A DNA stretch of 64,000 nt, taken from the NCBI RefSeq assembly GCF_028368975.1, contig NZ_JAQNDM010000002.1, positions 3,466,425 through 3,530,424 on the forward strand, in the 5' to 3' direction. The DNA is from Stigmatella ashevillena. GTDB lineage: Bacteria > Myxococcota > Myxococcia > Myxococcales > Myxococcaceae. Shown one piece after another: positions 1 to 64,000 of this stretch. The number at the start of each line of letters is the position of its first letter. The stretch's first letter is position 1. Under the pieces are notes generated by a model that saw nothing but the letters and a program-made list of their open reading frames with translations, had not been told where the DNA came from and did not search any database. A program made the translations under genes and the position numbers.

Positions 1-1
1 C

Positions 2-139
2 CTGAAGTTCATCCCCGCGGTGGCCCTCAGCGAGGTGAAGGAGATGCAGCTGGAGTTGAAGCACGCCGCGCATGCCGCCCACGCGGGCCACGCCAACGAC
101 ACGGCGGCGGCGGGCACCCTCACCCACGGAGCGCACTAG
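2..139 (+). CDS. actC: Alternative complex III subunit ActC (NrfD-like), C-terminal end only
   Basis: Only the last 45 codons and the TAG stop are present. The visible tail contains the stretch KFIPAVALSEVKEM followed by a His/Ala-rich end, which resembles the cytoplasmic C-terminus of NrfD-family quinol-binding membrane subunits in alternative complex III. The identification rests mostly on position: the next three genes are ActD, ActE and ActF homologues in the canonical order. In this complex ActC would be one of two large membrane subunits oxidising menaquinol. The start and membrane domain lie outside the window. Confidence 0.7.
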   Translation: MKFIPAVALSEVKEMQLELKHAAHAAHAGHANDTAAAGTLTHGAH

Positions 140-143
140 AGCC

Positions 144-689
144 ATGGAAGCCAAGGTCCTCGACAGCTGGGTGCTCGGCGAATTCGAGACGCCCGAAGCC
201 CTCGTTGCCGCCACCAATGAGATGCGCCTGAAGGGCTTTCAGGGCATGGACACGTACTCCCCGTACCCGCTGCACGGCGGGTCCGAGGCGCTGGGCCTGC
301 CCCCCTCGAAGGTGCCCTTCATCGCCCTGGGCGGCACGCTCACCGGCTGCATCACCGCCCTGGCGATGCAGACGTACATGAACTCCGTCGACTACCCGCT
401 CAACGTGGGTGGCCGCCCCATCCTGAGCCTGCCCTCGTGGGTGCCCGTCACCTTCGAGCTGTCGGTGCTCTTCACCGCGTTCGGCATCTTCTTCGGGCTG
501 ATGGCGCTCAGCCGCCTGCCCCAGCTCTACCACCCGGTGTTCGAGCACGATGCCTTCCGCAGCGCTTCCACGCACGGCTTCTGGCTGAGCATTCCCAAGC
601 TGGCGGGCGTGAACGCGGATGATGTCATGCAGCAGTTGCAGAGCCTGGGTGCCACCCAGGTGACCGTCGTCACGGGAGAGAAGGAATGA
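144..689 (+). CDS. actD: Alternative complex III subunit ActD (DUF3341 membrane protein)
   Basis: A 181-residue protein with two predicted membrane helices (about residues 57-77 and 99-121) and soluble ends, the usual layout of the DUF3341/ActD family. The N-terminal region reads as a ferredoxin-fold-like domain that discusses no cofactor ligand. The ATG at 144 lies five bases after the actC stop and begins the family-like sequence MEAKVLDSWVLGEF; the upstream in-frame extension to 72 overlaps actC and is Arg/Pro-rich noise, so it was excluded. It overlaps actE by four bases, so translation is coupled. The role is structural within the menaquinol:cytochrome c/oxidase complex that functionally replaces bc1. 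Confidence 0.88.
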   Translation: MEAKVLDSWVLGEFETPEALVAATNEMRLKGFQGMDTYSPYPLHGGSEALGLPPSKVPFIALGGTLTGCITALAMQTYMNSVDYPLNVGGRPILSLPSWVPVTFELSVLFTAFGIFFGLMALSRLPQLYHPVFEHDAFRSASTHGFWLSIPKLAGVNADDVMQQLQSLGATQVTVVTGEKE

Positions 690-1249
690 AGTACCTCATC
701 CCCGCCGTGGGACTCGCGGCCCTCACCGGCTGCCAGATCTCCTCTGAAACCCTCCAGCGCATGGAGGACCAAGCCAAGTACGAGTACTATGAGACGTCGG
801 AGTTCTGGGCCGATGGGCGCGCCATGCGCACCCCGCCCGAGGGCACCTTCGCGCGCGAGCAGCTCGTGGGCAACCCGGGGCTGACCAGCGGCCGCGTCGG
901 CACGCAGCTGGTCTCCGCCATCCCGGTCTCCGTGGACAAGAGCCTGCTGCTGCTCGGCCAGAAGAAGTACAACATCGTCTGCTCGCAGTGCCATGGCGTG
1001 CTCGGCGACGGCAACAGCGTCGTGGCGGAGAACATGGGCCTGCGCCTGCCGCCGTCCCTCCTGGATCTGTCCGAGCGTCCGGCAGGCCACTTCTACGCCG
1101 CCATCAACGAGGGTTACGGCGTGATGCCGTCCTTCAGCGGTGAGCTCAACACCCAGGAGCGCTGGGCCGTGGTCGCCTACGTGCGCGCGCTCCAGGCCGC
1201 CCGGTCCACCCGTCCGGGAGGCGAGCCCCTTCCTCAGGAGAACCGATGA
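686..1249 (+). CDS. actE: Alternative complex III subunit ActE, monohaem cytochrome c lipoprotein
   Basis: A 187-residue c-type cytochrome that would carry electrons from the complex III core on the periplasmic face. The N-terminus has a short hydrophobic segment ending in LAALTGC, a lipobox with Cys16 as the probable lipid anchor. The haem motif CSQCH is at residues 99-103 and a probable distal Met ligand lies in GYGVMPSF near residue 147. It starts by ATGA overlap with actD and its stop overlaps the actF ATG, so it is embedded in a coupled operon. Family assignment follows from the single haem site, lipoprotein signal and position between actD and actF. Confidence 0.88.
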   Translation: MKYLIPAVGLAALTGCQISSETLQRMEDQAKYEYYETSEFWADGRAMRTPPEGTFAREQLVGNPGLTSGRVGTQLVSAIPVSVDKSLLLLGQKKYNIVCSQCHGVLGDGNSVVAENMGLRLPPSLLDLSERPAGHFYAAINEGYGVMPSFSGELNTQERWAVVAYVRALQAARSTRPGGEPLPQENR

Positions 1250-2442
1250 ATTCCGTGGAGCGTTACACCGCCACGCCCAAGCTCATGCCGCTGGCGGGTG
1301 GCATCGGCGTGCTGGGCCTGCTGGCCACCGCCGCGGGGTACTTCGTGGACCCGCGCGTCACCGGCCACAGCTACCTGCTGGCGTTCGCGTACTGGGCCGG
1401 CATCTCCATCGCATCGCTCATCATGGTGGCCATCTTCCACACGGCCAAGGCCACGTGGATGACGGTGCTGCGCCGGGTCATGGAGACGATGGCCGTCTCC
1501 ATCCCCCTGTTCGCGGTGCTCTTCCTGGGCCTCATCCCCGCCCTCAAGCACATCTACCCCTGGTTCCCCGGCTCGGAGCTCGTCAACTCGCTGAGCGAGA
1601 TGGAGCGCGAGCACCTGGGCCACAAGCAGCACGGCTACCTGAACCCCACGTTCTTCGCCGTGCGCCAGGTCATCTACTTCGGCGTGTGGATCTTCGTGAG
1701 CCACCGGCTGCACTCGCTCAGCACCCGCCAGGACGAGGACGGCCAGTTGGCGCGCACCGCGAGCCTGCGCAAGTGGTCCCCGGGTTCGCTGCCCTTCCTT
1801 GCGCTCACCATTACTTTTGCTTCGTTCGACTGGATGATGAGCCTCACGCCGCTGTGGTTTTCCACCATCTTCGGCGTCTATTACTTCACGGGCAGCTTCC
1901 TGGCGGTCTTCTGTCTGCTGACGATCGTGTCGGTCAACGCGCAGGGGCATAACCTGTACGGCAATCTGGTGAAGCCCTCGCACTTCCACAACCTGGGCAA
2001 GCTGATGCTGGGCTTCACCGCCTTCTGGGCCTACATCGCCTTCTCCCAGTTCTTCCTCATCTGGATCGCCAACCTTCCGGAAGAGGCGCCCTGGTACCAC
2101 ACGCGCATCGCCACCGGCTGGCGCGGCCTGTCCATCTCGCTGTTCTTCCTGCACTTCTTGTTGCCGTTCGCCATCCTCCTGTCGCGCAACCTGAAGCTGC
2201 AGCCGCGCAAGCTGGCGGTGGTGGCCGTGTACCTGCTCGTCATCCACGCGGTGGACCTGTACTGGCTCATCTGGCCGGCCCTCAGCCCCGAGCACCCCTC
2301 CTTCCACTGGACGCTCGTCACCGCGTTCCTGGGCGTGGGGGGCGTGTCCATCGCCTTCGCCCTGTTCCGCATCCGCGGCCGGTACACGCTGCCGGTGAAG
2401 GATCCGTACATCGCCGAGTCCCTGAGGTACGTGCAGCCATGA
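1246..2442 (+). CDS. actF: Alternative complex III subunit ActF, integral membrane quinol-oxidoreductase subunit
   Basis: A 398-residue protein with about ten hydrophobic helices, the second large membrane subunit of alternative complex III and a structural relative of ActC/NrfD. Charged, polar loops and conserved-looking aromatic segments such as the region around residues 185-200 (FASFDWMMSLTPLWFS) are typical of this subunit. It contacts the cytochrome subunits and lipids rather than binding haem itself. The ATG at 1246 overlaps actE by four bases, and the stop overlaps the next gene by four bases. Confidence 0.88.
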   Translation: MNSVERYTATPKLMPLAGGIGVLGLLATAAGYFVDPRVTGHSYLLAFAYWAGISIASLIMVAIFHTAKATWMTVLRRVMETMAVSIPLFAVLFLGLIPALKHIYPWFPGSELVNSLSEMEREHLGHKQHGYLNPTFFAVRQVIYFGVWIFVSHRLHSLSTRQDEDGQLARTASLRKWSPGSLPFLALTITFASFDWMMSLTPLWFSTIFGVYYFTGSFLAVFCLLTIVSVNAQGHNLYGNLVKPSHFHNLGKLMLGFTAFWAYIAFSQFFLIWIANLPEEAPWYHTRIATGWRGLSISLFFLHFLLPFAILLSRNLKLQPRKLAVVAVYLLVIHAVDLYWLIWPALSPEHPSFHWTLVTAFLGVGGVSIAFALFRIRGRYTLPVKDPYIAESLRYVQP

Positions 2443-2906
2443 AGAAGACCCAGGTCGAGCAGGAGTCGCGCATCATCGTCGGTGCGCACGGTGTGGCGGC
2501 CGAGGAAGACCACCTCATCCTCGGAAAGGTCATCAGCGTGGGGGTCATCTCCCTCGTCATCTTCATCGTGGGCGGCATCTGGGCCTGGCGCATCCAGGTG
2601 GCCACCGAGAAGGAGCAGCTGCCCGACGGTCCCGCCCCCCGCCCGCCCGCCATGGGCCAGTACGAGGTCGGCATCGTCAACCAGCGCCTCTTCGAGCAGG
2701 ACTTCCACGCCGCGCAGAAGATCTCCACCCAGCAGCAGGCGCTGCGCAACGGCTGGGGGGACCAGCCCGGCGTGGCGGCCCACCCGAACCTCGAGCAGGC
2801 CATGGAGCGCGTCATCACCGATGCACGTCGCGCGCCCCCGCCCCCTCCGGCGCCGGAGACCGTCCCTTCCCCTGAGTCCCCCTCTCCCACCTCGCCACCG
2901 CGATAG
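2439..2906 (+). CDS. Small single-helix membrane protein between complex III and SCO1
   Basis: A 155-residue protein with one membrane helix (about residues 27-52, VISVGVISLVIFIVGGIWAW) and a C-terminal domain that ends in a long Pro/Ser/Thr-rich tail. No haem, copper or iron-sulphur motif is visible. It is translationally coupled to actF by a 4-base overlap and followed 9 bases later by SCO1, so it is very likely an accessory or assembly part of the complex III-oxidase unit. By position it could correspond to the poorly characterised ActG-type protein of other alternative complex III operons, but no sequence motif proves that. Confidence 0.7.
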   Translation: MKKTQVEQESRIIVGAHGVAAEEDHLILGKVISVGVISLVIFIVGGIWAWRIQVATEKEQLPDGPAPRPPAMGQYEVGIVNQRLFEQDFHAAQKISTQQQALRNGWGDQPGVAAHPNLEQAMERVITDARRAPPPPPAPETVPSPESPSPTSPPR

Positions 2907-2915
2907 CCTCCGCTG

Positions 2916-3797
2916 ATGTCCTCTTTCCCCCCTCACGCTTCTGTCCGCTTCCCACCGGCCTTGCGGCTCGCCGTGGCGCTCCTGGCACTGGGTGCCACGC
3001 TGCCCGCGTTCGCGCTGCCGGGAGGTGGCCGGACGCCTCGCGCCATCGTCGAGGCCCAGTCGGACACACCGCCCGCCCTGCGCGGCGTGGAGGTGGAGGA
3101 GCACCTGGGCGAGCTGGTGCCCACCGAGACGCGCTTCACGGATGCCCTGGGCAACGAGGTCCGCCTGGGCGACGTGCTGCCCAAGGACAAGCCCACCCTG
3201 CTCACGCTGGTGTACTACCAGTGCCCCATGCTCTGTAACCTCGTCCTCAATGGCCAGGTGAGCGCCATGCGCGAGCTGGGGCTGGAGCTGGGCAAGGACT
3301 ACGAGTCCGTCACGGTGAGCATCGATCCGAAGGACACCGCCGCGCAGAGCCTGGACCGGCGGCGGCGCCACCTCCAGGCCATGGGCAAGCCCGAGACGGC
3401 CCCCTGGCACTTTCTCACGGGCAGTGAGCAGAGCATTCACAAGCTCGCGGAATCCGTGGGCTTCAAGTACACGTACGACGAGAGCACCAAGCAGTACGGC
3501 CACGCGGCGGTGGTCCACGTCCTCACCCCCGAGGGCAGCATTTCCCGCTATCTGTACGGCACCAGCTTTCCCCCCAGCGACATGAAGATGGCGCTGGTGG
3601 AGGCCTCGCACGGCAAGATAGGCACCAGCTTTGACCGGGTCTTGATGACCTGCTTCAAGTACGACACCACCACACGGCGGTATGGCTTCTACATCTTCGG
3701 ATTCATTCGAGTGGGCGGGCTCATGGTATTCGGCGCGCTCTCGACAATGCTGATCTACTTCTGGAGGCGCGAGCTGAAGAAAGGCGCGACGGCATGA
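2916..3797 (+). CDS. SCO1/SenC-family copper chaperone for cytochrome oxidase
   Basis: A 293-residue SCO1-like protein needed to load copper into the CuA centre of oxidase subunit II. It has an N-terminal signal/anchor (about residues 14-33), a thioredoxin-like domain with the copper-binding CPMLC motif at residues 103-107 and a His in YGHAAVVH (about 196) as third ligand. Unusually, a further membrane helix near residues 262-284 gives it a C-terminal anchor. Placement immediately upstream of coxB, with a 4-base overlap, supports an assembly role for that enzyme. Confidence 0.9.
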   Translation: MSSFPPHASVRFPPALRLAVALLALGATLPAFALPGGGRTPRAIVEAQSDTPPALRGVEVEEHLGELVPTETRFTDALGNEVRLGDVLPKDKPTLLTLVYYQCPMLCNLVLNGQVSAMRELGLELGKDYESVTVSIDPKDTAAQSLDRRRRHLQAMGKPETAPWHFLTGSEQSIHKLAESVGFKYTYDESTKQYGHAAVVHVLTPEGSISRYLYGTSFPPSDMKMALVEASHGKIGTSFDRVLMTCFKYDTTTRRYGFYIFGFIRVGGLMVFGALSTMLIYFWRRELKKGATA

Positions 3798-4823
3798 GCG
3801 ACATTGCCAACAAAATCCTCTTCCTCCCGGAGCGCGCGTCGACCTTCGCTGAACGAGTCGACGTCCTCCACTACTTCGTCGTCGGCACCACCATGGTGAT
3901 GTCGGCGGGCGTGGGCCTGGCGGCGCTGTTCTTCTTCTTCCGCTTCCGCCGGCGCGTCCCCAACCAGACCACCGAGTACGTGGTGCCGGACCTCAAGACG
4001 GAGTTCCTCTTCGTCTCGGTCCCCCTGGTCTTCTTCCTGGTGTGGTTCGCCATTGGCTTCCGGGACTTCACGTGGGTCACCACGCCGCCCAAGGACGCCA
4101 TGGACGTCTACGTCATGGGCAAGCAGTGGATGTGGAAGTTCGCCTACCCGGAAGGGCCCAACGGCGTGAACGTGCTGCACGTGCCGGCCAACCGCCCGGT
4201 GCGTCTGCTCATCACGTCGCGGGACGTGCTCCACTCCTTCTACGTGCCGGCCTTCCGCATCAAGATGGATGCGCTGCCCGGCCGCTACACCCAGGTGTGG
4301 TTCGAGGCGACCAAGCCCGGCACGTACCAGGTGCTCTGCACCGAATACTGCGGCCTGTCCCACTCCAAGATGCTCGCGGAGGTCGTCGTGCTGGCCCCCG
4401 AGGACTTCGAGGAGTGGCTCAAGGAGCAGCAGCGGGGCCGGCTCCAGGGCCGTCAGGACGCGCTGGCGGACACCTCGCTGGTGCCGCCGGTGGCCCGCAT
4501 GGCCGAACAGGGCGAGAAGCTCACCGCCACCCAGGGCTGCCTCAAGTGCCACACGGTGGACGGGGCGCCTCACGTGGGCCCCACCTTCCTGGGCATGTAT
4601 GACCGCCAGGAGAAGCTGGCCGACGGACAGACGATCCGCGTGGACGAAGCCTACATCACCCAGTCGATGATGGACCCGGGCGCACACCTGGTGGTCGGCT
4701 ACCAGAACGTGATGCCGACCTATCAGGGCAAGCTGCAAGGCCCCGAGACGGCCGCCATCGTCGAGTACATCAAGACATTGCGCACCGCGAACGTCCGCGA
4801 AGTCTCCTCGGAGGGACCTGCCT

Positions 4824-4840
<17 letters not shown>
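3794..4840 (+). CDS. coxB: Cytochrome c oxidase subunit II with fused cytochrome c domain (caa3 type)
   Basis: A 348-residue subunit II. Two membrane helices (about residues 26-49 and 70-90) precede a cupredoxin domain with the CuA ligands His147, Cys182, Glu184, Cys186, His190 and Met193 in the segment CTEYCGLSHSKM. A C-terminal cytochrome c domain follows, with CLKCH at residues 249-253 and a probable distal Met near 307. The fusion marks a caa3 oxidase that can take electrons directly from alternative complex III or a soluble cytochrome c. Its stop overlaps the ctaD start. Confidence 0.95.
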
Positions 4841-6498
<1,658 letters not shown>

Positions 6499-6506
<8 letters not shown>

Positions 6507-7161
6507 CGCTCCCGCCGCCCACGGCGCGGCGCCCGCCCCGAAGTTCGCAGAGCACTTCGCGTCGCTGGAGGTTCAGAACCACGCCGCCCGCCTGGGCATG
6601 TGGCTGTTCCTCTCGACGGAAATCCTGCTCTTCGCGGGTCTGTTCGTCTGCTACTCGTGCTACCGCTTCCTCTATCCGGAGGCGTTCGCCGAGGCCAGCC
6701 GGCACCTGAACCTGACGCTGGGCACGGTGAACACGGTGGTGCTCATCACCTCTTCGCTGACGGCAGCACTCGCCGTGCACTATGCGAAGGAGGGCAAGAA
6801 CAACCTGGTGGCGCTGATGGTGGGGCTCACCCTGCTGATGGCGGTGGGGTTCCTCGTCATCAAGGGCTTCGAGTACTCGCACAAGTTCCACGAGGGCACG
6901 CTGCCCGGCAAGCACTACACCTACCAGGGGCTCCAGCTACCCGGAGCGCCCATGTACTTCACGATCTACTTCCTCTCCACCGGCCTGCACGCCCTGCACG
7001 TCACCATCGGCATGGGCGTGCTGACGTGGATGGGAGTCCGGGCGCTTACCCAGAAGAACTTCGGCCCCAACAACTACACCGGCGTGGAGCTGGCCAGCAT
7101 GTACTGGCACCTCGTGGACCTGGTGTGGATCTTCCTCTTTCCGATGCTGTATCTCGTCTAG
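6499..7161 (+). CDS. coxC: Cytochrome c oxidase subunit III
   Basis: A 220-residue membrane protein with five hydrophobic helices, the short subunit III form. Recognisable family features include the N-terminal NHAARLGMWLFLSTEILLF segment, the Glu in the STEI helix, and the C-terminal MYWHLVDLVWIFLFPMLYL ending. It stabilises subunit I and its proton uptake. The start codon overlaps the end of ctaD by eight bases, consistent with stoichiometric expression. Confidence 0.95.
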
Positions 7162-7173
7162 GAGCGCATCCCC

Positions 7174-7608
7174 ATGGCCGTCGTCAACGAGACACACTCG
7201 GAAGAGCACAACATGCAGGAGCACCACGGCACGGGCCGGTACTGGCTCGTGTGGGCCGCGCTCCTGGCCTTCACCTTCATCACGGTGATTACCGGCCGCA
7301 TGCACCTGCCCACCTTCGGGCTGCTGCTGGCGCTCGTCATCGCCACCGTGAAGGGCACGCTCGTGCTGCTGTTCTTCATGCACCTGATCGACCACAAGGG
7401 CGCCAACCGCCTGGTGATGGGCGTCTCGCTGGTCTTCGTGTTGATCATGATCATGGCCCCGATGGCGGACTTCGCCACGCGGTTCCGGGGCTCGAATCCT
7501 CCTGGCTCGCACGTGAGCGACCTGAAGGATCTCAACTTCCCGGAGGCCCAGGGAGACGCGAAGCATGGCGGCTCGCATGGCCTGAAGCTTCCGGACTCGC
7601 ACCCGTAA
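7174..7608 (+). CDS. coxD: Cytochrome c oxidase subunit IV (CtaF/CoxD-like)
   Basis: A 144-residue protein with three hydrophobic helices between about residues 22 and 105, typical of the prokaryotic subunit IV family; the segment VKGTLVLLFFMHLIDHK is characteristic. The N-terminus and C-terminus are His-rich and hydrophilic. It lies 12 bases after coxC, is the last gene of the respiratory operon and is followed by a strong hairpin that probably ends the transcript. Confidence 0.9.
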   Translation: MAVVNETHSEEHNMQEHHGTGRYWLVWAALLAFTFITVITGRMHLPTFGLLLALVIATVKGTLVLLFFMHLIDHKGANRLVMGVSLVFVLIMIMAPMADFATRFRGSNPPGSHVSDLKDLNFPEAQGDAKHGGSHGLKLPDSHP

Positions 7609-7636
7609 GCGGGTTCTCCCGCTCACCGCTTCATCG

Positions 7637-7677
7637 CGCGGCGCCGAGGGACTCTTCCCCGGCGCCGCGGCGCGTTT
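7637..7677 (+). terminator. Probable intrinsic terminator after the respiratory operon
   Basis: A perfect 10-bp GC stem (7637-7646 pairing with 7660-7669) encloses a 13-base loop; it is followed a few bases later by TTTGTG. It sits between the convergent ends of coxD and the minus-strand gene at 7685, so it may serve both directions. The T-tract is short, so efficiency is uncertain. Confidence 0.55.
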
Positions 7678-7684
7678 GTGGGCC

Positions 7685-8668
7685 TTAGAATCCCACCTCG
7701 ATGCTGGCCGAGAGCGCGGTGTCGGTGGACACCTTGCCCACCGCGGGCGCGCTGTCGTACTGGAGGAGGAAGCTGGTGGAGAGCGCCAGCGACTCGGTCA
7801 ACCGCGCCGTGAGCTTGGACTGGCTGTTGACGAGCAGGCGCGCGTCGCCGAGCACGTTGGGCACCGCCTCCGCCTCTTCCGTGAAGATGACGTCCTTGGA
7901 GAGGCCATAGGTCAGCGCGACGCCCACGCGGGGGCCGCCGAGGTCCACATCCTCCAGATCCTCGCGGATGGGGTAGTACTGGAAGCGCGTCTCACGCAGG
8001 AAGCGGAACGCCAGGTCCGTGCGCAAGGAGGACACCCGTCCATCCGCCCGCTTCTCGTCCCACCAGAGGATGCCGGTTCCCGCTTCGCCCAGGCCTCGCA
8101 CCTCCACGCTCTTGATGTGGTCTGTCTCCGCGCCCGCCAGCAGGTACCCACTCACCACCTCGGTGAAGCGCCGGTCTCCGCGGACCTGCACCGCCGCCCC
8201 CAACGCCACCACCTGGGCGCGCTCGGGCTCCGTCTCCGTGGCGGGCAGCCGGCTGCGGCCGTACACCGCCTGCGCCTTGATGGCGTAGATCCAATTGGCC
8301 GTCTTGCGCTGGGCGGTCGCCAACCCGTTGAACGTCAGCGTGGAGGCATTGCCCGACAGCGAGATGAGGCCGAGCCCCACGGAGCCGCTCCAGGGGTCCT
8401 CCTTCACCGGCGCATCGGCCGGCTTGGGCGCCTCGGGCAGGGCCGCCTGTGGAACCGGGGCAGGACGGGCGAGGGCCTCGGTCAACCGCTCCACGGCGGT
8501 GGCCATCCGCTCGCTGGCCTTGGCGGCCTCCTGGGCGGCGATGGCGGCACTCTCCGCGGCCGCGGCGGCGCGCTCGGCGACGGCCGGAGCCGAGGCCGGA
8601 GGGGGGGGCGCCGAAGCAGGGGGAACTTGAGACTGGAGGGACGTGGCGATCAGAAAGGCGGTCAGCAT
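7685..8668 (-). CDS. DUF481-type outer-membrane protein with Ala-rich N-terminal segment
   Basis: A 327-residue protein with a signal peptide (MLTAFLIATSLQSQ...), an Ala/Pro-rich helical segment up to about residue 75 likely to form a coiled coil, and then a beta-rich domain from about residue 90 to the end. The C-terminal part alternates polar and hydrophobic residues and ends in Phe (IEVGF), the usual outer-membrane barrel signature; the pattern WSGSVGLGLISLSGNAST is typical of the DUF481/YdiY family. Members are often salt-induced porin-like proteins of unknown substrate. It stands alone, convergent with coxD and divergent from the next gene. Confidence 0.75.
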   Translation of the reverse strand: MLTAFLIATSLQSQVPPASAPPPPASAPAVAERAAAAAESAAIAAQEAAKASERMATAVERLTEALARPAPVPQAALPEAPKPADAPVKEDPWSGSVGLGLISLSGNASTLTFNGLATAQRKTANWIYAIKAQAVYGRSRLPATETEPERAQVVALGAAVQVRGDRRFTEVVSGYLLAGAETDHIKSVEVRGLGEAGTGILWWDEKRADGRVSSLRTDLAFRFLRETRFQYYPIREDLEDVDLGGPRVGVALTYGLSKDVIFTEEAEAVPNVLGDARLLVNSQSKLTARLTESLALSTSFLLQYDSAPAVGKVSTDTALSASIEVGF

Positions 8669-8767
8669 GAAAAGCTCTCTTCGGGTCCTATGTGTCCTGA
8701 CGACAAGGCAAGCCCGATCCCTTTACTCTGCCTCCACACAGCGTCCAGCCCCTCCGGAGCGGATTTC

Positions 8768-9445
8768 GTGAAGCCCATCTCCTCAGCCCTCCTCCTTCTG
8801 CTGATGCTGCTGCCGGGCGCCGCATCCGCGCAGCGCAAAGTCACAGCGCCCGTGGACATCGCCGTGGGCCCCACGGCGCTGCTCTTCTTCGGACCCGTCT
8901 TCGATGACCAGCCCCTCCACACCGGGTTGAAGATCAATGTGGAGGCGGTGCTCGACACGGAGTGGATGCGCAAGAACCAGTCCCTCATTCCACGCAAGTA
9001 CCGGAGCCAGGCCCTGAAGGCCGGGGAGATTCGCTACTCCCCCGCCATCACTGCCCTCATCCCCGAGACGCTCATCATCTCCCCGAAGTACCGGAACACC
9101 GGCATCTATGGCGCGACCTGGAAGCCGCTGGGCTTTGGGCTCTCGCTCACCCCCAGCCCCGTGCGCCTCTCCTTCGATGCGGGGTTGGTCCTCACCTACG
9201 CCTATCTGTACTCGGACACGCTGGAGAACACCCACTTCCTCCGGCCGGGGCTCCAAGCAGGGGTGGACCTGGAGTTCCAGCTCAGCAAGAGCTTCCTCGT
9301 CAGCCTCGGGTGGGCCTCTGCCTTCTACATTCCCCAGAAGTTGGGCACGCTCGGCGAGGTGAAGCCCCTCGACGCGTCCATCTTCCACGTGGGCCAGCCC
9401 TACCTGCTGCTCCACTTCCGCGTCCCCGTCACCACCCGCCTCTGA
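8768..9445 (+). CDS. Secreted, probably outer-membrane protein of unknown function
   Basis: A 225-residue protein reading from GTG 8768, which has a GGAG-type ribosome site (ctccggagcg) just upstream and begins a clean signal peptide cleaved after GAASA (about residue 20). The in-frame extension further upstream has no signal-like start and was excluded. The rest alternates aromatic and polar residues in beta-strand fashion (for example GIYGATWKPLGFGLSLTP), suggesting a small beta-barrel or lipid-binding protein. No family was recognised. It is followed four bases later by the acetyltransferase gene and may be co-transcribed with it. Confidence 0.7.
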   Translation: MKPISSALLLLLMLLPGAASAQRKVTAPVDIAVGPTALLFFGPVFDDQPLHTGLKINVEAVLDTEWMRKNQSLIPRKYRSQALKAGEIRYSPAITALIPETLIISPKYRNTGIYGATWKPLGFGLSLTPSPVRLSFDAGLVLTYAYLYSDTLENTHFLRPGLQAGVDLEFQLSKSFLVSLGWASAFYIPQKLGTLGEVKPLDASIFHVGQPYLLLHFRVPVTTRL

Positions 9446-9448
9446 GCC

Positions 9449-10402
9449 ATGCGCCTCGTCCTCGCCACCGACGCCCAGAAGACCGAACGCGATTCCTTCA
9501 CCTACTCTGCCTGGGGCCCGCCCCTCACCCCACCGGGGTATGCCGCCCGCGAGCAACGGCTCCGGGCCCACCCCTGGGCCCACGCCGAAATGAGGACGTG
9601 GCTGCTGTGCAAAGAGGCAGGGGAGGTGCTCGCCTCCTGTGAAACCTTCCGCACCCGCAGCTTCCTGCGCGCCGAAGATGGGACGCGGGTCGCCGGGGAC
9701 AGCTTCGCCATCGCCAGCGTCTTCACCGAGGAGCGGCTGCGAGGGCGCGGGTATGCCACGCAACTGATGGATCTGCTCCTCCCAGAGCTTCGGCTCGCCC
9801 CCGAGGCCCAGGCCGCCCTCCTCTTCTCCGATGTGGGCCCGTCCATCTACCGCCGCTCGGGCTACCGCGAGCTGTCCGCCTGGAACTGGGCCCTCGCGCC
9901 CGAGCCCGGTGAGCCGGGGGATCTCGTGGACCGATTGCTCGGGGAGACGGAGCTGGACAAGGCGCTGGCGCGCACCCACCCGCCCGAACAGCCCTTCTTG
10001 CTCTGGCCCACCGCCGCGCAGGCGGACTGGCACCTCGAGCGCGAGCGCATCTATTCGAAAGAACTCGGCCGCCCCCGTCCGGAGGCGTGCGGCGCCACGA
10101 TCGGCTCCTCCACGGCGCTCTGGGCCATGGTGGGCAAGAGCGGTGTCCTCGTGCTGCTGTGGCTCGATGCCCGGACCCAGGAGGACGCATCGGCCCTTCT
10201 GGGCGCGGCCCGGCGCGTGGCCTACCGCGCGGGACTCTCCCGGGTCGAAGTCTGGGAGGAGCCAGGCACGGCGCCCCTGCTCGCCCGAATCCCCGGCGCC
10301 ACGCGGGAGCCTCGGGACGGCGCCCTGCCCATGCTGCAGCCGCTGCGGCCGGGGGTCCTCCTGTCCGAGTCCCTGCCCATCCCCCGGGTCCTGTGGGTGT
10401 AG
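9449..10402 (+). CDS. GNAT acetyltransferase resembling fungal lysine acetyltransferase LYC1
   Basis: A 317-residue protein with an N-terminal GNAT fold: the acetyl-CoA-binding motif is ERLRGRGYATQLM near residues 94-106, followed by LFSDVGPSIYRRSGYREL, a segment that resembles the fungal LYC1 signature (S-[DE]-[IV]-G-x-x-[FY]-Y-x-x-x-G-[FWY]). The C-terminal half (about 165-317) is a separate domain also found in LYC1-like proteins. LYC1 acetylates free lysine in yeast; the bacterial substrate is unknown. The gene starts four bases after the preceding gene. Confidence 0.75.
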   Translation: MRLVLATDAQKTERDSFTYSAWGPPLTPPGYAAREQRLRAHPWAHAEMRTWLLCKEAGEVLASCETFRTRSFLRAEDGTRVAGDSFAIASVFTEERLRGRGYATQLMDLLLPELRLAPEAQAALLFSDVGPSIYRRSGYRELSAWNWALAPEPGEPGDLVDRLLGETELDKALARTHPPEQPFLLWPTAAQADWHLERERIYSKELGRPRPEACGATIGSSTALWAMVGKSGVLVLLWLDARTQEDASALLGAARRVAYRAGLSRVEVWEEPGTAPLLARIPGATREPRDGALPMLQPLRPGVLLSESLPIPRVLWV

Positions 10403-10455
10403 CCAGGAAACAGGGGTAGCATCGCCCATGGCCTCACCCCTCCGCGGGAGCTGAC

Positions 10456-10749
10456 ATGGAATGCACCCGCTGTGGCGCCTGCTGCGTCGCGCCCGACATC
10501 GCCGCCCTGGACAAGCCGCTGGGGATGCGCTGCCCCCACCTCTCCGAGGACAACCTCTGCACGGTGTACGACCGGAGGCCCGCGGTCTGCCGCAGCTACC
10601 AGCCCGATGAGGTGTGCCGCCTCATCGAAGCGCCCACCCTGGACGAGCGCGTCCAGAAGTACCTGGACCTCTTCGAACTCGGCGCCGAGGCCGCCTCCGC
10701 CCGGAAGAGGGGCTGCGCTTCCATGCGCCAGGCCCGCGGCTCCCTGTAG
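10456..10749 (+). CDS. YkgJ-family cysteine cluster protein
   Basis: A 97-residue protein opening with CTRCGACC (residues 3-10), followed by Cys26, Cys35, Cys45 and Cys53 in the pattern RCPHLSEDNLCTVYDRRPAVCR. This arrangement is the YkgJ (zinc- or iron-chelating CxxCxxCC) family; members are thought to bind a metal or an iron-sulphur cluster, with no firm biochemical role. A good ribosome site (gggagctgac) precedes the ATG. It lies in a same-strand run between the acetyltransferase and the YheT-like hydrolase, 11 bases before the latter. Confidence 0.82.
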   Translation: MECTRCGACCVAPDIAALDKPLGMRCPHLSEDNLCTVYDRRPAVCRSYQPDEVCRLIEAPTLDERVQKYLDLFELGAEAASARKRGCASMRQARGSL

Positions 10750-10760
10750 ATTGCCGGTCC

Positions 10761-11747
10761 GTGCGATTCCAGCCCACTGAAACCTTCGCTCCCGCCACCC
10801 GATTGGCGTCCCCTCACGCGCAGACCATCTATGCGTCGCTCCTGCGGCCGGACCGCCCCCCTCCGATACACCGTGAGCGCCACGAGCTGTCCGACGGTGA
10901 CTTCGTCGATCTCGATGGCTTCACCAGTCCCCCGGGCGCCCCCCATGTGCTGGTGCTCCACGGCCTGGAGGGCTCGTCCAGATCGGGCTATGTCGCCGCC
11001 ATCCTCCGGGGCGCCGCCGAGCGGGGATGGGGCGCGACCGCCCTCAACTTCCGCTCCTGCAGCGGAGAGCCCAACCGGCTGGCACGCTCGTACCACTCGG
11101 GAGAGATCGGCGATGCGCTCGAGGTGATGAAGCTCCTGCGCCAGAGGAGCTCGGGCCCGCTGTACGCGGCGGGATTCTCCCTGGGCGCCAACGTGCTCTG
11201 CCGACTGCTGGAGGAGACGGGGGCGGACGCGCCGGTGGAGGCCGCGGCGGCCGTCAGCGCCCCGTTTGCCCTCGATGCGTGCTGCCGGAAGATCGACGGC
11301 CCGGGCCCCTTCCAGCTCCTCTACCGGAAGCAGTTCCTGCGCACGCTCAAGCAGAAGGCTCGCGCGAAGCTGCGGCGCTTTCCGGGAGCCTTCGATCGCA
11401 AGGCCATGGAGGCCGCGCATTCCATCCGCGCCTTCGATGACGCCGTCACCGCCCCCTTGCATGGCTTCCGGGATGCGGCCCACTACTACGAGGAGGCATC
11501 CTCAGGGCCCCGGCTCCATGCCATCCGGCGGCCCACCCTGCTGCTGAGCGCCAGCGACGACCCGATGCTGCAAGCCCCTGTGATTCCCCTCGACGCCGCG
11601 GACAACCCCCTGCTGAGCCCCGTGCTGACGGAGTACGGCGGCCACGTGGGCTTCGTTTCTGGCCACTGGCGCGCACCGCATTTCTGGGGAGAGGCCCAGG
11701 TGCTGGCGTTCTTCGACACCTTCGCCCAGGGCGCTCACCCGAAGTAG
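10761..11747 (+). CDS. YheT-family alpha/beta hydrolase
   Basis: A 328-residue hydrolase starting at GTG 10761; the longer in-frame reading overlaps the YkgJ gene and is Arg-rich, so it was rejected. The order of motifs is LVLHGLEGSSRSGY (oxyanion region, about residue 60), the nucleophile elbow GFSLGANVLCRL (Ser near 138), an Asp in SASDDPML and a His in GGHVGF, the catalytic triad of the YheT/ABHD-type family (UPF0017). These are carboxylesterase-like proteins of uncertain physiological substrate. The 3' end overlaps the convergent minus-strand gene by 13 bases. Confidence 0.85.
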   Translation: MRFQPTETFAPATRLASPHAQTIYASLLRPDRPPPIHRERHELSDGDFVDLDGFTSPPGAPHVLVLHGLEGSSRSGYVAAILRGAAERGWGATALNFRSCSGEPNRLARSYHSGEIGDALEVMKLLRQRSSGPLYAAGFSLGANVLCRLLEETGADAPVEAAAAVSAPFALDACCRKIDGPGPFQLLYRKQFLRTLKQKARAKLRRFPGAFDRKAMEAAHSIRAFDDAVTAPLHGFRDAAHYYEEASSGPRLHAIRRPTLLLSASDDPMLQAPVIPLDAADNPLLSPVLTEYGGHVGFVSGHWRAPHFWGEAQVLAFFDTFAQGAHPK

Positions 11748-12364
11748 ACGATGAGCCCCAGCTTGGCGGAGGGCCTGGCATAGAGGAACCGGCCGCCCTG
11801 CGCTTCCAGCGTGCTGAGCTTGGCGAGGAACGGCTCTCCCAGCGACTCCAGGTTGGGCACATCGAGCTGCACCCAGCTCATGCCGCCCCGGACAAAGAAG
11901 GTGTAACGCCCCGGCGCGCCGAGCTCGAAGCCCAGGTGCGCGCTGGCGTAGGAGTAGCCCACGCGATCCATCGTGGGCCCTGGAATCTGAGAGCTGTCCG
12001 ACAGGCGCCGGGTCAGCGCATGGGCATTGCCAGAGAACGCGTGCCCCGCCTCGAAGGTGAGGGAAGGCGAATGCCTCGTCCGCAGCGGCAGCAGCGTCAC
12101 CGCCAGACGGCCGCCCAGGCGCAGACCATTGTGTGCGCCTCCAAGCTGCAACCGCATGTACCGCGAGGGCCAGAACACCGCTGACCATCCCAGCTTCTCC
12201 GGCAGGTTCGCATCGAGCAGAAGGCCAAAGGGTGCCAGCCGCTCTGGGTCCTGAATCCTCCGCCGGAGCTCGTTTCCAAAGGCATGCGTCCGGCTCTCCA
12301 GCGAATGCGCTCTCGGAGCCAGGAGCAAGAGCCCCATCGCGAGAAGCGCGCACATCCCCCTCAT
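11735..12364 (-). CDS. Secreted beta-rich protein of unknown function
   Basis: A 209-residue protein. The ATG at 12364 was chosen because it starts a signal peptide (MRGMCALLAMGLLLLAPRAHS) and is preceded on its strand by a GGAGGGGAGGG ribosome site; the upstream in-frame extension is Arg-rich and unlike a leader. The mature part has repeated amphipathic beta strands (for example RLGGRLAVTLLPL and YTFFVRGGMSWVQLDV) and ends in YFG, suggesting an outer-membrane barrel. No family was recognised. It overlaps the convergent YheT-like gene by 13 bases. Confidence 0.65.
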   Translation of the reverse strand: MRGMCALLAMGLLLLAPRAHSLESRTHAFGNELRRRIQDPERLAPFGLLLDANLPEKLGWSAVFWPSRYMRLQLGGAHNGLRLGGRLAVTLLPLRTRHSPSLTFEAGHAFSGNAHALTRRLSDSSQIPGPTMDRVGYSYASAHLGFELGAPGRYTFFVRGGMSWVQLDVPNLESLGEPFLAKLSTLEAQGGRFLYARPSAKLGLIVYFG

Positions 12365-12963
12365 GCTCGCCCTCCCCTCCGTACGTGAGAGCAGCCGGTC
12401 CCAACGAGCGTGCTTCCTCGCCAAGTACCGGCTCTCCGTCCCCACCCGTCGCCACTCACCCGAGCCGTCCCTGCTCAACCCCCCGCCCGTCCATCCCCCC
12501 CAACATCATTCCCCCCGTACCGCGACTGCCTTTCCCCCCGACCAACCCCACTCCCCCCGACCGCCCCCCTGCCCCGCCCGTCCTGCTGACTGCCCCGTCC
12601 CGCCCGTCCCCGTCCTGCCCTGCCCCGTCCCGCCCGTCCTGCTGACTGCCCCGTCCCGCCCGTCCCCGTCCTGCCCTGCCCCGTCCCGCCCGTCCTGCTG
12701 ACTGCCCCGCCCTGCCCCGTCCCGCCCGCCCTGCCCCGTCCCGCCCACGCCTCTGTCCATAGCATTCGGCGTGCCGAGGCTTTCCAGCGCCGCTGTCCTG
12801 AGTTATTTCAAATGGTTACGCCTCATTTCCCCTGGAAAGGGGCGGGCCACGAATCCTGGCTCCGGAAAAATCTCCCGTGCCTCCATTCCCCTCTGGAAAA
12901 AAGAGGGGGGCCGCACCGGGCCAGAAAAGCGCCGGCCAACCTGGGCCGCGTTAGAACGAGGCC
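12365..12963. other. Gene-free 600-bp intergenic stretch with pyrimidine-rich tract
   Basis: No credible gene fits here; the open frames on both strands are low-complexity Pro/Ser or Gly/Arg shadows. The first 110 bases hold the ribosome site and presumably the promoter of the minus-strand gene. From about 12475 to 12760 the plus strand is almost pure C and T and contains the tandem repeat listed separately. From 12790 to 12963 composition returns towards normal, with runs of A (for example near 12866 and 12897), and probably carries the promoter of the next gene. Confidence 0.7.
12588..12755. repeat. 56-bp C-rich tandem repeat in a polypyrimidine tract
   Basis: A 56-base unit beginning gactgccccgtcccgcc and ending tcctgct is present as two exact consecutive copies (12588-12643 and 12644-12699). 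A degenerate third copy starts with the same gactgcccc at 12700 and decays by about 12755; a truncated piece of the unit's 3' end (gccccgcccgtcctgct) precedes the first copy at 12571. The unit is itself built from cccgtcc/cccgccc sub-repeats. Since 56 is not a multiple of three, it does not encode a repeat peptide. Confidence 0.85.
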
Positions 12964-13437
12964 ATGTCCCGCCTCCCTCCATGTGGGCTCTATCGCACCC
13001 GGCAAGCCCTCGGCCCCCACATCCCTGAAGGGCGTCTGGTCTACTTCCACAACCACGGAGACCCAGGGCCTGGGCTCTACCTGCCCAGCGGGTGGACCCA
13101 GAACCGGGCCCACTGGCACACGCGGGGGACGACGCTCCCAGCCCCAGACTGGGCCGAGCACCTCGAGCCCCTTCTGGACGAGGGCTTCTACCGCGTCCTC
13201 GAGCCCTTCTTCTGTTGTGAGAAGCACTGCCAGAACTTCGAGGAGGAGCAGCTCGTGCAGCTCGGTTACAACGGCTCGGCCGAGCCCATCCTCTTTGTTC
13301 CCGAGTGGGGCACCGCAGGCCTGACCTTTCCCACCACGGGGACACTGGTGGAGCGGGAGCGTCTGAAGCGGCTCGCGCCCCTCAAGGTCCACCCGTCTGA
13401 AGAGGAACGCGCCAGCGGCACCGCCCCCCTTCATTAA
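12964..13437 (+). CDS. Hypothetical protein with clustered cysteines
   Basis: A 157-residue soluble protein of no recognised family. It opens with a Leu/His/Gly-rich segment (VYFHNHGDPGPGLYL), and contains a short cysteine/histidine group FFCCEKHCQNF near residues 82-92 that could bind a metal. Codon use matches the neighbours (strong G/C in third position), which supports it being a real gene. The ATG at 12964 lacks an obvious Shine-Dalgarno; a downstream start is possible. It converges with the anti-sigma gene, 18 bases away. Confidence 0.6.
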   Translation: MSRLPPCGLYRTRQALGPHIPEGRLVYFHNHGDPGPGLYLPSGWTQNRAHWHTRGTTLPAPDWAEHLEPLLDEGFYRVLEPFFCCEKHCQNFEEEQLVQLGYNGSAEPILFVPEWGTAGLTFPTTGTLVERERLKRLAPLKVHPSEEERASGTAPLH

Positions 13438-13455
13438 TCAGGAAAGAAGGCGGCC

Positions 13456-14202
13456 CTACTTCGCCGGGGTCAACGTCACCTGCGTCTCTCCCAGCAGTTG
13501 GCCCCGCGCATCCGTGAAGCGTGCCCGTACCTCGATGGGCTTGGACAACCAGCCGCCCTGCACCGGCGTGCTGTAGGCCAGGGGCACATCCACGCCCGCC
13601 GACACCGGCACCGGCTCCCCCTCCTGCGGGAAGAACTGAAGCATTTCCCCCGAGGGCGCCCGGCTGGCCACCGACAACCGCGCCTGCTCCGGGGCCGTGT
13701 AGCTGAACTGCACCGCCGCCCCTTCGGGGCACGCCAGCACGCCTCCGGGCGAGGCCTCCCCGGCCACCTTTCCATCGGAGGCGATGCAGAACGCACGCAC
13801 CCCGAACGCCTTGCCCTCGGCGCCCTTGCGCGCCTGCCACCCTTCGTCGCCCTGTCCCCCTTGGCCCTTCGGGAGCACCACCACCGCCACCGCCGCCGCC
13901 GCCGCCGCCGCCATGGGCAACGCCACCTTCCACCAACTCCAGAAGGCAAAGCGCTCCGGCGCGGCGGCCCGCTGCGCGCCCTTCAACCGCTCCAGGAGCT
14001 GCGCCTCCAGCAGCCGCTCGCGGCCCTGGGGCAACACCCGCTTCTCCAAGGAGGACTCCACCCGCGAGAGCCGCTCATAGGCCGTGCCACACGAGACACA
14101 TGCCTTCGCATGCGCACGCAACCGCGCGTGTTCCCCTGCCTCCAACTCCCCCAGAAACAGCGCCTGAAGCGCCGTCTTCGCCTCCCCGTTCTCGCACGTC
14201 AT
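13456..14202 (-). CDS. Zinc-finger anti-sigma factor-like membrane protein
   Basis: A 248-residue protein with an N-terminal zinc-binding anti-sigma motif (HAKACVSC, residues 30-37, within the usual His-x3-Cys-x2-Cys pattern), one membrane helix rich in alanine (about residues 90-110, ALPMAAAAAAAVAVVVLP), and an extracytoplasmic C-terminal domain of about 135 residues. The layout matches ECF anti-sigma factors that hold a sigma factor at the membrane until an envelope signal arrives. It overlaps the sigma gene by four bases (ATGA), so the pair is translationally coupled. The sensory domain was not recognised. Confidence 0.82.
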   Translation of the reverse strand: MTCENGEAKTALQALFLGELEAGEHARLRAHAKACVSCGTAYERLSRVESSLEKRVLPQGRERLLEAQLLERLKGAQRAAAPERFAFWSWWKVALPMAAAAAAAVAVVVLPKGQGGQGDEGWQARKGAEGKAFGVRAFCIASDGKVAGEASPGGVLACPEGAAVQFSYTAPEQARLSVASRAPSGEMLQFFPQEGEPVPVSAGVDVPLAYSTPVQGGWLSKPIEVRARFTDARGQLLGETQVTLTPAK

Positions 14203-14864
14203 CCGTCGCCCCTTCTCTTCAAGAAGCCCCAGCCTTTCGCCCGGATACCCTGCAGGTACCCACGCTCCTGCAAAAACTCGAGCAGCCGCTGCTTGAGCCC
14301 TTTCTCCCGCCGGCGCACTTGGATGCGCGTCAGGCCCACCCGCTCCGCGGCGCTCTCCTGCGCCAGCCCTTCTGAAAAACGCAGCTCGAACAGCGCCCGC
14401 TCCTGCTCGGAGAGCCCTTGCTTGAAGTCACTCAGCAGCGCTTCCACCTCGCGGTCTTCCAGCAGCTGCTCCAGGTTCTCCGCCGTCCCCTCGGCGCCCG
14501 ACTCCCAGTCGAGCGCGCTGTCCTCATGCTGGGGGCCCAGCCCCGCCACCTCTTCCCGCGAGCGCATCTCCTCGAGCACCACATTGCGCGCGATGCCCAT
14601 GAGGAACTGCCCATAAGGACGCACCCCGTCGTAGGCCAGACGCGTCCGGGGTTCGAAGGCTCGGGCAAAAGTCTCCAGCACCGTGTTCTCCACCTCGAGG
14701 GCACTTCGAAGATGGGAGAATCCCCGCCCACGGAAGGCGGCTCCCCGGAGCATCCGGGCCAGCCACTCCGCATGTGCGCGGAATACATCCCCGAGCACGT
14801 CCGGTGCGCCCTCCCGGAAGCGCCGCAATCGCTCCTGGTCCCACTCCCACGCCATTCCCGCCAC
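14199..14864 (-). CDS. ECF-like RNA polymerase sigma factor
   Basis: A 221-residue sigma-70 family protein of ECF size. Region 2 is seen around residues 25-105 (FRAHAEWLARML ... GQFLMGIARNVVLEEMRSRE), and region 4 with its helix-turn-helix around 150-205 (LSEQERALFELRFSEGLAQESAA then RVGLTRIQVRRREKGL). It is co-expressed with an anti-sigma factor and points away from the caspase operon across a 133-bp divergent intergenic region, so that operon is a plausible target. I could not confidently identify its promoter motif. Confidence 0.85.
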   Translation of the reverse strand: MAGMAWEWDQERLRRFREGAPDVLGDVFRAHAEWLARMLRGAAFRGRGFSHLRSALEVENTVLETFARAFEPRTRLAYDGVRPYGQFLMGIARNVVLEEMRSREEVAGLGPQHEDSALDWESGAEGTAENLEQLLEDREVEALLSDFKQGLSEQERALFELRFSEGLAQESAAERVGLTRIQVRRREKGLKQRLLEFLQERGYLQGIRAKGWGFLKRRGDG

Positions 14865-14997
14865 ATACAGCGGCGTTCACCTGCCGTCACCTCTCCTTGT
14901 CAGAAGCCGGCCCGGCTGGATCGTTCACCCTCGACCATGGCACTCTGAGGCCCCTGAATCCTGCCGTGGGGGCGGCCGGCCCTCCTACATACGTGCC

Positions 14998-16278
14998 ATG
15001 CACTTTCCCTATCGCTTCCTTGCGTCCCGCTGCGCCTTGCTGCTGCTGGGATGGGGATTGGCCCTGCCAGGAGCCGCCTGGGCGGCCTCCCCTGGGAAGA
15101 CCACCTACGCCCTCATTGTCGCCAACAACGCCAGCCTGGACCCGAAGCAGGCGGCCTTGCGTTACGCGGACGATGATGGGGCGCGCTACTACGAGTTCTT
15201 CGCGCCCCAGGCCCAGGAGACCGTGCTGCTGAGCGTCCTGGACGAGGAGACGCAGGGGCGCCACCCGGGAGTGGCCTCGCGCGCCCGGCCTCCCACCCGG
15301 TCCGCCCTGTTGGAGGCCCTGCGGCAGCTCAACACCCGCATGGCCGCCGACAAGGCCGCTGGGCTCACCCCGGTGCTCTATTTCATCTTCACCGGCCACG
15401 GGCAGCGCGGGGCCGCCGGAGAGGGCTCGGTGAACCTGCTGGACGGCCCGTTCAGCCGCACGGACCTCTACAAGCACGTCATCGCCCCCAGCACCGCAGG
15501 CTTCCTCCACCTCATCGTGGATGCGTGCGACTCATACTTCTTCGTCAACTCGCGAGGGACGCTGCCGGTGGGGCCGGCCCTGGGGGCAACGGTGACCCAG
15601 CACCTGGCCTCGCGCGAGTTGGAGCGCTACCCCCATGTCGGCGTGGTGTTGTCCACCTCCAAGGCCCAGGAGAGCCACGAGTGGAGCGCCATCTCCTCGG
15701 GCGTCTTCAGCCACCAGGTGCGCTCGGCCCTGGCGGGCGCGGCGGACGTGAACGCCGACGGGCGCGTGGAGTACTCGGAGCTGATGGCCTTCATCGCCTC
15801 CGCCAGCCAGGGCGTGGAGGACGTGCGGGGCCGGCTGGACATCTTCGCGCGGCCGCCCCTGCTAGACCGCAGCGCCCCCTTGAGCGATCTCGCCCAGAAG
15901 TCGGGCCTGGGCTACCTCCTGATCCCGGAGGGGGTGGGCGGCAGGATGTGGGTGGAGGACACGCGGGGTGTCCGCCTGGCCGAGTTCCACAAGGAGCGCG
16001 AGCGCGCGCTGGTGCTCGGCCTGCCCGTGGGCCGGGGCTACTACCTGCGAATCCCGGGACAGGAGGCCCGCTTCACCCTCCAGCGGGGGCGCGAGGTGGT
16101 GGACGCGGGGGCCCTCACCTGGACGGCCCTGTCGGTCGCCAGCCGCGGCGCCCTGGAGGATGCCTTCCGGGACCACCTCTTCGGCGTGGCGTTCGGGCCG
16201 CGCTTCTACAGCGGCTACGTGGCGAGCGCCGGCATGGCGCCCGTGCCCCTCTATCCAGGCCCCGACCTCTCCCCATGA
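14998..16278 (+). CDS. Secreted caspase-like peptidase (family C14)
   Basis: A 426-residue protein with a signal peptide (about residues 1-30, cleaved after AAWA) followed by a caspase fold. The catalytic dyad is visible: His134 in FIFTGHGQRG and Cys177 in LIVDACDS. Residues 250-261 (DVNADGRVEYSE) fit a canonical EF-hand calcium loop, a feature shared with many bacterial caspase homologues. The C-terminal 150 residues are an unrecognised domain. The ATG at 14998 was chosen because it begins the signal peptide; the upstream in-frame reading overlaps the sigma gene. It is the first gene of a three-gene coupled operon. Confidence 0.85.
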   Translation: MHFPYRFLASRCALLLLGWGLALPGAAWAASPGKTTYALIVANNASLDPKQAALRYADDDGARYYEFFAPQAQETVLLSVLDEETQGRHPGVASRARPPTRSALLEALRQLNTRMAADKAAGLTPVLYFIFTGHGQRGAAGEGSVNLLDGPFSRTDLYKHVIAPSTAGFLHLIVDACDSYFFVNSRGTLPVGPALGATVTQHLASRELERYPHVGVVLSTSKAQESHEWSAISSGVFSHQVRSALAGAADVNADGRVEYSELMAFIASASQGVEDVRGRLDIFARPPLLDRSAPLSDLAQKSGLGYLLIPEGVGGRMWVEDTRGVRLAEFHKERERALVLGLPVGRGYYLRIPGQEARFTLQRGREVVDAGALTWTALSVASRGALEDAFRDHLFGVAFGPRFYSGYVASAGMAPVPLYPGPDLSP

Positions 16279-17033
16279 TGGTCCTCTCAATCGCGCTGCT
16301 GCTGACGCTGGGCAACCAGCCCCCGAAGGTGCCCTGCCAGGGCGAACGCCTGGCGCTCGTTCCCTTCGACACCCTGGCCGTGGCGCGCCCCGAGGCCCGG
16401 CGCATGGAAGATGCGGTCCGGCGCGCGGTGGCCCGGACCGCGAACACGTGCCTGGACCCGCGCCAGCAGACGGTGGAGGAGCTTCAGGCCCGGGGGGGAC
16501 AATTGGCCCCGTGCCTGGACGCAGCCTGCCGCACCACCCAGGTGAAGAACTTTGGCGCGCAGTGGCTGGTACGAGGGCGGGTGCTGGGGCTCGGCGGCGA
16601 GCGCACGGTGGCGCTGGTGCTCGTGGGGCCCGATGGACAGGAGCGCCGCAGTGCCTTCACGCTGCCCAAGGAGGAAGCGGGCACCGAGAATGCCGCAGCG
16701 CAGGCCTTCGCCTCCCTGTGGGAGGGACGGCTCCCCCCTGCCGCACAGCGGGTGGAGAAGCAGCGGCGAGGGCCCTGGCCCAAGGTGCTCATGGGCGCGG
16801 GGGCGGTGGCGCTGGCGGCGGGGGTAGGTTTTGGCCTGGCGGCACGTTCCACGGAGAACCGTCTCTCCGAGGGCAACGGAGGCTGCACGGGCGAGGGAGA
16901 GGCCCTGCGAGACTGCTTCGCGGATGGGCTGAGCAAGGGCAAGAAGCAGAGCCGCGTCGCCAACGGCTTGCTCGGCGCAGGGGCACTGTTGGGGGCGGGG
17001 GGCGCCCTCTTCTTCGTTTGGGAGCTGCCATGA
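16275..17033 (+). CDS. Membrane protein of unknown function in the caspase operon
   Basis: A 252-residue protein starting at ATGATG, overlapping the caspase stop. It has a short N-terminal hydrophobic leader, a central domain (about residues 20-150) opening with ERLALVPFDTLAVARPEA, and two C-terminal hydrophobic segments (about 172-190 and 228-250). The central part resembles proteins that define a periplasmic alpha/beta domain similar to TolB-N or curli-type lipoproteins only loosely, so no family is assigned. Position and translational coupling suggest it anchors or controls the secreted caspase. Confidence 0.72.
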   Translation: MMVLSIALLLTLGNQPPKVPCQGERLALVPFDTLAVARPEARRMEDAVRRAVARTANTCLDPRQQTVEELQARGGQLAPCLDAACRTTQVKNFGAQWLVRGRVLGLGGERTVALVLVGPDGQERRSAFTLPKEEAGTENAAAQAFASLWEGRLPPAAQRVEKQRRGPWPKVLMGAGAVALAAGVGFGLAARSTENRLSEGNGGCTGEGEALRDCFADGLSKGKKQSRVANGLLGAGALLGAGGALFFVWELP

Positions 17034-18136
17034 ACGCACGCTGGAGATTCCAGGGGTTGCTGCTGCTCTGCGGGTTGGGAGGCATGGCCTGCCTCTTTGA
17101 TCCCAACTTCGCCCGCTTCGAGAAGTGCGGCGCCAACAACACCTGCAACAGTGGCTACTCCTGCTTTCAGGAAGAGGGGGTCTGCCTGCCGGACTGTGGT
17201 TTCCAGGACCGCTGTCCTGGTGACGAGCCGCCTCCCAACGTACCGCCGGACGCGGGGCAGAACGAGGACGGAGGCACCGACGCGGGCACCGACGCGGGAG
17301 TGGATGGAGGCACCGATGCAGGCCCCCCCACGGTGAAGCCCTTGATTTGGATCACCCGGACCCTGCCCTTGGCCACCGAGGAAGTGCCCTACGCCCAACG
17401 GCTGTATGTGGAAGGAGGCACCCCTCCCTACTCCTTCACGGCCGTGGGCTCCTTGCCCAGGAACTTCGGCATCAGCGGAGCCTTCCTCCAAGGCAACCCC
17501 GCGGACGTGGGGTCCTCCGGCGTCGCGATCCGGGTCACCGACTCGGCCACCCCTCCCTCAAGCACGCAGGAGGAGTTCACCCTGGAGGTGCGTCCCCTGC
17601 TCCGGCTGGCCGGGCCCGGAGTCCTCGCGCATGGCTACACCAGCACGGCCTACACGGAGCGCATCTCCGCCACGGGAGGCACGCCTCCTTATAAGTTCAC
17701 GATGGACCAGGGCAGCGTCCTCCCCCCGAATCTCTCCCTCGGGTCCGATGGAACCCTCACGGGCACCCCTACCGCCGCCACAGGGCAGAAGTCCTACTGG
17801 GTGCGGGTCACCGACTCGGGAACGCCTCCGCAGACAGTGCCCCGGAACCTGTTGCTCGAACTCAAGCTCCAGCAGATTCTGACGGCGGAGATAGCCAACC
17901 AGTCCGTCCCGGACGGCCGGGTCGGAACGGAGTACAACTACACCTTCAAGATCTCGAATGGCGTCACGCCGACTTGGACCCTGAAGAATAATGGCCCCCT
18001 TCCCGCGGGCATGACGTTCGATGCGGCGACGGCCACCCTCAAAGGCACCCCGAGCCAGAAGACCACCGTGACGTTCACCATCGTCGCGTCAGGGCTCCTG
18101 TCCCTCGACAAGAGCTTCACGGTGACGATCCACTGA
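17030..18136 (+). CDS. Putative-Ig-domain lipoprotein in the caspase operon
   Basis: A 368-residue surface lipoprotein. The lipobox LGGMAC (Cys21) follows a signal peptide; the next 50 residues are Cys-rich (CGANNTCNSGYSCF and CLPDCGFQDRC), then a low-complexity DAGTDAG-type linker (about 75-100). Three putative-Ig (He_PIG-like) repeats follow, each with the GGTPPYSF/LPxGMTF/LxGTP pattern. Such modules usually mediate binding at the cell surface. It overlaps the preceding gene by four bases and ends the operon. Confidence 0.82.
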   Translation: MNARWRFQGLLLLCGLGGMACLFDPNFARFEKCGANNTCNSGYSCFQEEGVCLPDCGFQDRCPGDEPPPNVPPDAGQNEDGGTDAGTDAGVDGGTDAGPPTVKPLIWITRTLPLATEEVPYAQRLYVEGGTPPYSFTAVGSLPRNFGISGAFLQGNPADVGSSGVAIRVTDSATPPSSTQEEFTLEVRPLLRLAGPGVLAHGYTSTAYTERISATGGTPPYKFTMDQGSVLPPNLSLGSDGTLTGTPTAATGQKSYWVRVTDSGTPPQTVPRNLLLELKLQQILTAEIANQSVPDGRVGTEYNYTFKISNGVTPTWTLKNNGPLPAGMTFDAATATLKGTPSQKTTVTFTIVASGLLSLDKSFTVTIH

Positions 18137-18148
18137 GGACCGGAGCGC

Positions 18149-18556
18149 TCAGGCCTGCCCCACCGGAGGACGGAACACCCGGAGCAGGTGGTGGGCCAGC
18201 ACCTCGCCAACGGCCTGCTTGAGCGCATTCAGGAGCCGGTGGAGCCCCTCGGTCGAGTCATCGCGCACCTCGAGCACCCGCTCGTGGCTTCCATCGAAGA
18301 CGCGCAGGCTGCCCGGAACGAGCGCGATGACGGCTTGAGCGGGGTAGCGCTTGCGCAGCAGGGCCAGGAACAGCGGATGGTCCTCGTCGGGTCGGCGCAG
18401 GTCCACCACGACGACTGCGGGGGGTGAAGAGGCCAGGGAGGCAAGCGCCGCGTCGGCGTCCTCGGCTGCCCCCACGGCGAGCTCCGGATCCGAGAGGAAC
18501 CGCAGGAGCAATTCGCGCGAGGCGCGATGCGGGCTGACGACGAGGACATGGCGCAT
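18149..18556 (-). CDS. Degenerate response-regulator receiver domain protein
   Basis: A 135-residue single-domain protein with receiver-like topology. Asp52 in AVVVVDLRRPDED is in the phospho-acceptor position, but the acidic pair normally found after beta-1 is replaced by Ser-Pro (VLVVSPHR), and the conserved Lys near the C-terminus is not seen. It may therefore not be phosphorylated by the usual chemistry. It lies 47 bases downstream of rmuC on the same strand and is probably co-transcribed with it. Confidence 0.65.
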   Translation of the reverse strand: MRHVLVVSPHRASRELLLRFLSDPELAVGAAEDADAALASLASSPPAVVVVDLRRPDEDHPLFLALLRKRYPAQAVIALVPGSLRVFDGSHERVLEVRDDSTEGLHRLLNALKQAVGEVLAHHLLRVFRPPVGQA

Positions 18557-18603
18557 GGTCCGTGGCAGGTATCCGAAGCCCCGGAGGGCGGCAAGCCTGC
18601 CGT

Positions 18604-20049
18604 TCAGCTCTCCGGCAAGCCCGTCCGCTCGGCGATGAGGGGATCCATCTCCGGAGCACGGAGCGGCCGGGCCACGGTGTCCAGGGTGGGCAGCACGGGC
18701 ACGTCCTCGCCCGTGGCGGCCCCCAGTTCCTTGAAGCGCCGGGCCCCGGGCAGGACGCGCACCTCCAGGGAGCCCACGGTGGTGTTGTACGCATCCACCG
18801 CGCGGTCCAGGTTGCGGCCCAGGTCGCCGAAGTGGCGAGCCAGCGTCCGGATCCGGTCATACAGCGCGCGCCCCAGCTCGCGAATCTCATGGGCGTTGCG
18901 GGCCACGTTCTCCTGGCGCCAGCCGTAGGCCACGGCGCGCAGCAGGGCGATGAGGGTGGTGGGCGTGGCGAGGATGACCTGCCGGTCCACCCCCGCCTCG
19001 ATGAGGGACGGATCCTGCTCCAGCGCGGCGCTGAAGAACGTCTCGCCCGGCAGGAACATCACCACGAACTCCGGGGCGGAAGGAAACTGCTCCCAGTAGG
19101 CCTTGTCGCCCAGGGCCTTGAGGTGGGCGCGCGTCTGCGCGGCGTGCTCGCGCAGCTTCACCAGCCGGGCACTGTCGTCGCGGACCTCCAGGGCTTCCAG
19201 GTAGGCCTGGAGCGGGGCCTTGGAGTCCACCACCACGCTCTTGTTGCCGGGCAGCCGCACCACCATGTCCGGACGCAGGCGCCCGCGCTCGTGGGTGACG
19301 GTCTCCTGCTGGACGAAGTCACAGCACTCCACCATGCCGGCCAGCTCCACCACGCGCCGCAGTTGGATTTCCCCCCACCGCCCGCGCACGGTAGGGGCGC
19401 GCAGGGCCCCCACGAGGCTGGCCGTCTCGGCGCGCAAGGACTCCTGGGTAGAGGCGAGCGACTGGAGCTGCTGGGCGAGGCCGCCATAGGCCTGGGCCCG
19501 CGCCTGCTCCAACTGGCTGACCTGCGCATCCACCTTCTCCAGGGATTCGCGAAGGGGCCGCACCATGGCTTCGATGGAGCGCTCGCGCTGGGTGAGGTCC
19601 GCGCGCGCACCCTCCTGGAAGCGCGAGAGCTGAAGCTGGGCCAGCTCCAGGAAGGACTGGCTGTTCATCCGCAGCGCATCGGCGGAGAGGGCCTTGAACG
19701 ACAGGGCCAGCTCATCCCGGGCCTCGGTGAGCAATTCCAGCTTCTCCTCCATGCCCCGGCGCTCCTCGGCCGTGGCGGACTGGAGCGCGGACAGCCGCAC
19801 CTCCAACCCCGTGCAGGCATCCTGGAGCTGCCGGACGCGAAGGCGCTCGGCATCCAGCGCCCGGCGCACCTCCTGGAGCTCCCCTTCCCGGCCACGCAGG
19901 CGCTCGGCCAGGGTGGCGCGCCCCGCCTCTTCCTCCATCCGGACGAGGCGGGTTTCGTGCTGGAGGCGGCCCTGGAGGAGCAACCAGGTAAGACCGGCCC
20001 CAAGCAGGCTTCCGGCGATGAGCAGGGCAAGGGCGAGAACGAGGGCCAT
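18604..20049 (-). CDS. rmuC: DNA recombination protein RmuC homologue
   Basis: A 481-residue protein with an N-terminal membrane anchor (residues 2-24), a long coiled coil (about 30-210) and a C-terminal nuclease-like domain. The PD-(D/E)xK core is readable as RLRPDMVVRLPG and KSVVVDSKAPLQAYL near residues 268-295. RmuC limits DNA rearrangements between inverted repeats in Escherichia coli; its precise nuclease activity is not established. It is divergent from the helicase-nuclease pair, so DNA-repair genes cluster here. Confidence 0.9.
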   Translation of the reverse strand: MALVLALALLIAGSLLGAGLTWLLLQGRLQHETRLVRMEEEAGRATLAERLRGREGELQEVRRALDAERLRVRQLQDACTGLEVRLSALQSATAEERRGMEEKLELLTEARDELALSFKALSADALRMNSQSFLELAQLQLSRFQEGARADLTQRERSIEAMVRPLRESLEKVDAQVSQLEQARAQAYGGLAQQLQSLASTQESLRAETASLVGALRAPTVRGRWGEIQLRRVVELAGMVECCDFVQQETVTHERGRLRPDMVVRLPGNKSVVVDSKAPLQAYLEALEVRDDSARLVKLREHAAQTRAHLKALGDKAYWEQFPSAPEFVVMFLPGETFFSAALEQDPSLIEAGVDRQVILATPTTLIALLRAVAYGWRQENVARNAHEIRELGRALYDRIRTLARHFGDLGRNLDRAVDAYNTTVGSLEVRVLPGARRFKELGAATGEDVPVLPTLDTVARPLRAPEMDPLIAERTGLPES

Positions 20050-20151
20050 GGGAGGGCCCGGCCCCTAGCACACCGGTCTGACATCCCCTGGAACGGGCCG
20101 AGTGGGAAGTGGCGTCAAGGAGGGCGACAGGCTACTCACCAGGTCCTACCG

Positions 20152-21531
20152 ATGACGACTGAACTCCACTTCGACTGTGGCACCCTGGTCGCGCCCGCGT
20201 TGCCCGAAGACGCGCCCCTGCGCTCGCTCTTCCAGAAGGATGGGCGCACGGGCGTCTTCCGGGCGGCGGCCTGGCGCTACCGGGAGGTGGTGCTGCGGCT
20301 GCGCGAGTTGGAGGCCCCTTATAAGGACCAGGCGCGGCGCTTCGAACCCCTGGAGGTGTCGCTCACGGTGCCCCTGGAGCCCTTCCCCCACCAGCGCGAC
20401 GCCCTGGAGGCGTGGACGCACGCTGGAGGCCGGGGGCTGGTGGAGCTGCCCACGGGGGCGGGGAAGACCTTGCTGGCGGTGATGGCCATCGCCCAGGTGA
20501 AGCGGCCCACGCTGGTGGTGGTGCCCACGCTGGACCTGATGGCGCAATGGCAGGCGGTGCTGACCCGGCACCTGGGACTTCCGGTGGGGCTCCTGGGCGG
20601 AGGGGTCAACGACCGGCAGCCGCTGACGGTGACGACGTACGACTCGGCGATGGCGCAGACGGAGTTCCACGGCAACCGGTTTGGCCTGCTCATCTGCGAT
20701 GAGTGCCACCACCTGCCAGCTCCCAGCTACCGCTTCATCGCGGAGGGCTCGCTGGCCCCGTACCGGCTGGGCCTGTCCGCCACGCTGGAGCGCGCGGACG
20801 GAGGCGAGCGCGTGTGCGAGGAGCTGCTGGGGCCCCGGGTGTACCGGGCGGACATCCGCGAGTTGCAGGGGCGCTACCTGGCGCCCTACGAAGTCCGCCG
20901 CGTCGAAGTGCCCCTGACGCCGGAGGAGAAGGCGCGGTACGACGAAGCCCGGACACGCTACCTGGGCTTCGTGCGCAAGAACGGCATCGCGCTGGGCTCT
21001 CCGGAGGGCTGGGCGCGCTTCCTCGCCCAGAGCCAGCGCAGCGACGAGGGGCGCGCGGCGTACCGGGGCTACCGGGAGCAGCGGCGCATCGCGTTGACCT
21101 CCAGCGCCAAGATGGAGGTGCTGTGGCGGCTGCTGCTGGAGCACCGCGAGGACCGCGTGCTCGTCTTCACCGACGACAACGAGACGGTGTACACGCTGGC
21201 GCGAAAGCTCCTGCTGCCCGTCATCACGCACCACACGCCGATTCCCGAGCGCAAGGCCCTCCTGGCGGCGTTCTCGAGCGGGGAGCTGCCGGTGCTGCTC
21301 ACCTCGCGCGTGCTCAACGAGGGGGTGGACGTGCCCGAGGCACGCGTGGGGGTGGTGCTCAGCGGGAGCGGCAGCGTGCGCGAGCACGTGCAGCGGCTGG
21401 GACGCATCCTGCGCCAGCGGCCGGGCAAGCGCGCGCTGCTCTACGAGGTGTGCTCGGCACAGACGGCGGAGAGCGGCATCAGCGAGCGGCGGCGGCAACA
21501 CCGGGCCTACCAGGAAGGTGAGCCGTGCTGA
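20152..21531 (+). CDS. XPB/Ssl2-like superfamily 2 DNA helicase
   Basis: A 459-residue SF2 helicase. The N-terminal 80 residues form a damage-recognition-like domain. Motif I is ELPTGAGKT (about residue 97), motif II LICDECHH (about 180), motif III SATLER, and motif VI QRLGRILRQRPGK near 420; the insertion after motif III is consistent with XPB's RED/thumb region. XPB opens DNA at lesions in archaea and eukaryotes. The ATG at 20152 was chosen since the upstream reading runs through rmuC in antisense. It overlaps the Bax1-like gene by seven bases. Confidence 0.85.
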   Translation: MTTELHFDCGTLVAPALPEDAPLRSLFQKDGRTGVFRAAAWRYREVVLRLRELEAPYKDQARRFEPLEVSLTVPLEPFPHQRDALEAWTHAGGRGLVELPTGAGKTLLAVMAIAQVKRPTLVVVPTLDLMAQWQAVLTRHLGLPVGLLGGGVNDRQPLTVTTYDSAMAQTEFHGNRFGLLICDECHHLPAPSYRFIAEGSLAPYRLGLSATLERADGGERVCEELLGPRVYRADIRELQGRYLAPYEVRRVEVPLTPEEKARYDEARTRYLGFVRKNGIALGSPEGWARFLAQSQRSDEGRAAYRGYREQRRIALTSSAKMEVLWRLLLEHREDRVLVFTDDNETVYTLARKLLLPVITHHTPIPERKALLAAFSSGELPVLLTSRVLNEGVDVPEARVGVVLSGSGSVREHVQRLGRILRQRPGKRALLYEVCSAQTAESGISERRRQHRAYQEGEPC

Positions 21532-22739
21532 CGCGAGACCTGCTGCTCTTCCGCGTCCGGGAAGGCAAGCTGCGGCCCTCCTTCATCAAGCGAGAGGACC
21601 CCGAGCTGTTGGCCCTGGCCACGGAGCTGGTGGCCGAGGTGGAGCGAGCCCAGGGTCAGACGCGGGATGATCTGGAAGAGACCCTCGCCCTGCGCGCGGG
21701 CGCCTTCACGCGGCCCAAGATCGCGCGCGGGTTGGTGAAGCTGCTGCTGGACCGGGCCCTGTTCGATGAGGCCACCGAGGGCGTCGCGCAAGCCCGCTGG
21801 GAACGCTTCCAGACCGCAGCCCGGGTGCTGCGAACATTGCCCGCGGAGGCCCCGGTGGAGCTGTACGAGGCCCGGCTCGCGGAGGCCCTGCCAGCGCCCC
21901 TGGAGGAGGTTCGCGAAGCGCTCTACGTGGATCTGCCCGGCCACCGGCGGCTGCTGGGCTGGGAGGCGCTCACGCCGCCCGAACTGCTGGACCGCTACAA
22001 CCTGGCCCTGGCCCAGGGGCCCCTGATGGGCGCGCGGCGGCTCACCTTGCGCGCACGGGCCCCCGCGCTGCTGCGGGTGCGCAAGGTGCTGCGGTGGCTG
22101 AAGTTCTGCCGGCTGGTGGCGGAGGTGCGGCGGGAGGGCGACGACTGGGCGCTGGAGGTGGAGGGGCCCGGGGCCTTGCTGTCACTGCAAAAGAAGTACG
22201 GGCTTCAGCTCGCCAGCTTCTTGTCGGTGGTGCCGGTGCTGGAGCGCTGGGAGCTGGCCGCCGAGGTGGACGCCAGCGCCCGCCGCCGGGTGATGCTCGT
22301 ACTGGACCAAAGAGATCCTCTCGTCTCTCCCCACCCAGCAGCGCTGGGCCACATTCCCCCCGAGGTGGCCACGCTCGCGCAGGCCTTCGAGGACGCGGAG
22401 TGGGCGTTGGACCTCACGCCCCTGCCGCGGCACATGGGCGCCTCCGGCCTGTGCGTTCCTGACCTCACCTTCCGCCACCAGAAGACGGGGCAGGAAGTGG
22501 CGCTGGAGCTCTTTCACGCGTGGCACGCGGGTCCGCTGGCCCGGCGGCTCGAGGAGCTGCGCTCGAGGCCTGATCCCCAGTTGCTGCTCGGAGTGGACCG
22601 GGCGTTGACGCGCACCGGGGAACGGGAAGAGCTGGAAGCTCACCCGCAGGTCGTCCTCTTCAACGGCTTTCCCTCCGCTCGCAAGCTGCGCGAACGGCTG
22701 GCCAGACTCGGGGCGCCGCCTTCCTCCGCGGCGCCCTGA
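21525..22739 (+). CDS. DUF790/Bax1-like nuclease partner of XPB
   Basis: A 404-residue DUF790 protein. The N-terminus MLTRDLLLFRVREGKLRPSF is the family hallmark, followed by a helical domain and a C-terminal PD-(D/E)xK-like nuclease region (VPDLTFRHQKTGQEVALELF, about residues 312-331). In archaea Bax1 binds XPB and cuts DNA as an XPG-like structure-specific nuclease. The seven-base overlap with the helicase gene here repeats the archaeal gene pairing, which strongly supports a joint repair function. Confidence 0.85.
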   Translation: MLTRDLLLFRVREGKLRPSFIKREDPELLALATELVAEVERAQGQTRDDLEETLALRAGAFTRPKIARGLVKLLLDRALFDEATEGVAQARWERFQTAARVLRTLPAEAPVELYEARLAEALPAPLEEVREALYVDLPGHRRLLGWEALTPPELLDRYNLALAQGPLMGARRLTLRARAPALLRVRKVLRWLKFCRLVAEVRREGDDWALEVEGPGALLSLQKKYGLQLASFLSVVPVLERWELAAEVDASARRRVMLVLDQRDPLVSPHPAALGHIPPEVATLAQAFEDAEWALDLTPLPRHMGASGLCVPDLTFRHQKTGQEVALELFHAWHAGPLARRLEELRSRPDPQLLLGVDRALTRTGEREELEAHPQVVLFNGFPSARKLRERLARLGAPPSSAAP

Positions 22740-22751
22740 AGTCCGCGGACG

Positions 22752-23120
22752 TCAACCGCCGCGAGGGCGGAAGTTCGACGCCAGGACGCTGAGCAGGCGG
22801 ATGGCGCTGCGATCCAACTGGCGGGCGCGGCGCATGAGCCTGCGCAGCTCCGCCGGCTCACCCGCGTCAGAGGGCGGCTCGGCGGCCCACTTCACGTCCT
22901 GCGAGGGCTTGAGGCCCAACGCTTCGTCCGCCGAGATGGAGAGCACCACGCACAACCGGCGGAAGGTCTGGATGCTGGGCAGCATGTGGCCGCGCTCCAG
23001 ACGGCCATAGACTTCGCTCGCAATACCGATGCGCTCAGCGACGTCGGCCTGCGTGAGATTGAGGCGCTGTCGAGCGAGGCGAGCAGCCGCGCCAAGCCTG
23101 GCTGCGAGGGTCTTTTCCAT
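22752..23120 (-). CDS. XRE-family helix-turn-helix regulator
   Basis: A 122-residue DNA-binding protein. The helix-turn-helix spans about residues 8-65: RLARQRLNLTQADVAERIGI then SEVYGRLERGHMLPS. The 55-residue tail is hydrophilic and Arg-rich with no recognised ligand domain. ATG 23120 starts the typical sequence MEKTLAARLGAA; an in-frame TTG 57 bases upstream would add a non-conserved leader, so the ATG is preferred. It is divergent from the pseudo-receiver gene and could regulate it or itself from the shared 125-bp region. Confidence 0.8.
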   Translation of the reverse strand: MEKTLAARLGAAARLARQRLNLTQADVAERIGIASEVYGRLERGHMLPSIQTFRRLCVVLSISADEALGLKPSQDVKWAAEPPSDAGEPAELRRLMRRARQLDRSAIRLLSVLASNFRPRGG

Positions 23121-23245
23121 ATTCGTTAACCCACCGGGTTCGCCTATGTCGATATGACTTGCAGGGTTGGCTTCCAAGAACTCGGCAGGTAGGCTCGTAC
23201 GGATATGACCAGACGAGTCACATGGCGGAACGAGGTGTGCACGGT

Positions 23246-23656
23246 ATGGTTCGCGTGAAAATGCCCTGCTTTCTCTTCGTGGATCAGAACCCCCTCTGGC
23301 TGTCAGCGCTGGGACGCGCGACCCGCGATCTCCCGGGCTCGAAGCTTCTCGCTCACAGCGCGGAAGAAGCGCTGAGCCTGCTGCGGCTGCATGCTCCCGA
23401 AGTGGTCGTCAGCGGCTACTGCCTGCCGGAAGTGGACGGGCTGAGCCTGCTGGAACAGATGAAGAACCTGGATCCCCGGATCGCGTGCGTCCTGCACACG
23501 GCGCAGCCTCCAGAGCTGCTGCGCAGCGCGCGGGGCATCGCTCTAGTGGAGAAGGCCGCTCCTCCCGGAACGCTCTTGTCCGTCCTGAGAGCGCTCTACA
23601 TCGCGCTCACTGGACAGCTCCCGGCCTCACCTGGGGGGAGGCCCGGGGGCGCTTGA
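23246..23656 (+). CDS. Single-domain receiver lacking the phospho-acceptor aspartate
   Basis: A 136-residue CheY-like protein. The fold is clear (FLFVDQNPLWLSALG at beta-1, EVVVSGYCLPEVDGLSLLEQM at beta-3/alpha-3, LVEKAAPPGTLL at beta-5), but the usual Asp of the VxSDYxLP motif is Gly57, and only one acidic residue (Asp13) remains at beta-1; the conserved Lys103 is kept. It probably acts without phosphorylation. ATG 23246 was chosen because of a GAGG ribosome site 9-10 bases upstream; starts at 23222 or TTG 23159 remain possible. Confidence 0.75.
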   Translation: MVRVKMPCFLFVDQNPLWLSALGRATRDLPGSKLLAHSAEEALSLLRLHAPEVVVSGYCLPEVDGLSLLEQMKNLDPRIACVLHTAQPPELLRSARGIALVEKAAPPGTLLSVLRALYIALTGQLPASPGGRPGGA

Positions 23657-23664
23657 CGAGAGCA

Positions 23665-23679
23665 GGACCTATCAGGTCC
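23665..23679. terminator. Possible bidirectional hairpin between convergent genes
   Basis: A 6-bp inverted repeat ggacct/aggtcc separated by three bases lies between the convergent pseudo-receiver and thioesterase genes. No T-run follows, so it is at best a weak terminator. Confidence 0.3.
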
Positions 23680-23741
23680 ACAAGCTGTCCCCGACCTCCA
23701 GGAGGGGGCTTGCGGACCTGGAAACGTCGTCCCTCTCGCCT

Positions 23742-24527
23742 TTAGGGGCACCAGCGAAGCAACGACCGCTCGATGGCCTCGCGCAAGGCCTCCGCCGCGG
23801 AATGAATGAAGAAGTGCTCCCCCGGGAAGACCTGGAACGAGAAATCCTTGGAAGTGAGATCCTTCCACCCCTCCATCACGTCGGGCATGGCGTGAGGGTC
23901 CGCATCCCCAGCGAAGGCGCTCAACGGAAGGGGGAGCGGAGACTCATCGATGACCTTGTAGGTATCGACGATCTCGAAGTCAGCGCGCAGCATGGGCGCC
24001 AACATCTCCATGAGATCCTTGTGGGCGAGCACCTGGGGCGGCGTGCCACCGTAGCGCTCGAGGGCCTCGATGAACTCCTTCTCTGGAAGCGCGTACAGCG
24101 GCCGGACCTTCCTGCGTCCCGGAGGAGTGCCCGCGGCCACCAGCAGCCCCACCGGCAGCGGGGCGCCCTCGCGCAGCAACCAGCGCGTCACCTCCACGGC
24201 GACGAGCGTGCCCATGCTGTACCCGAAGAAAGCAAACGGGCGATCCGCCAGGGAGCGCACCACGGGCCCCAGTGCCGCGGCCATCGTCCGGACATCCCGG
24301 AAGGGCGTCTCGCCGAAGCGCGTCTCACGCCCAGGGTACTGGGCAGCCAGCACCTCGACTCCAGGAATCTGCTCCGCCCAGCGCTGCATGGAGGAAGCAG
24401 TCCCTCCGGCAAAGGGGAAGCACACCAGACGCAGCCGCGCGTCCGCACGCGCCTTCACATAGGGAAACCAGGTCTTCACACCGGGGTTGGCGGCGTTTCC
24501 ACCTCCCGGAACGGCTTTGTTGCTCAT
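23742..24527 (-). CDS. Type II thioesterase (GrsT/RifR-like)
   Basis: A 261-residue alpha/beta hydrolase. CFPFAGGTASSMQRWAEQI at residues 36-54 and the nucleophile motif FFGYSMGTLVA (Ser near 103) identify the external thioesterase family; Asp in GDADPH and His in FPGEHFFI complete the triad. These enzymes remove mis-primed acyl groups from carrier domains of polyketide and non-ribosomal peptide synthetases. No synthetase, carrier protein or phosphopantetheinyl transferase lies in the window, so it is an orphan here and may serve clusters elsewhere in the genome. Confidence 0.88.
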   Translation of the reverse strand: MSNKAVPGGGNAANPGVKTWFPYVKARADARLRLVCFPFAGGTASSMQRWAEQIPGVEVLAAQYPGRETRFGETPFRDVRTMAAALGPVVRSLADRPFAFFGYSMGTLVAVEVTRWLLREGAPLPVGLLVAAGTPPGRRKVRPLYALPEKEFIEALERYGGTPPQVLAHKDLMEMLAPMLRADFEIVDTYKVIDESPLPLPLSAFAGDADPHAMPDVMEGWKDLTSKDFSFQVFPGEHFFIHSAAEALREAIERSLLRWCP

Positions 24528-24609
24528 GGAACCTCAAACAGCGTGAGTGCCCATCCCTTCGTACTTCAACCCGCGCGGTGCGTCACGGGGGCGCGAGGAG
24601 TGTCATGGC

Positions 24610-24867
24610 ATGAGAATTACAGGGGAAACCCCTGCCTTCACTCTCCGTCTGGGGGATGGGATTGATTCACGGCTTGACCCAGTGCATCATGCGGCCCATT
24701 CGATTGACCCCACGATGACGAACGCCCTGCCCCACTTCGAGCAGACCCCGTCCCTGGCGATGAGCCAGGGCGAGCGTTCTTCCTCCGTGCAGGCCCTCGT
24801 CCTCGTAGTAGGCGTCGCGCTCCTTCTTGCGCTTCTTCTTGCGCATGGGGCCGGGCCACCGTTCTGA
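24610..24867 (+). CDS. Putative Leu/Val-rich leader peptide of the ilv operon
   Basis: An open frame ending in VQALVLVVGVALLLALLLA then HGAGPPF and a TGA at 24865-24867. Within 18 codons around 24793-24846 there are eight Leu and four Val codons, using CTT (five times) and GTA (twice), which are uncommon in this GC-rich genome. The composition resembles the Val/Leu-rich IvbL leader of the enteric ilvBN operon. ATG 24610 has a GAGGAG ribosome site nine bases upstream and would give 85 residues; internal ATGs at 24715 and 24760 (35 residues) lack good sites but would give a more usual leader length, so the start is open. Confidence 0.6.
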   Translation: MRITGETPAFTLRLGDGIDSRLDPVHHAAHSIDPTMTNALPHFEQTPSLAMSQGERSSSVQALVLVVGVALLLALLLAHGAGPPF

Positions 24868-24900
24868 GTCGGGAGGAGTTGCTCCCAGGCCGAACGAATC

Positions 24901-24939
24901 AGCCCCGCCCCCGGAAACGGAGGCGGGGTTTTCGTTTTT
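24901..24939 (+). terminator. Intrinsic terminator (attenuator) before ilvB
   Basis: The stem 24903-24913 pairs with 24918-24928 over eleven positions with one C/A mismatch, closed by a GAAA tetraloop, and is followed by ttttcgttttt. This is the strongest terminator signature in the window, yet it lies between the leader reading frame and the ilvB start codon (24977) on the same strand, which makes sense only if read-through is regulated. Confidence 0.85.
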
Positions 24940-24976
24940 CGGCTCCCACAAACCCGTGATTCGCAGTGGAGATGCA

Positions 24977-26803
24977 ATGACGAGACATGGTGCAAGTCCC
25001 AAGACAGAGCAACTGAGCCCGGGAAGCGGCGCTCCCTCCGGCGGTTCCGCGCCGGAGCGCGTGACGGGCGCAGCGAAGAGCACGGGGGCGGAGATTGTCT
25101 GGGATGTCCTCGCCAGCGAGGGAGTCGACGTCGTCTTTGGCTATCCGGGTGGGGCCATCATGCCCATCTACGACGCCATGCATCAGCGGTCGATCCGCCA
25201 CGTCCTCGTGCGCCACGAGCAGGGGGCGGCCCACATGGCAGACGGCTATGCGCGCGCTTCGGGAAAAGTCGGGGTGTGCCTGGCCACCTCGGGGCCGGGC
25301 GCCACCAACCTGGTCACGGGCATCGCCACCGCGATGCTGGACTCCTCGCCCATCGTCTGCATCACCGGCCAGGTCTCCTCCTCGCTGCTGGGCAGCGATG
25401 CCTTCCAGGAAGTCGACATCACCGGCGTCACCCTGCCCATCACCAAGCACAACTACCTGGTGACGCGTGCCGAGGACATCGCCCCCACCCTCCGGGAGGC
25501 CTTCTTCATCGCCCGCTCGGGCCGCCCGGGGCCGGTCCTCGTGGACATCACCAAGGACGCGCAGCAGGCCACCACCGATGCGGCCCTGCCTCCCCGCCCC
25601 GTGCAGCGCTCCGGCTACCGTCCCGATCCCAGCCCGTCCGAAGAGTCCCTGGATCGCGCCGCCGAGCTCATCGCCTCCGCCCAGCGGCCCCTCATCTTCT
25701 GTGGCCACGGCATCGTCAAAGCCGACGCCAGCGCGTTGCTGATGGAGCTGGTGGAGAAGACGGGCATCCCGGTGGCGAGCACCCTGCTGGGCCTGGGCGG
25801 GTTCCCGGCCCTCCATCCCCTCAGCCTCGGAATGATGGGCATGCACGGAGAGGCCTGGGTCAACAACTCCATCCAGGAGTCCGATCTGATCATCGCGCTC
25901 GGGATGCGCTTTGACGACCGGGTGACGGGCAACCTGAAGACGTTCGCGCGCAGGGCGAAGAAGATCCATGCCGAGATTGATCCGTCAGAGATCAACAAGA
26001 ACGTCACCGTGGACGTGGCCCTGACGGGAGACCTGCACAAGACGCTCACCCGGCTGCTGCCCCGCATCCAGCGGCGCACCACCACCCCGTGGGTCGAGCA
26101 CATCAACTCCCTCAAGGGAACGGCCTCGGTGCGCGACATTCAGTACATGCCGCACGACGGCCGGCTCCACGCCGCGCACGTCATCCACGACCTGTGGTGG
26201 TTGACCCAGGGCAAGGCAACGATGGTCACCGACGTGGGGCAGCACCAGATGTGGGAGGCGCAGTACTACCGCCACGAGCGCCCACGGCAGCTCATCACCT
26301 CGGGGGGACTGGGCACCATGGGCTTCGCGCTGCCGGCCGCGATCGGCGCCCGGTTCGCCAAACCCGAGGAGGAGATCTGGCTGGTGGTGGGGGATGGGGG
26401 CTTCCAGATGACGGCCTCCGAGCTGTCGACCTGTGCCCAGGAGGGCATCAAGCTCAACGTGGCCATCATCAACAATGGCTACCTCGGCTTGGTGAGGCAG
26501 TTGCAGCAGTTGTTCTACGACAACCGCTACAGCGCCACCCCCCTGCACAACCCCGACTTCGTGAAGCTCGCCGAGGCCCACGGGCTGATGGGCCTGCGCG
26601 TCACCCGGCGCGAGGAGATCCCCGACGCGGTGGCCCGGGCCCGGAGCAGCCCCGGCACCACCGTCATCGACTTCCGCGTGGAACAGGAGGACGTCGTCTA
26701 CCCCATGGTTCCCGCGGGCGCGGACCTCGACGACATGATCCGGCGCCCCGAGCCCGGCAACGAGGCGCAAGCCACGCAGCAGTGGACCAGCGGAGCCGTC
26801 TGA
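24977..26803 (+). CDS. ilvB: Acetolactate synthase large (catalytic) subunit
   Basis: A 608-residue thiamine diphosphate enzyme joining two pyruvates to acetolactate, or pyruvate and 2-oxobutyrate, the first common step of Val, Leu and Ile synthesis. The N-terminal domain has GYPGGAIMPIYDAM and the cofactor-activating Glu in RHEQGAAHMADGYAR; the C-terminal domain has the TPP-Mg motif GDGGFQM...NNGYLGLVRQ. Residues 1-35 are a Ser/Gly-rich extension. ATG 24977 follows a tggag ribosome site and is preceded by the attenuator. First structural gene of ilvBNEC. Confidence 0.96.
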   Translation: MTRHGASPKTEQLSPGSGAPSGGSAPERVTGAAKSTGAEIVWDVLASEGVDVVFGYPGGAIMPIYDAMHQRSIRHVLVRHEQGAAHMADGYARASGKVGVCLATSGPGATNLVTGIATAMLDSSPIVCITGQVSSSLLGSDAFQEVDITGVTLPITKHNYLVTRAEDIAPTLREAFFIARSGRPGPVLVDITKDAQQATTDAALPPRPVQRSGYRPDPSPSEESLDRAAELIASAQRPLIFCGHGIVKADASALLMELVEKTGIPVASTLLGLGGFPALHPLSLGMMGMHGEAWVNNSIQESDLIIALGMRFDDRVTGNLKTFARRAKKIHAEIDPSEINKNVTVDVALTGDLHKTLTRLLPRIQRRTTTPWVEHINSLKGTASVRDIQYMPHDGRLHAAHVIHDLWWLTQGKATMVTDVGQHQMWEAQYYRHERPRQLITSGGLGTMGFALPAAIGARFAKPEEEIWLVVGDGGFQMTASELSTCAQEGIKLNVAIINNGYLGLVRQLQQLFYDNRYSATPLHNPDFVKLAEAHGLMGLRVTRREEIPDAVARARSSPGTTVIDFRVEQEDVVYPMVPAGADLDDMIRRPEPGNEAQATQQWTSGAV

Positions 26804-26815
26804 GGACACGCCACC

Positions 26816-27358
26816 ATGACGACACCCCCTCCTCCCCGTACCTTCATCGTCCACGTCGAAGACCGCCCCGGCGTCCTCAGCCGTGTCATCTCGCTCTTCC
26901 GGCGCCGGGCCTACAACATCGACTCGCTCACGGTGGCCAACACCGAGAACGCCGCCATCTCCCGCATCACCCTGGTGATGGCGGCGGATGAGCGCGAAAC
27001 CCGGCTGCTCGAGGCCAACCTCTACAAGCTCATCGAGGTGCTCTACGTGGAGCACGCCACCCCTCAGGGCCAGGTGAGCCGGGAGCTGGCATTGATCAAG
27101 GTGCGCGCCAGCGAAGAGACGCGCCCCGCGGTGTTGCAGGTGTGCGAGGTGTTCCGAGCCCGCGCCATCGATGTGACACCCACCTCGATGGTGATGGAGC
27201 TCACCGGCACCCCCGACAAGATCGACAGCCTCATCGAGATGTTGCGCCCTCACGGCATCATCGAACTGGCGCGCACCGGCACGGTCGCCATGGCGAGGGG
27301 CCCTCAGTCCCCGCTCACGGCCCTGCAAGAAACACCTCCCCCTGGAAAGGCCGCTTGA
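26816..27358 (+). CDS. ilvN: Acetolactate synthase small (regulatory) subunit
   Basis: A 180-residue protein with an N-terminal ACT domain (FIVHVEDRPGVLSRVISLF, residues 9-27) and a second ACT-like C-terminal domain, the full-length IlvN/IlvH layout that binds valine and adjusts the catalytic subunit. NIDSLTVANTENAAISRITL is a family hallmark. It lies 12 bases downstream of ilvB. Confidence 0.95.
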   Translation: MTTPPPPRTFIVHVEDRPGVLSRVISLFRRRAYNIDSLTVANTENAAISRITLVMAADERETRLLEANLYKLIEVLYVEHATPQGQVSRELALIKVRASEETRPAVLQVCEVFRARAIDVTPTSMVMELTGTPDKIDSLIEMLRPHGIIELARTGTVAMARGPQSPLTALQETPPPGKAA

Positions 27359-27407
27359 GCGGCCCGCGAAACAGAAGCCACCCGCAGCAGGAAGCGAGAC
27401 ACGACGC

Positions 27408-28328
27408 ATGGACTGCAAATACATCTGGATGAACGGGAAGCTGGTGCCTGGGACCGAGGTGCAGTTCCCCTTCCTCACCCCTGCGATGCACTACGGCATG
27501 GCGGTCTTCGAGGGCATCCGGTGTTACCGCGCGGCGAAGGGGCCCGCCATCTTCCGCCTGCGGGAGCACATTGAGCGGCTCCACAAGTCCGCGCTGGTGC
27601 TGGGCTGGCGCGAGCTGCCCTTCTCGGTGGGACAACTCGTCGAAGCCTGCCTGGAGACGGTGCACGCCAACGGCCTCGAGGAGTGCTACCTGCGACCGCT
27701 CCTCTTCCTGGCCGGAGGCGGGTGGAATCTCAACATCGATGGCGGCCAGGCCCACGTGGGCATCGCCGCGTGGCCGTGGAATGCCTACCTCGGTCCTGAC
27801 GCCGCCGATCGCGGGGTGAGGGCCAACGTCTCCTCCTATACCCGCCACCACCCCAACGTGGTGATGACCAAGGCGAAGATCGCCGGCAACTACCCCAACT
27901 CCTTCCTGGCCAAGACCGAGTCGGTACGCCTCGGCTTCGACGAAGCGATCATGCTCGATGCCCAGGGACTGGTGGCCGAGTGCACGGGCGCGAACATCTT
28001 CATCGTCAAGGGCAACCGGCTGCTGACGCCCCCCGATGCCCAGATTCTCGAAGGCATTACCCGGGAGACGGTGATGATCCTCGCCCGGGAGATGGGCCTG
28101 GAGGTCAGCACCCAGCCCATCTCGCGCGACCAGCTCTACCTGGCGGACGAAGTCTTCGTCACCGGGACGGCCGTCGAGCTCGCTGCCCTGCGGGAGATCG
28201 ACTTCCGCGCCATCGGCAATGGCCGCACCGGTCCCATCACCCGGAAGCTCCAACAGGCCTACAACGCCGCGGTCCGGGGCGAGCTGCCACGCTCCGCCGA
28301 GTGGCTGACCTACCTCCCCAGCAAGTAG
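27408..28328 (+). CDS. ilvE: Branched-chain amino acid aminotransferase
   Basis: A 306-residue class IV PLP aminotransferase that makes the last step of Val, Leu and Ile synthesis, and also starts their breakdown to branched acyl-CoA starters. Seen are [29 protein letters not shown]-like start (in two overlapping parts MNGKLVP and [14 protein letters not shown]), [12 protein letters not shown], the region [15 protein letters not shown] with the probable PLP lysine, and [13 protein letters not shown]. It follows ilvN by 49 bases. Confidence 0.94.
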
Positions 28329-28395
28329 CCCCAGAAACCTTCATGTCCCAGGACACCCTCCCGTAGCCCCCTCTCACACCCCAAGGAATACCCCC

Positions 28396-29421
28396 ATGAC
28401 GACCATCTATTACGACAAGGATGCCTCCCTGGACCCCATCCGTGCCCGCCGGGCCGCGATCATCGGCTACGGGAGCCAAGGCCACGCCCATGCCCTCAAC
28501 CTGAAGGAGTCCGGGGTGGACGTGCGGGTGGGCCTGCACACCGCCAGCCGCTCACGGGCCAAGGCCGAGGCCGCGGGGCTCAAGGTGATGACGGTGAGCG
28601 AGGCCGCCCAGTGGGCCGACCTCATCATGATCCTGGCACCGGACCAGACACAGAAGCAGATCTACGACGCGGACATCGCCCCCCACCTCACGAAGAGCAA
28701 GGCCCTGTTCTTCGCCCACGGCTTCAACATCCACTATGGGCAGATCCGCCCCCCCACGGACGTGGACGTGATGCTCATCGCCCCCAAGTCCCCCGGGCAC
28801 CTCGTGCGCCGCCTCTACCAGGACGGCAAGGGAACGCCGGCGTTGATCGCGATCCACCAGGACGCCACCGGCCAGGCGCGGGCGCTGGGCATGTCCTACG
28901 CGCGCGCGCTCGGTGTGACGCGCGCGGGCTTGCTGGAGACCACCTTCAAGGAGGAGACCGAGACGGATCTCTTCGGTGAGCAGGCCGTGCTCTGCGGCGG
29001 TGTGACGGCCCTCGTGCAAGCCGGCTTCGACACGCTGGTGGAGGCGGGCTACCAACCCGAGAGCGCCTATTTCGAGTGTCTGCACGAGCTCAAGCTCATC
29101 GTGGACATGATGTACGAGGGCGGCATGGGCTGGATGCGCCACTCCATCAGCGACACCGCCGAGTACGGCGACTACACGCGGGGGCCGCGCCTCATCAACG
29201 AGGCGGTGCGCGAGGAGATGCGCAAGGTGCTCAAGGAAGTCCAGACCGGCGTCTTCGCGCGCGAGTGGATTCTCGAGAACCAGGCGGGCCGCCCCGTGTT
29301 CGACAAGCTCCGCGAGCAGGGCAAGCAGCACCCCATCGAAGACGTGGGCCGCCGTCTCCGGGAGATGATGTCCTGGATCCGCGACGCCAAGAAGGACTCG
29401 AGCGACCCGTCCGCGCGCTGA
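28396..29421 (+). CDS. ilvC: Ketol-acid reductoisomerase, class I
   Basis: A 341-residue short-form enzyme converting acetolactate to dihydroxyisovalerate with NADPH and Mg. The Rossmann motif [17 protein letters not shown] is at residues 22-38, and the C-terminal knotted domain has [27 protein letters not shown] and [10 protein letters not shown] with the metal-binding acidic residues. It lies 67 bases after ilvE behind an agga ribosome site. The dihydroxyacid dehydratase gene (ilvD) is not in the window. Confidence 0.95.
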
Positions 29422-29427
29422 GACGTC

Positions 29428-29442
29428 GCGGCCTCGGGCCGC
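29428..29442. terminator. Possible hairpin terminator after ilvC
   Basis: A 6-bp GC stem (gcggcc 29428-29433 with ggccgc 29437-29442) closed by tcg lies in the 22-bp gap between the convergent ilvC and GST genes. There is no T-run. Confidence 0.35.
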
Positions 29443-29443
29443 C

Positions 29444-30121
29444 CTACCGCTGGACCATGGCCTGGGCCGACGCGATGACCTGGGCCTGCGCGGTGGAGGA
29501 GTCCAGCTTCGACGCGTGGGGCACCGTCACCCCCTTCTGGGCCGCCGGCCGCTGCTCGATGGCGGCCAGCCAGCGCTGAAGGCTGGGCAGCCCCTCCACG
29601 GAGACGCCCGACCAGCCGTGGATGCGCACCCACGCCCAGTTCGCGATGTCGGCGATGCTGTACTCGCCGGCGAGGTACTCGCTCTCCGCGAGCCGCGTGT
29701 CGAGCACGGTGTAGAGCCGCCGCGTCTCGTTCTGGTAGCGGTCAATGGCCGGCTGAATCTTCTCCGGGAAGTATCGGAAGAAGACGTTGGCCTGCCCCTG
29801 CATGGGCCCCACCCCGCCCATCTGGAACATCAGCCACTGCGTCACCCGCGAGCGGCCCTGCCGGTCCGTGGGCAGCAGCTTCCCCGCCTTCTCCGCGAGG
29901 TAGAGCATGATGGCCCCCGACTCGAACACGGCGAAGTCCCCCTCCTCGCGGTCCACGATGGCGGGGATGCGCCCATTGGGATTGATTCGCAGGAACTCGG
30001 GCCGCTTCTGCTCGCCCTTTCCAATGTCGATCGGCCGGACGGCATAGGGCAGTCCCAGCTCTTCCAGCGTCACGGACACCTTGTAACCGTTGGGGGTGGC
30101 CCAGGTGTACAGGTCGATCAT
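29444..30121 (-). CDS. YfcG/YghU-like glutathione S-transferase family protein
   Basis: A 225-residue protein with a thioredoxin-fold N-terminus and helical C-terminal domain. The start [20 protein letters not shown] and [12 protein letters not shown] followed by [14 protein letters not shown] are hallmarks of the nu-class GSTs such as YfcG, which use a Thr-x-Asn motif rather than Cys or Ser and act as disulphide reductases or peroxidases. The C-terminal 25 residues are Ser/Ala/Gln-rich. It stands alone on the minus strand between ilvC and pilT. Confidence 0.9.
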
Positions 30122-30238
30122 CGGCGCGGTCCTTTCGTGAGAGCAGGCAACCTAGCATGGGGTCTCCCAGACTCTCCTACAGGAAGGCCCAGCCCCAAGG
30201 CCCAACCCCCCAGCGCCCCCAGGCCTGGAACTTTTTGC

Positions 30239-31375
30239 GTGAGGGATGGGAGGGGAACAGCCCATGATGCTAGGGTCCACCCCGATCGCGAGGTAAGGCT
30301 CCTGGACAAGGCGACACTCGACAAGCTGCTGACCGTGGGCGTGCAGAACGGCGCCTCCGACATCCACTTCCGCCCGGGCGATCCGCCCATCTACCGGGTC
30401 AACGGTGTGCTCCGTCCGTTGAGGATGGACAAGCTGCTCCCCGAGCACACACGTGAAGTGGCCCTCCACCTCATCCACGAAGAGGCGAAGCGCAACCAGA
30501 TCGACAGCATCCAGGAGCACGATGCGTCGTACGGTCTCCAGGGCGTCGCCCGCTTCCGCGTGAACATCTACCGGCAGCGCGGCACCCTGGCGATCATCCT
30601 GCGCATCATCCCGGCCAACGTGCCCACGGCCGAATCGCTCGGGTTGCCCGAAGTCATCAAGACGATTGCCAGCCAGGACCGCGGCCTGGTGCTGGTGACG
30701 GGCGCCACGGGCTCGGGCAAGAGCTCCACGCTCGCCTCGATGATCGACCACATCAACCGCAACGAGAGCCTGCACATCCTCACCATCGAGGACCCGATCG
30801 AGTTCATCTACAAGAACGTCAAGTCCTCCATCTCCCAGCGCGAGATCGGACCGGACACGAACAGCTTCGCCATGGCGCTGCGTGCCGCGCTGCGGCAGGA
30901 CCCGGACGTCATCCTCGTGGGCGAGATGCGCGACACGGAGACCATCGACATCGCGCTCAAGGCCTCCGAGACGGGCCACCTCGTGCTCTCCACGGTGCAC
31001 ACGACGGACGCCTCGCGCACCATCAACCGCCTCGTGTCGGTGTTCAACGCCGAGGAGCAGACGATGGTGCGAATGCGTCTGGCCGACAACCTCAAGGCCA
31101 CCATCTCCCAGCGCCTGTTGCCCCGCGCGGACAACAAAGGCCGCGCCGTGGCCCTGGAAATCATGGTCCAGACCAAGACCATCCAGGAGTACATCCGCGA
31201 GGACCGGACCAGCGAAATCAAGGACGTCATCGAGAAGGGCCGGGACACCTACGGCATGCAGTCCTTCGATCAGCACCTCAGCCAGTTGTACCGCGCCGGC
31301 GCCATCACCTTGGAGACGGCCAGCAGCGCCGCCACCAACCCCGCCGACTTCCAGCGCGCGCTCGAATTCGAGTGA
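30239..31375 (+). CDS. pilT: PilT-type type IV pilus retraction ATPase
   Basis: A secretion ATPase with all PilT hallmarks: Walker A GATGSGKSST, Asp box HILTIEDPIEFI, Walker B DPDVILVGEMRD and His box GHLVLSTVHTTDA. It would power pilus retraction or a related twitching function. The start is uncertain: the homologous body begins at LLDKATLDKLL. GTG 30239 is the nearest conventional in-frame start, but its leader looks non-coding and has no good ribosome site; a GAGGTAAGG motif at 30290-30298 lies just before CTG 30302, which may be the true start (357 residues). No other pilus genes are nearby. Confidence 0.9.
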   Translation: MRDGRGTAHDARVHPDREVRLLDKATLDKLLTVGVQNGASDIHFRPGDPPIYRVNGVLRPLRMDKLLPEHTREVALHLIHEEAKRNQIDSIQEHDASYGLQGVARFRVNIYRQRGTLAIILRIIPANVPTAESLGLPEVIKTIASQDRGLVLVTGATGSGKSSTLASMIDHINRNESLHILTIEDPIEFIYKNVKSSISQREIGPDTNSFAMALRAALRQDPDVILVGEMRDTETIDIALKASETGHLVLSTVHTTDASRTINRLVSVFNAEEQTMVRMRLADNLKATISQRLLPRADNKGRAVALEIMVQTKTIQEYIREDRTSEIKDVIEKGRDTYGMQSFDQHLSQLYRAGAITLETASSAATNPADFQRALEFE

Positions 31376-31393
31376 GCCGCTGTTCCGCGCAGG

Positions 31394-31411
31394 GGACACC
31401 CCAGGGTGTCC
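31394..31411 (+). terminator. Inverted repeat after pilT
   Basis: A perfect 8-bp inverted repeat (ggacaccc 31394-31401, gggtgtcc 31404-31411) with a 2-base spacer, 18 bases after the pilT stop. It would fold as a 7-bp stem with a 4-base loop. No T-run follows, so a factor-dependent terminator or an operator for a dimeric protein are both possible. Confidence 0.4.
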
Positions 31412-31512
31412 TCCGTGCTCCAGGAAACAGAAAGACGGCTTAAAAGGTTTACCCGTGTAACCCGATAAATGTCGTTCTCCCCTCTTAAGTGTCCATTCGG
31501 AGGGAGAACGAC

Positions 31513-32979
31513 ATGGCTGTCTCAAGTTCAGGATTCAAGGGTATCCGGCCCGTACGCGCGGGCTGGCAGCGGGTGGTGCGCTCGGTGACCGCGGGGTGTG
31601 TCCTCGCCACGGGCGTGGCGTGCGATGGAGGCGGCGAGCCCCAGGACACCCCAGCGCTGCAAGAGGCCCAACAAGAGGCCATCATCGGCAGCCGGTACCA
31701 GGCGGAGTCCTGGTCCACCACGGGCACCACGGGTGTGTTCAACGAGGGGGGCGGCGAAGGCCAGTCCGTGGGGGGATTCCAGGTCAACGAGCAGATCCGC
31801 TATGCCTCGGTGAACTTCTCCAACGCGAACCAGATCCAGGTCCGCCTGGCGGCGCCCTACGGGGGCGGCAAGGCAGAGCTCTGGGCGGACGCGGTGGGAA
31901 CTGGCACGAAGCTCGGCACGGTGAACCTCGACGCCGCCACCGGCTCGGATTGGAACGTGTTCGCCACCAAGACCTTCAGCATCACCCCAGTGAGCGGAAC
32001 CCGTGCGCTGATCATCAAGGGCATCGCGACGGGCGGCGACTGGCTGTTCAAGCTCGACTGGTTCGAGCTGCACGGCTCGTCCACCGAGCCGCCTCCCACC
32101 ACACCCTCAGGTACCATCCCGGTCGTGGTGACCAACAAGTGTCCCTATGCCCTCAACGTGACGCTGACGGGCGTGGGGAGCATTCCGCTCGAGAAGGACT
32201 CGGCGGGCAACCCCCTCTACCGCAACCTCGCCAAGGGGGCGAGCTACACCTACGCGACCCCGGCCAACTACCCCAGCGGCCGCGTGAGCGCGTACAAGGT
32301 CATCCCGACGCCGCAGTCTCCCCGCGAGTTGGAGAAGGCGGAGTTCACCCTGGAGAAGCCCTCCAGCGGCACGCAGCTCATCCACTACAACCTCACCTAC
32401 GTGGACCACGTGGGCCTGCCCATGGAGATCTCCAGCGCGGGCTCGGGCGCGAGCTGTGTGGCGGTGCGGTGCAACAAGTCGGCGAGCGCCATCCAGTCCG
32501 CCATCGACACCCAGTGTCCGGACGGCCTGCGCTACTCCATGGGCGGAGGCACCATCTGCCTCGCGCCGCGCTCCTTCTGCCTCGATGGCGAGTACGCGAG
32601 CGACTCGCGTCGCGGGTCCATCTGCACGCGGCTGGATTCCGAGATCGCCCGCTGCGCGAGCAAGTATCCGGGACAGTGCAACCCGGGCACGGCGAAGACG
32701 GCGCAGGTCTACGCCTGCTCGCCGCCCTTCTTCAACGAGAGCGCCAAGTGGTGCTCCGCGCTGAACCGCGGCACGCTGGACATGCCCGACAGCACCGACG
32801 TGTCGAAGTACTACAACACGGGCAAGCCCTACAACACGTACGCCAAGTGGGTCCACGAGCAGTGCGGCGCCGTGTACTCGTTCGCCTATGACGACTACCC
32901 GATGGCCGCCAACCAGGCCGGCTTCTACACCTGCACCGGCGGCCGGCAGATGAACGTGACGTTCTGCCCCGCGGGCTGA
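31513..32979 (+). CDS. Lipoprotein with carbohydrate-binding (CBM6-like) and thaumatin-like domains
   Basis: A 488-residue exported protein. It has a lipobox-like ATGVAC (Cys37) after the signal, then a CBM6-like beta-sandwich (about residues 45-190: YQAESWSTTGTTGVFNEGG ... WLFKLDWFEL). A Thr/Pro linker leads to a Cys-rich C-terminal domain ending in CGAVYSFAYDDYP...FYTCTGG, characteristic of the thaumatin/GH64 fold. The combination suggests binding or hydrolysis of beta-glucan, for instance fungal walls. ATG 31513 has a strong GGAGGGAG ribosome site; the in-frame GTG at 31489 has none. Confidence 0.75.
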   Translation: MAVSSSGFKGIRPVRAGWQRVVRSVTAGCVLATGVACDGGGEPQDTPALQEAQQEAIIGSRYQAESWSTTGTTGVFNEGGGEGQSVGGFQVNEQIRYASVNFSNANQIQVRLAAPYGGGKAELWADAVGTGTKLGTVNLDAATGSDWNVFATKTFSITPVSGTRALIIKGIATGGDWLFKLDWFELHGSSTEPPPTTPSGTIPVVVTNKCPYALNVTLTGVGSIPLEKDSAGNPLYRNLAKGASYTYATPANYPSGRVSAYKVIPTPQSPRELEKAEFTLEKPSSGTQLIHYNLTYVDHVGLPMEISSAGSGASCVAVRCNKSASAIQSAIDTQCPDGLRYSMGGGTICLAPRSFCLDGEYASDSRRGSICTRLDSEIARCASKYPGQCNPGTAKTAQVYACSPPFFNESAKWCSALNRGTLDMPDSTDVSKYYNTGKPYNTYAKWVHEQCGAVYSFAYDDYPMAANQAGFYTCTGGRQMNVTFCPAG

Positions 32980-32980
32980 G

Positions 32981-33280
32981 CTAGATGCGCCCCGGCTCCT
33001 TCTTCGCCAAGGCGGAGAAGGGCTCGGACGCCATCGGCTGAACGGACACGGCCGTGGGAATGGGCCGCTCCATCAACCCTTGCCGCTCCAGTTGCCGCTC
33101 CAGGTAGGCCACTCGCTCGCTGAGCAGCTGCACCTGGGCGGCACTGGGCTGCGTCTCACGCAGGCGGATGAACGTCTCCAGCACCGGCTTGATACAGAAA
33201 CGCAAGGTCAGGCCCAGCAGGGGGATGCCACACGTCATCCCCACGATCATGACGACGGTAATGGCCTCGGTCGTTTCCAT
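32981..33280 (-). CDS. Small membrane protein with coiled coil
   Basis: A 99-residue protein with one N-terminal membrane helix (about residues 6-30, AITVVMIVGMTCGIPLLGL) followed by a short coiled coil (about 38-68, AAQVQLLSERVAYLERQLER) and a polar tail. The size and layout recall phage-shock-type or small scaffold proteins, but no family is recognised. It stands alone, convergent with the lipoprotein gene (2-bp gap) and divergent from the GH43-like gene. Confidence 0.65.
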   Translation of the reverse strand: METTEAITVVMIVGMTCGIPLLGLTLRFCIKPVLETFIRLRETQPSAAQVQLLSERVAYLERQLERQGLMERPIPTAVSVQPMASEPFSALAKKEPGRI

Positions 33281-33430
33281 GGTGTCGCTCCTCGCGGCGC
33301 TGGCGCCGCGGTTCCAGGCAGACGCGATACGCGGGTGCGCCTGAACGATTGCACCCCGCTCTGATTGACCGCAACGCGCCCAGCGGCCTCGCGATAATGG
33401 GAAAGTTCTGTTTTCACAAGGATTCCACGA

Positions 33431-34513
33431 ATGCTTCGATTGAAACGCCTACCGGGTGCCGTCCTCGCTGCCACCTTCCTCGCTTGCGGACCCGAGGCCG
33501 CGCCCGTCCCCGGGCCTACCGAGTCCCAAGAGCAAGCCCTCGGGCGGCTCTCCATCAAGAATGCCGACCCCACGGTCATCCGGGTCGACAGCACCTACAT
33601 CTCCGCGGAGACGGAAGGGGGCCGCATCTACGTGAGGACGGCCGCCTCCGTGGATGCGCTGGCCGGGGCGGCGCGCCAGCAGATCTGGGGCAACCCCAAT
33701 AACTGGGCGGAGGTCTGGGCCCCCCAAATCATCATGAGCGGGGGCACCTACTACATCTACTTCACGGCGGGAGCCGGCAACGCCCACCGCATGTACGTCA
33801 TCCAGTCCCGCTCGCCCAACACGGGCTACACGGCTGCGGCCCCGCTGGCCCTGCCCGACAACAAGTGGGCCATCGACGGCACGGCCTTCGTCTACAAGAA
33901 CCAGTGGTACTTCGTCTGGTCCGGCTGGGTGGGCGACTCCAACGGGGAGCAGACCCTGTTCATCGCGCGGATGTCGAGCCCGACCCAAGTCACGGGCCCC
34001 CGATTCGTCATCTCGCAGCCTCGGGAATGGTGGGAGAAGGTCGACGTCAACCCGCCCACCCGCGTCAACGAAGGCCCTGAGCCCATCATCGATCCCAACG
34101 GGCAGTTGCACATCGTGTACTCGGCCAACGGGAGCTGGGACGTCAACTACTGCCTCGCGGACTTGCGGCTCCGGGCGGGCGGAGATCCCACCTACGTCTG
34201 GGACTGGTTCAAGGCCAATGGCTGCTTCTTCAGCGCCAACGGCAGCATCATGATGAGTGGCTGGCATCCGACGCTCTACGCCAAGGGCGTGGGCCACCAC
34301 TCCTTCGTGCTGCTCAACGGAGACCCCAACACCAGCCCTCCGGCGGGCCCCACCTTCCCCCTGGCCTACCACGGCGTTCCCAAAGCCGATAACCCCAACC
34401 CCTTCTGGGGCGGACGGTACTGGTATTCGGGGACGTTCCAGTGGTGGGGCAACATCACCTATACCCGGGGCTCCGAGAGCAACACGGGCTGGAGCCTGAA
34501 GTTCTACGAGTAG
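33431..34513 (+). CDS. Glycoside hydrolase family 43-like lipoprotein
   Basis: A 360-residue exported five-bladed beta-propeller candidate. A lipobox TFLAC (Cys19) ends the signal. The GH43 catalytic trio can be proposed from motifs in the expected order: Asp in NADPTVIRVDSTYI (base), Asp in WAIDGTAFVYKN (pKa modulator) and Glu in RVNEGPEPIIDPNG (acid). EVWAPQIIMSGGTYYIYFT is a family hallmark. Such enzymes attack arabinan, xylan or galactan side chains. It is preceded by a weak ggattccacga region and lies in a block of secreted degradative genes. Confidence 0.8.
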   Translation: MLRLKRLPGAVLAATFLACGPEAAPVPGPTESQEQALGRLSIKNADPTVIRVDSTYISAETEGGRIYVRTAASVDALAGAARQQIWGNPNNWAEVWAPQIIMSGGTYYIYFTAGAGNAHRMYVIQSRSPNTGYTAAAPLALPDNKWAIDGTAFVYKNQWYFVWSGWVGDSNGEQTLFIARMSSPTQVTGPRFVISQPREWWEKVDVNPPTRVNEGPEPIIDPNGQLHIVYSANGSWDVNYCLADLRLRAGGDPTYVWDWFKANGCFFSANGSIMMSGWHPTLYAKGVGHHSFVLLNGDPNTSPPAGPTFPLAYHGVPKADNPNPFWGGRYWYSGTFQWWGNITYTRGSESNTGWSLKFYE

Positions 34514-34550
34514 CCTCGCTCCAGACCGCCTCATCTCCCCTTGGGACATC

Positions 34551-35318
34551 ATGGCCACCGCTTTCATGACAGGGGTGCTCCTGATGTCCCTGGGGGCCTC
34601 GCCCGAGCCAACAACACTCCCTCGCGCCCTGGCGTGCCTGTCCACGTGGTACCCGGTGGAGCCGGTCATGAAAGACGGCGCGTGGCACTTCAAGCTGGGC
34701 GAGGCCACGTACCGCTGGGACGACGGGAAAGCGAAGCCCTTCGCGGAGGCACTGGCATCCCCCGACCTGGAAGACACGTTCTCGCTTCCGTACACCCCGG
34801 GCCCCATCACCCCGGTGACCCGCGAGAACGAGGACCCGGGACGCATCCGCTTCGAGCCGCTCTTCCGCGCGGCCTATGGCACCTCCCAAGCACAGGTCGA
34901 CGTGGTGGACATCGCCTTCCTGGGGCAACCGCTGAAGGTGAACCGCAAGGTGGCCCCCGCCTTCGGGCGCGTGGCGAAGCGGCTCGAGGCCTCGGTGAAG
35001 CAAGCGCCCTCTCTGAAGCCATACCTGAAGAACCTGGGCGGCACCTTCGTGTGGCGGAAGATCGCCAACACGGACCGCCAGAGCGCCCACTCCTATGGCG
35101 TGTCCATCGACGTGAACGTGAAGCACGCACACTATTGGGAGTGGGCCAGGCCGAAGGCACCGGTGCGCTGGGCGAACCAGATTCCCCAGGCCATCGTGGA
35201 TGCCTTCGAAGCCGAGGGGTTCATCTGGGGAGGACGCTGGTACCACTACGACACCATGCACTTCGAGTACCGGCCCGAGCTGCTCGACCCGGCCTGCACC
35301 TCTTCCCCCTCTCCCTGA
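34551..35318 (+). CDS. M15-family peptidase (D-Ala-D-Ala carboxypeptidase-like)
   Basis: A 255-residue secreted peptidase with a short signal peptide (MATAFMTGVLLMSLGASPEP). The zinc-binding motifs of family M15 are clear: His and Asp in SAHSYGVSIDVNV (about residues 181-193) and the C-terminal GGRWYHYDTMHFEYRPELL with the third ligand His and a catalytic acid. The enzymes cut peptidoglycan peptides; in a predator it could act on prey walls or in its own wall turnover. It lies 37 bases after the GH43-like gene. Confidence 0.85.
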   Translation: MATAFMTGVLLMSLGASPEPTTLPRALACLSTWYPVEPVMKDGAWHFKLGEATYRWDDGKAKPFAEALASPDLEDTFSLPYTPGPITPVTRENEDPGRIRFEPLFRAAYGTSQAQVDVVDIAFLGQPLKVNRKVAPAFGRVAKRLEASVKQAPSLKPYLKNLGGTFVWRKIANTDRQSAHSYGVSIDVNVKHAHYWEWARPKAPVRWANQIPQAIVDAFEAEGFIWGGRWYHYDTMHFEYRPELLDPACTSSPSP

Positions 35319-35338
35319 AGCTGTGTAAGCAGCGTCCC

Positions 35339-36145
35339 ATGCCCCTGCATGTCACGGCTCGAGGTGAGGGCGAACCGGTCCTCCTTCTCCACAGTGGAGG
35401 AATGTCCTCTCGCCAGTGGCGCAAGCTCGGCGATGCCCTCGCCCCCACGCACCGCGTGCTGGCACCGGACTTTCTCGGCTCCGGCGAGAACCCACCCTGG
35501 CCCGCGGACGAGCCGTTTCACTTTCATCAAGACCTCGAGGCCGTTGGAGAGCTCCTCTCGGGGCTCGAGGGCCCCGTGCACCTCGCCGGCCATTCCTATG
35601 GAGGCCTCATCGCGCTGGCGCTCGCGCGAACAGCCCCCTCGAAGATCCGCTCGCTCGCGGTGTATGATCCCGTGGCCTTTGGGGTTCTCTACGACACCTT
35701 GGATCCCGAGGGCCTCGAGAACCTCTCGCGCGCCACCGCCCATCCTCTCTTCTCCGATGATGCGCAGGGAGGCTCCGATGCGTGGTTCGAGGTGTTCGTC
35801 GACTACTGGAACGGTGCTGGAAGCTGGCGCGCCATGGCACCATCCGCCCAGGAGGCATTCCTGCGCGTGGGCAGGAAGGTCTACCTCGAGGTCAGCACCC
35901 TGATGAAGGATCGGACGCCCCTCTCGGCCTACGCCACGATCGCCGCGCCGTCCCTGCTGCTCTTTGGAGAGCACTCCCCGGCAGCGGCGCGCCGTCTCGT
36001 CACCCTGCTCGGAACCGCGATTCCCAACGCGACGGTCCAGGCCGTCGCCAACGCTGGCCACATGGGTCCCATCACCCATGCCGGGGCCGTGAACGCGGAA
36101 CTCACCCGGCACATCCTCGCCGCTACGGCCGGACGGGGCGCATAG
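35339..36145 (+). CDS. Alpha/beta hydrolase (esterase/lipase-like)
   Basis: A 268-residue cytoplasmic alpha/beta hydrolase of the epoxide-hydrolase/esterase type. It shows LLLHSGGMSSRQWRKL at the oxyanion region, nucleophile elbow AGHSYGGLIAL (Ser near 88), and NAGHMGPITH with the catalytic His near the C-terminus. ATG 35339 is 20 bases after the peptidase stop, so co-transcription is likely. The substrate cannot be inferred. Confidence 0.85.
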   Translation: MPLHVTARGEGEPVLLLHSGGMSSRQWRKLGDALAPTHRVLAPDFLGSGENPPWPADEPFHFHQDLEAVGELLSGLEGPVHLAGHSYGGLIALALARTAPSKIRSLAVYDPVAFGVLYDTLDPEGLENLSRATAHPLFSDDAQGGSDAWFEVFVDYWNGAGSWRAMAPSAQEAFLRVGRKVYLEVSTLMKDRTPLSAYATIAAPSLLLFGEHSPAAARRLVTLLGTAIPNATVQAVANAGHMGPITHAGAVNAELTRHILAATAGRGA

Positions 36146-36159
36146 CCCCAGCCCGTGCG

Positions 36160-37599
36160 TCACCTCGCTGCCGGCAGCGGCTCCGAGGAGAAGAGGACGG
36201 GCGTGCGAGGGCCATCCGAGCCGAGCACCTCCGAGAGCACCTGACTGGCATGAGCCGGCAACGCGACTCCCGCACGGGCGCACCGGGCGGCCGTCTCCAA
36301 CGAGAAGGAGAGTTCGGAGCAGTAGTATTGGCGCCAGCTCTCTCGGAGCTGTCCGGCGAAGGATTGCTCCAGCGCGAGTGCATTCTGGCCAAACCACTCA
36401 TGGGGGAGCGTCAGGTTCGGGCGCTGGGGAGAGACGTGCCCGGGCGAGAACGAGACATTATGCTCGAACCCGTACGTGGAGTACTGGTCCGTCCGCGCCA
36501 CGACGAGGGCACTGTGCCGCTCGGACAGAACCCCCCCGGCGGAGATCGAAAACCCATAGGTCACCGAGTGCCGCTGCGCGGAGTACTCAAAGGTCTTGTG
36601 GACATCGCGGTACTTGGTGACGGGAACCGTGTACTCACGCGTCCTCTTGCGGATCCGCGTGACCTTCCGCGTCTTCTTGTTTCCCTGCTCATCGGTGTAC
36701 GCCTCATCCTCCTCGTAGGGCTCTTCAATGACCTCGGTCCGCTCCTCGTGATCGGTGTACGGCTCGCTGTCCACCCAGGGCGCGGTGAGCTGCACCGTGC
36801 GCTGATCCCAAGCCTCGGTGAATCGCCCACGCAAGGCGAAGTCCGATCGCCGCGCGGCCAGCGGGGAATACCAGGCGGAAGACTCGAAGACCTGGGAGAG
36901 CCGCCCCACGAGAAGCTCCTGCTGGGCGTCACTCACGCCCGAGAGCGCCACGGACCACGCGGGCGCCTGCAGCAACTCCCTCAGCTCCGAGGGCTCCGCC
37001 GGCCCACTGGCCTGGTAGTGCCGACAATAGCGAACCACCAGCTCGTTCCAGTGCGGTGAGCCCTCGAAGGGAAGCTGCTTCACCCGCGCGCAGGTGGCCT
37101 GCCCCCCCTGGACGACCGCCCCCTCCATCTCCCGGCGGACCTTGCTCAGCACCGCATGGCTCAGCAAGGACCGCTTCCGGCCCAAAGCCTCCTCCGCCGT
37201 CAGCGCCAGCCCTTGCTGAGCAGGCTCCAGAATGATCTTCCGGAAGTGCAGGTACGTCCCATCGAACTCATCGGCCAGGGAACTCTCCAAGCCACCGTTC
37301 AGCTTCGTGTTCCATTGGTTGCGGTAGGAGAGGAACGAGTCGAGGAACTGCTCCGCCTCATCGTCCTGGCCCTCGAAGCGCAAGCGCCTGGCGCGCCCCA
37401 ACAACTGCTCCAACCCCTTCCACCGCAAATCATCCCGGGCATCGACGAGCATCTTGTCGCCCGGCTTCTTTTGGACGAGATGGTCATAAATGTCGGCCGC
37501 CTCGATGTATTGGCCCTTCGAGGCAAGCTCGTCGGCACGGCCCTGAAGGGTCGCGCAGGCACAGAGGGCAAGCAGAGGCACCAGCAGGAGTCGAACCAT
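36160..37599 (-). CDS. Large lipoprotein with TPR-like N-terminus and charged insert
   Basis: A 479-residue exported protein of no named family. ATG 37599 starts a signal peptide with lipobox LLALCAC (Cys13); upstream in-frame residues are not leader-like. Residues 20-60 (ELASKGQYIEAADIYDHLVQKK) form a TPR-like helical pair. A very unusual segment around 285-345 is first acidic (EPYTDHEERTEVIEEPYEED) then basic (KTRKVTRIRKRTREY) and then reads YTVPVTKYRDVHKTFEY. It lies 37 bases downstream of the giant kinase gene on the same strand, so it may be its output or sensor partner. Confidence 0.7.
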   Translation of the reverse strand: MVRLLLVPLLALCACATLQGRADELASKGQYIEAADIYDHLVQKKPGDKMLVDARDDLRWKGLEQLLGRARRLRFEGQDDEAEQFLDSFLSYRNQWNTKLNGGLESSLADEFDGTYLHFRKIILEPAQQGLALTAEEALGRKRSLLSHAVLSKVRREMEGAVVQGGQATCARVKQLPFEGSPHWNELVVRYCRHYQASGPAEPSELRELLQAPAWSVALSGVSDAQQELLVGRLSQVFESSAWYSPLAARRSDFALRGRFTEAWDQRTVQLTAPWVDSEPYTDHEERTEVIEEPYEEDEAYTDEQGNKKTRKVTRIRKRTREYTVPVTKYRDVHKTFEYSAQRHSVTYGFSISAGGVLSERHSALVVARTDQYSTYGFEHNVSFSPGHVSPQRPNLTLPHEWFGQNALALEQSFAGQLRESWRQYYCSELSFSLETAARCARAGVALPAHASQVLSEVLGSDGPRTPVLFSSEPLPAAR

Positions 37600-37636
37600 G
37601 AACGAAGGCAAAGTCTTCACAGCATAGCCGCTTACC

Positions 37637-40600
37637 CTACGAAGTGCCTGGGAGAGCCCCGCCCTGGATCGGGAGTTCCAGCGTGGCCGTGGCCCCCAGA
37701 CCCTCCCCTTCACTTTCCAACGAGAGCCGACCGCCCAGCATCTTGGCCGCGATCGCGCTGGAGTGCAGGCCCAGACCCTGGCCTCCCTCGCCCGTGGTGA
37801 AGCCCTGGGAAAAAATCCGGTCTTTGTTTTCGGGAGCGACCCCAGCGCCGTTGTCCACCACCTGGATTCGCGCCGTGTTCCCCTCCACCGTCAACCGCAC
37901 ATGCAGACGGCGCTGCCCCTCCGGCAGCGCGCTCATGGCCTTCTTTGCGTTGGTGAAGAGGTTGATGAGGATCTGCATCACCTTGTGTTTGTCCAGAACC
38001 ATCCTGGGCAGAGGAACGAACTCCTGGGTGACCTCGACCCCGTGCCGCCGGAGGGCCGGCATCTGGATGTTGATCGCATCCATGATGAGCGGGGCAAGTT
38101 CGCACTCCTCGTTGCTGAGTGTACTGCGGGCATAGGTCTGCTGGACCTGCACGATGGCCCGGATGTGCTCGATGTGCTTCCCCATCGCCTTCATGCTGTC
38201 CTGGAGCGCGGCCCGCTCGCGGAGCAACTGCTCGGTGAGCGCGGAGAGGTAGCTCGACAACTGGATGCCCCGGGTGTCCTGGGTGAGGAAGTGGGCCAGA
38301 TCGCCCCGGTGCGCCTCAAGCAGGGACATGGCCTGCTTCAATCGCCCCATGTGGGTGCTTCCGGCCATCTCCTCCATCATCTCGAGGTTGATAACGGCAC
38401 TGGTGAGGACATTGCCGACGTTGTGAAGCACGTTGATGGCCACTTCGGCCATACCGGCTGCTCGAGCCGTATCCACCAACTGGGCCTGAGCTTGCTTGAG
38501 CTCACGGGTGCGCTCCTCCACCCGTCTCTCGAGGTCATCATTGGCGCTGCGCAAGGCAGCCTCGGTGCGCTGGACCTCGGCATAGAGACGGGCATTCTCG
38601 ATCGAGATGGCGGCCTGTGAGGCCATGTGTCCAAGCAAGGCGATGCGCCCGGACGAGAAGGCGTTCGTGGCGAGGTTGTTCTCCAAGAAGAGCACCCCTC
38701 GGAACGCATCCTTTCGCAACAGCGGCAGACAGAGCACCGAGCGGGCACGGCTCTGCGCGAACCAAGGGTCCGCCGAGAATGCGTGGGGTCGAGAGGCATC
38801 GCCGATGAGCACGTGCTCTCGGGTCCGCTTGACGTAGGAGATGAGGGTCCACGGCAGGGGATGTGACTCCGGCTCCGCGGAGGCATCTTCGGAGGCATCC
38901 TCGGAAAACGGCCCAGAGTGAGTTGCCACGGAGAGCTTGTCGCCCTCGGGGAGCAACAAAGCGCCCCGCTGAGCACCCGCGTTCTCGATCGTCACGCGCA
39001 GCAGCGTGGCCCCCAGCCGCTCGAGCACGATCTCGCTGGAGATGGCTTGCTGGGCCTTCACCACCGTGAGCGCATCGATCTGCGTGGAACTCGTATCGGT
39101 GACGCCCTCTTCAAGGGTGGCACTGGGCTGGAGGTGGCTCCATTCGGTCTCCAGCTGCATGACCTTTCCCTTGGCGCCCCAGCGCAGATAGGCCGTGCAG
39201 GCCTTGCGGGCATAGGCATCGGCGAGGGTGTCCACCCGGCGCCCGTACCAGAAACGGGCCGCGAGCTCGCAGGCCAGGGCAGCGCTCTGGATGAAGCCAT
39301 GCGCCTGAGCAGCCTGGTACGCCTCCTCGTAGGCCTGGAGCGCCTCCACCACCTGGCCTGTGACCCGGGCGAGCTCCGCGGACACCATCCGCTCGGGCGC
39401 AAGGAAGGTCGCGGGACAGCTGGCGGCCCATTCCGCGAGCTGCTGCTGGTGCCGTCGCAGGGCCTCGAGCGCCTCGGTCTGCTCCGCGGGGCCCATCTTC
39501 CCGAAGTGGGCCGCCAGTGACAGCGCGTGGAAGAGATGCAGATCCAAGAGCTGGATGTGGCCAATCAGCGACCAACTCAGCTCGGTGGCCTTGGAGGACA
39601 CCGTGAGGGCCTCTTCATACGCGCCGCACATGAAGCGGGACTGCAACTTGACGAGCCAATACAGACATCGTGTGGCGCTCATCCGCTCAGCGGTCAGGCC
39701 CGCCTCGAAGGACGCCTCATCGAACCCCTCACCGTTCAGGGAGTGAAACGAGGCGGACATGCCCCGGAGTTGCTGCACATAGCGCTGGGTCACGGAGAGG
39801 GTGTCCCGCATGTCCACGAAGCCGGCCTTGCTCACGAAGGCCAGGCGCGCGACCGACTCTTGGTAGACCTCTTCCAGCGGGTGGCCCATGTGCAGGCGGT
39901 TCGTGACGATGTGGTTGCAACAGTAGCCAGCGACCTGGAAGTCACTGGTCTGGAGCCCGTGCTGAAAGGCCCGGGTGATGAGGTCCTGCGCCACGGAGAG
40001 CGGCTGGGTGAAGTAACTGATCGTCTCCAGGCACACGAGCGCCTTGCCCCGCAGGGTGTTCAAGCCATAGCGCTCGACGAGCTCGCAGGCGAGCTTGCCG
40101 AAGTCATAACCCTCCTGGTACCGCTTGAAATAAGGACCGAGCACCAACCCGAACCCGGCATAGCCATCCACGGAAGCGCTCATATTGCCGTGCTTGAGGC
40201 TGAGGCAGACCATCCGGCTCAGGTGGAGGATCAACAGGTTCGGGTTCGTGTAGAACGTCGGCGTCAGCATGGCGCCGAGCACACTCATCACCGCCTCCAT
40301 GTCCGGATCGCTCACGAACGGCAGGCCGATGAGGCTCTCAATGGAGCGGTCTCCCAGGAGGACCTTCACCTCCTCGGTGGCCTGCACCACTTCCTCCCAT
40401 GAGGGCTTCGGCGGCAGGGGCATTCCCAGCAAGCCCAGGCACTCCAGGAGACAATCACACGACTCTTGGATCTCTCCTGCGGCGATGTGGATGTCACTCT
40501 TCATCCGGTAGACTGCGGACAAGTCCGTCCGGCCATGCACCCGAAGCCGCGCCTCTTCCACCAGGCGCCGGGCCTCGGCGGTGTTGCCACTCATGAACTC

Positions 40601-43000
40601 ACAGCCTGCCCGCTCCAAATGGAGCTTGAAGGCCAAGTCCGGATCCGTCTCCCAGGGGTCTCCCGGAAGGAGCTGAAAAGCCGCCGCGAAATACGTGCTG
40701 GCGGAGAGAAGCGCGGTCGAGGCCTTGGCCCTCTGGCCTGCCTCCGCGTTCAGGCGCGCCACGCGATGGCGCTCGTGGGGATCTTCGAGCAGCGCAGCCC
40801 CTGCGTTGAGCTGGCTCACGACATCGAAGAGGTGCTCGCTCACCTCCTCCGCAGAGAGGCTGGCCAGCAGCAACCGGCCGATGCGCAGGTGGACAGCCTT
40901 GCGCTCTTCCTCCGGAATGAGGGCATAGGCGGCCTGCTGGATGCGGTCGTGGAGGAAGCGGTACTGCTCTTCCCCGGCGCGCACCAGCATCCCCTCCAAG
41001 ATCGCGGGCTCGAGACCTTGCTCGATCTCGGTCGCTTCCAGGATGTTGGAGATGATGCCCAGCACCTGGAGCGGGAAGGTATTGCCTGCGCACGCCGCCA
41101 GCCGCAGCAGGTGCTGCGTCACCTCGGGAAGCTGGCGCAGCTTGCCCGCCATGAAGTCAACGACGTTGTCGGAGTACCCTCGCGCCTGGACGGCTTCGGC
41201 ATCCCATTCCCAGGAACCCCCAGGCGCTCGCACCAGCAACCCGTCATGGTGGAGCGTCAACAGGAACTGAAACAGGAAGAAGGGGTTGCCCCCCGTCTTG
41301 GCACGGGCCATCTCCGAGAGCGGGAGGATCAGGTCCATGCCCGCTTGCGGCAACGTATCGGCAACGAACTGCCGCACCTCCTCGAGGCTCAGCGGCTCGA
41401 GCTGAAGGTCCGTCATCCGCGCGCCGGCCTTGGCCAGCTCCTCCAGCACCTGTGTCAGCGGATGAGCGGGGCCCACCTCATTGTCGCGATAGGCGCCAAT
41501 CAACAGCAAGGGCGGTGTCTCGGGGTGGCTGAGCAAGTGCTGAAGGAGCCGGAGGCTGGCCAGATCCGCCCACTGCAAGTCATCGAGAAAGACGACCAGC
41601 GGGTGCTCGGCGGTGGCGAAAACGCTCAGAAACTGGCGGAACACCCGGTTGAAGCGAGCGGCGGCCTCGGAGGCAGGCAGCTCGGGAACAGGAGGCTGCT
41701 TACCGGCCACGAGCCCCAACGAAGGCACCACGTCCACCAGGAGTTGTCCCTGCCCCTGCCACGCCGCCAGCAAGCGTTCACGCCAATGGGCCAACTCCTC
41801 GTCCGTCCCGGCCAGCAGTTGCTGCGACAGACCTCGGATGGCCTGGGCCAAGGTGGCATAGGGAATGTCCTGCTGGAGCTGATCGAACTTGCCGCTGAGG
41901 AAGAAGCCTCGTTGGCGGACCACGGGCTTGTACAGCTCGTTCACCACCGAGGATTTGCCGATACCAGCGTAACCACGGACCAGGATGCACTCGGGCCGCC
42001 CTTGCTGGGCCACCCGCTCGAATCCCTGGAACAAGACCGCCGCCTGGGCATCGCGCCCGTAGAGGCGCTGCGGAAGCTGGAAGTGCGTGGGGTGGTCATG
42101 CTGGCCCAGGGGGAAGTCCTCGCTCAGGCCCTTCAACAAGCCGTCCCGGCATCGCTCGAGGTCGGCCTTCAAGCCATCGGCGCTCTGGTAGCGCTCCTCG
42201 GCCACCTTGGCCAACAGCTTCATCACGATGGCGGACATCGCCCGCGGCAAGCCAGGCACCCGTGAGATCGGCGGCTGGGGGGGAACCGCCATATGCGCGT
42301 GGAACCACTCGAGCGCGTCGCGGCCATGAAACGGGCGGCTTCCCGTCAACAACTCGTAGAGGGTCACGCCCAACGAGTAGAGGTCGGTGCGATAATCCAC
42401 CGAGCGGTTCATTCGCCCGGTCTGCTCCGGAGACATGTAGGCCAACGTCCCTTCGACCAGAGAGGCGGGGGCCGCATCCAGGTGCTCCACGAGCTGAAGG
42501 GTCGCGATGCCAAAGTCGATCAGGCATGCCTCCCCTTGCGGCAGAACCATGACGTTGGAGGGCTTGATGTCCTTATGGACAATGCCGCGGCGGTGCAGTT
42601 CGGCCAGAGTGGAAGCCAGGGAGATGCCCAGTTCCAAGGCACGCAACCCATCGAAGGGCTGGCCAGTCAGCTCCGACAATGGCACCCCCTCGACGAACTC
42701 CATCAGAAGGATCGGCCGATCATGAATCCACTCGTGCGCATGGACCCGGGTGATGCCCGGGACATCGCGCAGGCGCTTGAGGATTCCGAACTCGCGGCGG
42801 TAGCGCTCGGATTCACGAGGCCCCAGGGAGGAAGCCATGGGGGTCTTGAGGATGAGGGGCAGACCGTCTGCGTCGCGGACCGCTCGGTAGAGGAGATTGT
42901 TTCCGGTCGCTTTGAGCAGGCTCCGCAAGGTGTAGCCGGGGATATTCAACATCCTGAAGGTCCTCTTGAGCGCCGACCATCGCTTGAAATCAGCCTGCAT
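37637..43000 (-). CDS. Trifunctional Ser/Thr kinase / AAA-type ATPase / GAF / sensor histidine kinase
   Basis: A 1787-residue cytoplasmic signalling protein. In order: a Ser/Thr kinase domain (about residues 17-285) with HKDIKPSNVMVL near 142 and DFGIATL; an AAA ATPase with Walker A RGYAGIGKSSVVNELY near 340 and Walker B VVFLDDLQWADL; a long helical TPR-like region; a GAF domain (about 1350-1500); a coiled coil; and a histidine kinase with phospho-acceptor INVLHNVGNVLTSAVINLEM and ATPase boxes NLFTNAKKAM, DNGAGV and GGQGLGLH. No receiver domain is fused. ATG 43000 follows GGAGGGG with an 8-base spacer; ATG 42952 at MLNIPGYTL is an alternative. Confidence 0.92.
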   Translation of the reverse strand: MQADFKRWSALKRTFRMLNIPGYTLRSLLKATGNNLLYRAVRDADGLPLILKTPMASSLGPRESERYRREFGILKRLRDVPGITRVHAHEWIHDRPILLMEFVEGVPLSELTGQPFDGLRALELGISLASTLAELHRRGIVHKDIKPSNVMVLPQGEACLIDFGIATLQLVEHLDAAPASLVEGTLAYMSPEQTGRMNRSVDYRTDLYSLGVTLYELLTGSRPFHGRDALEWFHAHMAVPPQPPISRVPGLPRAMSAIVMKLLAKVAEERYQSADGLKADLERCRDGLLKGLSEDFPLGQHDHPTHFQLPQRLYGRDAQAAVLFQGFERVAQQGRPECILVRGYAGIGKSSVVNELYKPVVRQRGFFLSGKFDQLQQDIPYATLAQAIRGLSQQLLAGTDEELAHWRERLLAAWQGQGQLLVDVVPSLGLVAGKQPPVPELPASEAAARFNRVFRQFLSVFATAEHPLVVFLDDLQWADLASLRLLQHLLSHPETPPLLLIGAYRDNEVGPAHPLTQVLEELAKAGARMTDLQLEPLSLEEVRQFVADTLPQAGMDLILPLSEMARAKTGGNPFFLFQFLLTLHHDGLLVRAPGGSWEWDAEAVQARGYSDNVVDFMAGKLRQLPEVTQHLLRLAACAGNTFPLQVLGIISNILEATEIEQGLEPAILEGMLVRAGEEQYRFLHDRIQQAAYALIPEEERKAVHLRIGRLLLASLSAEEVSEHLFDVVSQLNAGAALLEDPHERHRVARLNAEAGQRAKASTALLSASTYFAAAFQLLPGDPWETDPDLAFKLHLERAGCEFMSGNTAEARRLVEEARLRVHGRTDLSAVYRMKSDIHIAAGEIQESCDCLLECLGLLGMPLPPKPSWEEVVQATEEVKVLLGDRSIESLIGLPFVSDPDMEAVMSVLGAMLTPTFYTNPNLLILHLSRMVCLSLKHGNMSASVDGYAGFGLVLGPYFKRYQEGYDFGKLACELVERYGLNTLRGKALVCLETISYFTQPLSVAQDLITRAFQHGLQTSDFQVAGYCCNHIVTNRLHMGHPLEEVYQESVARLAFVSKAGFVDMRDTLSVTQRYVQQLRGMSASFHSLNGEGFDEASFEAGLTAERMSATRCLYWLVKLQSRFMCGAYEEALTVSSKATELSWSLIGHIQLLDLHLFHALSLAAHFGKMGPAEQTEALEALRRHQQQLAEWAASCPATFLAPERMVSAELARVTGQVVEALQAYEEAYQAAQAHGFIQSAALACELAARFWYGRRVDTLADAYARKACTAYLRWGAKGKVMQLETEWSHLQPSATLEEGVTDTSSTQIDALTVVKAQQAISSEIVLERLGATLLRVTIENAGAQRGALLLPEGDKLSVATHSGPFSEDASEDASAEPESHPLPWTLISYVKRTREHVLIGDASRPHAFSADPWFAQSRARSVLCLPLLRKDAFRGVLFLENNLATNAFSSGRIALLGHMASQAAISIENARLYAEVQRTEAALRSANDDLERRVEERTRELKQAQAQLVDTARAAGMAEVAINVLHNVGNVLTSAVINLEMMEEMAGSTHMGRLKQAMSLLEAHRGDLAHFLTQDTRGIQLSSYLSALTEQLLRERAALQDSMKAMGKHIEHIRAIVQVQQTYARSTLSNEECELAPLIMDAINIQMPALRRHGVEVTQEFVPLPRMVLDKHKVMQILINLFTNAKKAMSALPEGQRRLHVRLTVEGNTARIQVVDNGAGVAPENKDRIFSQGFTTGEGGQGLGLHSSAIAAKMLGGRLSLESEGEGLGATATLELPIQGGALPGTS

Positions 43001-43192
43001 CAGGAACATCCCCTCCGAGGACGGTCCTGACACATGAAGCTTCAGGAGAATCGAGGCCGTGCCACAAAGCAAGGGCGGGAGTCGAAGCTCACGCCTGCCT
43101 GAACCGTTGAGCGGACAGCAGCGGGTAAAGGGCGACCCGCGTCCCGGCCCAAGCGAGCATGCCAGCAACAAACCGTCCCCCTGGGGGCCGGT

Positions 43193-46100
43193 TCATCTGA
43201 CTCGACGTGAAGAGGACCTGGCCAAAGCCAGCAAGGCCCAGAGCGCCAGGAACACACCACCGCCTGCTCCAGATGTGGAGCAACCTCCCGCGACGGGCGG
43301 GCCATCGCCCAACACATCGTGGGTAATCACCAGACTCTGAAGTTCGGAGTAGCCACTGCCATGCCCATGGGCATCTACGGCCTCCACCCGCCACTGATAG
43401 ACGCCCTCTGGCAACGTGGAGGGAAGGATCAGCGAGGGCGACGCCGAGCTCAACTGTGACACGACGGCCCCCTCTTGCAGCAGTTCGATCCGGTAGAGCA
43501 CCGCATCCCCCTCCGCATCCGTGGACGCCTGCCACGAGAGCACCATCCGCCCATCTGCTCCGGCCTGTGCCTCACCCGCAGAGAGTCGGGGGATCGCAGG
43601 GGCTCGGTTGGGCACCTGCTCGGACATCTCCAAAACCACCTCGGCCTCGCGCGAGGTGCTCATCCCATCGCTTGCTTGGTAGGTGAAGGAGTCAGGTCCG
43701 GTATAGCCAGGCTCGGGCGTATAGAGCAGCGCGGGCGGTGAACCCGAGAGCGAGCCATGGACTGGCGGCGTCACCACCCCGAACGTCAGCGCGTCTCCAT
43801 CCGCATCCGTGGCCCGCAGCGTCACAGCCACGGGCGTCCCCGCCGATGTCTGGAACGACAAGGCCTGTGCCACGGGAGACGCATTCAAGACCCAGAGTGA
43901 CACGGGGACGATGGGGGACGCCGTCAGCCCATCACTCGCCTTGAAGGTGAAGGAGTCCGTTCCCACGAAGCCCGGTCTGGGCGTGTAGAGAAGACCCGGG
44001 GCCGTGCCCGACAGCGTGCCATTCTGAGGCGGCGTCACCACCGTGTACGTCAACACGTCTCCATCCGGGTCTGTGGCCCTCAGGGTCACCGACCCTGCTT
44101 GCCCCTTGGGTAGATAAACCGCCTGCGGCTCTCCGCTGGGCGAGGCGTTGGAGATCACCAGAGAGACGGTAGCCACATTGGATTCCGCCTCCCCATCATG
44201 AACCTTGTAGGTGAAAGTGTCATTGCCCACGGCGGTATCGCCCGGGGTGTAGATGAGGCGATCCACCGATCCAGAGAGCGTTCCCTTCGTAGGCGGTGTC
44301 ACCACCACGTACTCCAGGATGTCTCCGTCCAGATCCGTGGCCTGCAACACCACTGCGGCAGGCTTGCGCCGCGTCGTGGTCACCGACACGGCCTGGGCCA
44401 CCGGCGTCCGGTTGTCTTGTGTGACGCGCACCATCCGCCCCCCCGCCACGCCGTTGGACGACACGAAGAGGAGATAGCTGCCCACAGCCACAGAGGGCAC
44501 CTGGACCTTGAGAGAGACCGGCGAGAAGGCCTCGCTCACCAGTTGAACCGGCGAACCGCCCTCGGTGCTCACCAAAAATGAGAGGGGGATGGCCCCCGGC
44601 GAGTCCCGTGAGCTTCCGTTGCTACCCGCGGAGACGCCCTGGAACCCCACGCCCGACAGAAGGGTGGTCGCTCCGGGACGAAGGACTTGGGGCAGGTGAA
44701 GAACAGGGCGCCAGGCATCGCTGGCTCCTGTGTCCTCGTAGAGTTCCGAAGAGCTGAGAAGCCCACTGTTGAAACCGCCCGCCGTGAGCACACGTGCCGT
44801 GGGCAACAACACGGACTGGTGGCCTGCCCGGGTCATCTCCAGAGGGCCTACGCGCCCCCACTTCGCCAAGACCGGGTCATACACTTCCGCTGCGGAATAG
44901 ACTTCACCTGCGCCATTGCTGCCGCCAGACACCACCACTCGGCCCGAGGGCAGCAGGGTTGCCGTATGGAGGGCGCGGGCATGTTCCAGCGAAGCCGTCT
45001 GGCTCCAGAGCTGGGTTTGTGGATCGTACAGCTCCGCGCTCCGGAGCGCCGTGGATCCCAGGAAACCTCCCACCACCAGCACTTTCCCGGAGGCCAGCCG
45101 GACCGCGCGATGCTGTGCACGGGAAGTCCCCATGGCGAGCAAGGTGCTCCACGTGTTCGAAACCGGATCATAGAGTTCGGCACTGGCCAGGGTCCCCGCT
45201 GCCCCCAGCCCTCCAGCGACCAGGACCTTTCCCGAGGACAACAGGACCGCCGTATGGTGGCTCCGGGCCAGGGCCAGGCTGCCCGCGCTTCGCCACGCTC
45301 CCGTCAGGGGCTCATACAGCTCCGCGCTGGACAAGGCCCCCTCCGAGTTCCTTCCACCGGCCACCAGCACCTGCCCCGAGGGAAGCAGCGTCGCGGTGTG
45401 CCAGGAACGAGCCTTCGTGAGCAAGCCCGTGGGCGTCCAGGAGGACGTCACCGACTCGTACAGTTCGGCATCGTCGAGGAAGGTATTCCCACTGGAACCT
45501 CCCACCACCAGGACCTTTCCTGCCGGAAGCAGTGTCGCGGTATGCCCATCGCGCGGCACACTCATCCCCATCGTCGCCTTCCAGAGCCGGGTCTTCGCAT
45601 CGTACACCTCCGCCGAGGAAGAGGGACCCGCTCCTGTGTTTCCCCCAGCGGCCAGCACATTCCCCGAGGGCAGCACCGTCAGGGTGAAGCCCGTGCGAGC
45701 CGATTGTAGAGCCCCCGTGGCACTCCACCCCCCCGCGCCCGGATCGTATAACTCCGACGTCGCGTGCCAGCCCGTGATGAGCACAAGTCCTGAAGGAAGC
45801 AGTGTCGCTGTATGGTTATACCGTCCAGCCGCCATGGCAGCGCCAATCGACCATGTCCCCATCACGGGATCATAGATTTCAACGGCATCGCGAATCGCCG
45901 AGTTGTAGAGCCCCCCCGTCACCAAAACCTTGCCCGTGGGCAAGAGCGTCGCGGTGTGGACATATTTGAGGAGAGTGGAAGCTGCGGTCGCACTCCATTT
46001 CCCCGTCTCTGGGTCGTAGAGCTCCGAAGCATAAGTGAAAGGGTATCCTCCTGTGATCAGCACCTTGCCCGTGGGCAGCAAAGTCGCTGTGTGATGGTAG

Positions 46101-47440
46101 CGGCCCACCAGCAGGGAGCCCGTCGCCGTCCAAGTGTCCTTCTCCGGATCATAGATTTCTGCACTTGCGATGCCGGCCGCTCCCCCTGCCACCAAAACCT
46201 TGCCTGATGGCAGCAACGTGGCGGTATGTCCATTGTGAGAGGCATTCTGGAAACCTGTCTGTTTCCATTTCCCTGTCGTTGGATCGAAGATCTGCCCACC
46301 AGCGGCTCCCACCACCAGCACTTTGCCCGAGACCAGCAGCGTCGCCGTATGGCCGACAAGAACGAAAGGCATGGGATCTACTTGACTCCACTTTCCGGTC
46401 GCGGGGTCATACACCTCTGCGGAGGATGTTCCAGCTGCGGATCCCCCTGTCACCAAGACCTTGCCCGTGGGCAACAGCGTTGCCGTGTGAGAATTGCGCG
46501 CCATGCCCATGGCACCTGTGGCCATCCAGACCCCAGCGGCCGGATCATAGAGTTCGGCCGTTGCCCCCGAGCCACCGGCCGCGAGTACCTTTCCTGTGAG
46601 CAACAACGTCGCGGTGTGCTCGGAGCGAGTGACCGCCGGAGACGCTGTGGAGGACCATCCCGGATCCACCACAATGGGCCCACGCAAGCCCTCTAAGGGA
46701 AGCGACATCTCCATGCGAAGCGTTCCGCCCGCGAGGGCATACCGTGGCAAGGGATCTTCCGCCTGCGGGATGCGGTCTCCATTGACCAGACGCATGTCGC
46801 CCGCGCGGGAGTGGCCCTGGGCATCACGGGCCACCAGGGCGTGCAGACGAAGGACCGCGACGCCAGATGCATCCAGAAACTCAAGCCACTCGCCAGCGTC
46901 TCGCATCTCCGGAATTCCTTCAGGGACCGCCACCGTGAGGTGCTGCCGGTACACACCTTCGGTTTCCTTGAGCACCACGTATTCTTCCACCCGGTGCGTC
47001 ACCCAACGGCCCGCCGCGTCCTCCCGCCAATCTCCCACAGGGGTCCAGAACCGCTCAGGGCCATAGAAAACCACCCCTTCGCGATCGCTCCGGTTTGCCG
47101 CGGATGAGGCCTCCTGCATCACGGAAAAGAGGTGCCCTCCAGCCTCAATCTTCATGGCCTCCCCCATAGAGGGCGGAAACGACACCCGCAGCGCCCGTTC
47201 CTCACGGCCCAATCCCGCTGGGGTAGCAGGGGTCTTGGATGACTCGGAATGCTCAGGGAAGTACGCCCGCGCCAATGCCAGGGAATGGTGCTCGCCTGCC
47301 TGCCACCTCCAGGCCTCCACCGCCGCTTTGGCCTGCGTGTGCGAACCATTGGGGTCCGCCTCGGACCGCTCGCTCGAACACCCCCAGGCTCCCCACATCA
47401 CCACCAGAACGAACAATTGCTTGACGCAATGCCTTTTCAT
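43193..47440 (-). CDS. Kelch-repeat and Ig-like surface lipoprotein with MYXO-CTERM-like tail
   Basis: A 1415-residue exported protein. ATG 47440 has an AGGA site nine bases upstream and starts a signal ending in lipobox GAWGC (Cys22). About fourteen kelch repeats follow (about residues 285-930), each with HTATLLPSGKVLVAGG then AELYDP, forming one or two beta-propellers; then a galactose-oxidase-type Ig domain, three tandem cadherin-like repeats (DGDxLxxxVVTPPxxGTLSG), a fibronectin-III-like domain and a C-terminal GGCSTSG, hydrophobic helix and SSSRRVR tail that resembles the MYXO-CTERM sorting signal. It is 192 bases upstream of the kinase gene. Confidence 0.88.
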   Translation of the reverse strand: MKRHCVKQLFVLVVMWGAWGCSSERSEADPNGSHTQAKAAVEAWRWQAGEHHSLALARAYFPEHSESSKTPATPAGLGREERALRVSFPPSMGEAMKIEAGGHLFSVMQEASSAANRSDREGVVFYGPERFWTPVGDWREDAAGRWVTHRVEEYVVLKETEGVYRQHLTVAVPEGIPEMRDAGEWLEFLDASGVAVLRLHALVARDAQGHSRAGDMRLVNGDRIPQAEDPLPRYALAGGTLRMEMSLPLEGLRGPIVVDPGWSSTASPAVTRSEHTATLLLTGKVLAAGGSGATAELYDPAAGVWMATGAMGMARNSHTATLLPTGKVLVTGGSAAGTSSAEVYDPATGKWSQVDPMPFVLVGHTATLLVSGKVLVVGAAGGQIFDPTTGKWKQTGFQNASHNGHTATLLPSGKVLVAGGAAGIASAEIYDPEKDTWTATGSLLVGRYHHTATLLPTGKVLITGGYPFTYASELYDPETGKWSATAASTLLKYVHTATLLPTGKVLVTGGLYNSAIRDAVEIYDPVMGTWSIGAAMAAGRYNHTATLLPSGLVLITGWHATSELYDPGAGGWSATGALQSARTGFTLTVLPSGNVLAAGGNTGAGPSSSAEVYDAKTRLWKATMGMSVPRDGHTATLLPAGKVLVVGGSSGNTFLDDAELYESVTSSWTPTGLLTKARSWHTATLLPSGQVLVAGGRNSEGALSSAELYEPLTGAWRSAGSLALARSHHTAVLLSSGKVLVAGGLGAAGTLASAELYDPVSNTWSTLLAMGTSRAQHRAVRLASGKVLVVGGFLGSTALRSAELYDPQTQLWSQTASLEHARALHTATLLPSGRVVVSGGSNGAGEVYSAAEVYDPVLAKWGRVGPLEMTRAGHQSVLLPTARVLTAGGFNSGLLSSSELYEDTGASDAWRPVLHLPQVLRPGATTLLSGVGFQGVSAGSNGSSRDSPGAIPLSFLVSTEGGSPVQLVSEAFSPVSLKVQVPSVAVGSYLLFVSSNGVAGGRMVRVTQDNRTPVAQAVSVTTTRRKPAAVVLQATDLDGDILEYVVVTPPTKGTLSGSVDRLIYTPGDTAVGNDTFTYKVHDGEAESNVATVSLVISNASPSGEPQAVYLPKGQAGSVTLRATDPDGDVLTYTVVTPPQNGTLSGTAPGLLYTPRPGFVGTDSFTFKASDGLTASPIVPVSLWVLNASPVAQALSFQTSAGTPVAVTLRATDADGDALTFGVVTPPVHGSLSGSPPALLYTPEPGYTGPDSFTYQASDGMSTSREAEVVLEMSEQVPNRAPAIPRLSAGEAQAGADGRMVLSWQASTDAEGDAVLYRIELLQEGAVVSQLSSASPSLILPSTLPEGVYQWRVEAVDAHGHGSGYSELQSLVITHDVLGDGPPVAGGCSTSGAGGGVFLALWALLALARSSSRRVR

Positions 47441-47656
47441 GCCAGTCATTCCTAGGCAAAAGTGTTCAATCGTCAACATTTTGCCTGAAGGCGAACCAGA
47501 CATGTAGCGAGGTGGCTTATGGAAACGTGCTGAGTAGAGGGTTCTTTTGACGACGGAGGGAGAATCTCCGCAGGATTGCCCCACGCCCACCGCCGTCAGG
47601 CGAAAGCCTGGACCCACCGGGATTCAAGGGATTGCTTCACACAGACAGAGAGGGCC

Positions 47657-48781
47657 ATGCCATCCGCCATTCAGTGGGGAATTCTCGGAACGGGAAACAT
47701 CGCAAGCCAATTCGCGGAAGGTCTGCGCATGCTCCCAGACGCCGGGTTGCTCGCCGTCGGCTCTCGCAGCCGCGCCAGCGCGGACGCATTTGCCAGCGCC
47801 CACGGTGTTCCCCACGCCTATGACAGCTACGAAGCACTGGTGCGAGACCCGAATGTGGATGTGATTTACATCGCCACGCCCAACCATCTGCACAAGGAAA
47901 ACAGCCTGCTCTGCCTGAACCATGGCAAGGCCGTGCTGTGCGAGAAACCCTTCACGCTCGACGCCGAGGAGGCCGCCCTCGTCGTCCATACGGCGAGGGT
48001 GAAAAGGCTGTTCTGCATGGAAGGAATGTGGAACCGGTTCGTCCCCATCATGCGCGAGTTGGACGCGCTGCTGCGCATCGGAGCCATCGGGGATATCCGA
48101 ATGCTCGACGCGAACCTGGGGTTCCCCTTCGAGTTCAATCCGCACCACCGGGTCTTTGCCCCCGCCCTCGGCGGCGGTGCGCTGCTGGATCTGGGCGTCT
48201 ACCCTGTCTCTCTCGCCCTCTGGTTGTTCGGTCGGCCCACGCGCATCATCAGTCATGCGGTCATGGGAACGACGGGCGTGGACGAGCAGGTGTCCATCCT
48301 CCTGGGCTTCGCAGAGGGACGGCAGGCCACGCTCACCTCCAGCGTGCGTACCCCCATGCAGAACGATGCGGTCTTCATGGGAACCCAGGGAATGATCCAT
48401 CTCCACGCGCCCCTCTATCGCCCCGAGACGCTCACGCGGATCTCCACACGCAAGCACGGCGAGGCAGTCCCCTCACGTCCTCGGGCAGGGCTCCAGCGGC
48501 TCATCCAGCACCCGTTGCTTCGCAGGCTGCGAGAGCAAAGCACCCTTCAGCCCCCCAAACCCCTCACGCTCAAAGTGCTGGGCAACGGCTACGCGCACGA
48601 AGCCGCCGAGGTGATGCGATGCATGCGAGAGGGACTTCTGGAAAGCCCCTTCATGCCGCTCAATGATACGCTGCTCGTCATGCAAACGATGGATGCCATC
48701 CGCGGGGAATGGCGCCGTGCGTCCGAGTTCGAGGGCGTTCCGGCCCAGCCACGGCGAGACCCACCCGCTGGGAACGCTTGA
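47657..48781 (+). CDS. Gfo/Idh/MocA-family NAD(P)-dependent sugar oxidoreductase
   Basis: A 374-residue oxidoreductase. The nucleotide motif GILGTGNIASQFAEGL is at residues 8-23, and VLCEKPFTLDAEEA with the family EKP lysine near 98; GALLDLGVYPVSLALWLFG holds the catalytic region. The form is like dimeric dihydrodiol/D-xylose dehydrogenases. ATG 47657 follows agagagggcc; the longer in-frame upstream reading has no good leader. The next gene starts one base after its stop, so a sugar-acid or polyol substrate imported by that transporter is possible. Confidence 0.88.
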   Translation: MPSAIQWGILGTGNIASQFAEGLRMLPDAGLLAVGSRSRASADAFASAHGVPHAYDSYEALVRDPNVDVIYIATPNHLHKENSLLCLNHGKAVLCEKPFTLDAEEAALVVHTARVKRLFCMEGMWNRFVPIMRELDALLRIGAIGDIRMLDANLGFPFEFNPHHRVFAPALGGGALLDLGVYPVSLALWLFGRPTRIISHAVMGTTGVDEQVSILLGFAEGRQATLTSSVRTPMQNDAVFMGTQGMIHLHAPLYRPETLTRISTRKHGEAVPSRPRAGLQRLIQHPLLRRLREQSTLQPPKPLTLKVLGNGYAHEAAEVMRCMREGLLESPFMPLNDTLLVMQTMDAIRGEWRRASEFEGVPAQPRRDPPAGNA

Positions 48782-48782
48782 C

Positions 48783-49691
48783 ATGACCGCGCAGCAGTTC
48801 GTGCTGAGCCTCGTGCTGGCGGTGATGGTGTTTTCAGTCGCGCTGGAGCTGCGCGTCGAAGACTTCCGCCGTGTCGCGCGGATGCCGCGCAGCGTGGTCT
48901 GCGGCTTGATTCCCCAGTTCATCCTGCTGCCGGTCGGCACCTGGGTGGCCACGCTCCTGCTCAACCTGCCACCCAATACCGAAACGGCCATGCTCCTCGT
49001 GGCGGCCTGCCCCGGTGGCAGCCTCAGCAACGTCATCACGCATTACGGCCGTGGCAACACGGCGCTCTCGGTCAGCATCTCCGCCGTGGCCAGCCTGCTC
49101 GCGCTGGTGCTCACACCGCTCAATTTTGGATGGATGGTGGCCACCAATCCGGCAACCTCCTCATGGCTGCGCGCGCTGGAAATCGACCCCCAGGGAATCT
49201 GGCTCAGCCTCGCGCTCATTCTGGCGGCGCCGATGACCCTGGGCCTGCTGCTCCGTCACAGGCTGCCAGACACCACCGCCAGGATTCAGAAGCCCCTGGC
49301 GAACTTCAGCCTGCTCGCGCTGCTCGCCTTCATTGTCCTGGGGTTGATCCGCGAGCGCCACCTGCTGACAGCGGAGATCGCACCGCAGCTCATCCTGGTA
49401 GTGCTGCATAACGCGGCCGGACTCGTATTCGGTTGGCTCTCAGCGGTGACGATGCAGTTACCGGAGAGCGACCGCCGCGCCGTGATGATCGAAGGGGGCA
49501 TGCAGAACTCGGGGCTGGCGCTGGGAATCATCGCGGTCCAGTTCCAGGCCGATCTGGGCATGGTCATCATCGCCAGCCTGTGGGGCATCTGGCACATCGT
49601 GTCCGGGATGGCGCTGGCGATCCTGTGGCGGCGCAAAGATGCCCGGGCGGCCGAGGCTACCCGGGTGCCTCACACAGCACATGGTCCGTGA
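48783..49691 (+). CDS. BASS-family (bile acid:sodium symporter-like) transporter
   Basis: A 302-residue membrane protein with about nine to ten hydrophobic helices. Family hallmarks are LLVAACPGGSLSNVITHYGRGN (the crossover helix motif near residues 72-93) and MIEGGMQNSGLALGIIAV (second crossover, near 233-250), which form the sodium sites in this fold. Substrates range from organic anions to 2-oxo acids. It is one base downstream of the oxidoreductase gene and therefore probably coupled with it. Confidence 0.88.
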   Translation: MTAQQFVLSLVLAVMVFSVALELRVEDFRRVARMPRSVVCGLIPQFILLPVGTWVATLLLNLPPNTETAMLLVAACPGGSLSNVITHYGRGNTALSVSISAVASLLALVLTPLNFGWMVATNPATSSWLRALEIDPQGIWLSLALILAAPMTLGLLLRHRLPDTTARIQKPLANFSLLALLAFIVLGLIRERHLLTAEIAPQLILVVLHNAAGLVFGWLSAVTMQLPESDRRAVMIEGGMQNSGLALGIIAVQFQADLGMVIIASLWGIWHIVSGMALAILWRRKDARAAEATRVPHTAHGP

Positions 49692-50415
49692 TGTAGGTCC
49701 CCATGAGCGGCGTGCCATCCTCCCGGGAGTGGTACTCGTGCCACCAGCGCGCTGCCTGCCAGAGAGCCTCTGGGCAGCTCGACGCGCTGGCGATCCCCGG
49801 CGTCAGCTCGAAGCCCGCGGCCCCGATGACCGTCTCCACCATGACCGCGGAGGGCAGGCCCTGGCCATCCAGCAACGGATTGCCTGCCCGGCCCGCGCCC
49901 CACACGTACGGCAACCACCGCGTCACCAGGTCCACCGCATCCACCACCGCGCGCTGGTGCATGAATTGATGGAGCGCATCGCGCACCGGCTCCGGCTCTA
50001 TCGGAACGTGAACCAAGCCGATGTTCGGAAAGCGCCGCGCATCGTCATAGTGGCGCAGGTTCGCACGCTGCACCCCGTTCGTCTTCGGCGGATATCCAAA
50101 CCCCCCCGATGGATCCAGAGAGAGCTCCCAGGCCCGCGCTGCGGCAGCGTCTTCGGTCCCCGGCTCCACCAGGACCACGTGGGACCAGGAACTGGGCGTC
50201 AGGTCATGCCTCGCGTGCGACTGCGCCACCCGCAGCCGGAAGGAGATGGGATCCGTCCCCCCCAACAGCAGCAGCATGGGCCCGGCCCCGGCTCTCTTGC
50301 CCTTGGACTTCAGCGCGCGCTGAAGCCAGGCGAGGTTGGTCTGATTGCGTGCGCGCGGTTGCTCGAGGAAGTGGGGGTTGGGCGTAGCGGTGGGAGAGAT
50401 GCGGATATCCAGCAT
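49657..50415 (-). CDS. Hypothetical protein, possible divergent NlpC/P60-type (permuted) fold
   Basis: A 252-residue cytoplasmic protein with no clear family. Two stretches recall permuted NlpC/P60 proteins: SSWSHVVLVEPGTED near residues 74-88 (His position) and SAVMVETVIGAAGFELTPG near 190-208, which corresponds to the usual CSxxVxxxxxxAGxDLxPG but with Ser-Ala in place of the catalytic Cys-Ser. If that reading is right, it is catalytically changed or inactive. The relation is weak and based on eye alone. Its 3' end overlaps the transporter gene by 35 bases on the opposite strand; upstream is the PhoD-like gene, 11 bases away. Confidence 0.6.
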   Translation of the reverse strand: MLDIRISPTATPNPHFLEQPRARNQTNLAWLQRALKSKGKRAGAGPMLLLLGGTDPISFRLRVAQSHARHDLTPSSWSHVVLVEPGTEDAAAARAWELSLDPSGGFGYPPKTNGVQRANLRHYDDARRFPNIGLVHVPIEPEPVRDALHQFMHQRAVVDAVDLVTRWLPYVWGAGRAGNPLLDGQGLPSAVMVETVIGAAGFELTPGIASASSCPEALWQAARWWHEYHSREDGTPLMGTYITDHVLCEAPG

Positions 50416-50426
50416 GGCGGGCCTCG

Positions 50427-51875
50427 CTAGCGGTGGCGGAGGACGAAGGGTGCGACGACATTGGGGGGGGTGCCAGGAACCAGGGGGAAGAAGCGCGGCG
50501 TCACTTCGATGCTGTCCCCATGGCGCCGGAAGGACAGCAGACCCACCTGGTTGCCCCGGTGGCGGTAGAGCGTGCTGACCGAGAAGGGGCCCTTCGTGCC
50601 CTCCACCTCCAGGATGCCGCTCATGATGGTGGCGTCATGGTGCCGGTACCACCGGTTCTTGCGCTGTGCGAAGAATCGACTCACCGCGCTCATCTGGTCA
50701 GCGACCGGCGTGGTCACCAACGAGGTGGGCGAGCAGATGACCTCGAACATGTTCGCCGAAGCCCCCAGCGCATCCCGGGGCGTCAGCCGCAACACCCGGC
50801 CCCAGTGCATGTCCCCCGTGATGAGCAACACGTCTCCCCCCTGGCGCAGCAACCGGTCCAGCTCACCAGCAAGGAAGGGGAAGTCGCCATAGTTGTTCAT
50901 CGTCGAGTCCCCCCAGTGTCGGCTGAAGTTGCCAGCCTTGGGCATGAGCAGGGACTGACCGGTGACAAAGACGCCCAGCCTCTTCTCCTGGATGCAGCGC
51001 GACACCCACGCCGACAGCGTCTCGCGCGCCTCGGGCGTCATGGTGCCCTTGAAGTCCGCATCCCGCCAGGAGCGGGAATCCAAGAGAAAAAAGGAGAGCG
51101 GTTCCACATCGAACTGGATGGGCGTGCCCACGGGCGTGGGCGCCACATGTTGGAAGTGGCCATAGAACATGCGCGCCGCATCCCCCCACGCCTCTCGCCC
51201 GGGAGCCGTCCAGGTGTTCTGGAGCTGTGCCGCGGGCATGGGGAAGTTGTTCCAGTAGTCGTGATCGTCCGGGACGCACGCATACGGCGCGCTGTGAATC
51301 ACATTGTAGTAGGCGCTCTTGTCGAACCAGTTGCGCACATAGTCCGCCTCGAACTTGCGGGCCATCACCGGGCGCTGCTCGGACATGGACTTGAGCGCTG
51401 GCAAGTCCAGGTACACCTGATCTCCGGTGAGCAACAACAGGTCCGGCGTGAACCCGCGGAGGATGTTCTCCATGGAGGTGCCCGCCATCCCCGTCTTGTC
51501 CTCCTCCCAGTGGAAGCAGGAAGCCAGTAACAGCTGGAAGGCACTGGTCAGTCCGGTGGGAACCGAGGGAGGCAACTGCCGAAGAGCAGCCGTGACAGGG
51601 GGCGCTCCCGCCACGCTCACCCCCACCTGGAAGGACTGGGAGAGGCGCGCGTCCACGATGAAGTCATAGAGGCCCGCGAACATGCGGGGCGTCTCGCTTC
51701 CCAGGAACGGACCGGAGCGGACGCTCTGCAAGGGACGAAGCGCCTCGGGCGACGCACGCTGGCCATTGAGGCTCCAGGCCAGGGAGGGCACGGCAGTGTG
51801 CTCCCGAACCCCCAGCCAGACCCGAAGGCGGCCAGCCCTGGCAGCGCATGCATGGAGGACAACGCTCTCACTCAT
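50427..51875 (-). CDS. PhoD-like metallophosphatase
   Basis: A 482-residue PhoD-family phosphatase or phosphodiesterase. Metal-binding motifs are in order: ASCFHWEED, LLLLTGDQVYLDLP, VPDDHDYWNNF, and the C-terminal TGDMHWGRVL. Unlike typical PhoD it has no Tat signal, so it is probably cytoplasmic or released by another route. The first 110 residues form a beta-sandwich-like domain. It may be co-transcribed with the smaller gene just downstream on the same strand. Confidence 0.85.
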   Translation of the reverse strand: MSESVVLHACAARAGRLRVWLGVREHTAVPSLAWSLNGQRASPEALRPLQSVRSGPFLGSETPRMFAGLYDFIVDARLSQSFQVGVSVAGAPPVTAALRQLPPSVPTGLTSAFQLLLASCFHWEEDKTGMAGTSMENILRGFTPDLLLLTGDQVYLDLPALKSMSEQRPVMARKFEADYVRNWFDKSAYYNVIHSAPYACVPDDHDYWNNFPMPAAQLQNTWTAPGREAWGDAARMFYGHFQHVAPTPVGTPIQFDVEPLSFFLLDSRSWRDADFKGTMTPEARETLSAWVSRCIQEKRLGVFVTGQSLLMPKAGNFSRHWGDSTMNNYGDFPFLAGELDRLLRQGGDVLLITGDMHWGRVLRLTPRDALGASANMFEVICSPTSLVTTPVADQMSAVSRFFAQRKNRWYRHHDATIMSGILEVEGTKGPFSVSTLYRHRGNQVGLLSFRRHGDSIEVTPRFFPLVPGTPPNVVAPFVLRHR

Positions 51876-52038
51876 GCGGACCTCTTGGCGGCCCCCGGCG
51901 TCCGAGCCGCATCACATGCATTAACATGGGGCCACGGCCCCGGCATACCCTTGCCGCGCCGCGCCATTGTTCCTAGGGGACAGAGAGACGGCACGGCCCA
52001 CTGGACAGTGTCACCTTCCCCCCATACGAGGACGCAGC

Positions 52039-53940
52039 ATGCCTCAAGAGCCTCTTCACATCGCCACGGACTTCCCATCCCCCTCACTGGAGGAATGGCG
52101 TCGACTCGTGGACAAAGACCTGAAGGGCAAACCCTTCGCGTCGCTCCAGTCGACGCTTGAGGGTGGCCTGTCACTGCAGCCCCTCTACACGCAGCAGGAG
52201 GCCACCGCGAGCCCGCCCCCCGAGCCCCCTGGGGTCGCACCCTACCGGCGGGGCACCCACTCGCTGGGCCTCAGCGAAGGTGGGTGGATGGTCTGCCAGG
52301 AGTATACCGGGCCCGATGTGGCGCTCGCCGCAGAAGCCCTCCGGGTAGACCTCGAGCGAGGTGCCCAGGGCGTGTGGCTGTGCCTGGGCGAGGCACACGG
52401 GATTCACCTGGCACAAGCAGATGGGATGGAGCGGCTGCTCGCCCACGTTCCCCTGGCCCAGACGCCGGTTCACCTCGAACCCGAGGCGGATGTGCTGTCC
52501 CCCACCGCCCTCTTGTTTCGCGCCGCCGAGCACGCGCGCGTCCCCCGCGAGGCCCTCCGTGGCTGCCTCGGCATCGACCCGCTCGGCACCCTGGCCCGCC
52601 AGGGCTCGCTGCCCCGTGGGGTCGAGGCGACGCTGGCCGAGGCCGCGCCTCTCGTCGCGTCGCTGCGCCAGGGGGCTCCCGGACTGCGTGCGCTGCTCGT
52701 CTCGACACGCGCCTACGCGGATGCGGGTGCCACCTCCGTGCACGAACTCGCGTGGGCCATCGCCACGGGTGTGGAGTACCTGAGGGGGCTGGAGCGCTCC
52801 GGAGTCCCACCCGAGGAGGCGGCACGCTCGGTACAATTCGCGCTGTCGGCCGGAGGTCAGTTCTTCCCTGAGATTGCCAAGCTCCGGGCGGCGCGGCTGT
52901 TGTGGTCCAAGGCCGTTGCCGCCTCGGGCGGCTCGCTTGAAGCACAGGCCATGCGGCTGCACGCCCGAACCTCGAGCACGACCAAGACCCAACGCGACCC
53001 CTGGGTGAACATCCTGCGCGCCACCGCCGAGTCATTCGCCGCGGTGGTCGCAGGCGCGGACAGCGTGAGCACCTCGCCCTTCGACGAGGCACTCGGAACG
53101 CCGGACGAAGGGGCCCGCCGTCTGGCGCGCAACACCCAGCTCATCCTGCGTGACGAGTCGAGCCTCAACCGGGTCGCTGATCCCGCCGGCGGCAGCTATT
53201 ACCTCGAGCAACTCACCCAAGAGATTGCCCGCGCGGCGTGGGCGGAGTTGCAACGCATCGAAGCGCTGGGAGGCATGGCGCGGGCGCTGCTCCAGGGGGA
53301 TATCGGCCGGGTGCTCGCCGAGACGCGCACCGCGCGCGACAAGGCCGTGCGGACGCGCCGCCTGCCCATCGTGGGCGTGAGCGAATTCCCACACCTGGGC
53401 GAAGTCCCCGTGCGCCGCCCCTCCCGCCCGCCAGCGGCCCCCTCGGAGCCGGGAAAGGCGGGCCCGGAAATCCCGCCGCTTCGGCCCACGCGGGTGGCCG
53501 AGGCCTTCGAGTCGCTGCGAGATGCCAGCGACCGGTATCTCACCACCCACGGTGTCCGTCCCCGGGCTTTCATGGCGAACCTGGGCACCGTGGCGGAGCA
53601 CACCACGCGCTCGACCTGGATCGCCAATGTGCTGGCCGCAGGCGGCATCGAGGCGCGGGAGCACCACGGCTTTTCCAGTGCGGACTCGGCTGCCGCCCTC
53701 TTTGCCGAAGCGGGTACCCCGCTCGCGGTCATCTCGGGCCCGGACGCGCTCTACCCACAGTGGGTCCCCGCGCTGTGCGCCGCGCTGAAGGCCGCCGGGG
53801 CGCGCACGGTGGCAGTCGCGGGCCGTCCTGGTGAACACGAGGCCGCGTTCCGCGCCGCCGGAGCGGACCTCTTCCTCTACGCGGGGGCGGATCTGTTCGC
53901 GCTCCTGTCCTCCCTCCACCAGCAGCTCGGAGCCGCCTGA
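52039..53940 (+). CDS. mutA: Methylmalonyl-CoA mutase small (beta) subunit
   Basis: A 633-residue subunit of the mutase that interconverts methylmalonyl-CoA and succinyl-CoA. The TIM-barrel part is recognisable ([21 protein letters not shown]-like region, split as [14 protein letters not shown] near 313-326, and [17 protein letters not shown] near 398-414), while the C-terminal B12-like domain lacks the DxHxxG cobalamin motif, as is normal for the non-catalytic subunit. ATG 52039 follows a gaggac ribosome site; the upstream in-frame extension is not conserved-looking. It overlaps mutB by one base (TGATG). Confidence 0.93.
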
Positions 53941-56129
53941 TGCGTCCCTCCGTCCCCGACTTCTCCCGCATCGACTTCGATGCCCCCGAGACACAATCCC
54001 CTCTGCCTGAGCTCGAGGCGCAGCAGCGCCAGGCGCGAGAGGCCACGCGAAGGGCCGAACCGTGGAACACTCCCGAGGGCATCCCGGTCCACCCGGTCTA
54101 CACGATCGAGGACCTGGAAGGCGTGGAGCACTTGAGCTCGCTGCCCGGCCTGCCTCCCTTCGTGCGTGGCCCGTACGCCACCATGTACGTGCAGCAACCA
54201 TGGACCGTGCGGCAATACGCCGGGTTCTCCACGGCGGAGGCCTCCAACGCCTTCTACCGGCGCAACCTCGCGGCCGGGCAGAAGGGCCTGTCCATCGCCT
54301 TTGATCTCGCCACACACCGTGGCTACGACAGCGATCATCCTCGGGTGGCGGGCGACGTGGGCATGGCGGGCGTGGCCATCGACTCCATCAAGGACATGCG
54401 CATTCTGTTCGACCGCATCCCGCTCGATCAGATGAGCGTGTCCATGACGATGAACGGGGCGGTCCTCCCGGTGCTCGCGCTCTACGTGGTGGCGGCCGAG
54501 GAGCAAGGGGTGCGCCCCGAGCAGCTGAGCGGAACCATCCAGAACGACATCCTCAAGGAGTTCATGGTCCGCAACACGTACATCTATCCGCCCGGTCCCT
54601 CGATGCGCATCATCGGGGACATCTTCCGCTTCACGGCGGAGCGGATGCCGCGCTTCAACAGCATCAGCATCAGCGGCTACCACATGCAGGAGGCCGGGGC
54701 GACGCAGGACCTGGAGTTGGGCTACACGCTCGCGGACGGCGTGGAGTACGTGCGCGCGGGACTGGCGGCGGGCCTGGGGGTGGACGCGTTCGCGCCCCGG
54801 CTCTCGTTCTTCTGGGCCATCGGCATGAACTTCTTCATGGAGGTGGCCAAGATGCGCGCGGCCCGGATGCTTTGGGCCAAGCTCCTCAAGGGCTTCTCTC
54901 CCAAGAGCGACAAGAGTCTGGCGTTGCGCACGCACTGCCAGACCTCGGGTTGGAGCCTCACCGCCCAGGATGTGTTCAACAACGTGGTGCGCACCTGCGT
55001 GGAGGCGATGGCGGCGACGCAGGGGCACACCCAGAGCCTGCACACCAATTCGCTCGACGAAGCCATCGCGCTGCCCACCGACTTCAGCGCGCGCATCGCG
55101 CGCAACACCCAGCTGTACCTTCAACTGGAGAGTGGAACCACGCGCGTCATCGACCCCTGGGGCGGCAGCTACTACGTGGAGCGCCTCACCCATGAGCTTG
55201 CCCACAAGGCCTGGGGCCACATCCAGGAAGTGGAGGCCCTGGGCGGAATGACCAAGGCCATCGAGGCCGGGCTGCCCAAGCTGCGCATCGAGGAGGCATC
55301 GGCTCGTACCCAAGCGCGCATCGACTCGGGCCGCCAGGCCATCATCGGGGTGAACAAGTATCCGCCCGAACGTGCGGACGCGATCGAGATCCTCAAGGTG
55401 GACAACTCGGCCGTGCGCGAGGCGCAGTTGGCCCGGCTGCGCGAGCTGCGCGCGGAGCGGGACGCGGACGAGGTGCGGCGGCGGCTCGACGCACTGACCG
55501 AGGCAGGCCGACGCGGCGAAGGCAACCTGCTCGCGCTCGCCATCGACGCGGCGCGGGCCAAGGCCACGGTGGGAGAGATCAGCGACTCGCTCGAGAAGGT
55601 CTTCGGGCGCTACGAGGCCACGGTGCGCAGCGTGTCTGGGGTGTATTCGAGCGAAGCAGGCAAGAATGCCCAGGGGATTGCCGAGGCACGGGCGGGGGCG
55701 GATGCCTTCCTGGCGCGCTTCGGCCGACGGCCCCGCATCCTCATCGCGAAGATGGGACAGGACGGTCATGACCGGGGCCAGAAGGTCATCGCCACGGCAT
55801 TCGCGGATCTGGGTTTCGACGTAGACATCGGGCCGCTGTTCCAGACACCCGAGGAATCGGCGCGTCAGGCCGTAGAGAACGACGTCCACGTGGTCGGCGC
55901 CAGCTCGCTCGCCGCAGGCCACCTCACCCTGGTGCCGCAGCTCAAGCAGGCGCTCCGGGCCCTGGGGCGTGAAGACATCATGGTCGTGGTGGGGGGCGTC
56001 ATCCCCGAGCAGGACTACGAGGCGTTGTATCAGGCAGGAGCGGCCGCCATCTTTGGACCCGGCACCATCATCGCCAAGGCCGCCCTCGAGCTGCTCGACA
56101 AGCTGTCCTCCCTTCAGGAGGAGGCGTGA
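53940..56129 (+). CDS. mutB: Methylmalonyl-CoA mutase large (alpha, catalytic) subunit
   Basis: A 729-residue adenosylcobalamin enzyme. The substrate barrel has the [19 protein letters not shown] segment (near residues 80-98) with the key Tyr in the first part, [14 protein letters not shown] and [12 protein letters not shown], and the C-terminal B12 domain has [16 protein letters not shown], giving the DxHxxG lower-ligand His near residue 608. It feeds propionyl-CoA from Ile, Val and odd-chain fat to the TCA cycle, or in reverse makes methylmalonyl-CoA for polyketides. The stop overlaps the meaB start by four bases. Confidence 0.97.
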
Positions 56130-57109
56130 AGCCACTCCCCGCTGACGCCTACGTGGAGGGCGTGCGGGCGGGCGACCGTGCGCTGCTGGCCCGGGCCATC
56201 ACGCTGGTGGAGAGTTCGCACCCGCGCCATGAGGCGCTCGCGCAAGAGGTCCTCACGCGGCTCCTGCCCCACACGGGCGGCAGCCGTCGCGTCGGCATCA
56301 GCGGGGTGCCGGGCGTGGGAAAGAGCACGTTCATCGACGCCCTGGGCATGCACCTGGTGGGGGCGGGGCGCCGTGTCGCGGTGCTCGCCATCGACCCGTC
56401 GAGCACGGTCTCGGGCGGTAGCATCCTGGGGGACAAGACGCGCATGGCTCGGCTGGCGCGCGAGCCCGCGGCTTACATCCGCCCCAGTCCATCGAGTGGC
56501 ACGCTGGGCGGTGTGGCGCGCAAGACACGCGAGACCCTGCTGCTGTGCGAAGCCGCGGGTTTCGACGTGGTGGTGGTGGAGACGGTGGGCGTGGGCCAGT
56601 CAGAGACGGTCGTCGCGGACATGGTGGACTTCTACCTGGTGCTCATGCTCGCGGGGGCGGGCGATGAGCTTCAAGGCATCAAACGGGGCATTCTCGAGGT
56701 GGCGGACATGGTGGCCATCAACAAGGCGGATGGAGACAACAAGCCGCGGGCCGAGCGCGCTCGGGCCGAGTACCGCGCCGCCCTGCACTTGATGCGAGCA
56801 GGCGCCGAGCCTGAGGTGACCACGTGCAGCGCGTTGGAAGGCACGGGCATCGAGACCCTGTGGTCCTCTATCGAAACGCACCTCGGGGCCCAAGCCGTTT
56901 CCGGAAACCTCGAGCGCCGCAGGCGGATGCAGCAGACCGGCTGGATGTGGTCCATGGTGGAAGATGGACTGCAAGCAGCCTTGCGGGCCCATCCCGGGGT
57001 GGCAGCACTCGTTCCCTCCTTGGAGGCCGACGTCCTGGAAGGACGCATCACCCCCACCTCGGCCGCACTCCGTGTGCTGGGCGCATTCCTGCCTGGCTCG
57101 CGAGGCTGA
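56126..57109 (+). CDS. meaB: MeaB/ArgK-family G-protein chaperone of methylmalonyl-CoA mutase
   Basis: A 327-residue GTPase that gates cofactor loading and protects the mutase. Walker A is GVPGVGKST (residues 60-68), followed by [20 protein letters not shown] (switch-region hallmark), [10 protein letters not shown] (switch II) and NKADGDN (base specificity). Its ATGA overlap with mutB shows coupled translation with its partner enzyme. Confidence 0.96.
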
Positions 57110-57165
57110 AGGCCTCCTTTGTCCACCCACTCCGATCTAATGTACGCGCCGTGCGAAAAGTCCAA

Positions 57166-60100
57166 ATGACCTCCGCTCCTGCCCTCTACAAGCCTCGTTT
57201 CCATGTCCGGATCGTGACCGCCGCCTCACTTTTCGATGGCCACGATGCAGCCATCAACGTGATGCGCCGTCTCATGCAGTCGTCGGGCGCGGAGATCATT
57301 CACCTGGGCCACAACCGCTCGGTCTCGGAGATCGTCGACTGTGCCATCCAGGAGGACGCTCAAGGCATTGCCCTCACGTCCTACCAGGGCGGTCACGTCG
57401 AGTTCTTCAAGTACATGATCGATCTCCTGCGGGAGCGTGGCGCGAACATCAAGGTGTTCGGTGGCGGGGGTGGCACCATTCTTCCCACCGAGATCGAGGA
57501 ACTCCACCGTTACGGGGTGACCCGCATCTACTCACCGGATGACGGCCGTGCGATGGGACTCCAGGGAATGATCAACGACCTGATCTCCCAGTGTGACTTC
57601 GAGAAGCGGCCCGGGGACTTCGCGCCGCTGCTCACCTCGCCCCTTCCGCGCGAGCCTGACAGGATCGCTTCGCTCATCACCATCGCGGAGAACTTTGCCT
57701 CTGTGGGCGATGAACTTCGCGGTGCGCTCGCCCGCATCAATGCCGATGTCCCGCGGGTGCCCGTGCTGGGCATCACCGGCACCGGTGGAGCCGGCAAGTC
57801 GAGTCTGGTCGACGAGCTGGTCCGCCGCTTCCTGGCGGACTTCCCGGACAAGACGCTCGCGGTGCTCTCCGTCGATCCGTCGAAGAGAAAGTCCGGTGGC
57901 GCGCTGCTGGGAGACCGCATCCGCATGAACGCCATCGACAATCCGCGCGTGTACATGCGCTCGATGGCGACGCGCCAGAGCAACCTTGCCCTGTCCAAGC
58001 ACGTCGGCGACTCGATCGAGATCTGCAAGGCCGCCGGGTTCGACCTCATCGTGGTGGAGACCTCTGGCATCGGCCAGTCCGATACCGAGATCACCGAGCA
58101 CTCGGACGTGTCGCTCTACGTGATGACCGCGGAGTACGGCGCCGCGACGCAGCTCGAGAAGATCGACATGCTCGACTTCGCAGATGTCATCGCCATCAAC
58201 AAGTTCGACAAGCGCGGCTCGCTCGATGCACTGCGCGACGTGCGCAAGCAGTGGAAGCGCAACCACAATGCGTTCTCCACGCCCGAAGAGTCCATTCCCG
58301 TGTACGGCACCATTGCCTCTCAGTTCAACGACCCGGGCATGAACCAGCTCTACCGGGCCATCATGGATGCTGTCACCCAGCGGACCGGAGCCCCGCTCAC
58401 CTCACACTTCCAACTCACCCCTGGAATGAGCGAGAAGAAGTGGATCATCCCGCCTGAGCGCACCCGTTACCTGGCGGAGATCTCCGAGGCCTGCGACGCA
58501 TATGACCAGTTCGTCCGCGCCCAGGCCGCGCTCGCGCGGCGGATGTATCAACTGCATGGCACCATCGAGGCGCTGCGCACGAACGTGGGCAAGAAGCGCC
58601 TGGAAATCGTCGAGCCCAAGGACACCTCGGATGTGGTGCAGGTCACCGAGCGGGTCGAGGGCGAGCCCGCCTATCTAAGCGAGTTGGTGGACCTGTACCG
58701 CGATCTGGAGGCTCGCCTCCACTCTGACTGCAGGCGGTTGCTGATCGAATGGCCCGCGACGAAACGCCGCTACGCGGCCTCCAAGTATCAGTTCCAGGTC
58801 CGGGACAAGGTCATTGAACTCGACCTCGTCACCGAGTCGCTCTCCCACCTGCGCATCCCCAAGATCGCCCTTCCCCGCTATGAGGACTGGGGCGACATCC
58901 TCACCTGGCTGCTGCGCGAGAACGCCCCGGGCGCCTTCCCCTTCACCGCAGGCGTGTTTCCGCTCAAGCGGGAGAACGAGGATCCGGCGCGAATGTTCGC
59001 TGGAGAGGGTGGTCCCGAGCGGACCAACAAGCGCTTCCACTATGTCTCACGCGGCCTGCCCGCCAAGCGCCTGTCGACGGCCTTCGACTCGGTCACCCTC
59101 TACGGAGAAGATCCGGACCACCGGCCGGACATCTACGGAAAGGTCGGCAACTCCGGGGTGTCGATTGCCAATGTCGACGACGCCAAGAAGCTCTACTCGG
59201 GCTTCGACCTGGCGGATCCCTCCACCTCCGTGTCGATGACCATCAACGGACCGGCGCCGATGTTGCTCGGATTTTTCCTGAACGCCGCGGTGGATCAGCA
59301 ATGTGAGAAGTGGATCCGTGCCCAAGGCCAGGTCGAGGAGGTGGAGAAGAAGATCGACTCGCTCTACCAGCAACGCGGCCTGCCCAGGCCCCGGTACCAG
59401 GGCGAGCTCCCGCAGGGCAACGACGGCCTGGGGCTGCTGCTGCTCGGCGTGTCCGGCGACGAGGTCATCCCGCGCGAGGTGTATGAGCGCATTCGCGCCT
59501 CCACGCTGCAATCCGTGCGCGGCACCGTGCAGGCCGACATCCTCAAGGAAGACCAGGCTCAGAACACCTGCATCTTCTCGACGGAGTTCGCCCTGCGGGT
59601 GATGGGCGACATCCAGCAGTACTTCATCGACAAGAAGGTCCGTAACTTCTACTCGGTGTCGATTTCCGGGTACCACATCGCCGAGGCAGGGGCGAACCCC
59701 ATCACCCAACTGGCCTTCACCCTGGCCAACGGCTTCACCTTCGTCGAGTACTACCTGTCGCGCGGAATGCCCATCGACGACTTCGCGCCCAACCTGTCGT
59801 TCTTCTTCTCGAACGGGATGGATCCCGAGTACGCCGTGCTGGGCCGGGTGGCCCGCCGCATCTGGGCCAAGGCCATCCGCGACAAGTACGGCGGCAACGA
59901 TCGCTCGCAGAAGCTCAAGTACCACATCCAGACGTCCGGCCGGAGCCTGCACGCGCAGGAGATCGCCTTCAACGACATCCGCACCACGCTGCAGGCCCTG
60001 CTCGCGCTCAACGACAACTGCAACTCGCTGCACACCAACGCCTACGACGAAGCCATCACCACGCCCACCGAGGAGAGCGTCCGGCGCGCGCTCGCCATCC

Positions 60101-60618
60101 AGCTCGTCATCAACAAGGAGTTCGGTCTCTCCAGGAACGAGAACCCCAATCAGGGCTCCTTCATCATCGAGGAGCTGACGGACCTGGTCGAGGCGGCCGT
60201 GCTCTCGGAGTTCCGCGCCATCTCCGAGCGCGGGGGCGTGCTCGGAGCGATGGAGCGCATGTACCAGCGATCCAAGATCCAAGAGGAGTCTCTCTATTAC
60301 GAGACGCTCAAGCACGACGGGACGCTGCCCATCATCGGCGTGAACACCTTCCTGGATCCCAAGGGCTCGCCCACTGTCACCCCTCCCGAGGTGATCCGCG
60401 CCAACCAGGAGGAGAAGGACTACGCCATCACGTCCCGCGATGCTTTCTGGAAACGGAATGCGAAGACCGCGCCCCAGGCGCTCGAGTCCATCCGCCGGGC
60501 CGCCCTCGACAACGGGAACGTCTTCGCCGCGCTGATGGATGCCTGCAAGGTGTGCACGCTCGGGCAGCTCTCGCGTGCGCTGTACGAGGTGGGAGGACAA
60601 TACCGGCGCAACATGTAG
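57166..60618 (+). CDS. icmF: Fused isobutyryl-CoA mutase IcmF (B12 domain - G-protein - mutase)
   Basis: An 1150-residue fusion. The N-terminal B12 domain has [15 protein letters not shown] with the cobalamin His at 26; a MeaB-like GTPase follows ([14 protein letters not shown] near 205, [36 protein letters not shown]); then the mutase barrel to the end ([29 protein letters not shown]). IcmF interconverts isobutyryl-CoA and n-butyryl-CoA; relatives act on isovaleryl/pivalyl-CoA. ATG 57166 was preferred over GTG 57151; neither has a clear ribosome site. It follows meaB by 56 bases. Confidence 0.95.
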
Positions 60619-60648
60619 CGCCGCGTTCTCAGCGGAGCCCCTCGCCGC

Positions 60649-61179
60649 TCAGGAGGCCCTCCGCCGCATCAGCTCCCGAACCGGGCTGAGCCACAGCACC
60701 TTGCCCTTGCGCGGGTCCATCCACCAGCGCACGGGCCAGAACCCGGTCAGAACCACGGGCAGCCAGCTCGGCACGCCAATCCAGGACGACGACTCCATCT
60801 CCGAGACTTGCAGCGGGAGTTTCGAGGGGGGGTACCTCTCGCGGATGGCCCAGAACCCCATCTGGTTCCACGAGGAGCGCAGGGGCGGCCTCCTCGGCGC
60901 CTTGAAGAAAGCCCCTCCCAGATCGAAACGGTCCAGGGGTTTCCAGGCGGCCAGCCAGAACTGGTCCGCGCCCACCATGAAGGAGCCGTTGCCCGGCCAG
61001 CGAAACCGGAGGTGGGCCTGAATCGCCGACAGTTCTTCTTGGCGATCCGTGTCGATCCCGAACGATGTGTAGAAGCTGTAGCTGAGGGGCCACATCGCCA
61101 GGAACCCCAGAAACAAAGCGCACCAGAGCCCTCGCAGGACTTCGAGACCGCGGGGCACGCGCGGCAACGCCGTCTTCAT
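60649..61179 (-). CDS. Hypothetical membrane protein
   Basis: A 176-residue protein with an N-terminal membrane helix (about residues 15-38, LRGLWCALFLGFLAMWPLSY) and a second hydrophobic stretch near 138-152 (WLPVVLTGFWPVRWW). The rest is Trp- and Arg-rich and shows no known motif. ATG 61179 is used; a GTG six bases upstream is possible. It is convergent with icmF and divergent from the next operon. Codon use supports a real gene, but no function can be proposed. Confidence 0.65.
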   Translation of the reverse strand: MKTALPRVPRGLEVLRGLWCALFLGFLAMWPLSYSFYTSFGIDTDRQEELSAIQAHLRFRWPGNGSFMVGADQFWLAAWKPLDRFDLGGAFFKAPRRPPLRSSWNQMGFWAIRERYPPSKLPLQVSEMESSSWIGVPSWLPVVLTGFWPVRWWMDPRKGKVLWLSPVRELMRRRAS

Positions 61180-61320
61180 CCGCACAGTCTACCAGGACAG
61201 AAGGAAAAATGCGGATAAACAGGATTTCAACAAGAACGGAATGGGCCGCCAGATCATGGCCCTCGCTCACGCAACACGACTCCGTGAGCGACTCTGGTAG
61301 GGTTTTCCGAGTTCCCCACC

Positions 61321-62127
61321 ATGGCCGACCCCTCCACCGACTACTGGCTGGCTCCAAGCGAGCCACCGTCCTTCACGCCGCACAACTTGACCGGCACTTC
61401 GCCCTGCGTGCTCTTGTGCGACCATGCAAGCAACCGTGTCCCTCAGCGGTTGAAGGCGCTGGGATTGCCTGCCTCCGAGTTGGAGCGGCACATTGCCTGG
61501 GACATTGGCGCGCGGGGAGTGGCGCTCCAGCTTTCCCAGCTGCTCGATGCGCCGCTGCTCATGAGCGGCTACTCCCGGTTGGTCATCGACTGCAACCGGC
61601 CCCTTTCGTCACCCGGCTCTATCACTGGAACCAGTGATGGCACGCTCATCCCGGCGAACCAGGAGCTGACGGCGCAAGAACGGGCTGAGCGCGCGGCCGT
61701 GTTCTTCCATCCCTACCATGACGCCATTCGGGCGCTGCTCGACCAGCGCCAGGCAGAGGGGCGCCCCACCGTGCTGGTCAGCGTCCACAGCTTCACCGGC
61801 CAATTCGGTGGAAAGAGCCGTCCCTGGCACGTGGGATTGGCCTACCACCGCGACCGGAGCGTCGGCCCCGCGCTCATCGAAGCGCTGCGCCGAGACCCCA
61901 TGCTGTGCGTCGGCGACAACGAGCCCTATGCCGTCGACGACGCGTCCGACTACGCCATCCCGGTGCACGGAGAGCGCCGCGAGCTGCCTTGCGCCCTGGT
62001 CGAAATCCGCCAGGATCTTCTCGCCCATGAATCAGGCCAACACCTCTGGGCCGGGCGGCTCGCCGAAGCGCTCCGCACGGTCCTGCCCAACATCCTGACT
62101 CCCTCCTCATCGAGGATCGCCTCATGA
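61321..62127 (+). CDS. N-formylglutamate amidohydrolase family protein
   Basis: A 268-residue zinc hydrolase family protein. Family marks are LLCDHASNRVPQRL (near residues 32-45), HIAWDIGARGVALQLSQLLD and SRLVIDCNRP, followed by VSVHSFTGQF and the C-terminal VEIRQDLL. The family includes HutG2-type enzymes that release formate from N-formylglutamate in histidine breakdown, but no other hut gene is present. It overlaps the next gene by four bases, so its real substrate is more likely linked to that hydrolase and the glutamine synthetase homologue. Confidence 0.9.
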   Translation: MADPSTDYWLAPSEPPSFTPHNLTGTSPCVLLCDHASNRVPQRLKALGLPASELERHIAWDIGARGVALQLSQLLDAPLLMSGYSRLVIDCNRPLSSPGSITGTSDGTLIPANQELTAQERAERAAVFFHPYHDAIRALLDQRQAEGRPTVLVSVHSFTGQFGGKSRPWHVGLAYHRDRSVGPALIEALRRDPMLCVGDNEPYAVDDASDYAIPVHGERRELPCALVEIRQDLLAHESGQHLWAGRLAEALRTVLPNILTPSSSRIAS

Positions 62128-62804
62128 CCTCCGAGCGCCTGCCAGCCATCGACGCCGAAGGTGGCGCCTACCGCGAGCGGCCCATCGAGCCAAGGCGTAC
62201 GGCGCTGCTCAACATCGACATGCAGAACATGGAGGTGGCCCGGGAGATCCGCCAGCGTGCGCGCAAGCCGGGCACACCGGAAAGCCGCAAGGCGGAGTAC
62301 TACGAACGCGTTGATCAGCTCGTCATCCCCAACCAGCAGCGCCTCCAGGCCGCAGCCCGGAAGGCCGGCATCGAGGTGATGTTCACCACAATCGAGAGCC
62401 TGACCCTCGATGGACGGGACCGGAGCCTCGACCACAAGATCTCCCGGCTGCATGCGCCCAAGGGCTCCTGGGAGGGCCGGGTCATCGATGAGGTCGCTCC
62501 GGTGGGCGACGAGATCATCATCCCCAAGACCTCCTCGGGCATCTTCAACTCCACCAACATCGAGTACGTGCTTCGAAACCTGGGGATCGAGTACCTGATC
62601 CTCTATGGCGTGCTGACCGACCAGTGCGTCGAGTCGGCCATCCGCGACGCCGCGGACCGAGGCTTCATGGTGACGCAGATCGAAGACTGCTGCGCCAGCT
62701 ATACACCCGGGCAACACGAGCATTCGATCCGTGCCATGAAAGGCCACTACTGCCGCACCCGCAGCACGGATGAGATGATCGCGGAAATGGAGCGCCTGGC
62801 ATGA
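62124..62804 (+). CDS. Isochorismatase-like cysteine hydrolase
   Basis: A 226-residue member of the isochorismatase/nicotinamidase superfamily. The catalytic trio is readable: Asp in LLNIDMQNMEV, Lys in IIIPKTSSGIFNSTNIEYVL and Cys in YGVLTDQCVESAIRDA; the last motif is the family hallmark. Members split amide or enol-ether bonds (nicotinamide, biuret, ureidoacrylate, N-carbamoyl compounds). It overlaps both flanking genes by four bases, so it is the middle step of a coupled trio. Confidence 0.9.
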   Translation: MTSERLPAIDAEGGAYRERPIEPRRTALLNIDMQNMEVAREIRQRARKPGTPESRKAEYYERVDQLVIPNQQRLQAAARKAGIEVMFTTIESLTLDGRDRSLDHKISRLHAPKGSWEGRVIDEVAPVGDEIIIPKTSSGIFNSTNIEYVLRNLGIEYLILYGVLTDQCVESAIRDAADRGFMVTQIEDCCASYTPGQHEHSIRAMKGHYCRTRSTDEMIAEMERLA

Positions 62805-64000
62805 GCCTGATCAACCACGTGGGGAGTGGTGAGCATCTGCTCATGCTCGCCTGCAATGACCTCAGCGGAACAACCCGGGGCCGGGCGGTCCCGATGCGCG
62901 AGCGCGACGCCTACCTCCAGAAGGGCGTTGGCTGGGTGCCCGCGGACCAGGCACTCACCCCATTCGACGTGATCGCCAACCCGAATCCCTGGGGCTCGAC
63001 GGGTGACCTGCGCCTCAAACCAGACCGCGACGCCGAGGTGCGGGTCGACCTGTGGCCGGACACGGCCCCGCTTCAATACGCCTTGTGCGACATCGTCAAC
63101 ACGGATGGCACTGCCTGGGACTCGTGCACGCGAACCTACTTGCGCACGGCCCTCGCGGAGCTGGAGGCGGAAACAGGGCTCAAGCTCCTGGTCGCCTTCG
63201 AGCATGAGTTCACGCTGGTGGGCCAGGAACCGCCCGGCCCGGCCTTCTCACTGCGCGCGTTCCGGTCGGAAGAGCGGCTGGGCAACCTGATCATGGCAGC
63301 CCTCGAGCAGGCCCAGCAGGAGCCCGAGATGTTCCTGCCCGAGTACGGGGCGGGACAGTTCGAAGTGCTGTGCAAGCCAGCGTCCGCCCTGGCGGCGGCG
63401 GACCGGGCCGTCTTCGTGCGCGACATCTGCCGCGAGGTCGCCGCCCGGCTCGGCAAGCGCATCACCTTCTCCCCGAAGCTCACCCCTCAAGGCGTGGGCA
63501 ACGGCGTGCACATCCACTTCAGCCTGTGGGATCGCGAGAAGCGCCCGGTGACCTACGATCCCAAGGGGCCTGGCGGGCTGAGCCTGATGGCGGGACGCTT
63601 CGCCGCCGGGGTGCTGGCGCACCTGCCAGCGCTGTGCGCGCTGACCGCGCCCAGCGTCGTCTCCTACCTTCGCCTGATGCCCCACCACTGGAGCTCGGCG
63701 TACACCTGCCTCGGCCATCGCAACCGCGAGGCCGCGCTGCGCATCTGCCCCGTGGAGGATCGCCCAGGTGCGGACGTCTCCCGCCAGTTCAACTTGGAGT
63801 ACCGGCCCGCGGATGCGACGGCCTGCCCCTACATCGCGCTGGGCGCCCTGGTGCGAGCCGGACTGGACGGGATTCGCCGCGAGTTGGCGGTGCCACCGCT
63901 CGTCAACGGCGACCCCTCGGAGATGAGCGAGGCCGAGCGCGAGCGCGTTGGCGCCCACCGGTTGCCCTCCTCCCTGCCCGAGGCGCTCTCCGCCCTCGAA
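62801..64000 (+). CDS. Glutamine synthetase family protein, 3' end outside the window
   Basis: The first 400 codons of a GlnA-fold ligase; no stop is reached. The order matches the family: N-terminal beta-grasp part (residues 1-105), FEHEFTLV with the first metal Glu pair (near 128-135), AGQFEVLCKPASALAAADR, then GNGVHIHFSLWD (metal/ATP His) and HHWSSAYTCLGHRNREAALRIC near 290-310 with substrate Arg. It differs from true glutamine synthetase and looks like the gamma-glutamyl-amine ligase (PuuA/FluG-like) branch. ATGA overlap with the hydrolase gene shows coupling. Confidence 0.88.
   Translation, partial: MSLINHVGSGEHLLMLACNDLSGTTRGRAVPMRERDAYLQKGVGWVPADQALTPFDVIANPNPWGSTGDLRLKPDRDAEVRVDLWPDTAPLQYALCDIVNTDGTAWDSCTRTYLRTALAELEAETGLKLLVAFEHEFTLVGQEPPGPAFSLRAFRSEERLGNLIMAALEQAQQEPEMFLPEYGAGQFEVLCKPASALAAADRAVFVRDICREVAARLGKRITFSPKLTPQGVGNGVHIHFSLWDREKRPVTYDPKGPGGLSLMAGRFAAGVLAHLPALCALTAPSVVSYLRLMPHHWSSAYTCLGHRNREAALRICPVEDRPGADVSRQFNLEYRPADATACPYIALGALVRAGLDGIRRELAVPPLVNGDPSEMSEAERERVGAHRLPSSLPEALSALE

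What the first reader, a model, noticed from the sequence alone, without database searches (positions are those of the whole stretch)
24610..24976. Leader-peptide transcription attenuator in front of ilvBNEC
Seen: an open frame ending in a run of eight Leu and four Val codons (with uncommon CTT and GTA codons), a TGA at 24865, a small hairpin, and a near-perfect 11-bp terminator with GAAA loop and T-tract that ends about 40 bases before the ilvB start. Known: ribosome-mediated attenuation by Val/Leu-rich leader peptides controls ilvBN in enteric bacteria (IvbL). Inference: the same logic operates here in a distant lineage. The antiterminator pairing was not resolved, and the leader start (24610, 24715 or 24760) is open.
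Basis: partly seen in the sequence, partly recalled or inferred. Interest (0 to 1): 0.72.

Follow-up and report, generated by a model that had tools for sequence, protein, structure and literature searches.

The report
Leucine/valine leader attenuator, duplicated in myxobacteria
In front of this myxobacterium's branched-chain amino acid genes lies a tiny leucine/valine-rich gene followed by a transcription stop signal, very probably a switch that turns the pathway on when these amino acids run short; the kind of switch is classical, but it seems undescribed in myxobacteria, and its copies suggest how it is retuned when the pathway is split or lost.

Summary
A leader ORF (24715-24867; conserved start ATG 24715) carries a Leu/Val run rich in rare CTT and GTA codons, followed by a terminator (24903-24939) 37 bases before ilvB of a verified ilvBNEC operon. 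I resolved the missing antiterminator: the ORF's last codons (GGGGCCGGG, 24847-24855) pair with the terminator's 5' arm, and an equivalent pairing is predicted in all 24 other leaders tested. The last Leu/Val/Ile codon starts 8-9 nt before that word in 20 of 23 leaders. In a simple footprint model, a ribosome stalled in the run leaves the antiterminator free, while one beyond the run covers it. A 76%-identical second copy precedes leuACD in the same genome. Two congeners that keep ilvBNEC but lack leuA and leuC have leaders poorer in Leu and richer in Val. Leaders of this design recur in Myxococcota before ilvB, leuA and ilvC. I found no Rfam match and no description in the open literature searched. 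I file it as a new member of a known kind, ribosome-mediated transcription attenuators. Termination and stalling themselves are inferred; no experiment was available.

The parts
24662..24690 (+). Probable promoter TTGATT-N17-CATCAT, 24 nt before the leader ATG
   Evidence: Best -35/-10 pair; an element in a similar position precedes the leader ATG in most relatives; 8 of 12 consensus matches only, below the cut-off
24715..24867 (+). Leader peptide ORF, 50 codons plus TGA: MTNALPHFEQTPSLAMSQGERSSSVQALVLVVGVALLLALLLAHGAGPPF
   Evidence: Start and stop conserved, all family ORF lengths multiples of three
24796..24840 (+). Sensor run of 8 Leu and 4 Val codons with rare CTT and GTA
   Evidence: Codon counts; spacing to region 2 conserved
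24847..24855 (+). Region 2 (antiterminator 5' arm), GGGGCCGGG, inside the last codons of the ORF; pairs with 24904-24912 (8 pairs, one C.C mismatch)
   Evidence: Folding of RNA before region 4 is made, pair counts, shuffles
24860..24864 (+). CGTTC, 5' side of the inner antiterminator helix, pairs with GAACG 24892-24896
24868..24890 (+). Small hairpin directly after the stop codon, tip of the antiterminator
   Evidence: Small post-stop hairpin predicted in most relatives, with different sequence
24892..24896 (+). GAACG, 3' side of the inner antiterminator helix
24903..24913 (+). Region 3: terminator 5' arm, shared by antiterminator and terminator
24918..24928 (+). Region 4: terminator 3' arm (GAAA loop at 24914-24917)
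24929..24939 (+). T-tract TTTTCGTTTTT
24977..26803 (+). ilvB, acetolactate synthase large subunit (controlled gene)
   Evidence: TIGR00118, E 4e-221
26816..27358 (+). ilvN, acetolactate synthase small subunit
   Evidence: NF008864, TIGR00119
27408..28328 (+). ilvE, branched-chain aminotransferase
   Evidence: NF005146, TIGR01122
28396..29421 (+). ilvC, ketol-acid reductoisomerase
   Evidence: NF004017, TIGR00465

Best explanation
It is a ribosome-mediated transcription attenuator for branched-chain amino acid synthesis. Transcription starts just upstream of ATG 24715 and a ribosome translates the leader behind RNA polymerase. With enough charged Leu- and Val-tRNA the ribosome runs to the TGA and covers region 2; region 3 then pairs with region 4, the terminator forms and transcription stops before ilvB. 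When Leu- or Val-tRNA is short, the ribosome stalls in the 24796-24840 run and leaves region 2 free; region 2 (with CGTTC/GAACG and the small hairpin) captures region 3 before region 4 is made, and ilvBNEC is transcribed. A duplicated copy controls leuACD elsewhere in the genome. Shown by sequence and comparison: the parts, their conservation, the mutually exclusive pairings, the spacing, the duplication, the codon differences. Inferred: actual termination, ribosome stalling and the direction of the response.
For: Leader in all 12 of 96 family genomes that have this ilvB. Second copy before leuACD in three genomes of the genus. Antiterminator predicted in 25 of 25 leaders folded; pairs formed in 88.9% of cells and covariation score 0.124 versus 0.063 in shuffles, 0/500 as high. 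Rare sensor codons. Last sensor codon 8-9 nt before region 2 in 20 of 23 leaders. Footprint model: full exposure of region 2 for a stall up to codon 41, none from codon 44. The two genomes without leuA and leuC have fewer Leu and more Val codons.
Against: No transcript or starvation data. No protein-type constraint on the peptide. Five of nine pairs of helix 1 never vary and G+C is high, so covariation support is moderate; ORF-tail complementarity is not significant in G122, G190 (ilv) and L091. No specific 1:2 protector helix. The proposed promoter is weak by consensus and there is no clear Shine-Dalgarno sequence.
Confidence: 0.88

Rival explanations
1. A constitutive or leaky terminator with a fortuitous hydrophobic ORF; ilvB expression is set by its promoter only.
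For: Strong terminator; G+C-rich DNA keeps one other frame open as well; the same terminator shape follows tRNA genes in related genera.
Against: Conserved competing pairing, sensor spacing, rare codons, duplication with leuACD and codon differences that follow gene content.
Confidence: 0.05
2. A functional small membrane protein encoded upstream of ilvB.
For: Hydrophobic Leu/Val-rich C-terminal half.
Against: The peptide sequence is not conserved: nonsynonymous codon differences outnumber synonymous ones; the tail keeps the RNA word but changes frame (GCGPP versus PGAA) in relatives.
Confidence: 0.03
3. A metabolite- or ppGpp-binding riboswitch, or a protein-controlled terminator, with the ORF incidental.
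For: Some ilvB genes are under ppGpp riboswitches (PMC10272879).
Against: No Rfam match at the gathering score; only sub-threshold, chance-level hits at relaxed thresholds here and in nine related loci. The pairing begins inside the ORF at a fixed distance from the sensor codons.
Confidence: 0.03

Closest known systems
ivbL-ilvBN attenuator of Escherichia coli and relatives (from general knowledge)
   Same: Val/Leu-rich leader peptide, competing antiterminator and intrinsic terminator in front of ilvB
   Different: No recognisable sequence relation; here the antiterminator 5' arm lies inside the ORF's last codons and the run is Leu-dominated in this genome
Leader peptides of leu and ilvGMEDA operons in enteric bacteria (from general knowledge)
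   Same: Leader codons match the amino acids made by the operon
   Different: Here the ilv and leu leaders are recognisable duplicates with the same terminator
ilvB leaders of Actinobacteria, including the Corynebacterium ilvB-II motif (PMC1262725, PMC10272879)
   Same: Short ORF with runs of Ile/Val/Leu codons and a terminator before ilvB
   Different: Corynebacterium uORFs encode usually 15-17 residues against 45-54 in this family; no Rfam relation found
ilvB-OMG motif, reported from various phyla (PMC10272879)
   Same: ilvB-associated motif with a BCAA-rich uORF
   Different: No Rfam family matched this locus above its gathering score; I did not verify that Rfam 15 holds this motif

Membership tests
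Ribosome-mediated transcription attenuator (leader-peptide type) | Short translated leader ORF with codons for the amino acid made by the operon | tested here: met
   Conserved ORF with Leu/Val(/Ile) run before ilvBNEC and leuACD; translation itself not shown
Ribosome-mediated transcription attenuator (leader-peptide type) | Intrinsic terminator between leader ORF and first gene | tested here: met
   24903-24939, conserved in relatives
Ribosome-mediated transcription attenuator (leader-peptide type) | Mutually exclusive antiterminator whose formation depends on ribosome position | tested here: met
   Predicted in 25 of 25 leaders; footprint model. Computational only
Ribosome-mediated transcription attenuator (leader-peptide type) | Protector (1:2) hairpin that favours termination without translation | tested here: inconclusive
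   Upstream pairing of region 2 not above shuffled codons; a local hairpin within region 2 appears in the consensus fold
Ribosome-mediated transcription attenuator (leader-peptide type) | Read-through rises when the cognate charged tRNA is scarce | not testable with these tools
   Needs RNA or reporter experiments
Known Rfam leader or ilvB motif | Covariance-model match at the gathering score | tested here: not met
   None in the window at gathering score; none reached it in relaxed scans of the region and nine related loci

The most novel reading that the evidence does not exclude
One homologous attenuator module serves the branched-chain pathway across much of Myxococcota (before ilvB, leuA and ilvC). 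When ilv and leu genes were separated in this genus the attenuator was duplicated, and its sensor codons were retuned to the genes it still controls: Leu in leu leaders, Val/Ile in the ilv leaders of some species and of species without leuACD. The RNA word stays fixed while its reading frame and peptide change.
Probability: 0.55. Interest if true: 0.55.

Novelty: new member of a known kind. Interest (0 to 1): 0.43.

Why it matters
It extends leader-peptide attenuation of branched-chain synthesis to Myxococcota, where this pathway is often missing (12 of 96 family genomes keep this ilvB; BCAA auxotrophy is reported as frequent in myxobacteria, PMC12919014). Duplicated leaders on separated operons, and leaders in species without leu genes, give a natural test of whether sensor codons follow pathway content.

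Tried and rejected
Rfam: nothing at gathering score. T-box or tRNA idea: no tRNA in the window and no T-box match in the Rfam scans. Leader starts 24610 and 24760: not the conserved one. Protein-type constraint on the peptide: not found. 1:2 protector helix: not above shuffled codons. Covariance-model hits of about 35-43 bits in genera g2, g4 and g6: the seven inspected lie directly after tRNA-like sequences and are ordinary terminators, not attenuators. The ilvB of Sorangium cellulosum and of family f5 (about 47-50% identity): the scan reported no comparable leader. Literature: no open paper found on branched-chain attenuation in myxobacteria (PMC2965389 and PMC4833913 do not mention them); subscription papers such as Vitreschak 2004 and Lopatovskaya 2010 could not be read.

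Full report
Observation. The sequence at 24547-24977 is as described. The open frame ends in ALVLVVGVALLLALLLAHGAGPPF with TGA at 24865-24867. The terminator stem is 24903-24928 with a GAAA loop and one C.A mismatch, followed by TTTTCGTTTTT to 24939; ilvB starts at 24977. The genes are ilvB, ilvN, ilvE and ilvC. In the leader CTT makes 5 of 10 Leu codons; in seven neighbouring window genes it makes 5 of 248 (Fisher p 6e-6), and GTA 2 of 166 Val codons. The region folds better than 200 shuffles (z -2.57). A strict scan found no sigma-70-like site in 24400-25100, so there is no sign of a promoter between terminator and ilvB.

A second copy in the same genome. A search of the own genome found a 76%-identical stretch on the other contig, G000:C1:863937-864182. 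It lies directly in front of leuA-leuC-leuD. Its peptide is MTNPASTLELTPRLATSRGVRPLVQVRGSVVARVAELLLGALLLLAHGAGPPF, and the terminator stem-loop with its T-tract is identical. Gaps inside the ORF alignment are 3 or 6 bases; a 4-base gap lies after the stop. The same pair of leaders, ilv and leu, exists in G074 and G190.

Conservation in the family. 12 of 96 genomes have this type of ilvB, and all 12 have the leader. In G092 and G116 the order is ilvB-ilvN-ilvE-leuA-leuC-leuD with ilvC downstream, and in G126 and G121 leuA lies at the same distance from ilvB. In the window's genus the leu genes are detached with their own leader copy (G000, G074, G190) or not found (G070, G122). Leader ORF lengths are 135-162 nt, all multiples of three, while the stop-to-terminator distance is 31, 35, 36, 38 or 39. 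ATG 24715 (MTN/MTT) is the common start. A promoter-like element ends 13-24 nt before the ATG in the family and mostly 6-13 nt before it in distant relatives, where the leader mRNA would be nearly leaderless. No clear Shine-Dalgarno sequence precedes the ATG.

Wider distribution. Leaders of the same design occur before ilvB in G083, G112 and G103, before ilvB-type genes in family f7 of the same order (G014, G019, G027, G036, G045), and in named MAGs labelled Sorangium sp., Myxococcales, Myxococcota, Polyangiaceae, Deltaproteobacteria or Proteobacteria (L059, L062, L064, L068, L091, L093; L066 and L069 with a different tail). In G146 and G140 a leader with a similar tail precedes a gene whose product reads as ilvC by its sequence. 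The word GGGTGCGG is read as GCG(PP) in one set and as PGAA(A) in the other, a frame change that spares the RNA.

Antiterminator. RNA reaching from region 2 to the end of region 3, as it exists before region 4 is transcribed, folds so that the ORF tail pairs with the terminator's 5' arm in all 25 leaders for which a terminator was located (G027 was cut short in that script). On a 17-sequence alignment the named pairs form in 88.9% of cells; the covariation score is 0.124 against 0.063 in shuffles (0/500 as high) and at most 0.061 when slid. The clearest changes are G-C to U-A at columns 7:73 in six sequences and C-G to U-A at 21:54 in two. Five of nine pairs of helix 1 never vary. Shuffling each ORF tail gives p below 0.05 for complementarity to the arm in 16 of 19 leaders; G122 (0.14), G190 ilv (0.22) and L091 (0.07) are the exceptions.

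Geometry. I placed the ribosome's front edge 12 nt beyond the first base of the A-site codon (an assumption from general knowledge). In the window leader a stall at any codon tested from 31 to 41 leaves 8 pairs between region 2 and region 3; codon 42, the last CTT, leaves 5, codon 43 leaves 3, and from codon 44 none. In 20 of 23 leaders the last Leu/Val/Ile codon starts 8 or 9 nt before region 2.

Sensor codons and gene content. In the 12 codons before region 2, leu leaders carry 5-8 Leu and 0-3 Val; the ilv-leu operons 4-6 Leu and 2-4 Val; the ilv leaders of G000 and G074 5-6 Leu and 0-1 Val; the G190 ilv leader 1 Leu, 4 Val, 1 Ile; G070 and G122, which show no LeuA at 1e-80 and no LeuC at 1e-60 in genomes 99-100% complete, 2-3 Leu and 3-5 Val. 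Few lineages are involved, so this is suggestive and not a statistical proof, and G000 and G074 have not shifted.

What is not shown. There are no transcript data. The peptide is not conserved as a protein: nonsynonymous differences exceed synonymous ones and the three codon positions vary about equally. That fits a disposable leader but means that frame conservation rests on start, stop, indel phase and sensor spacing. No specific 1:2 hairpin was found; the consensus fold instead shows a local hairpin inside region 2, which could favour termination when the leader is untranslated.

Comparison with the known. It works like the classical attenuators of enteric ilv and leu operons (general knowledge) and the ilvB leaders of Actinobacteria (PMC1262725; PMC10272879). 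It matches no Rfam family at gathering score, and searches of the open literature found no description in myxobacteria. I file it as a new member of a known kind. The genus is probably Stigmatella: the contig length of G074, 10,260,756, recalls S. aurantiaca DW4/3-1 (from memory, not verified).

Noticed in passing
Family f1 genomes: Only 12 of 96 genomes keep this ilvB and 13 of 96 a leuA at the thresholds used, in line with widespread branched-chain auxotrophy in the group.
   Followed up: partly
G083, G112, G103, G014, G019, G027, L068: The leader ATG lies only 6-9 nt after the proposed -10 element, so these leader mRNAs may be leaderless.
   Followed up: no
L200, L204, L205, L208, L213, L217, L219: GAAA-type-loop G+C-rich terminators directly follow tRNA-like sequences and score up to about 43 bits with the attenuator model; a specificity warning for model hits.
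   Followed up: partly
L059, L062, L068, L091: The terminator carries a conserved internal mismatch that the antiterminator pairing does not have, as if the terminator were kept weaker to let the antiterminator compete.
   Followed up: no
L066, L069: Variant in which the antiterminator arm (GCGGGGACCAGA) lies just after the leader stop codon instead of inside the ORF.
   Followed up: no
L223:1501-1587 and L224:1501-1586: Leaders with a similar tail stand before ilvC-like genes in two genomes of another family (f12) of the phylum.
   Followed up: partly
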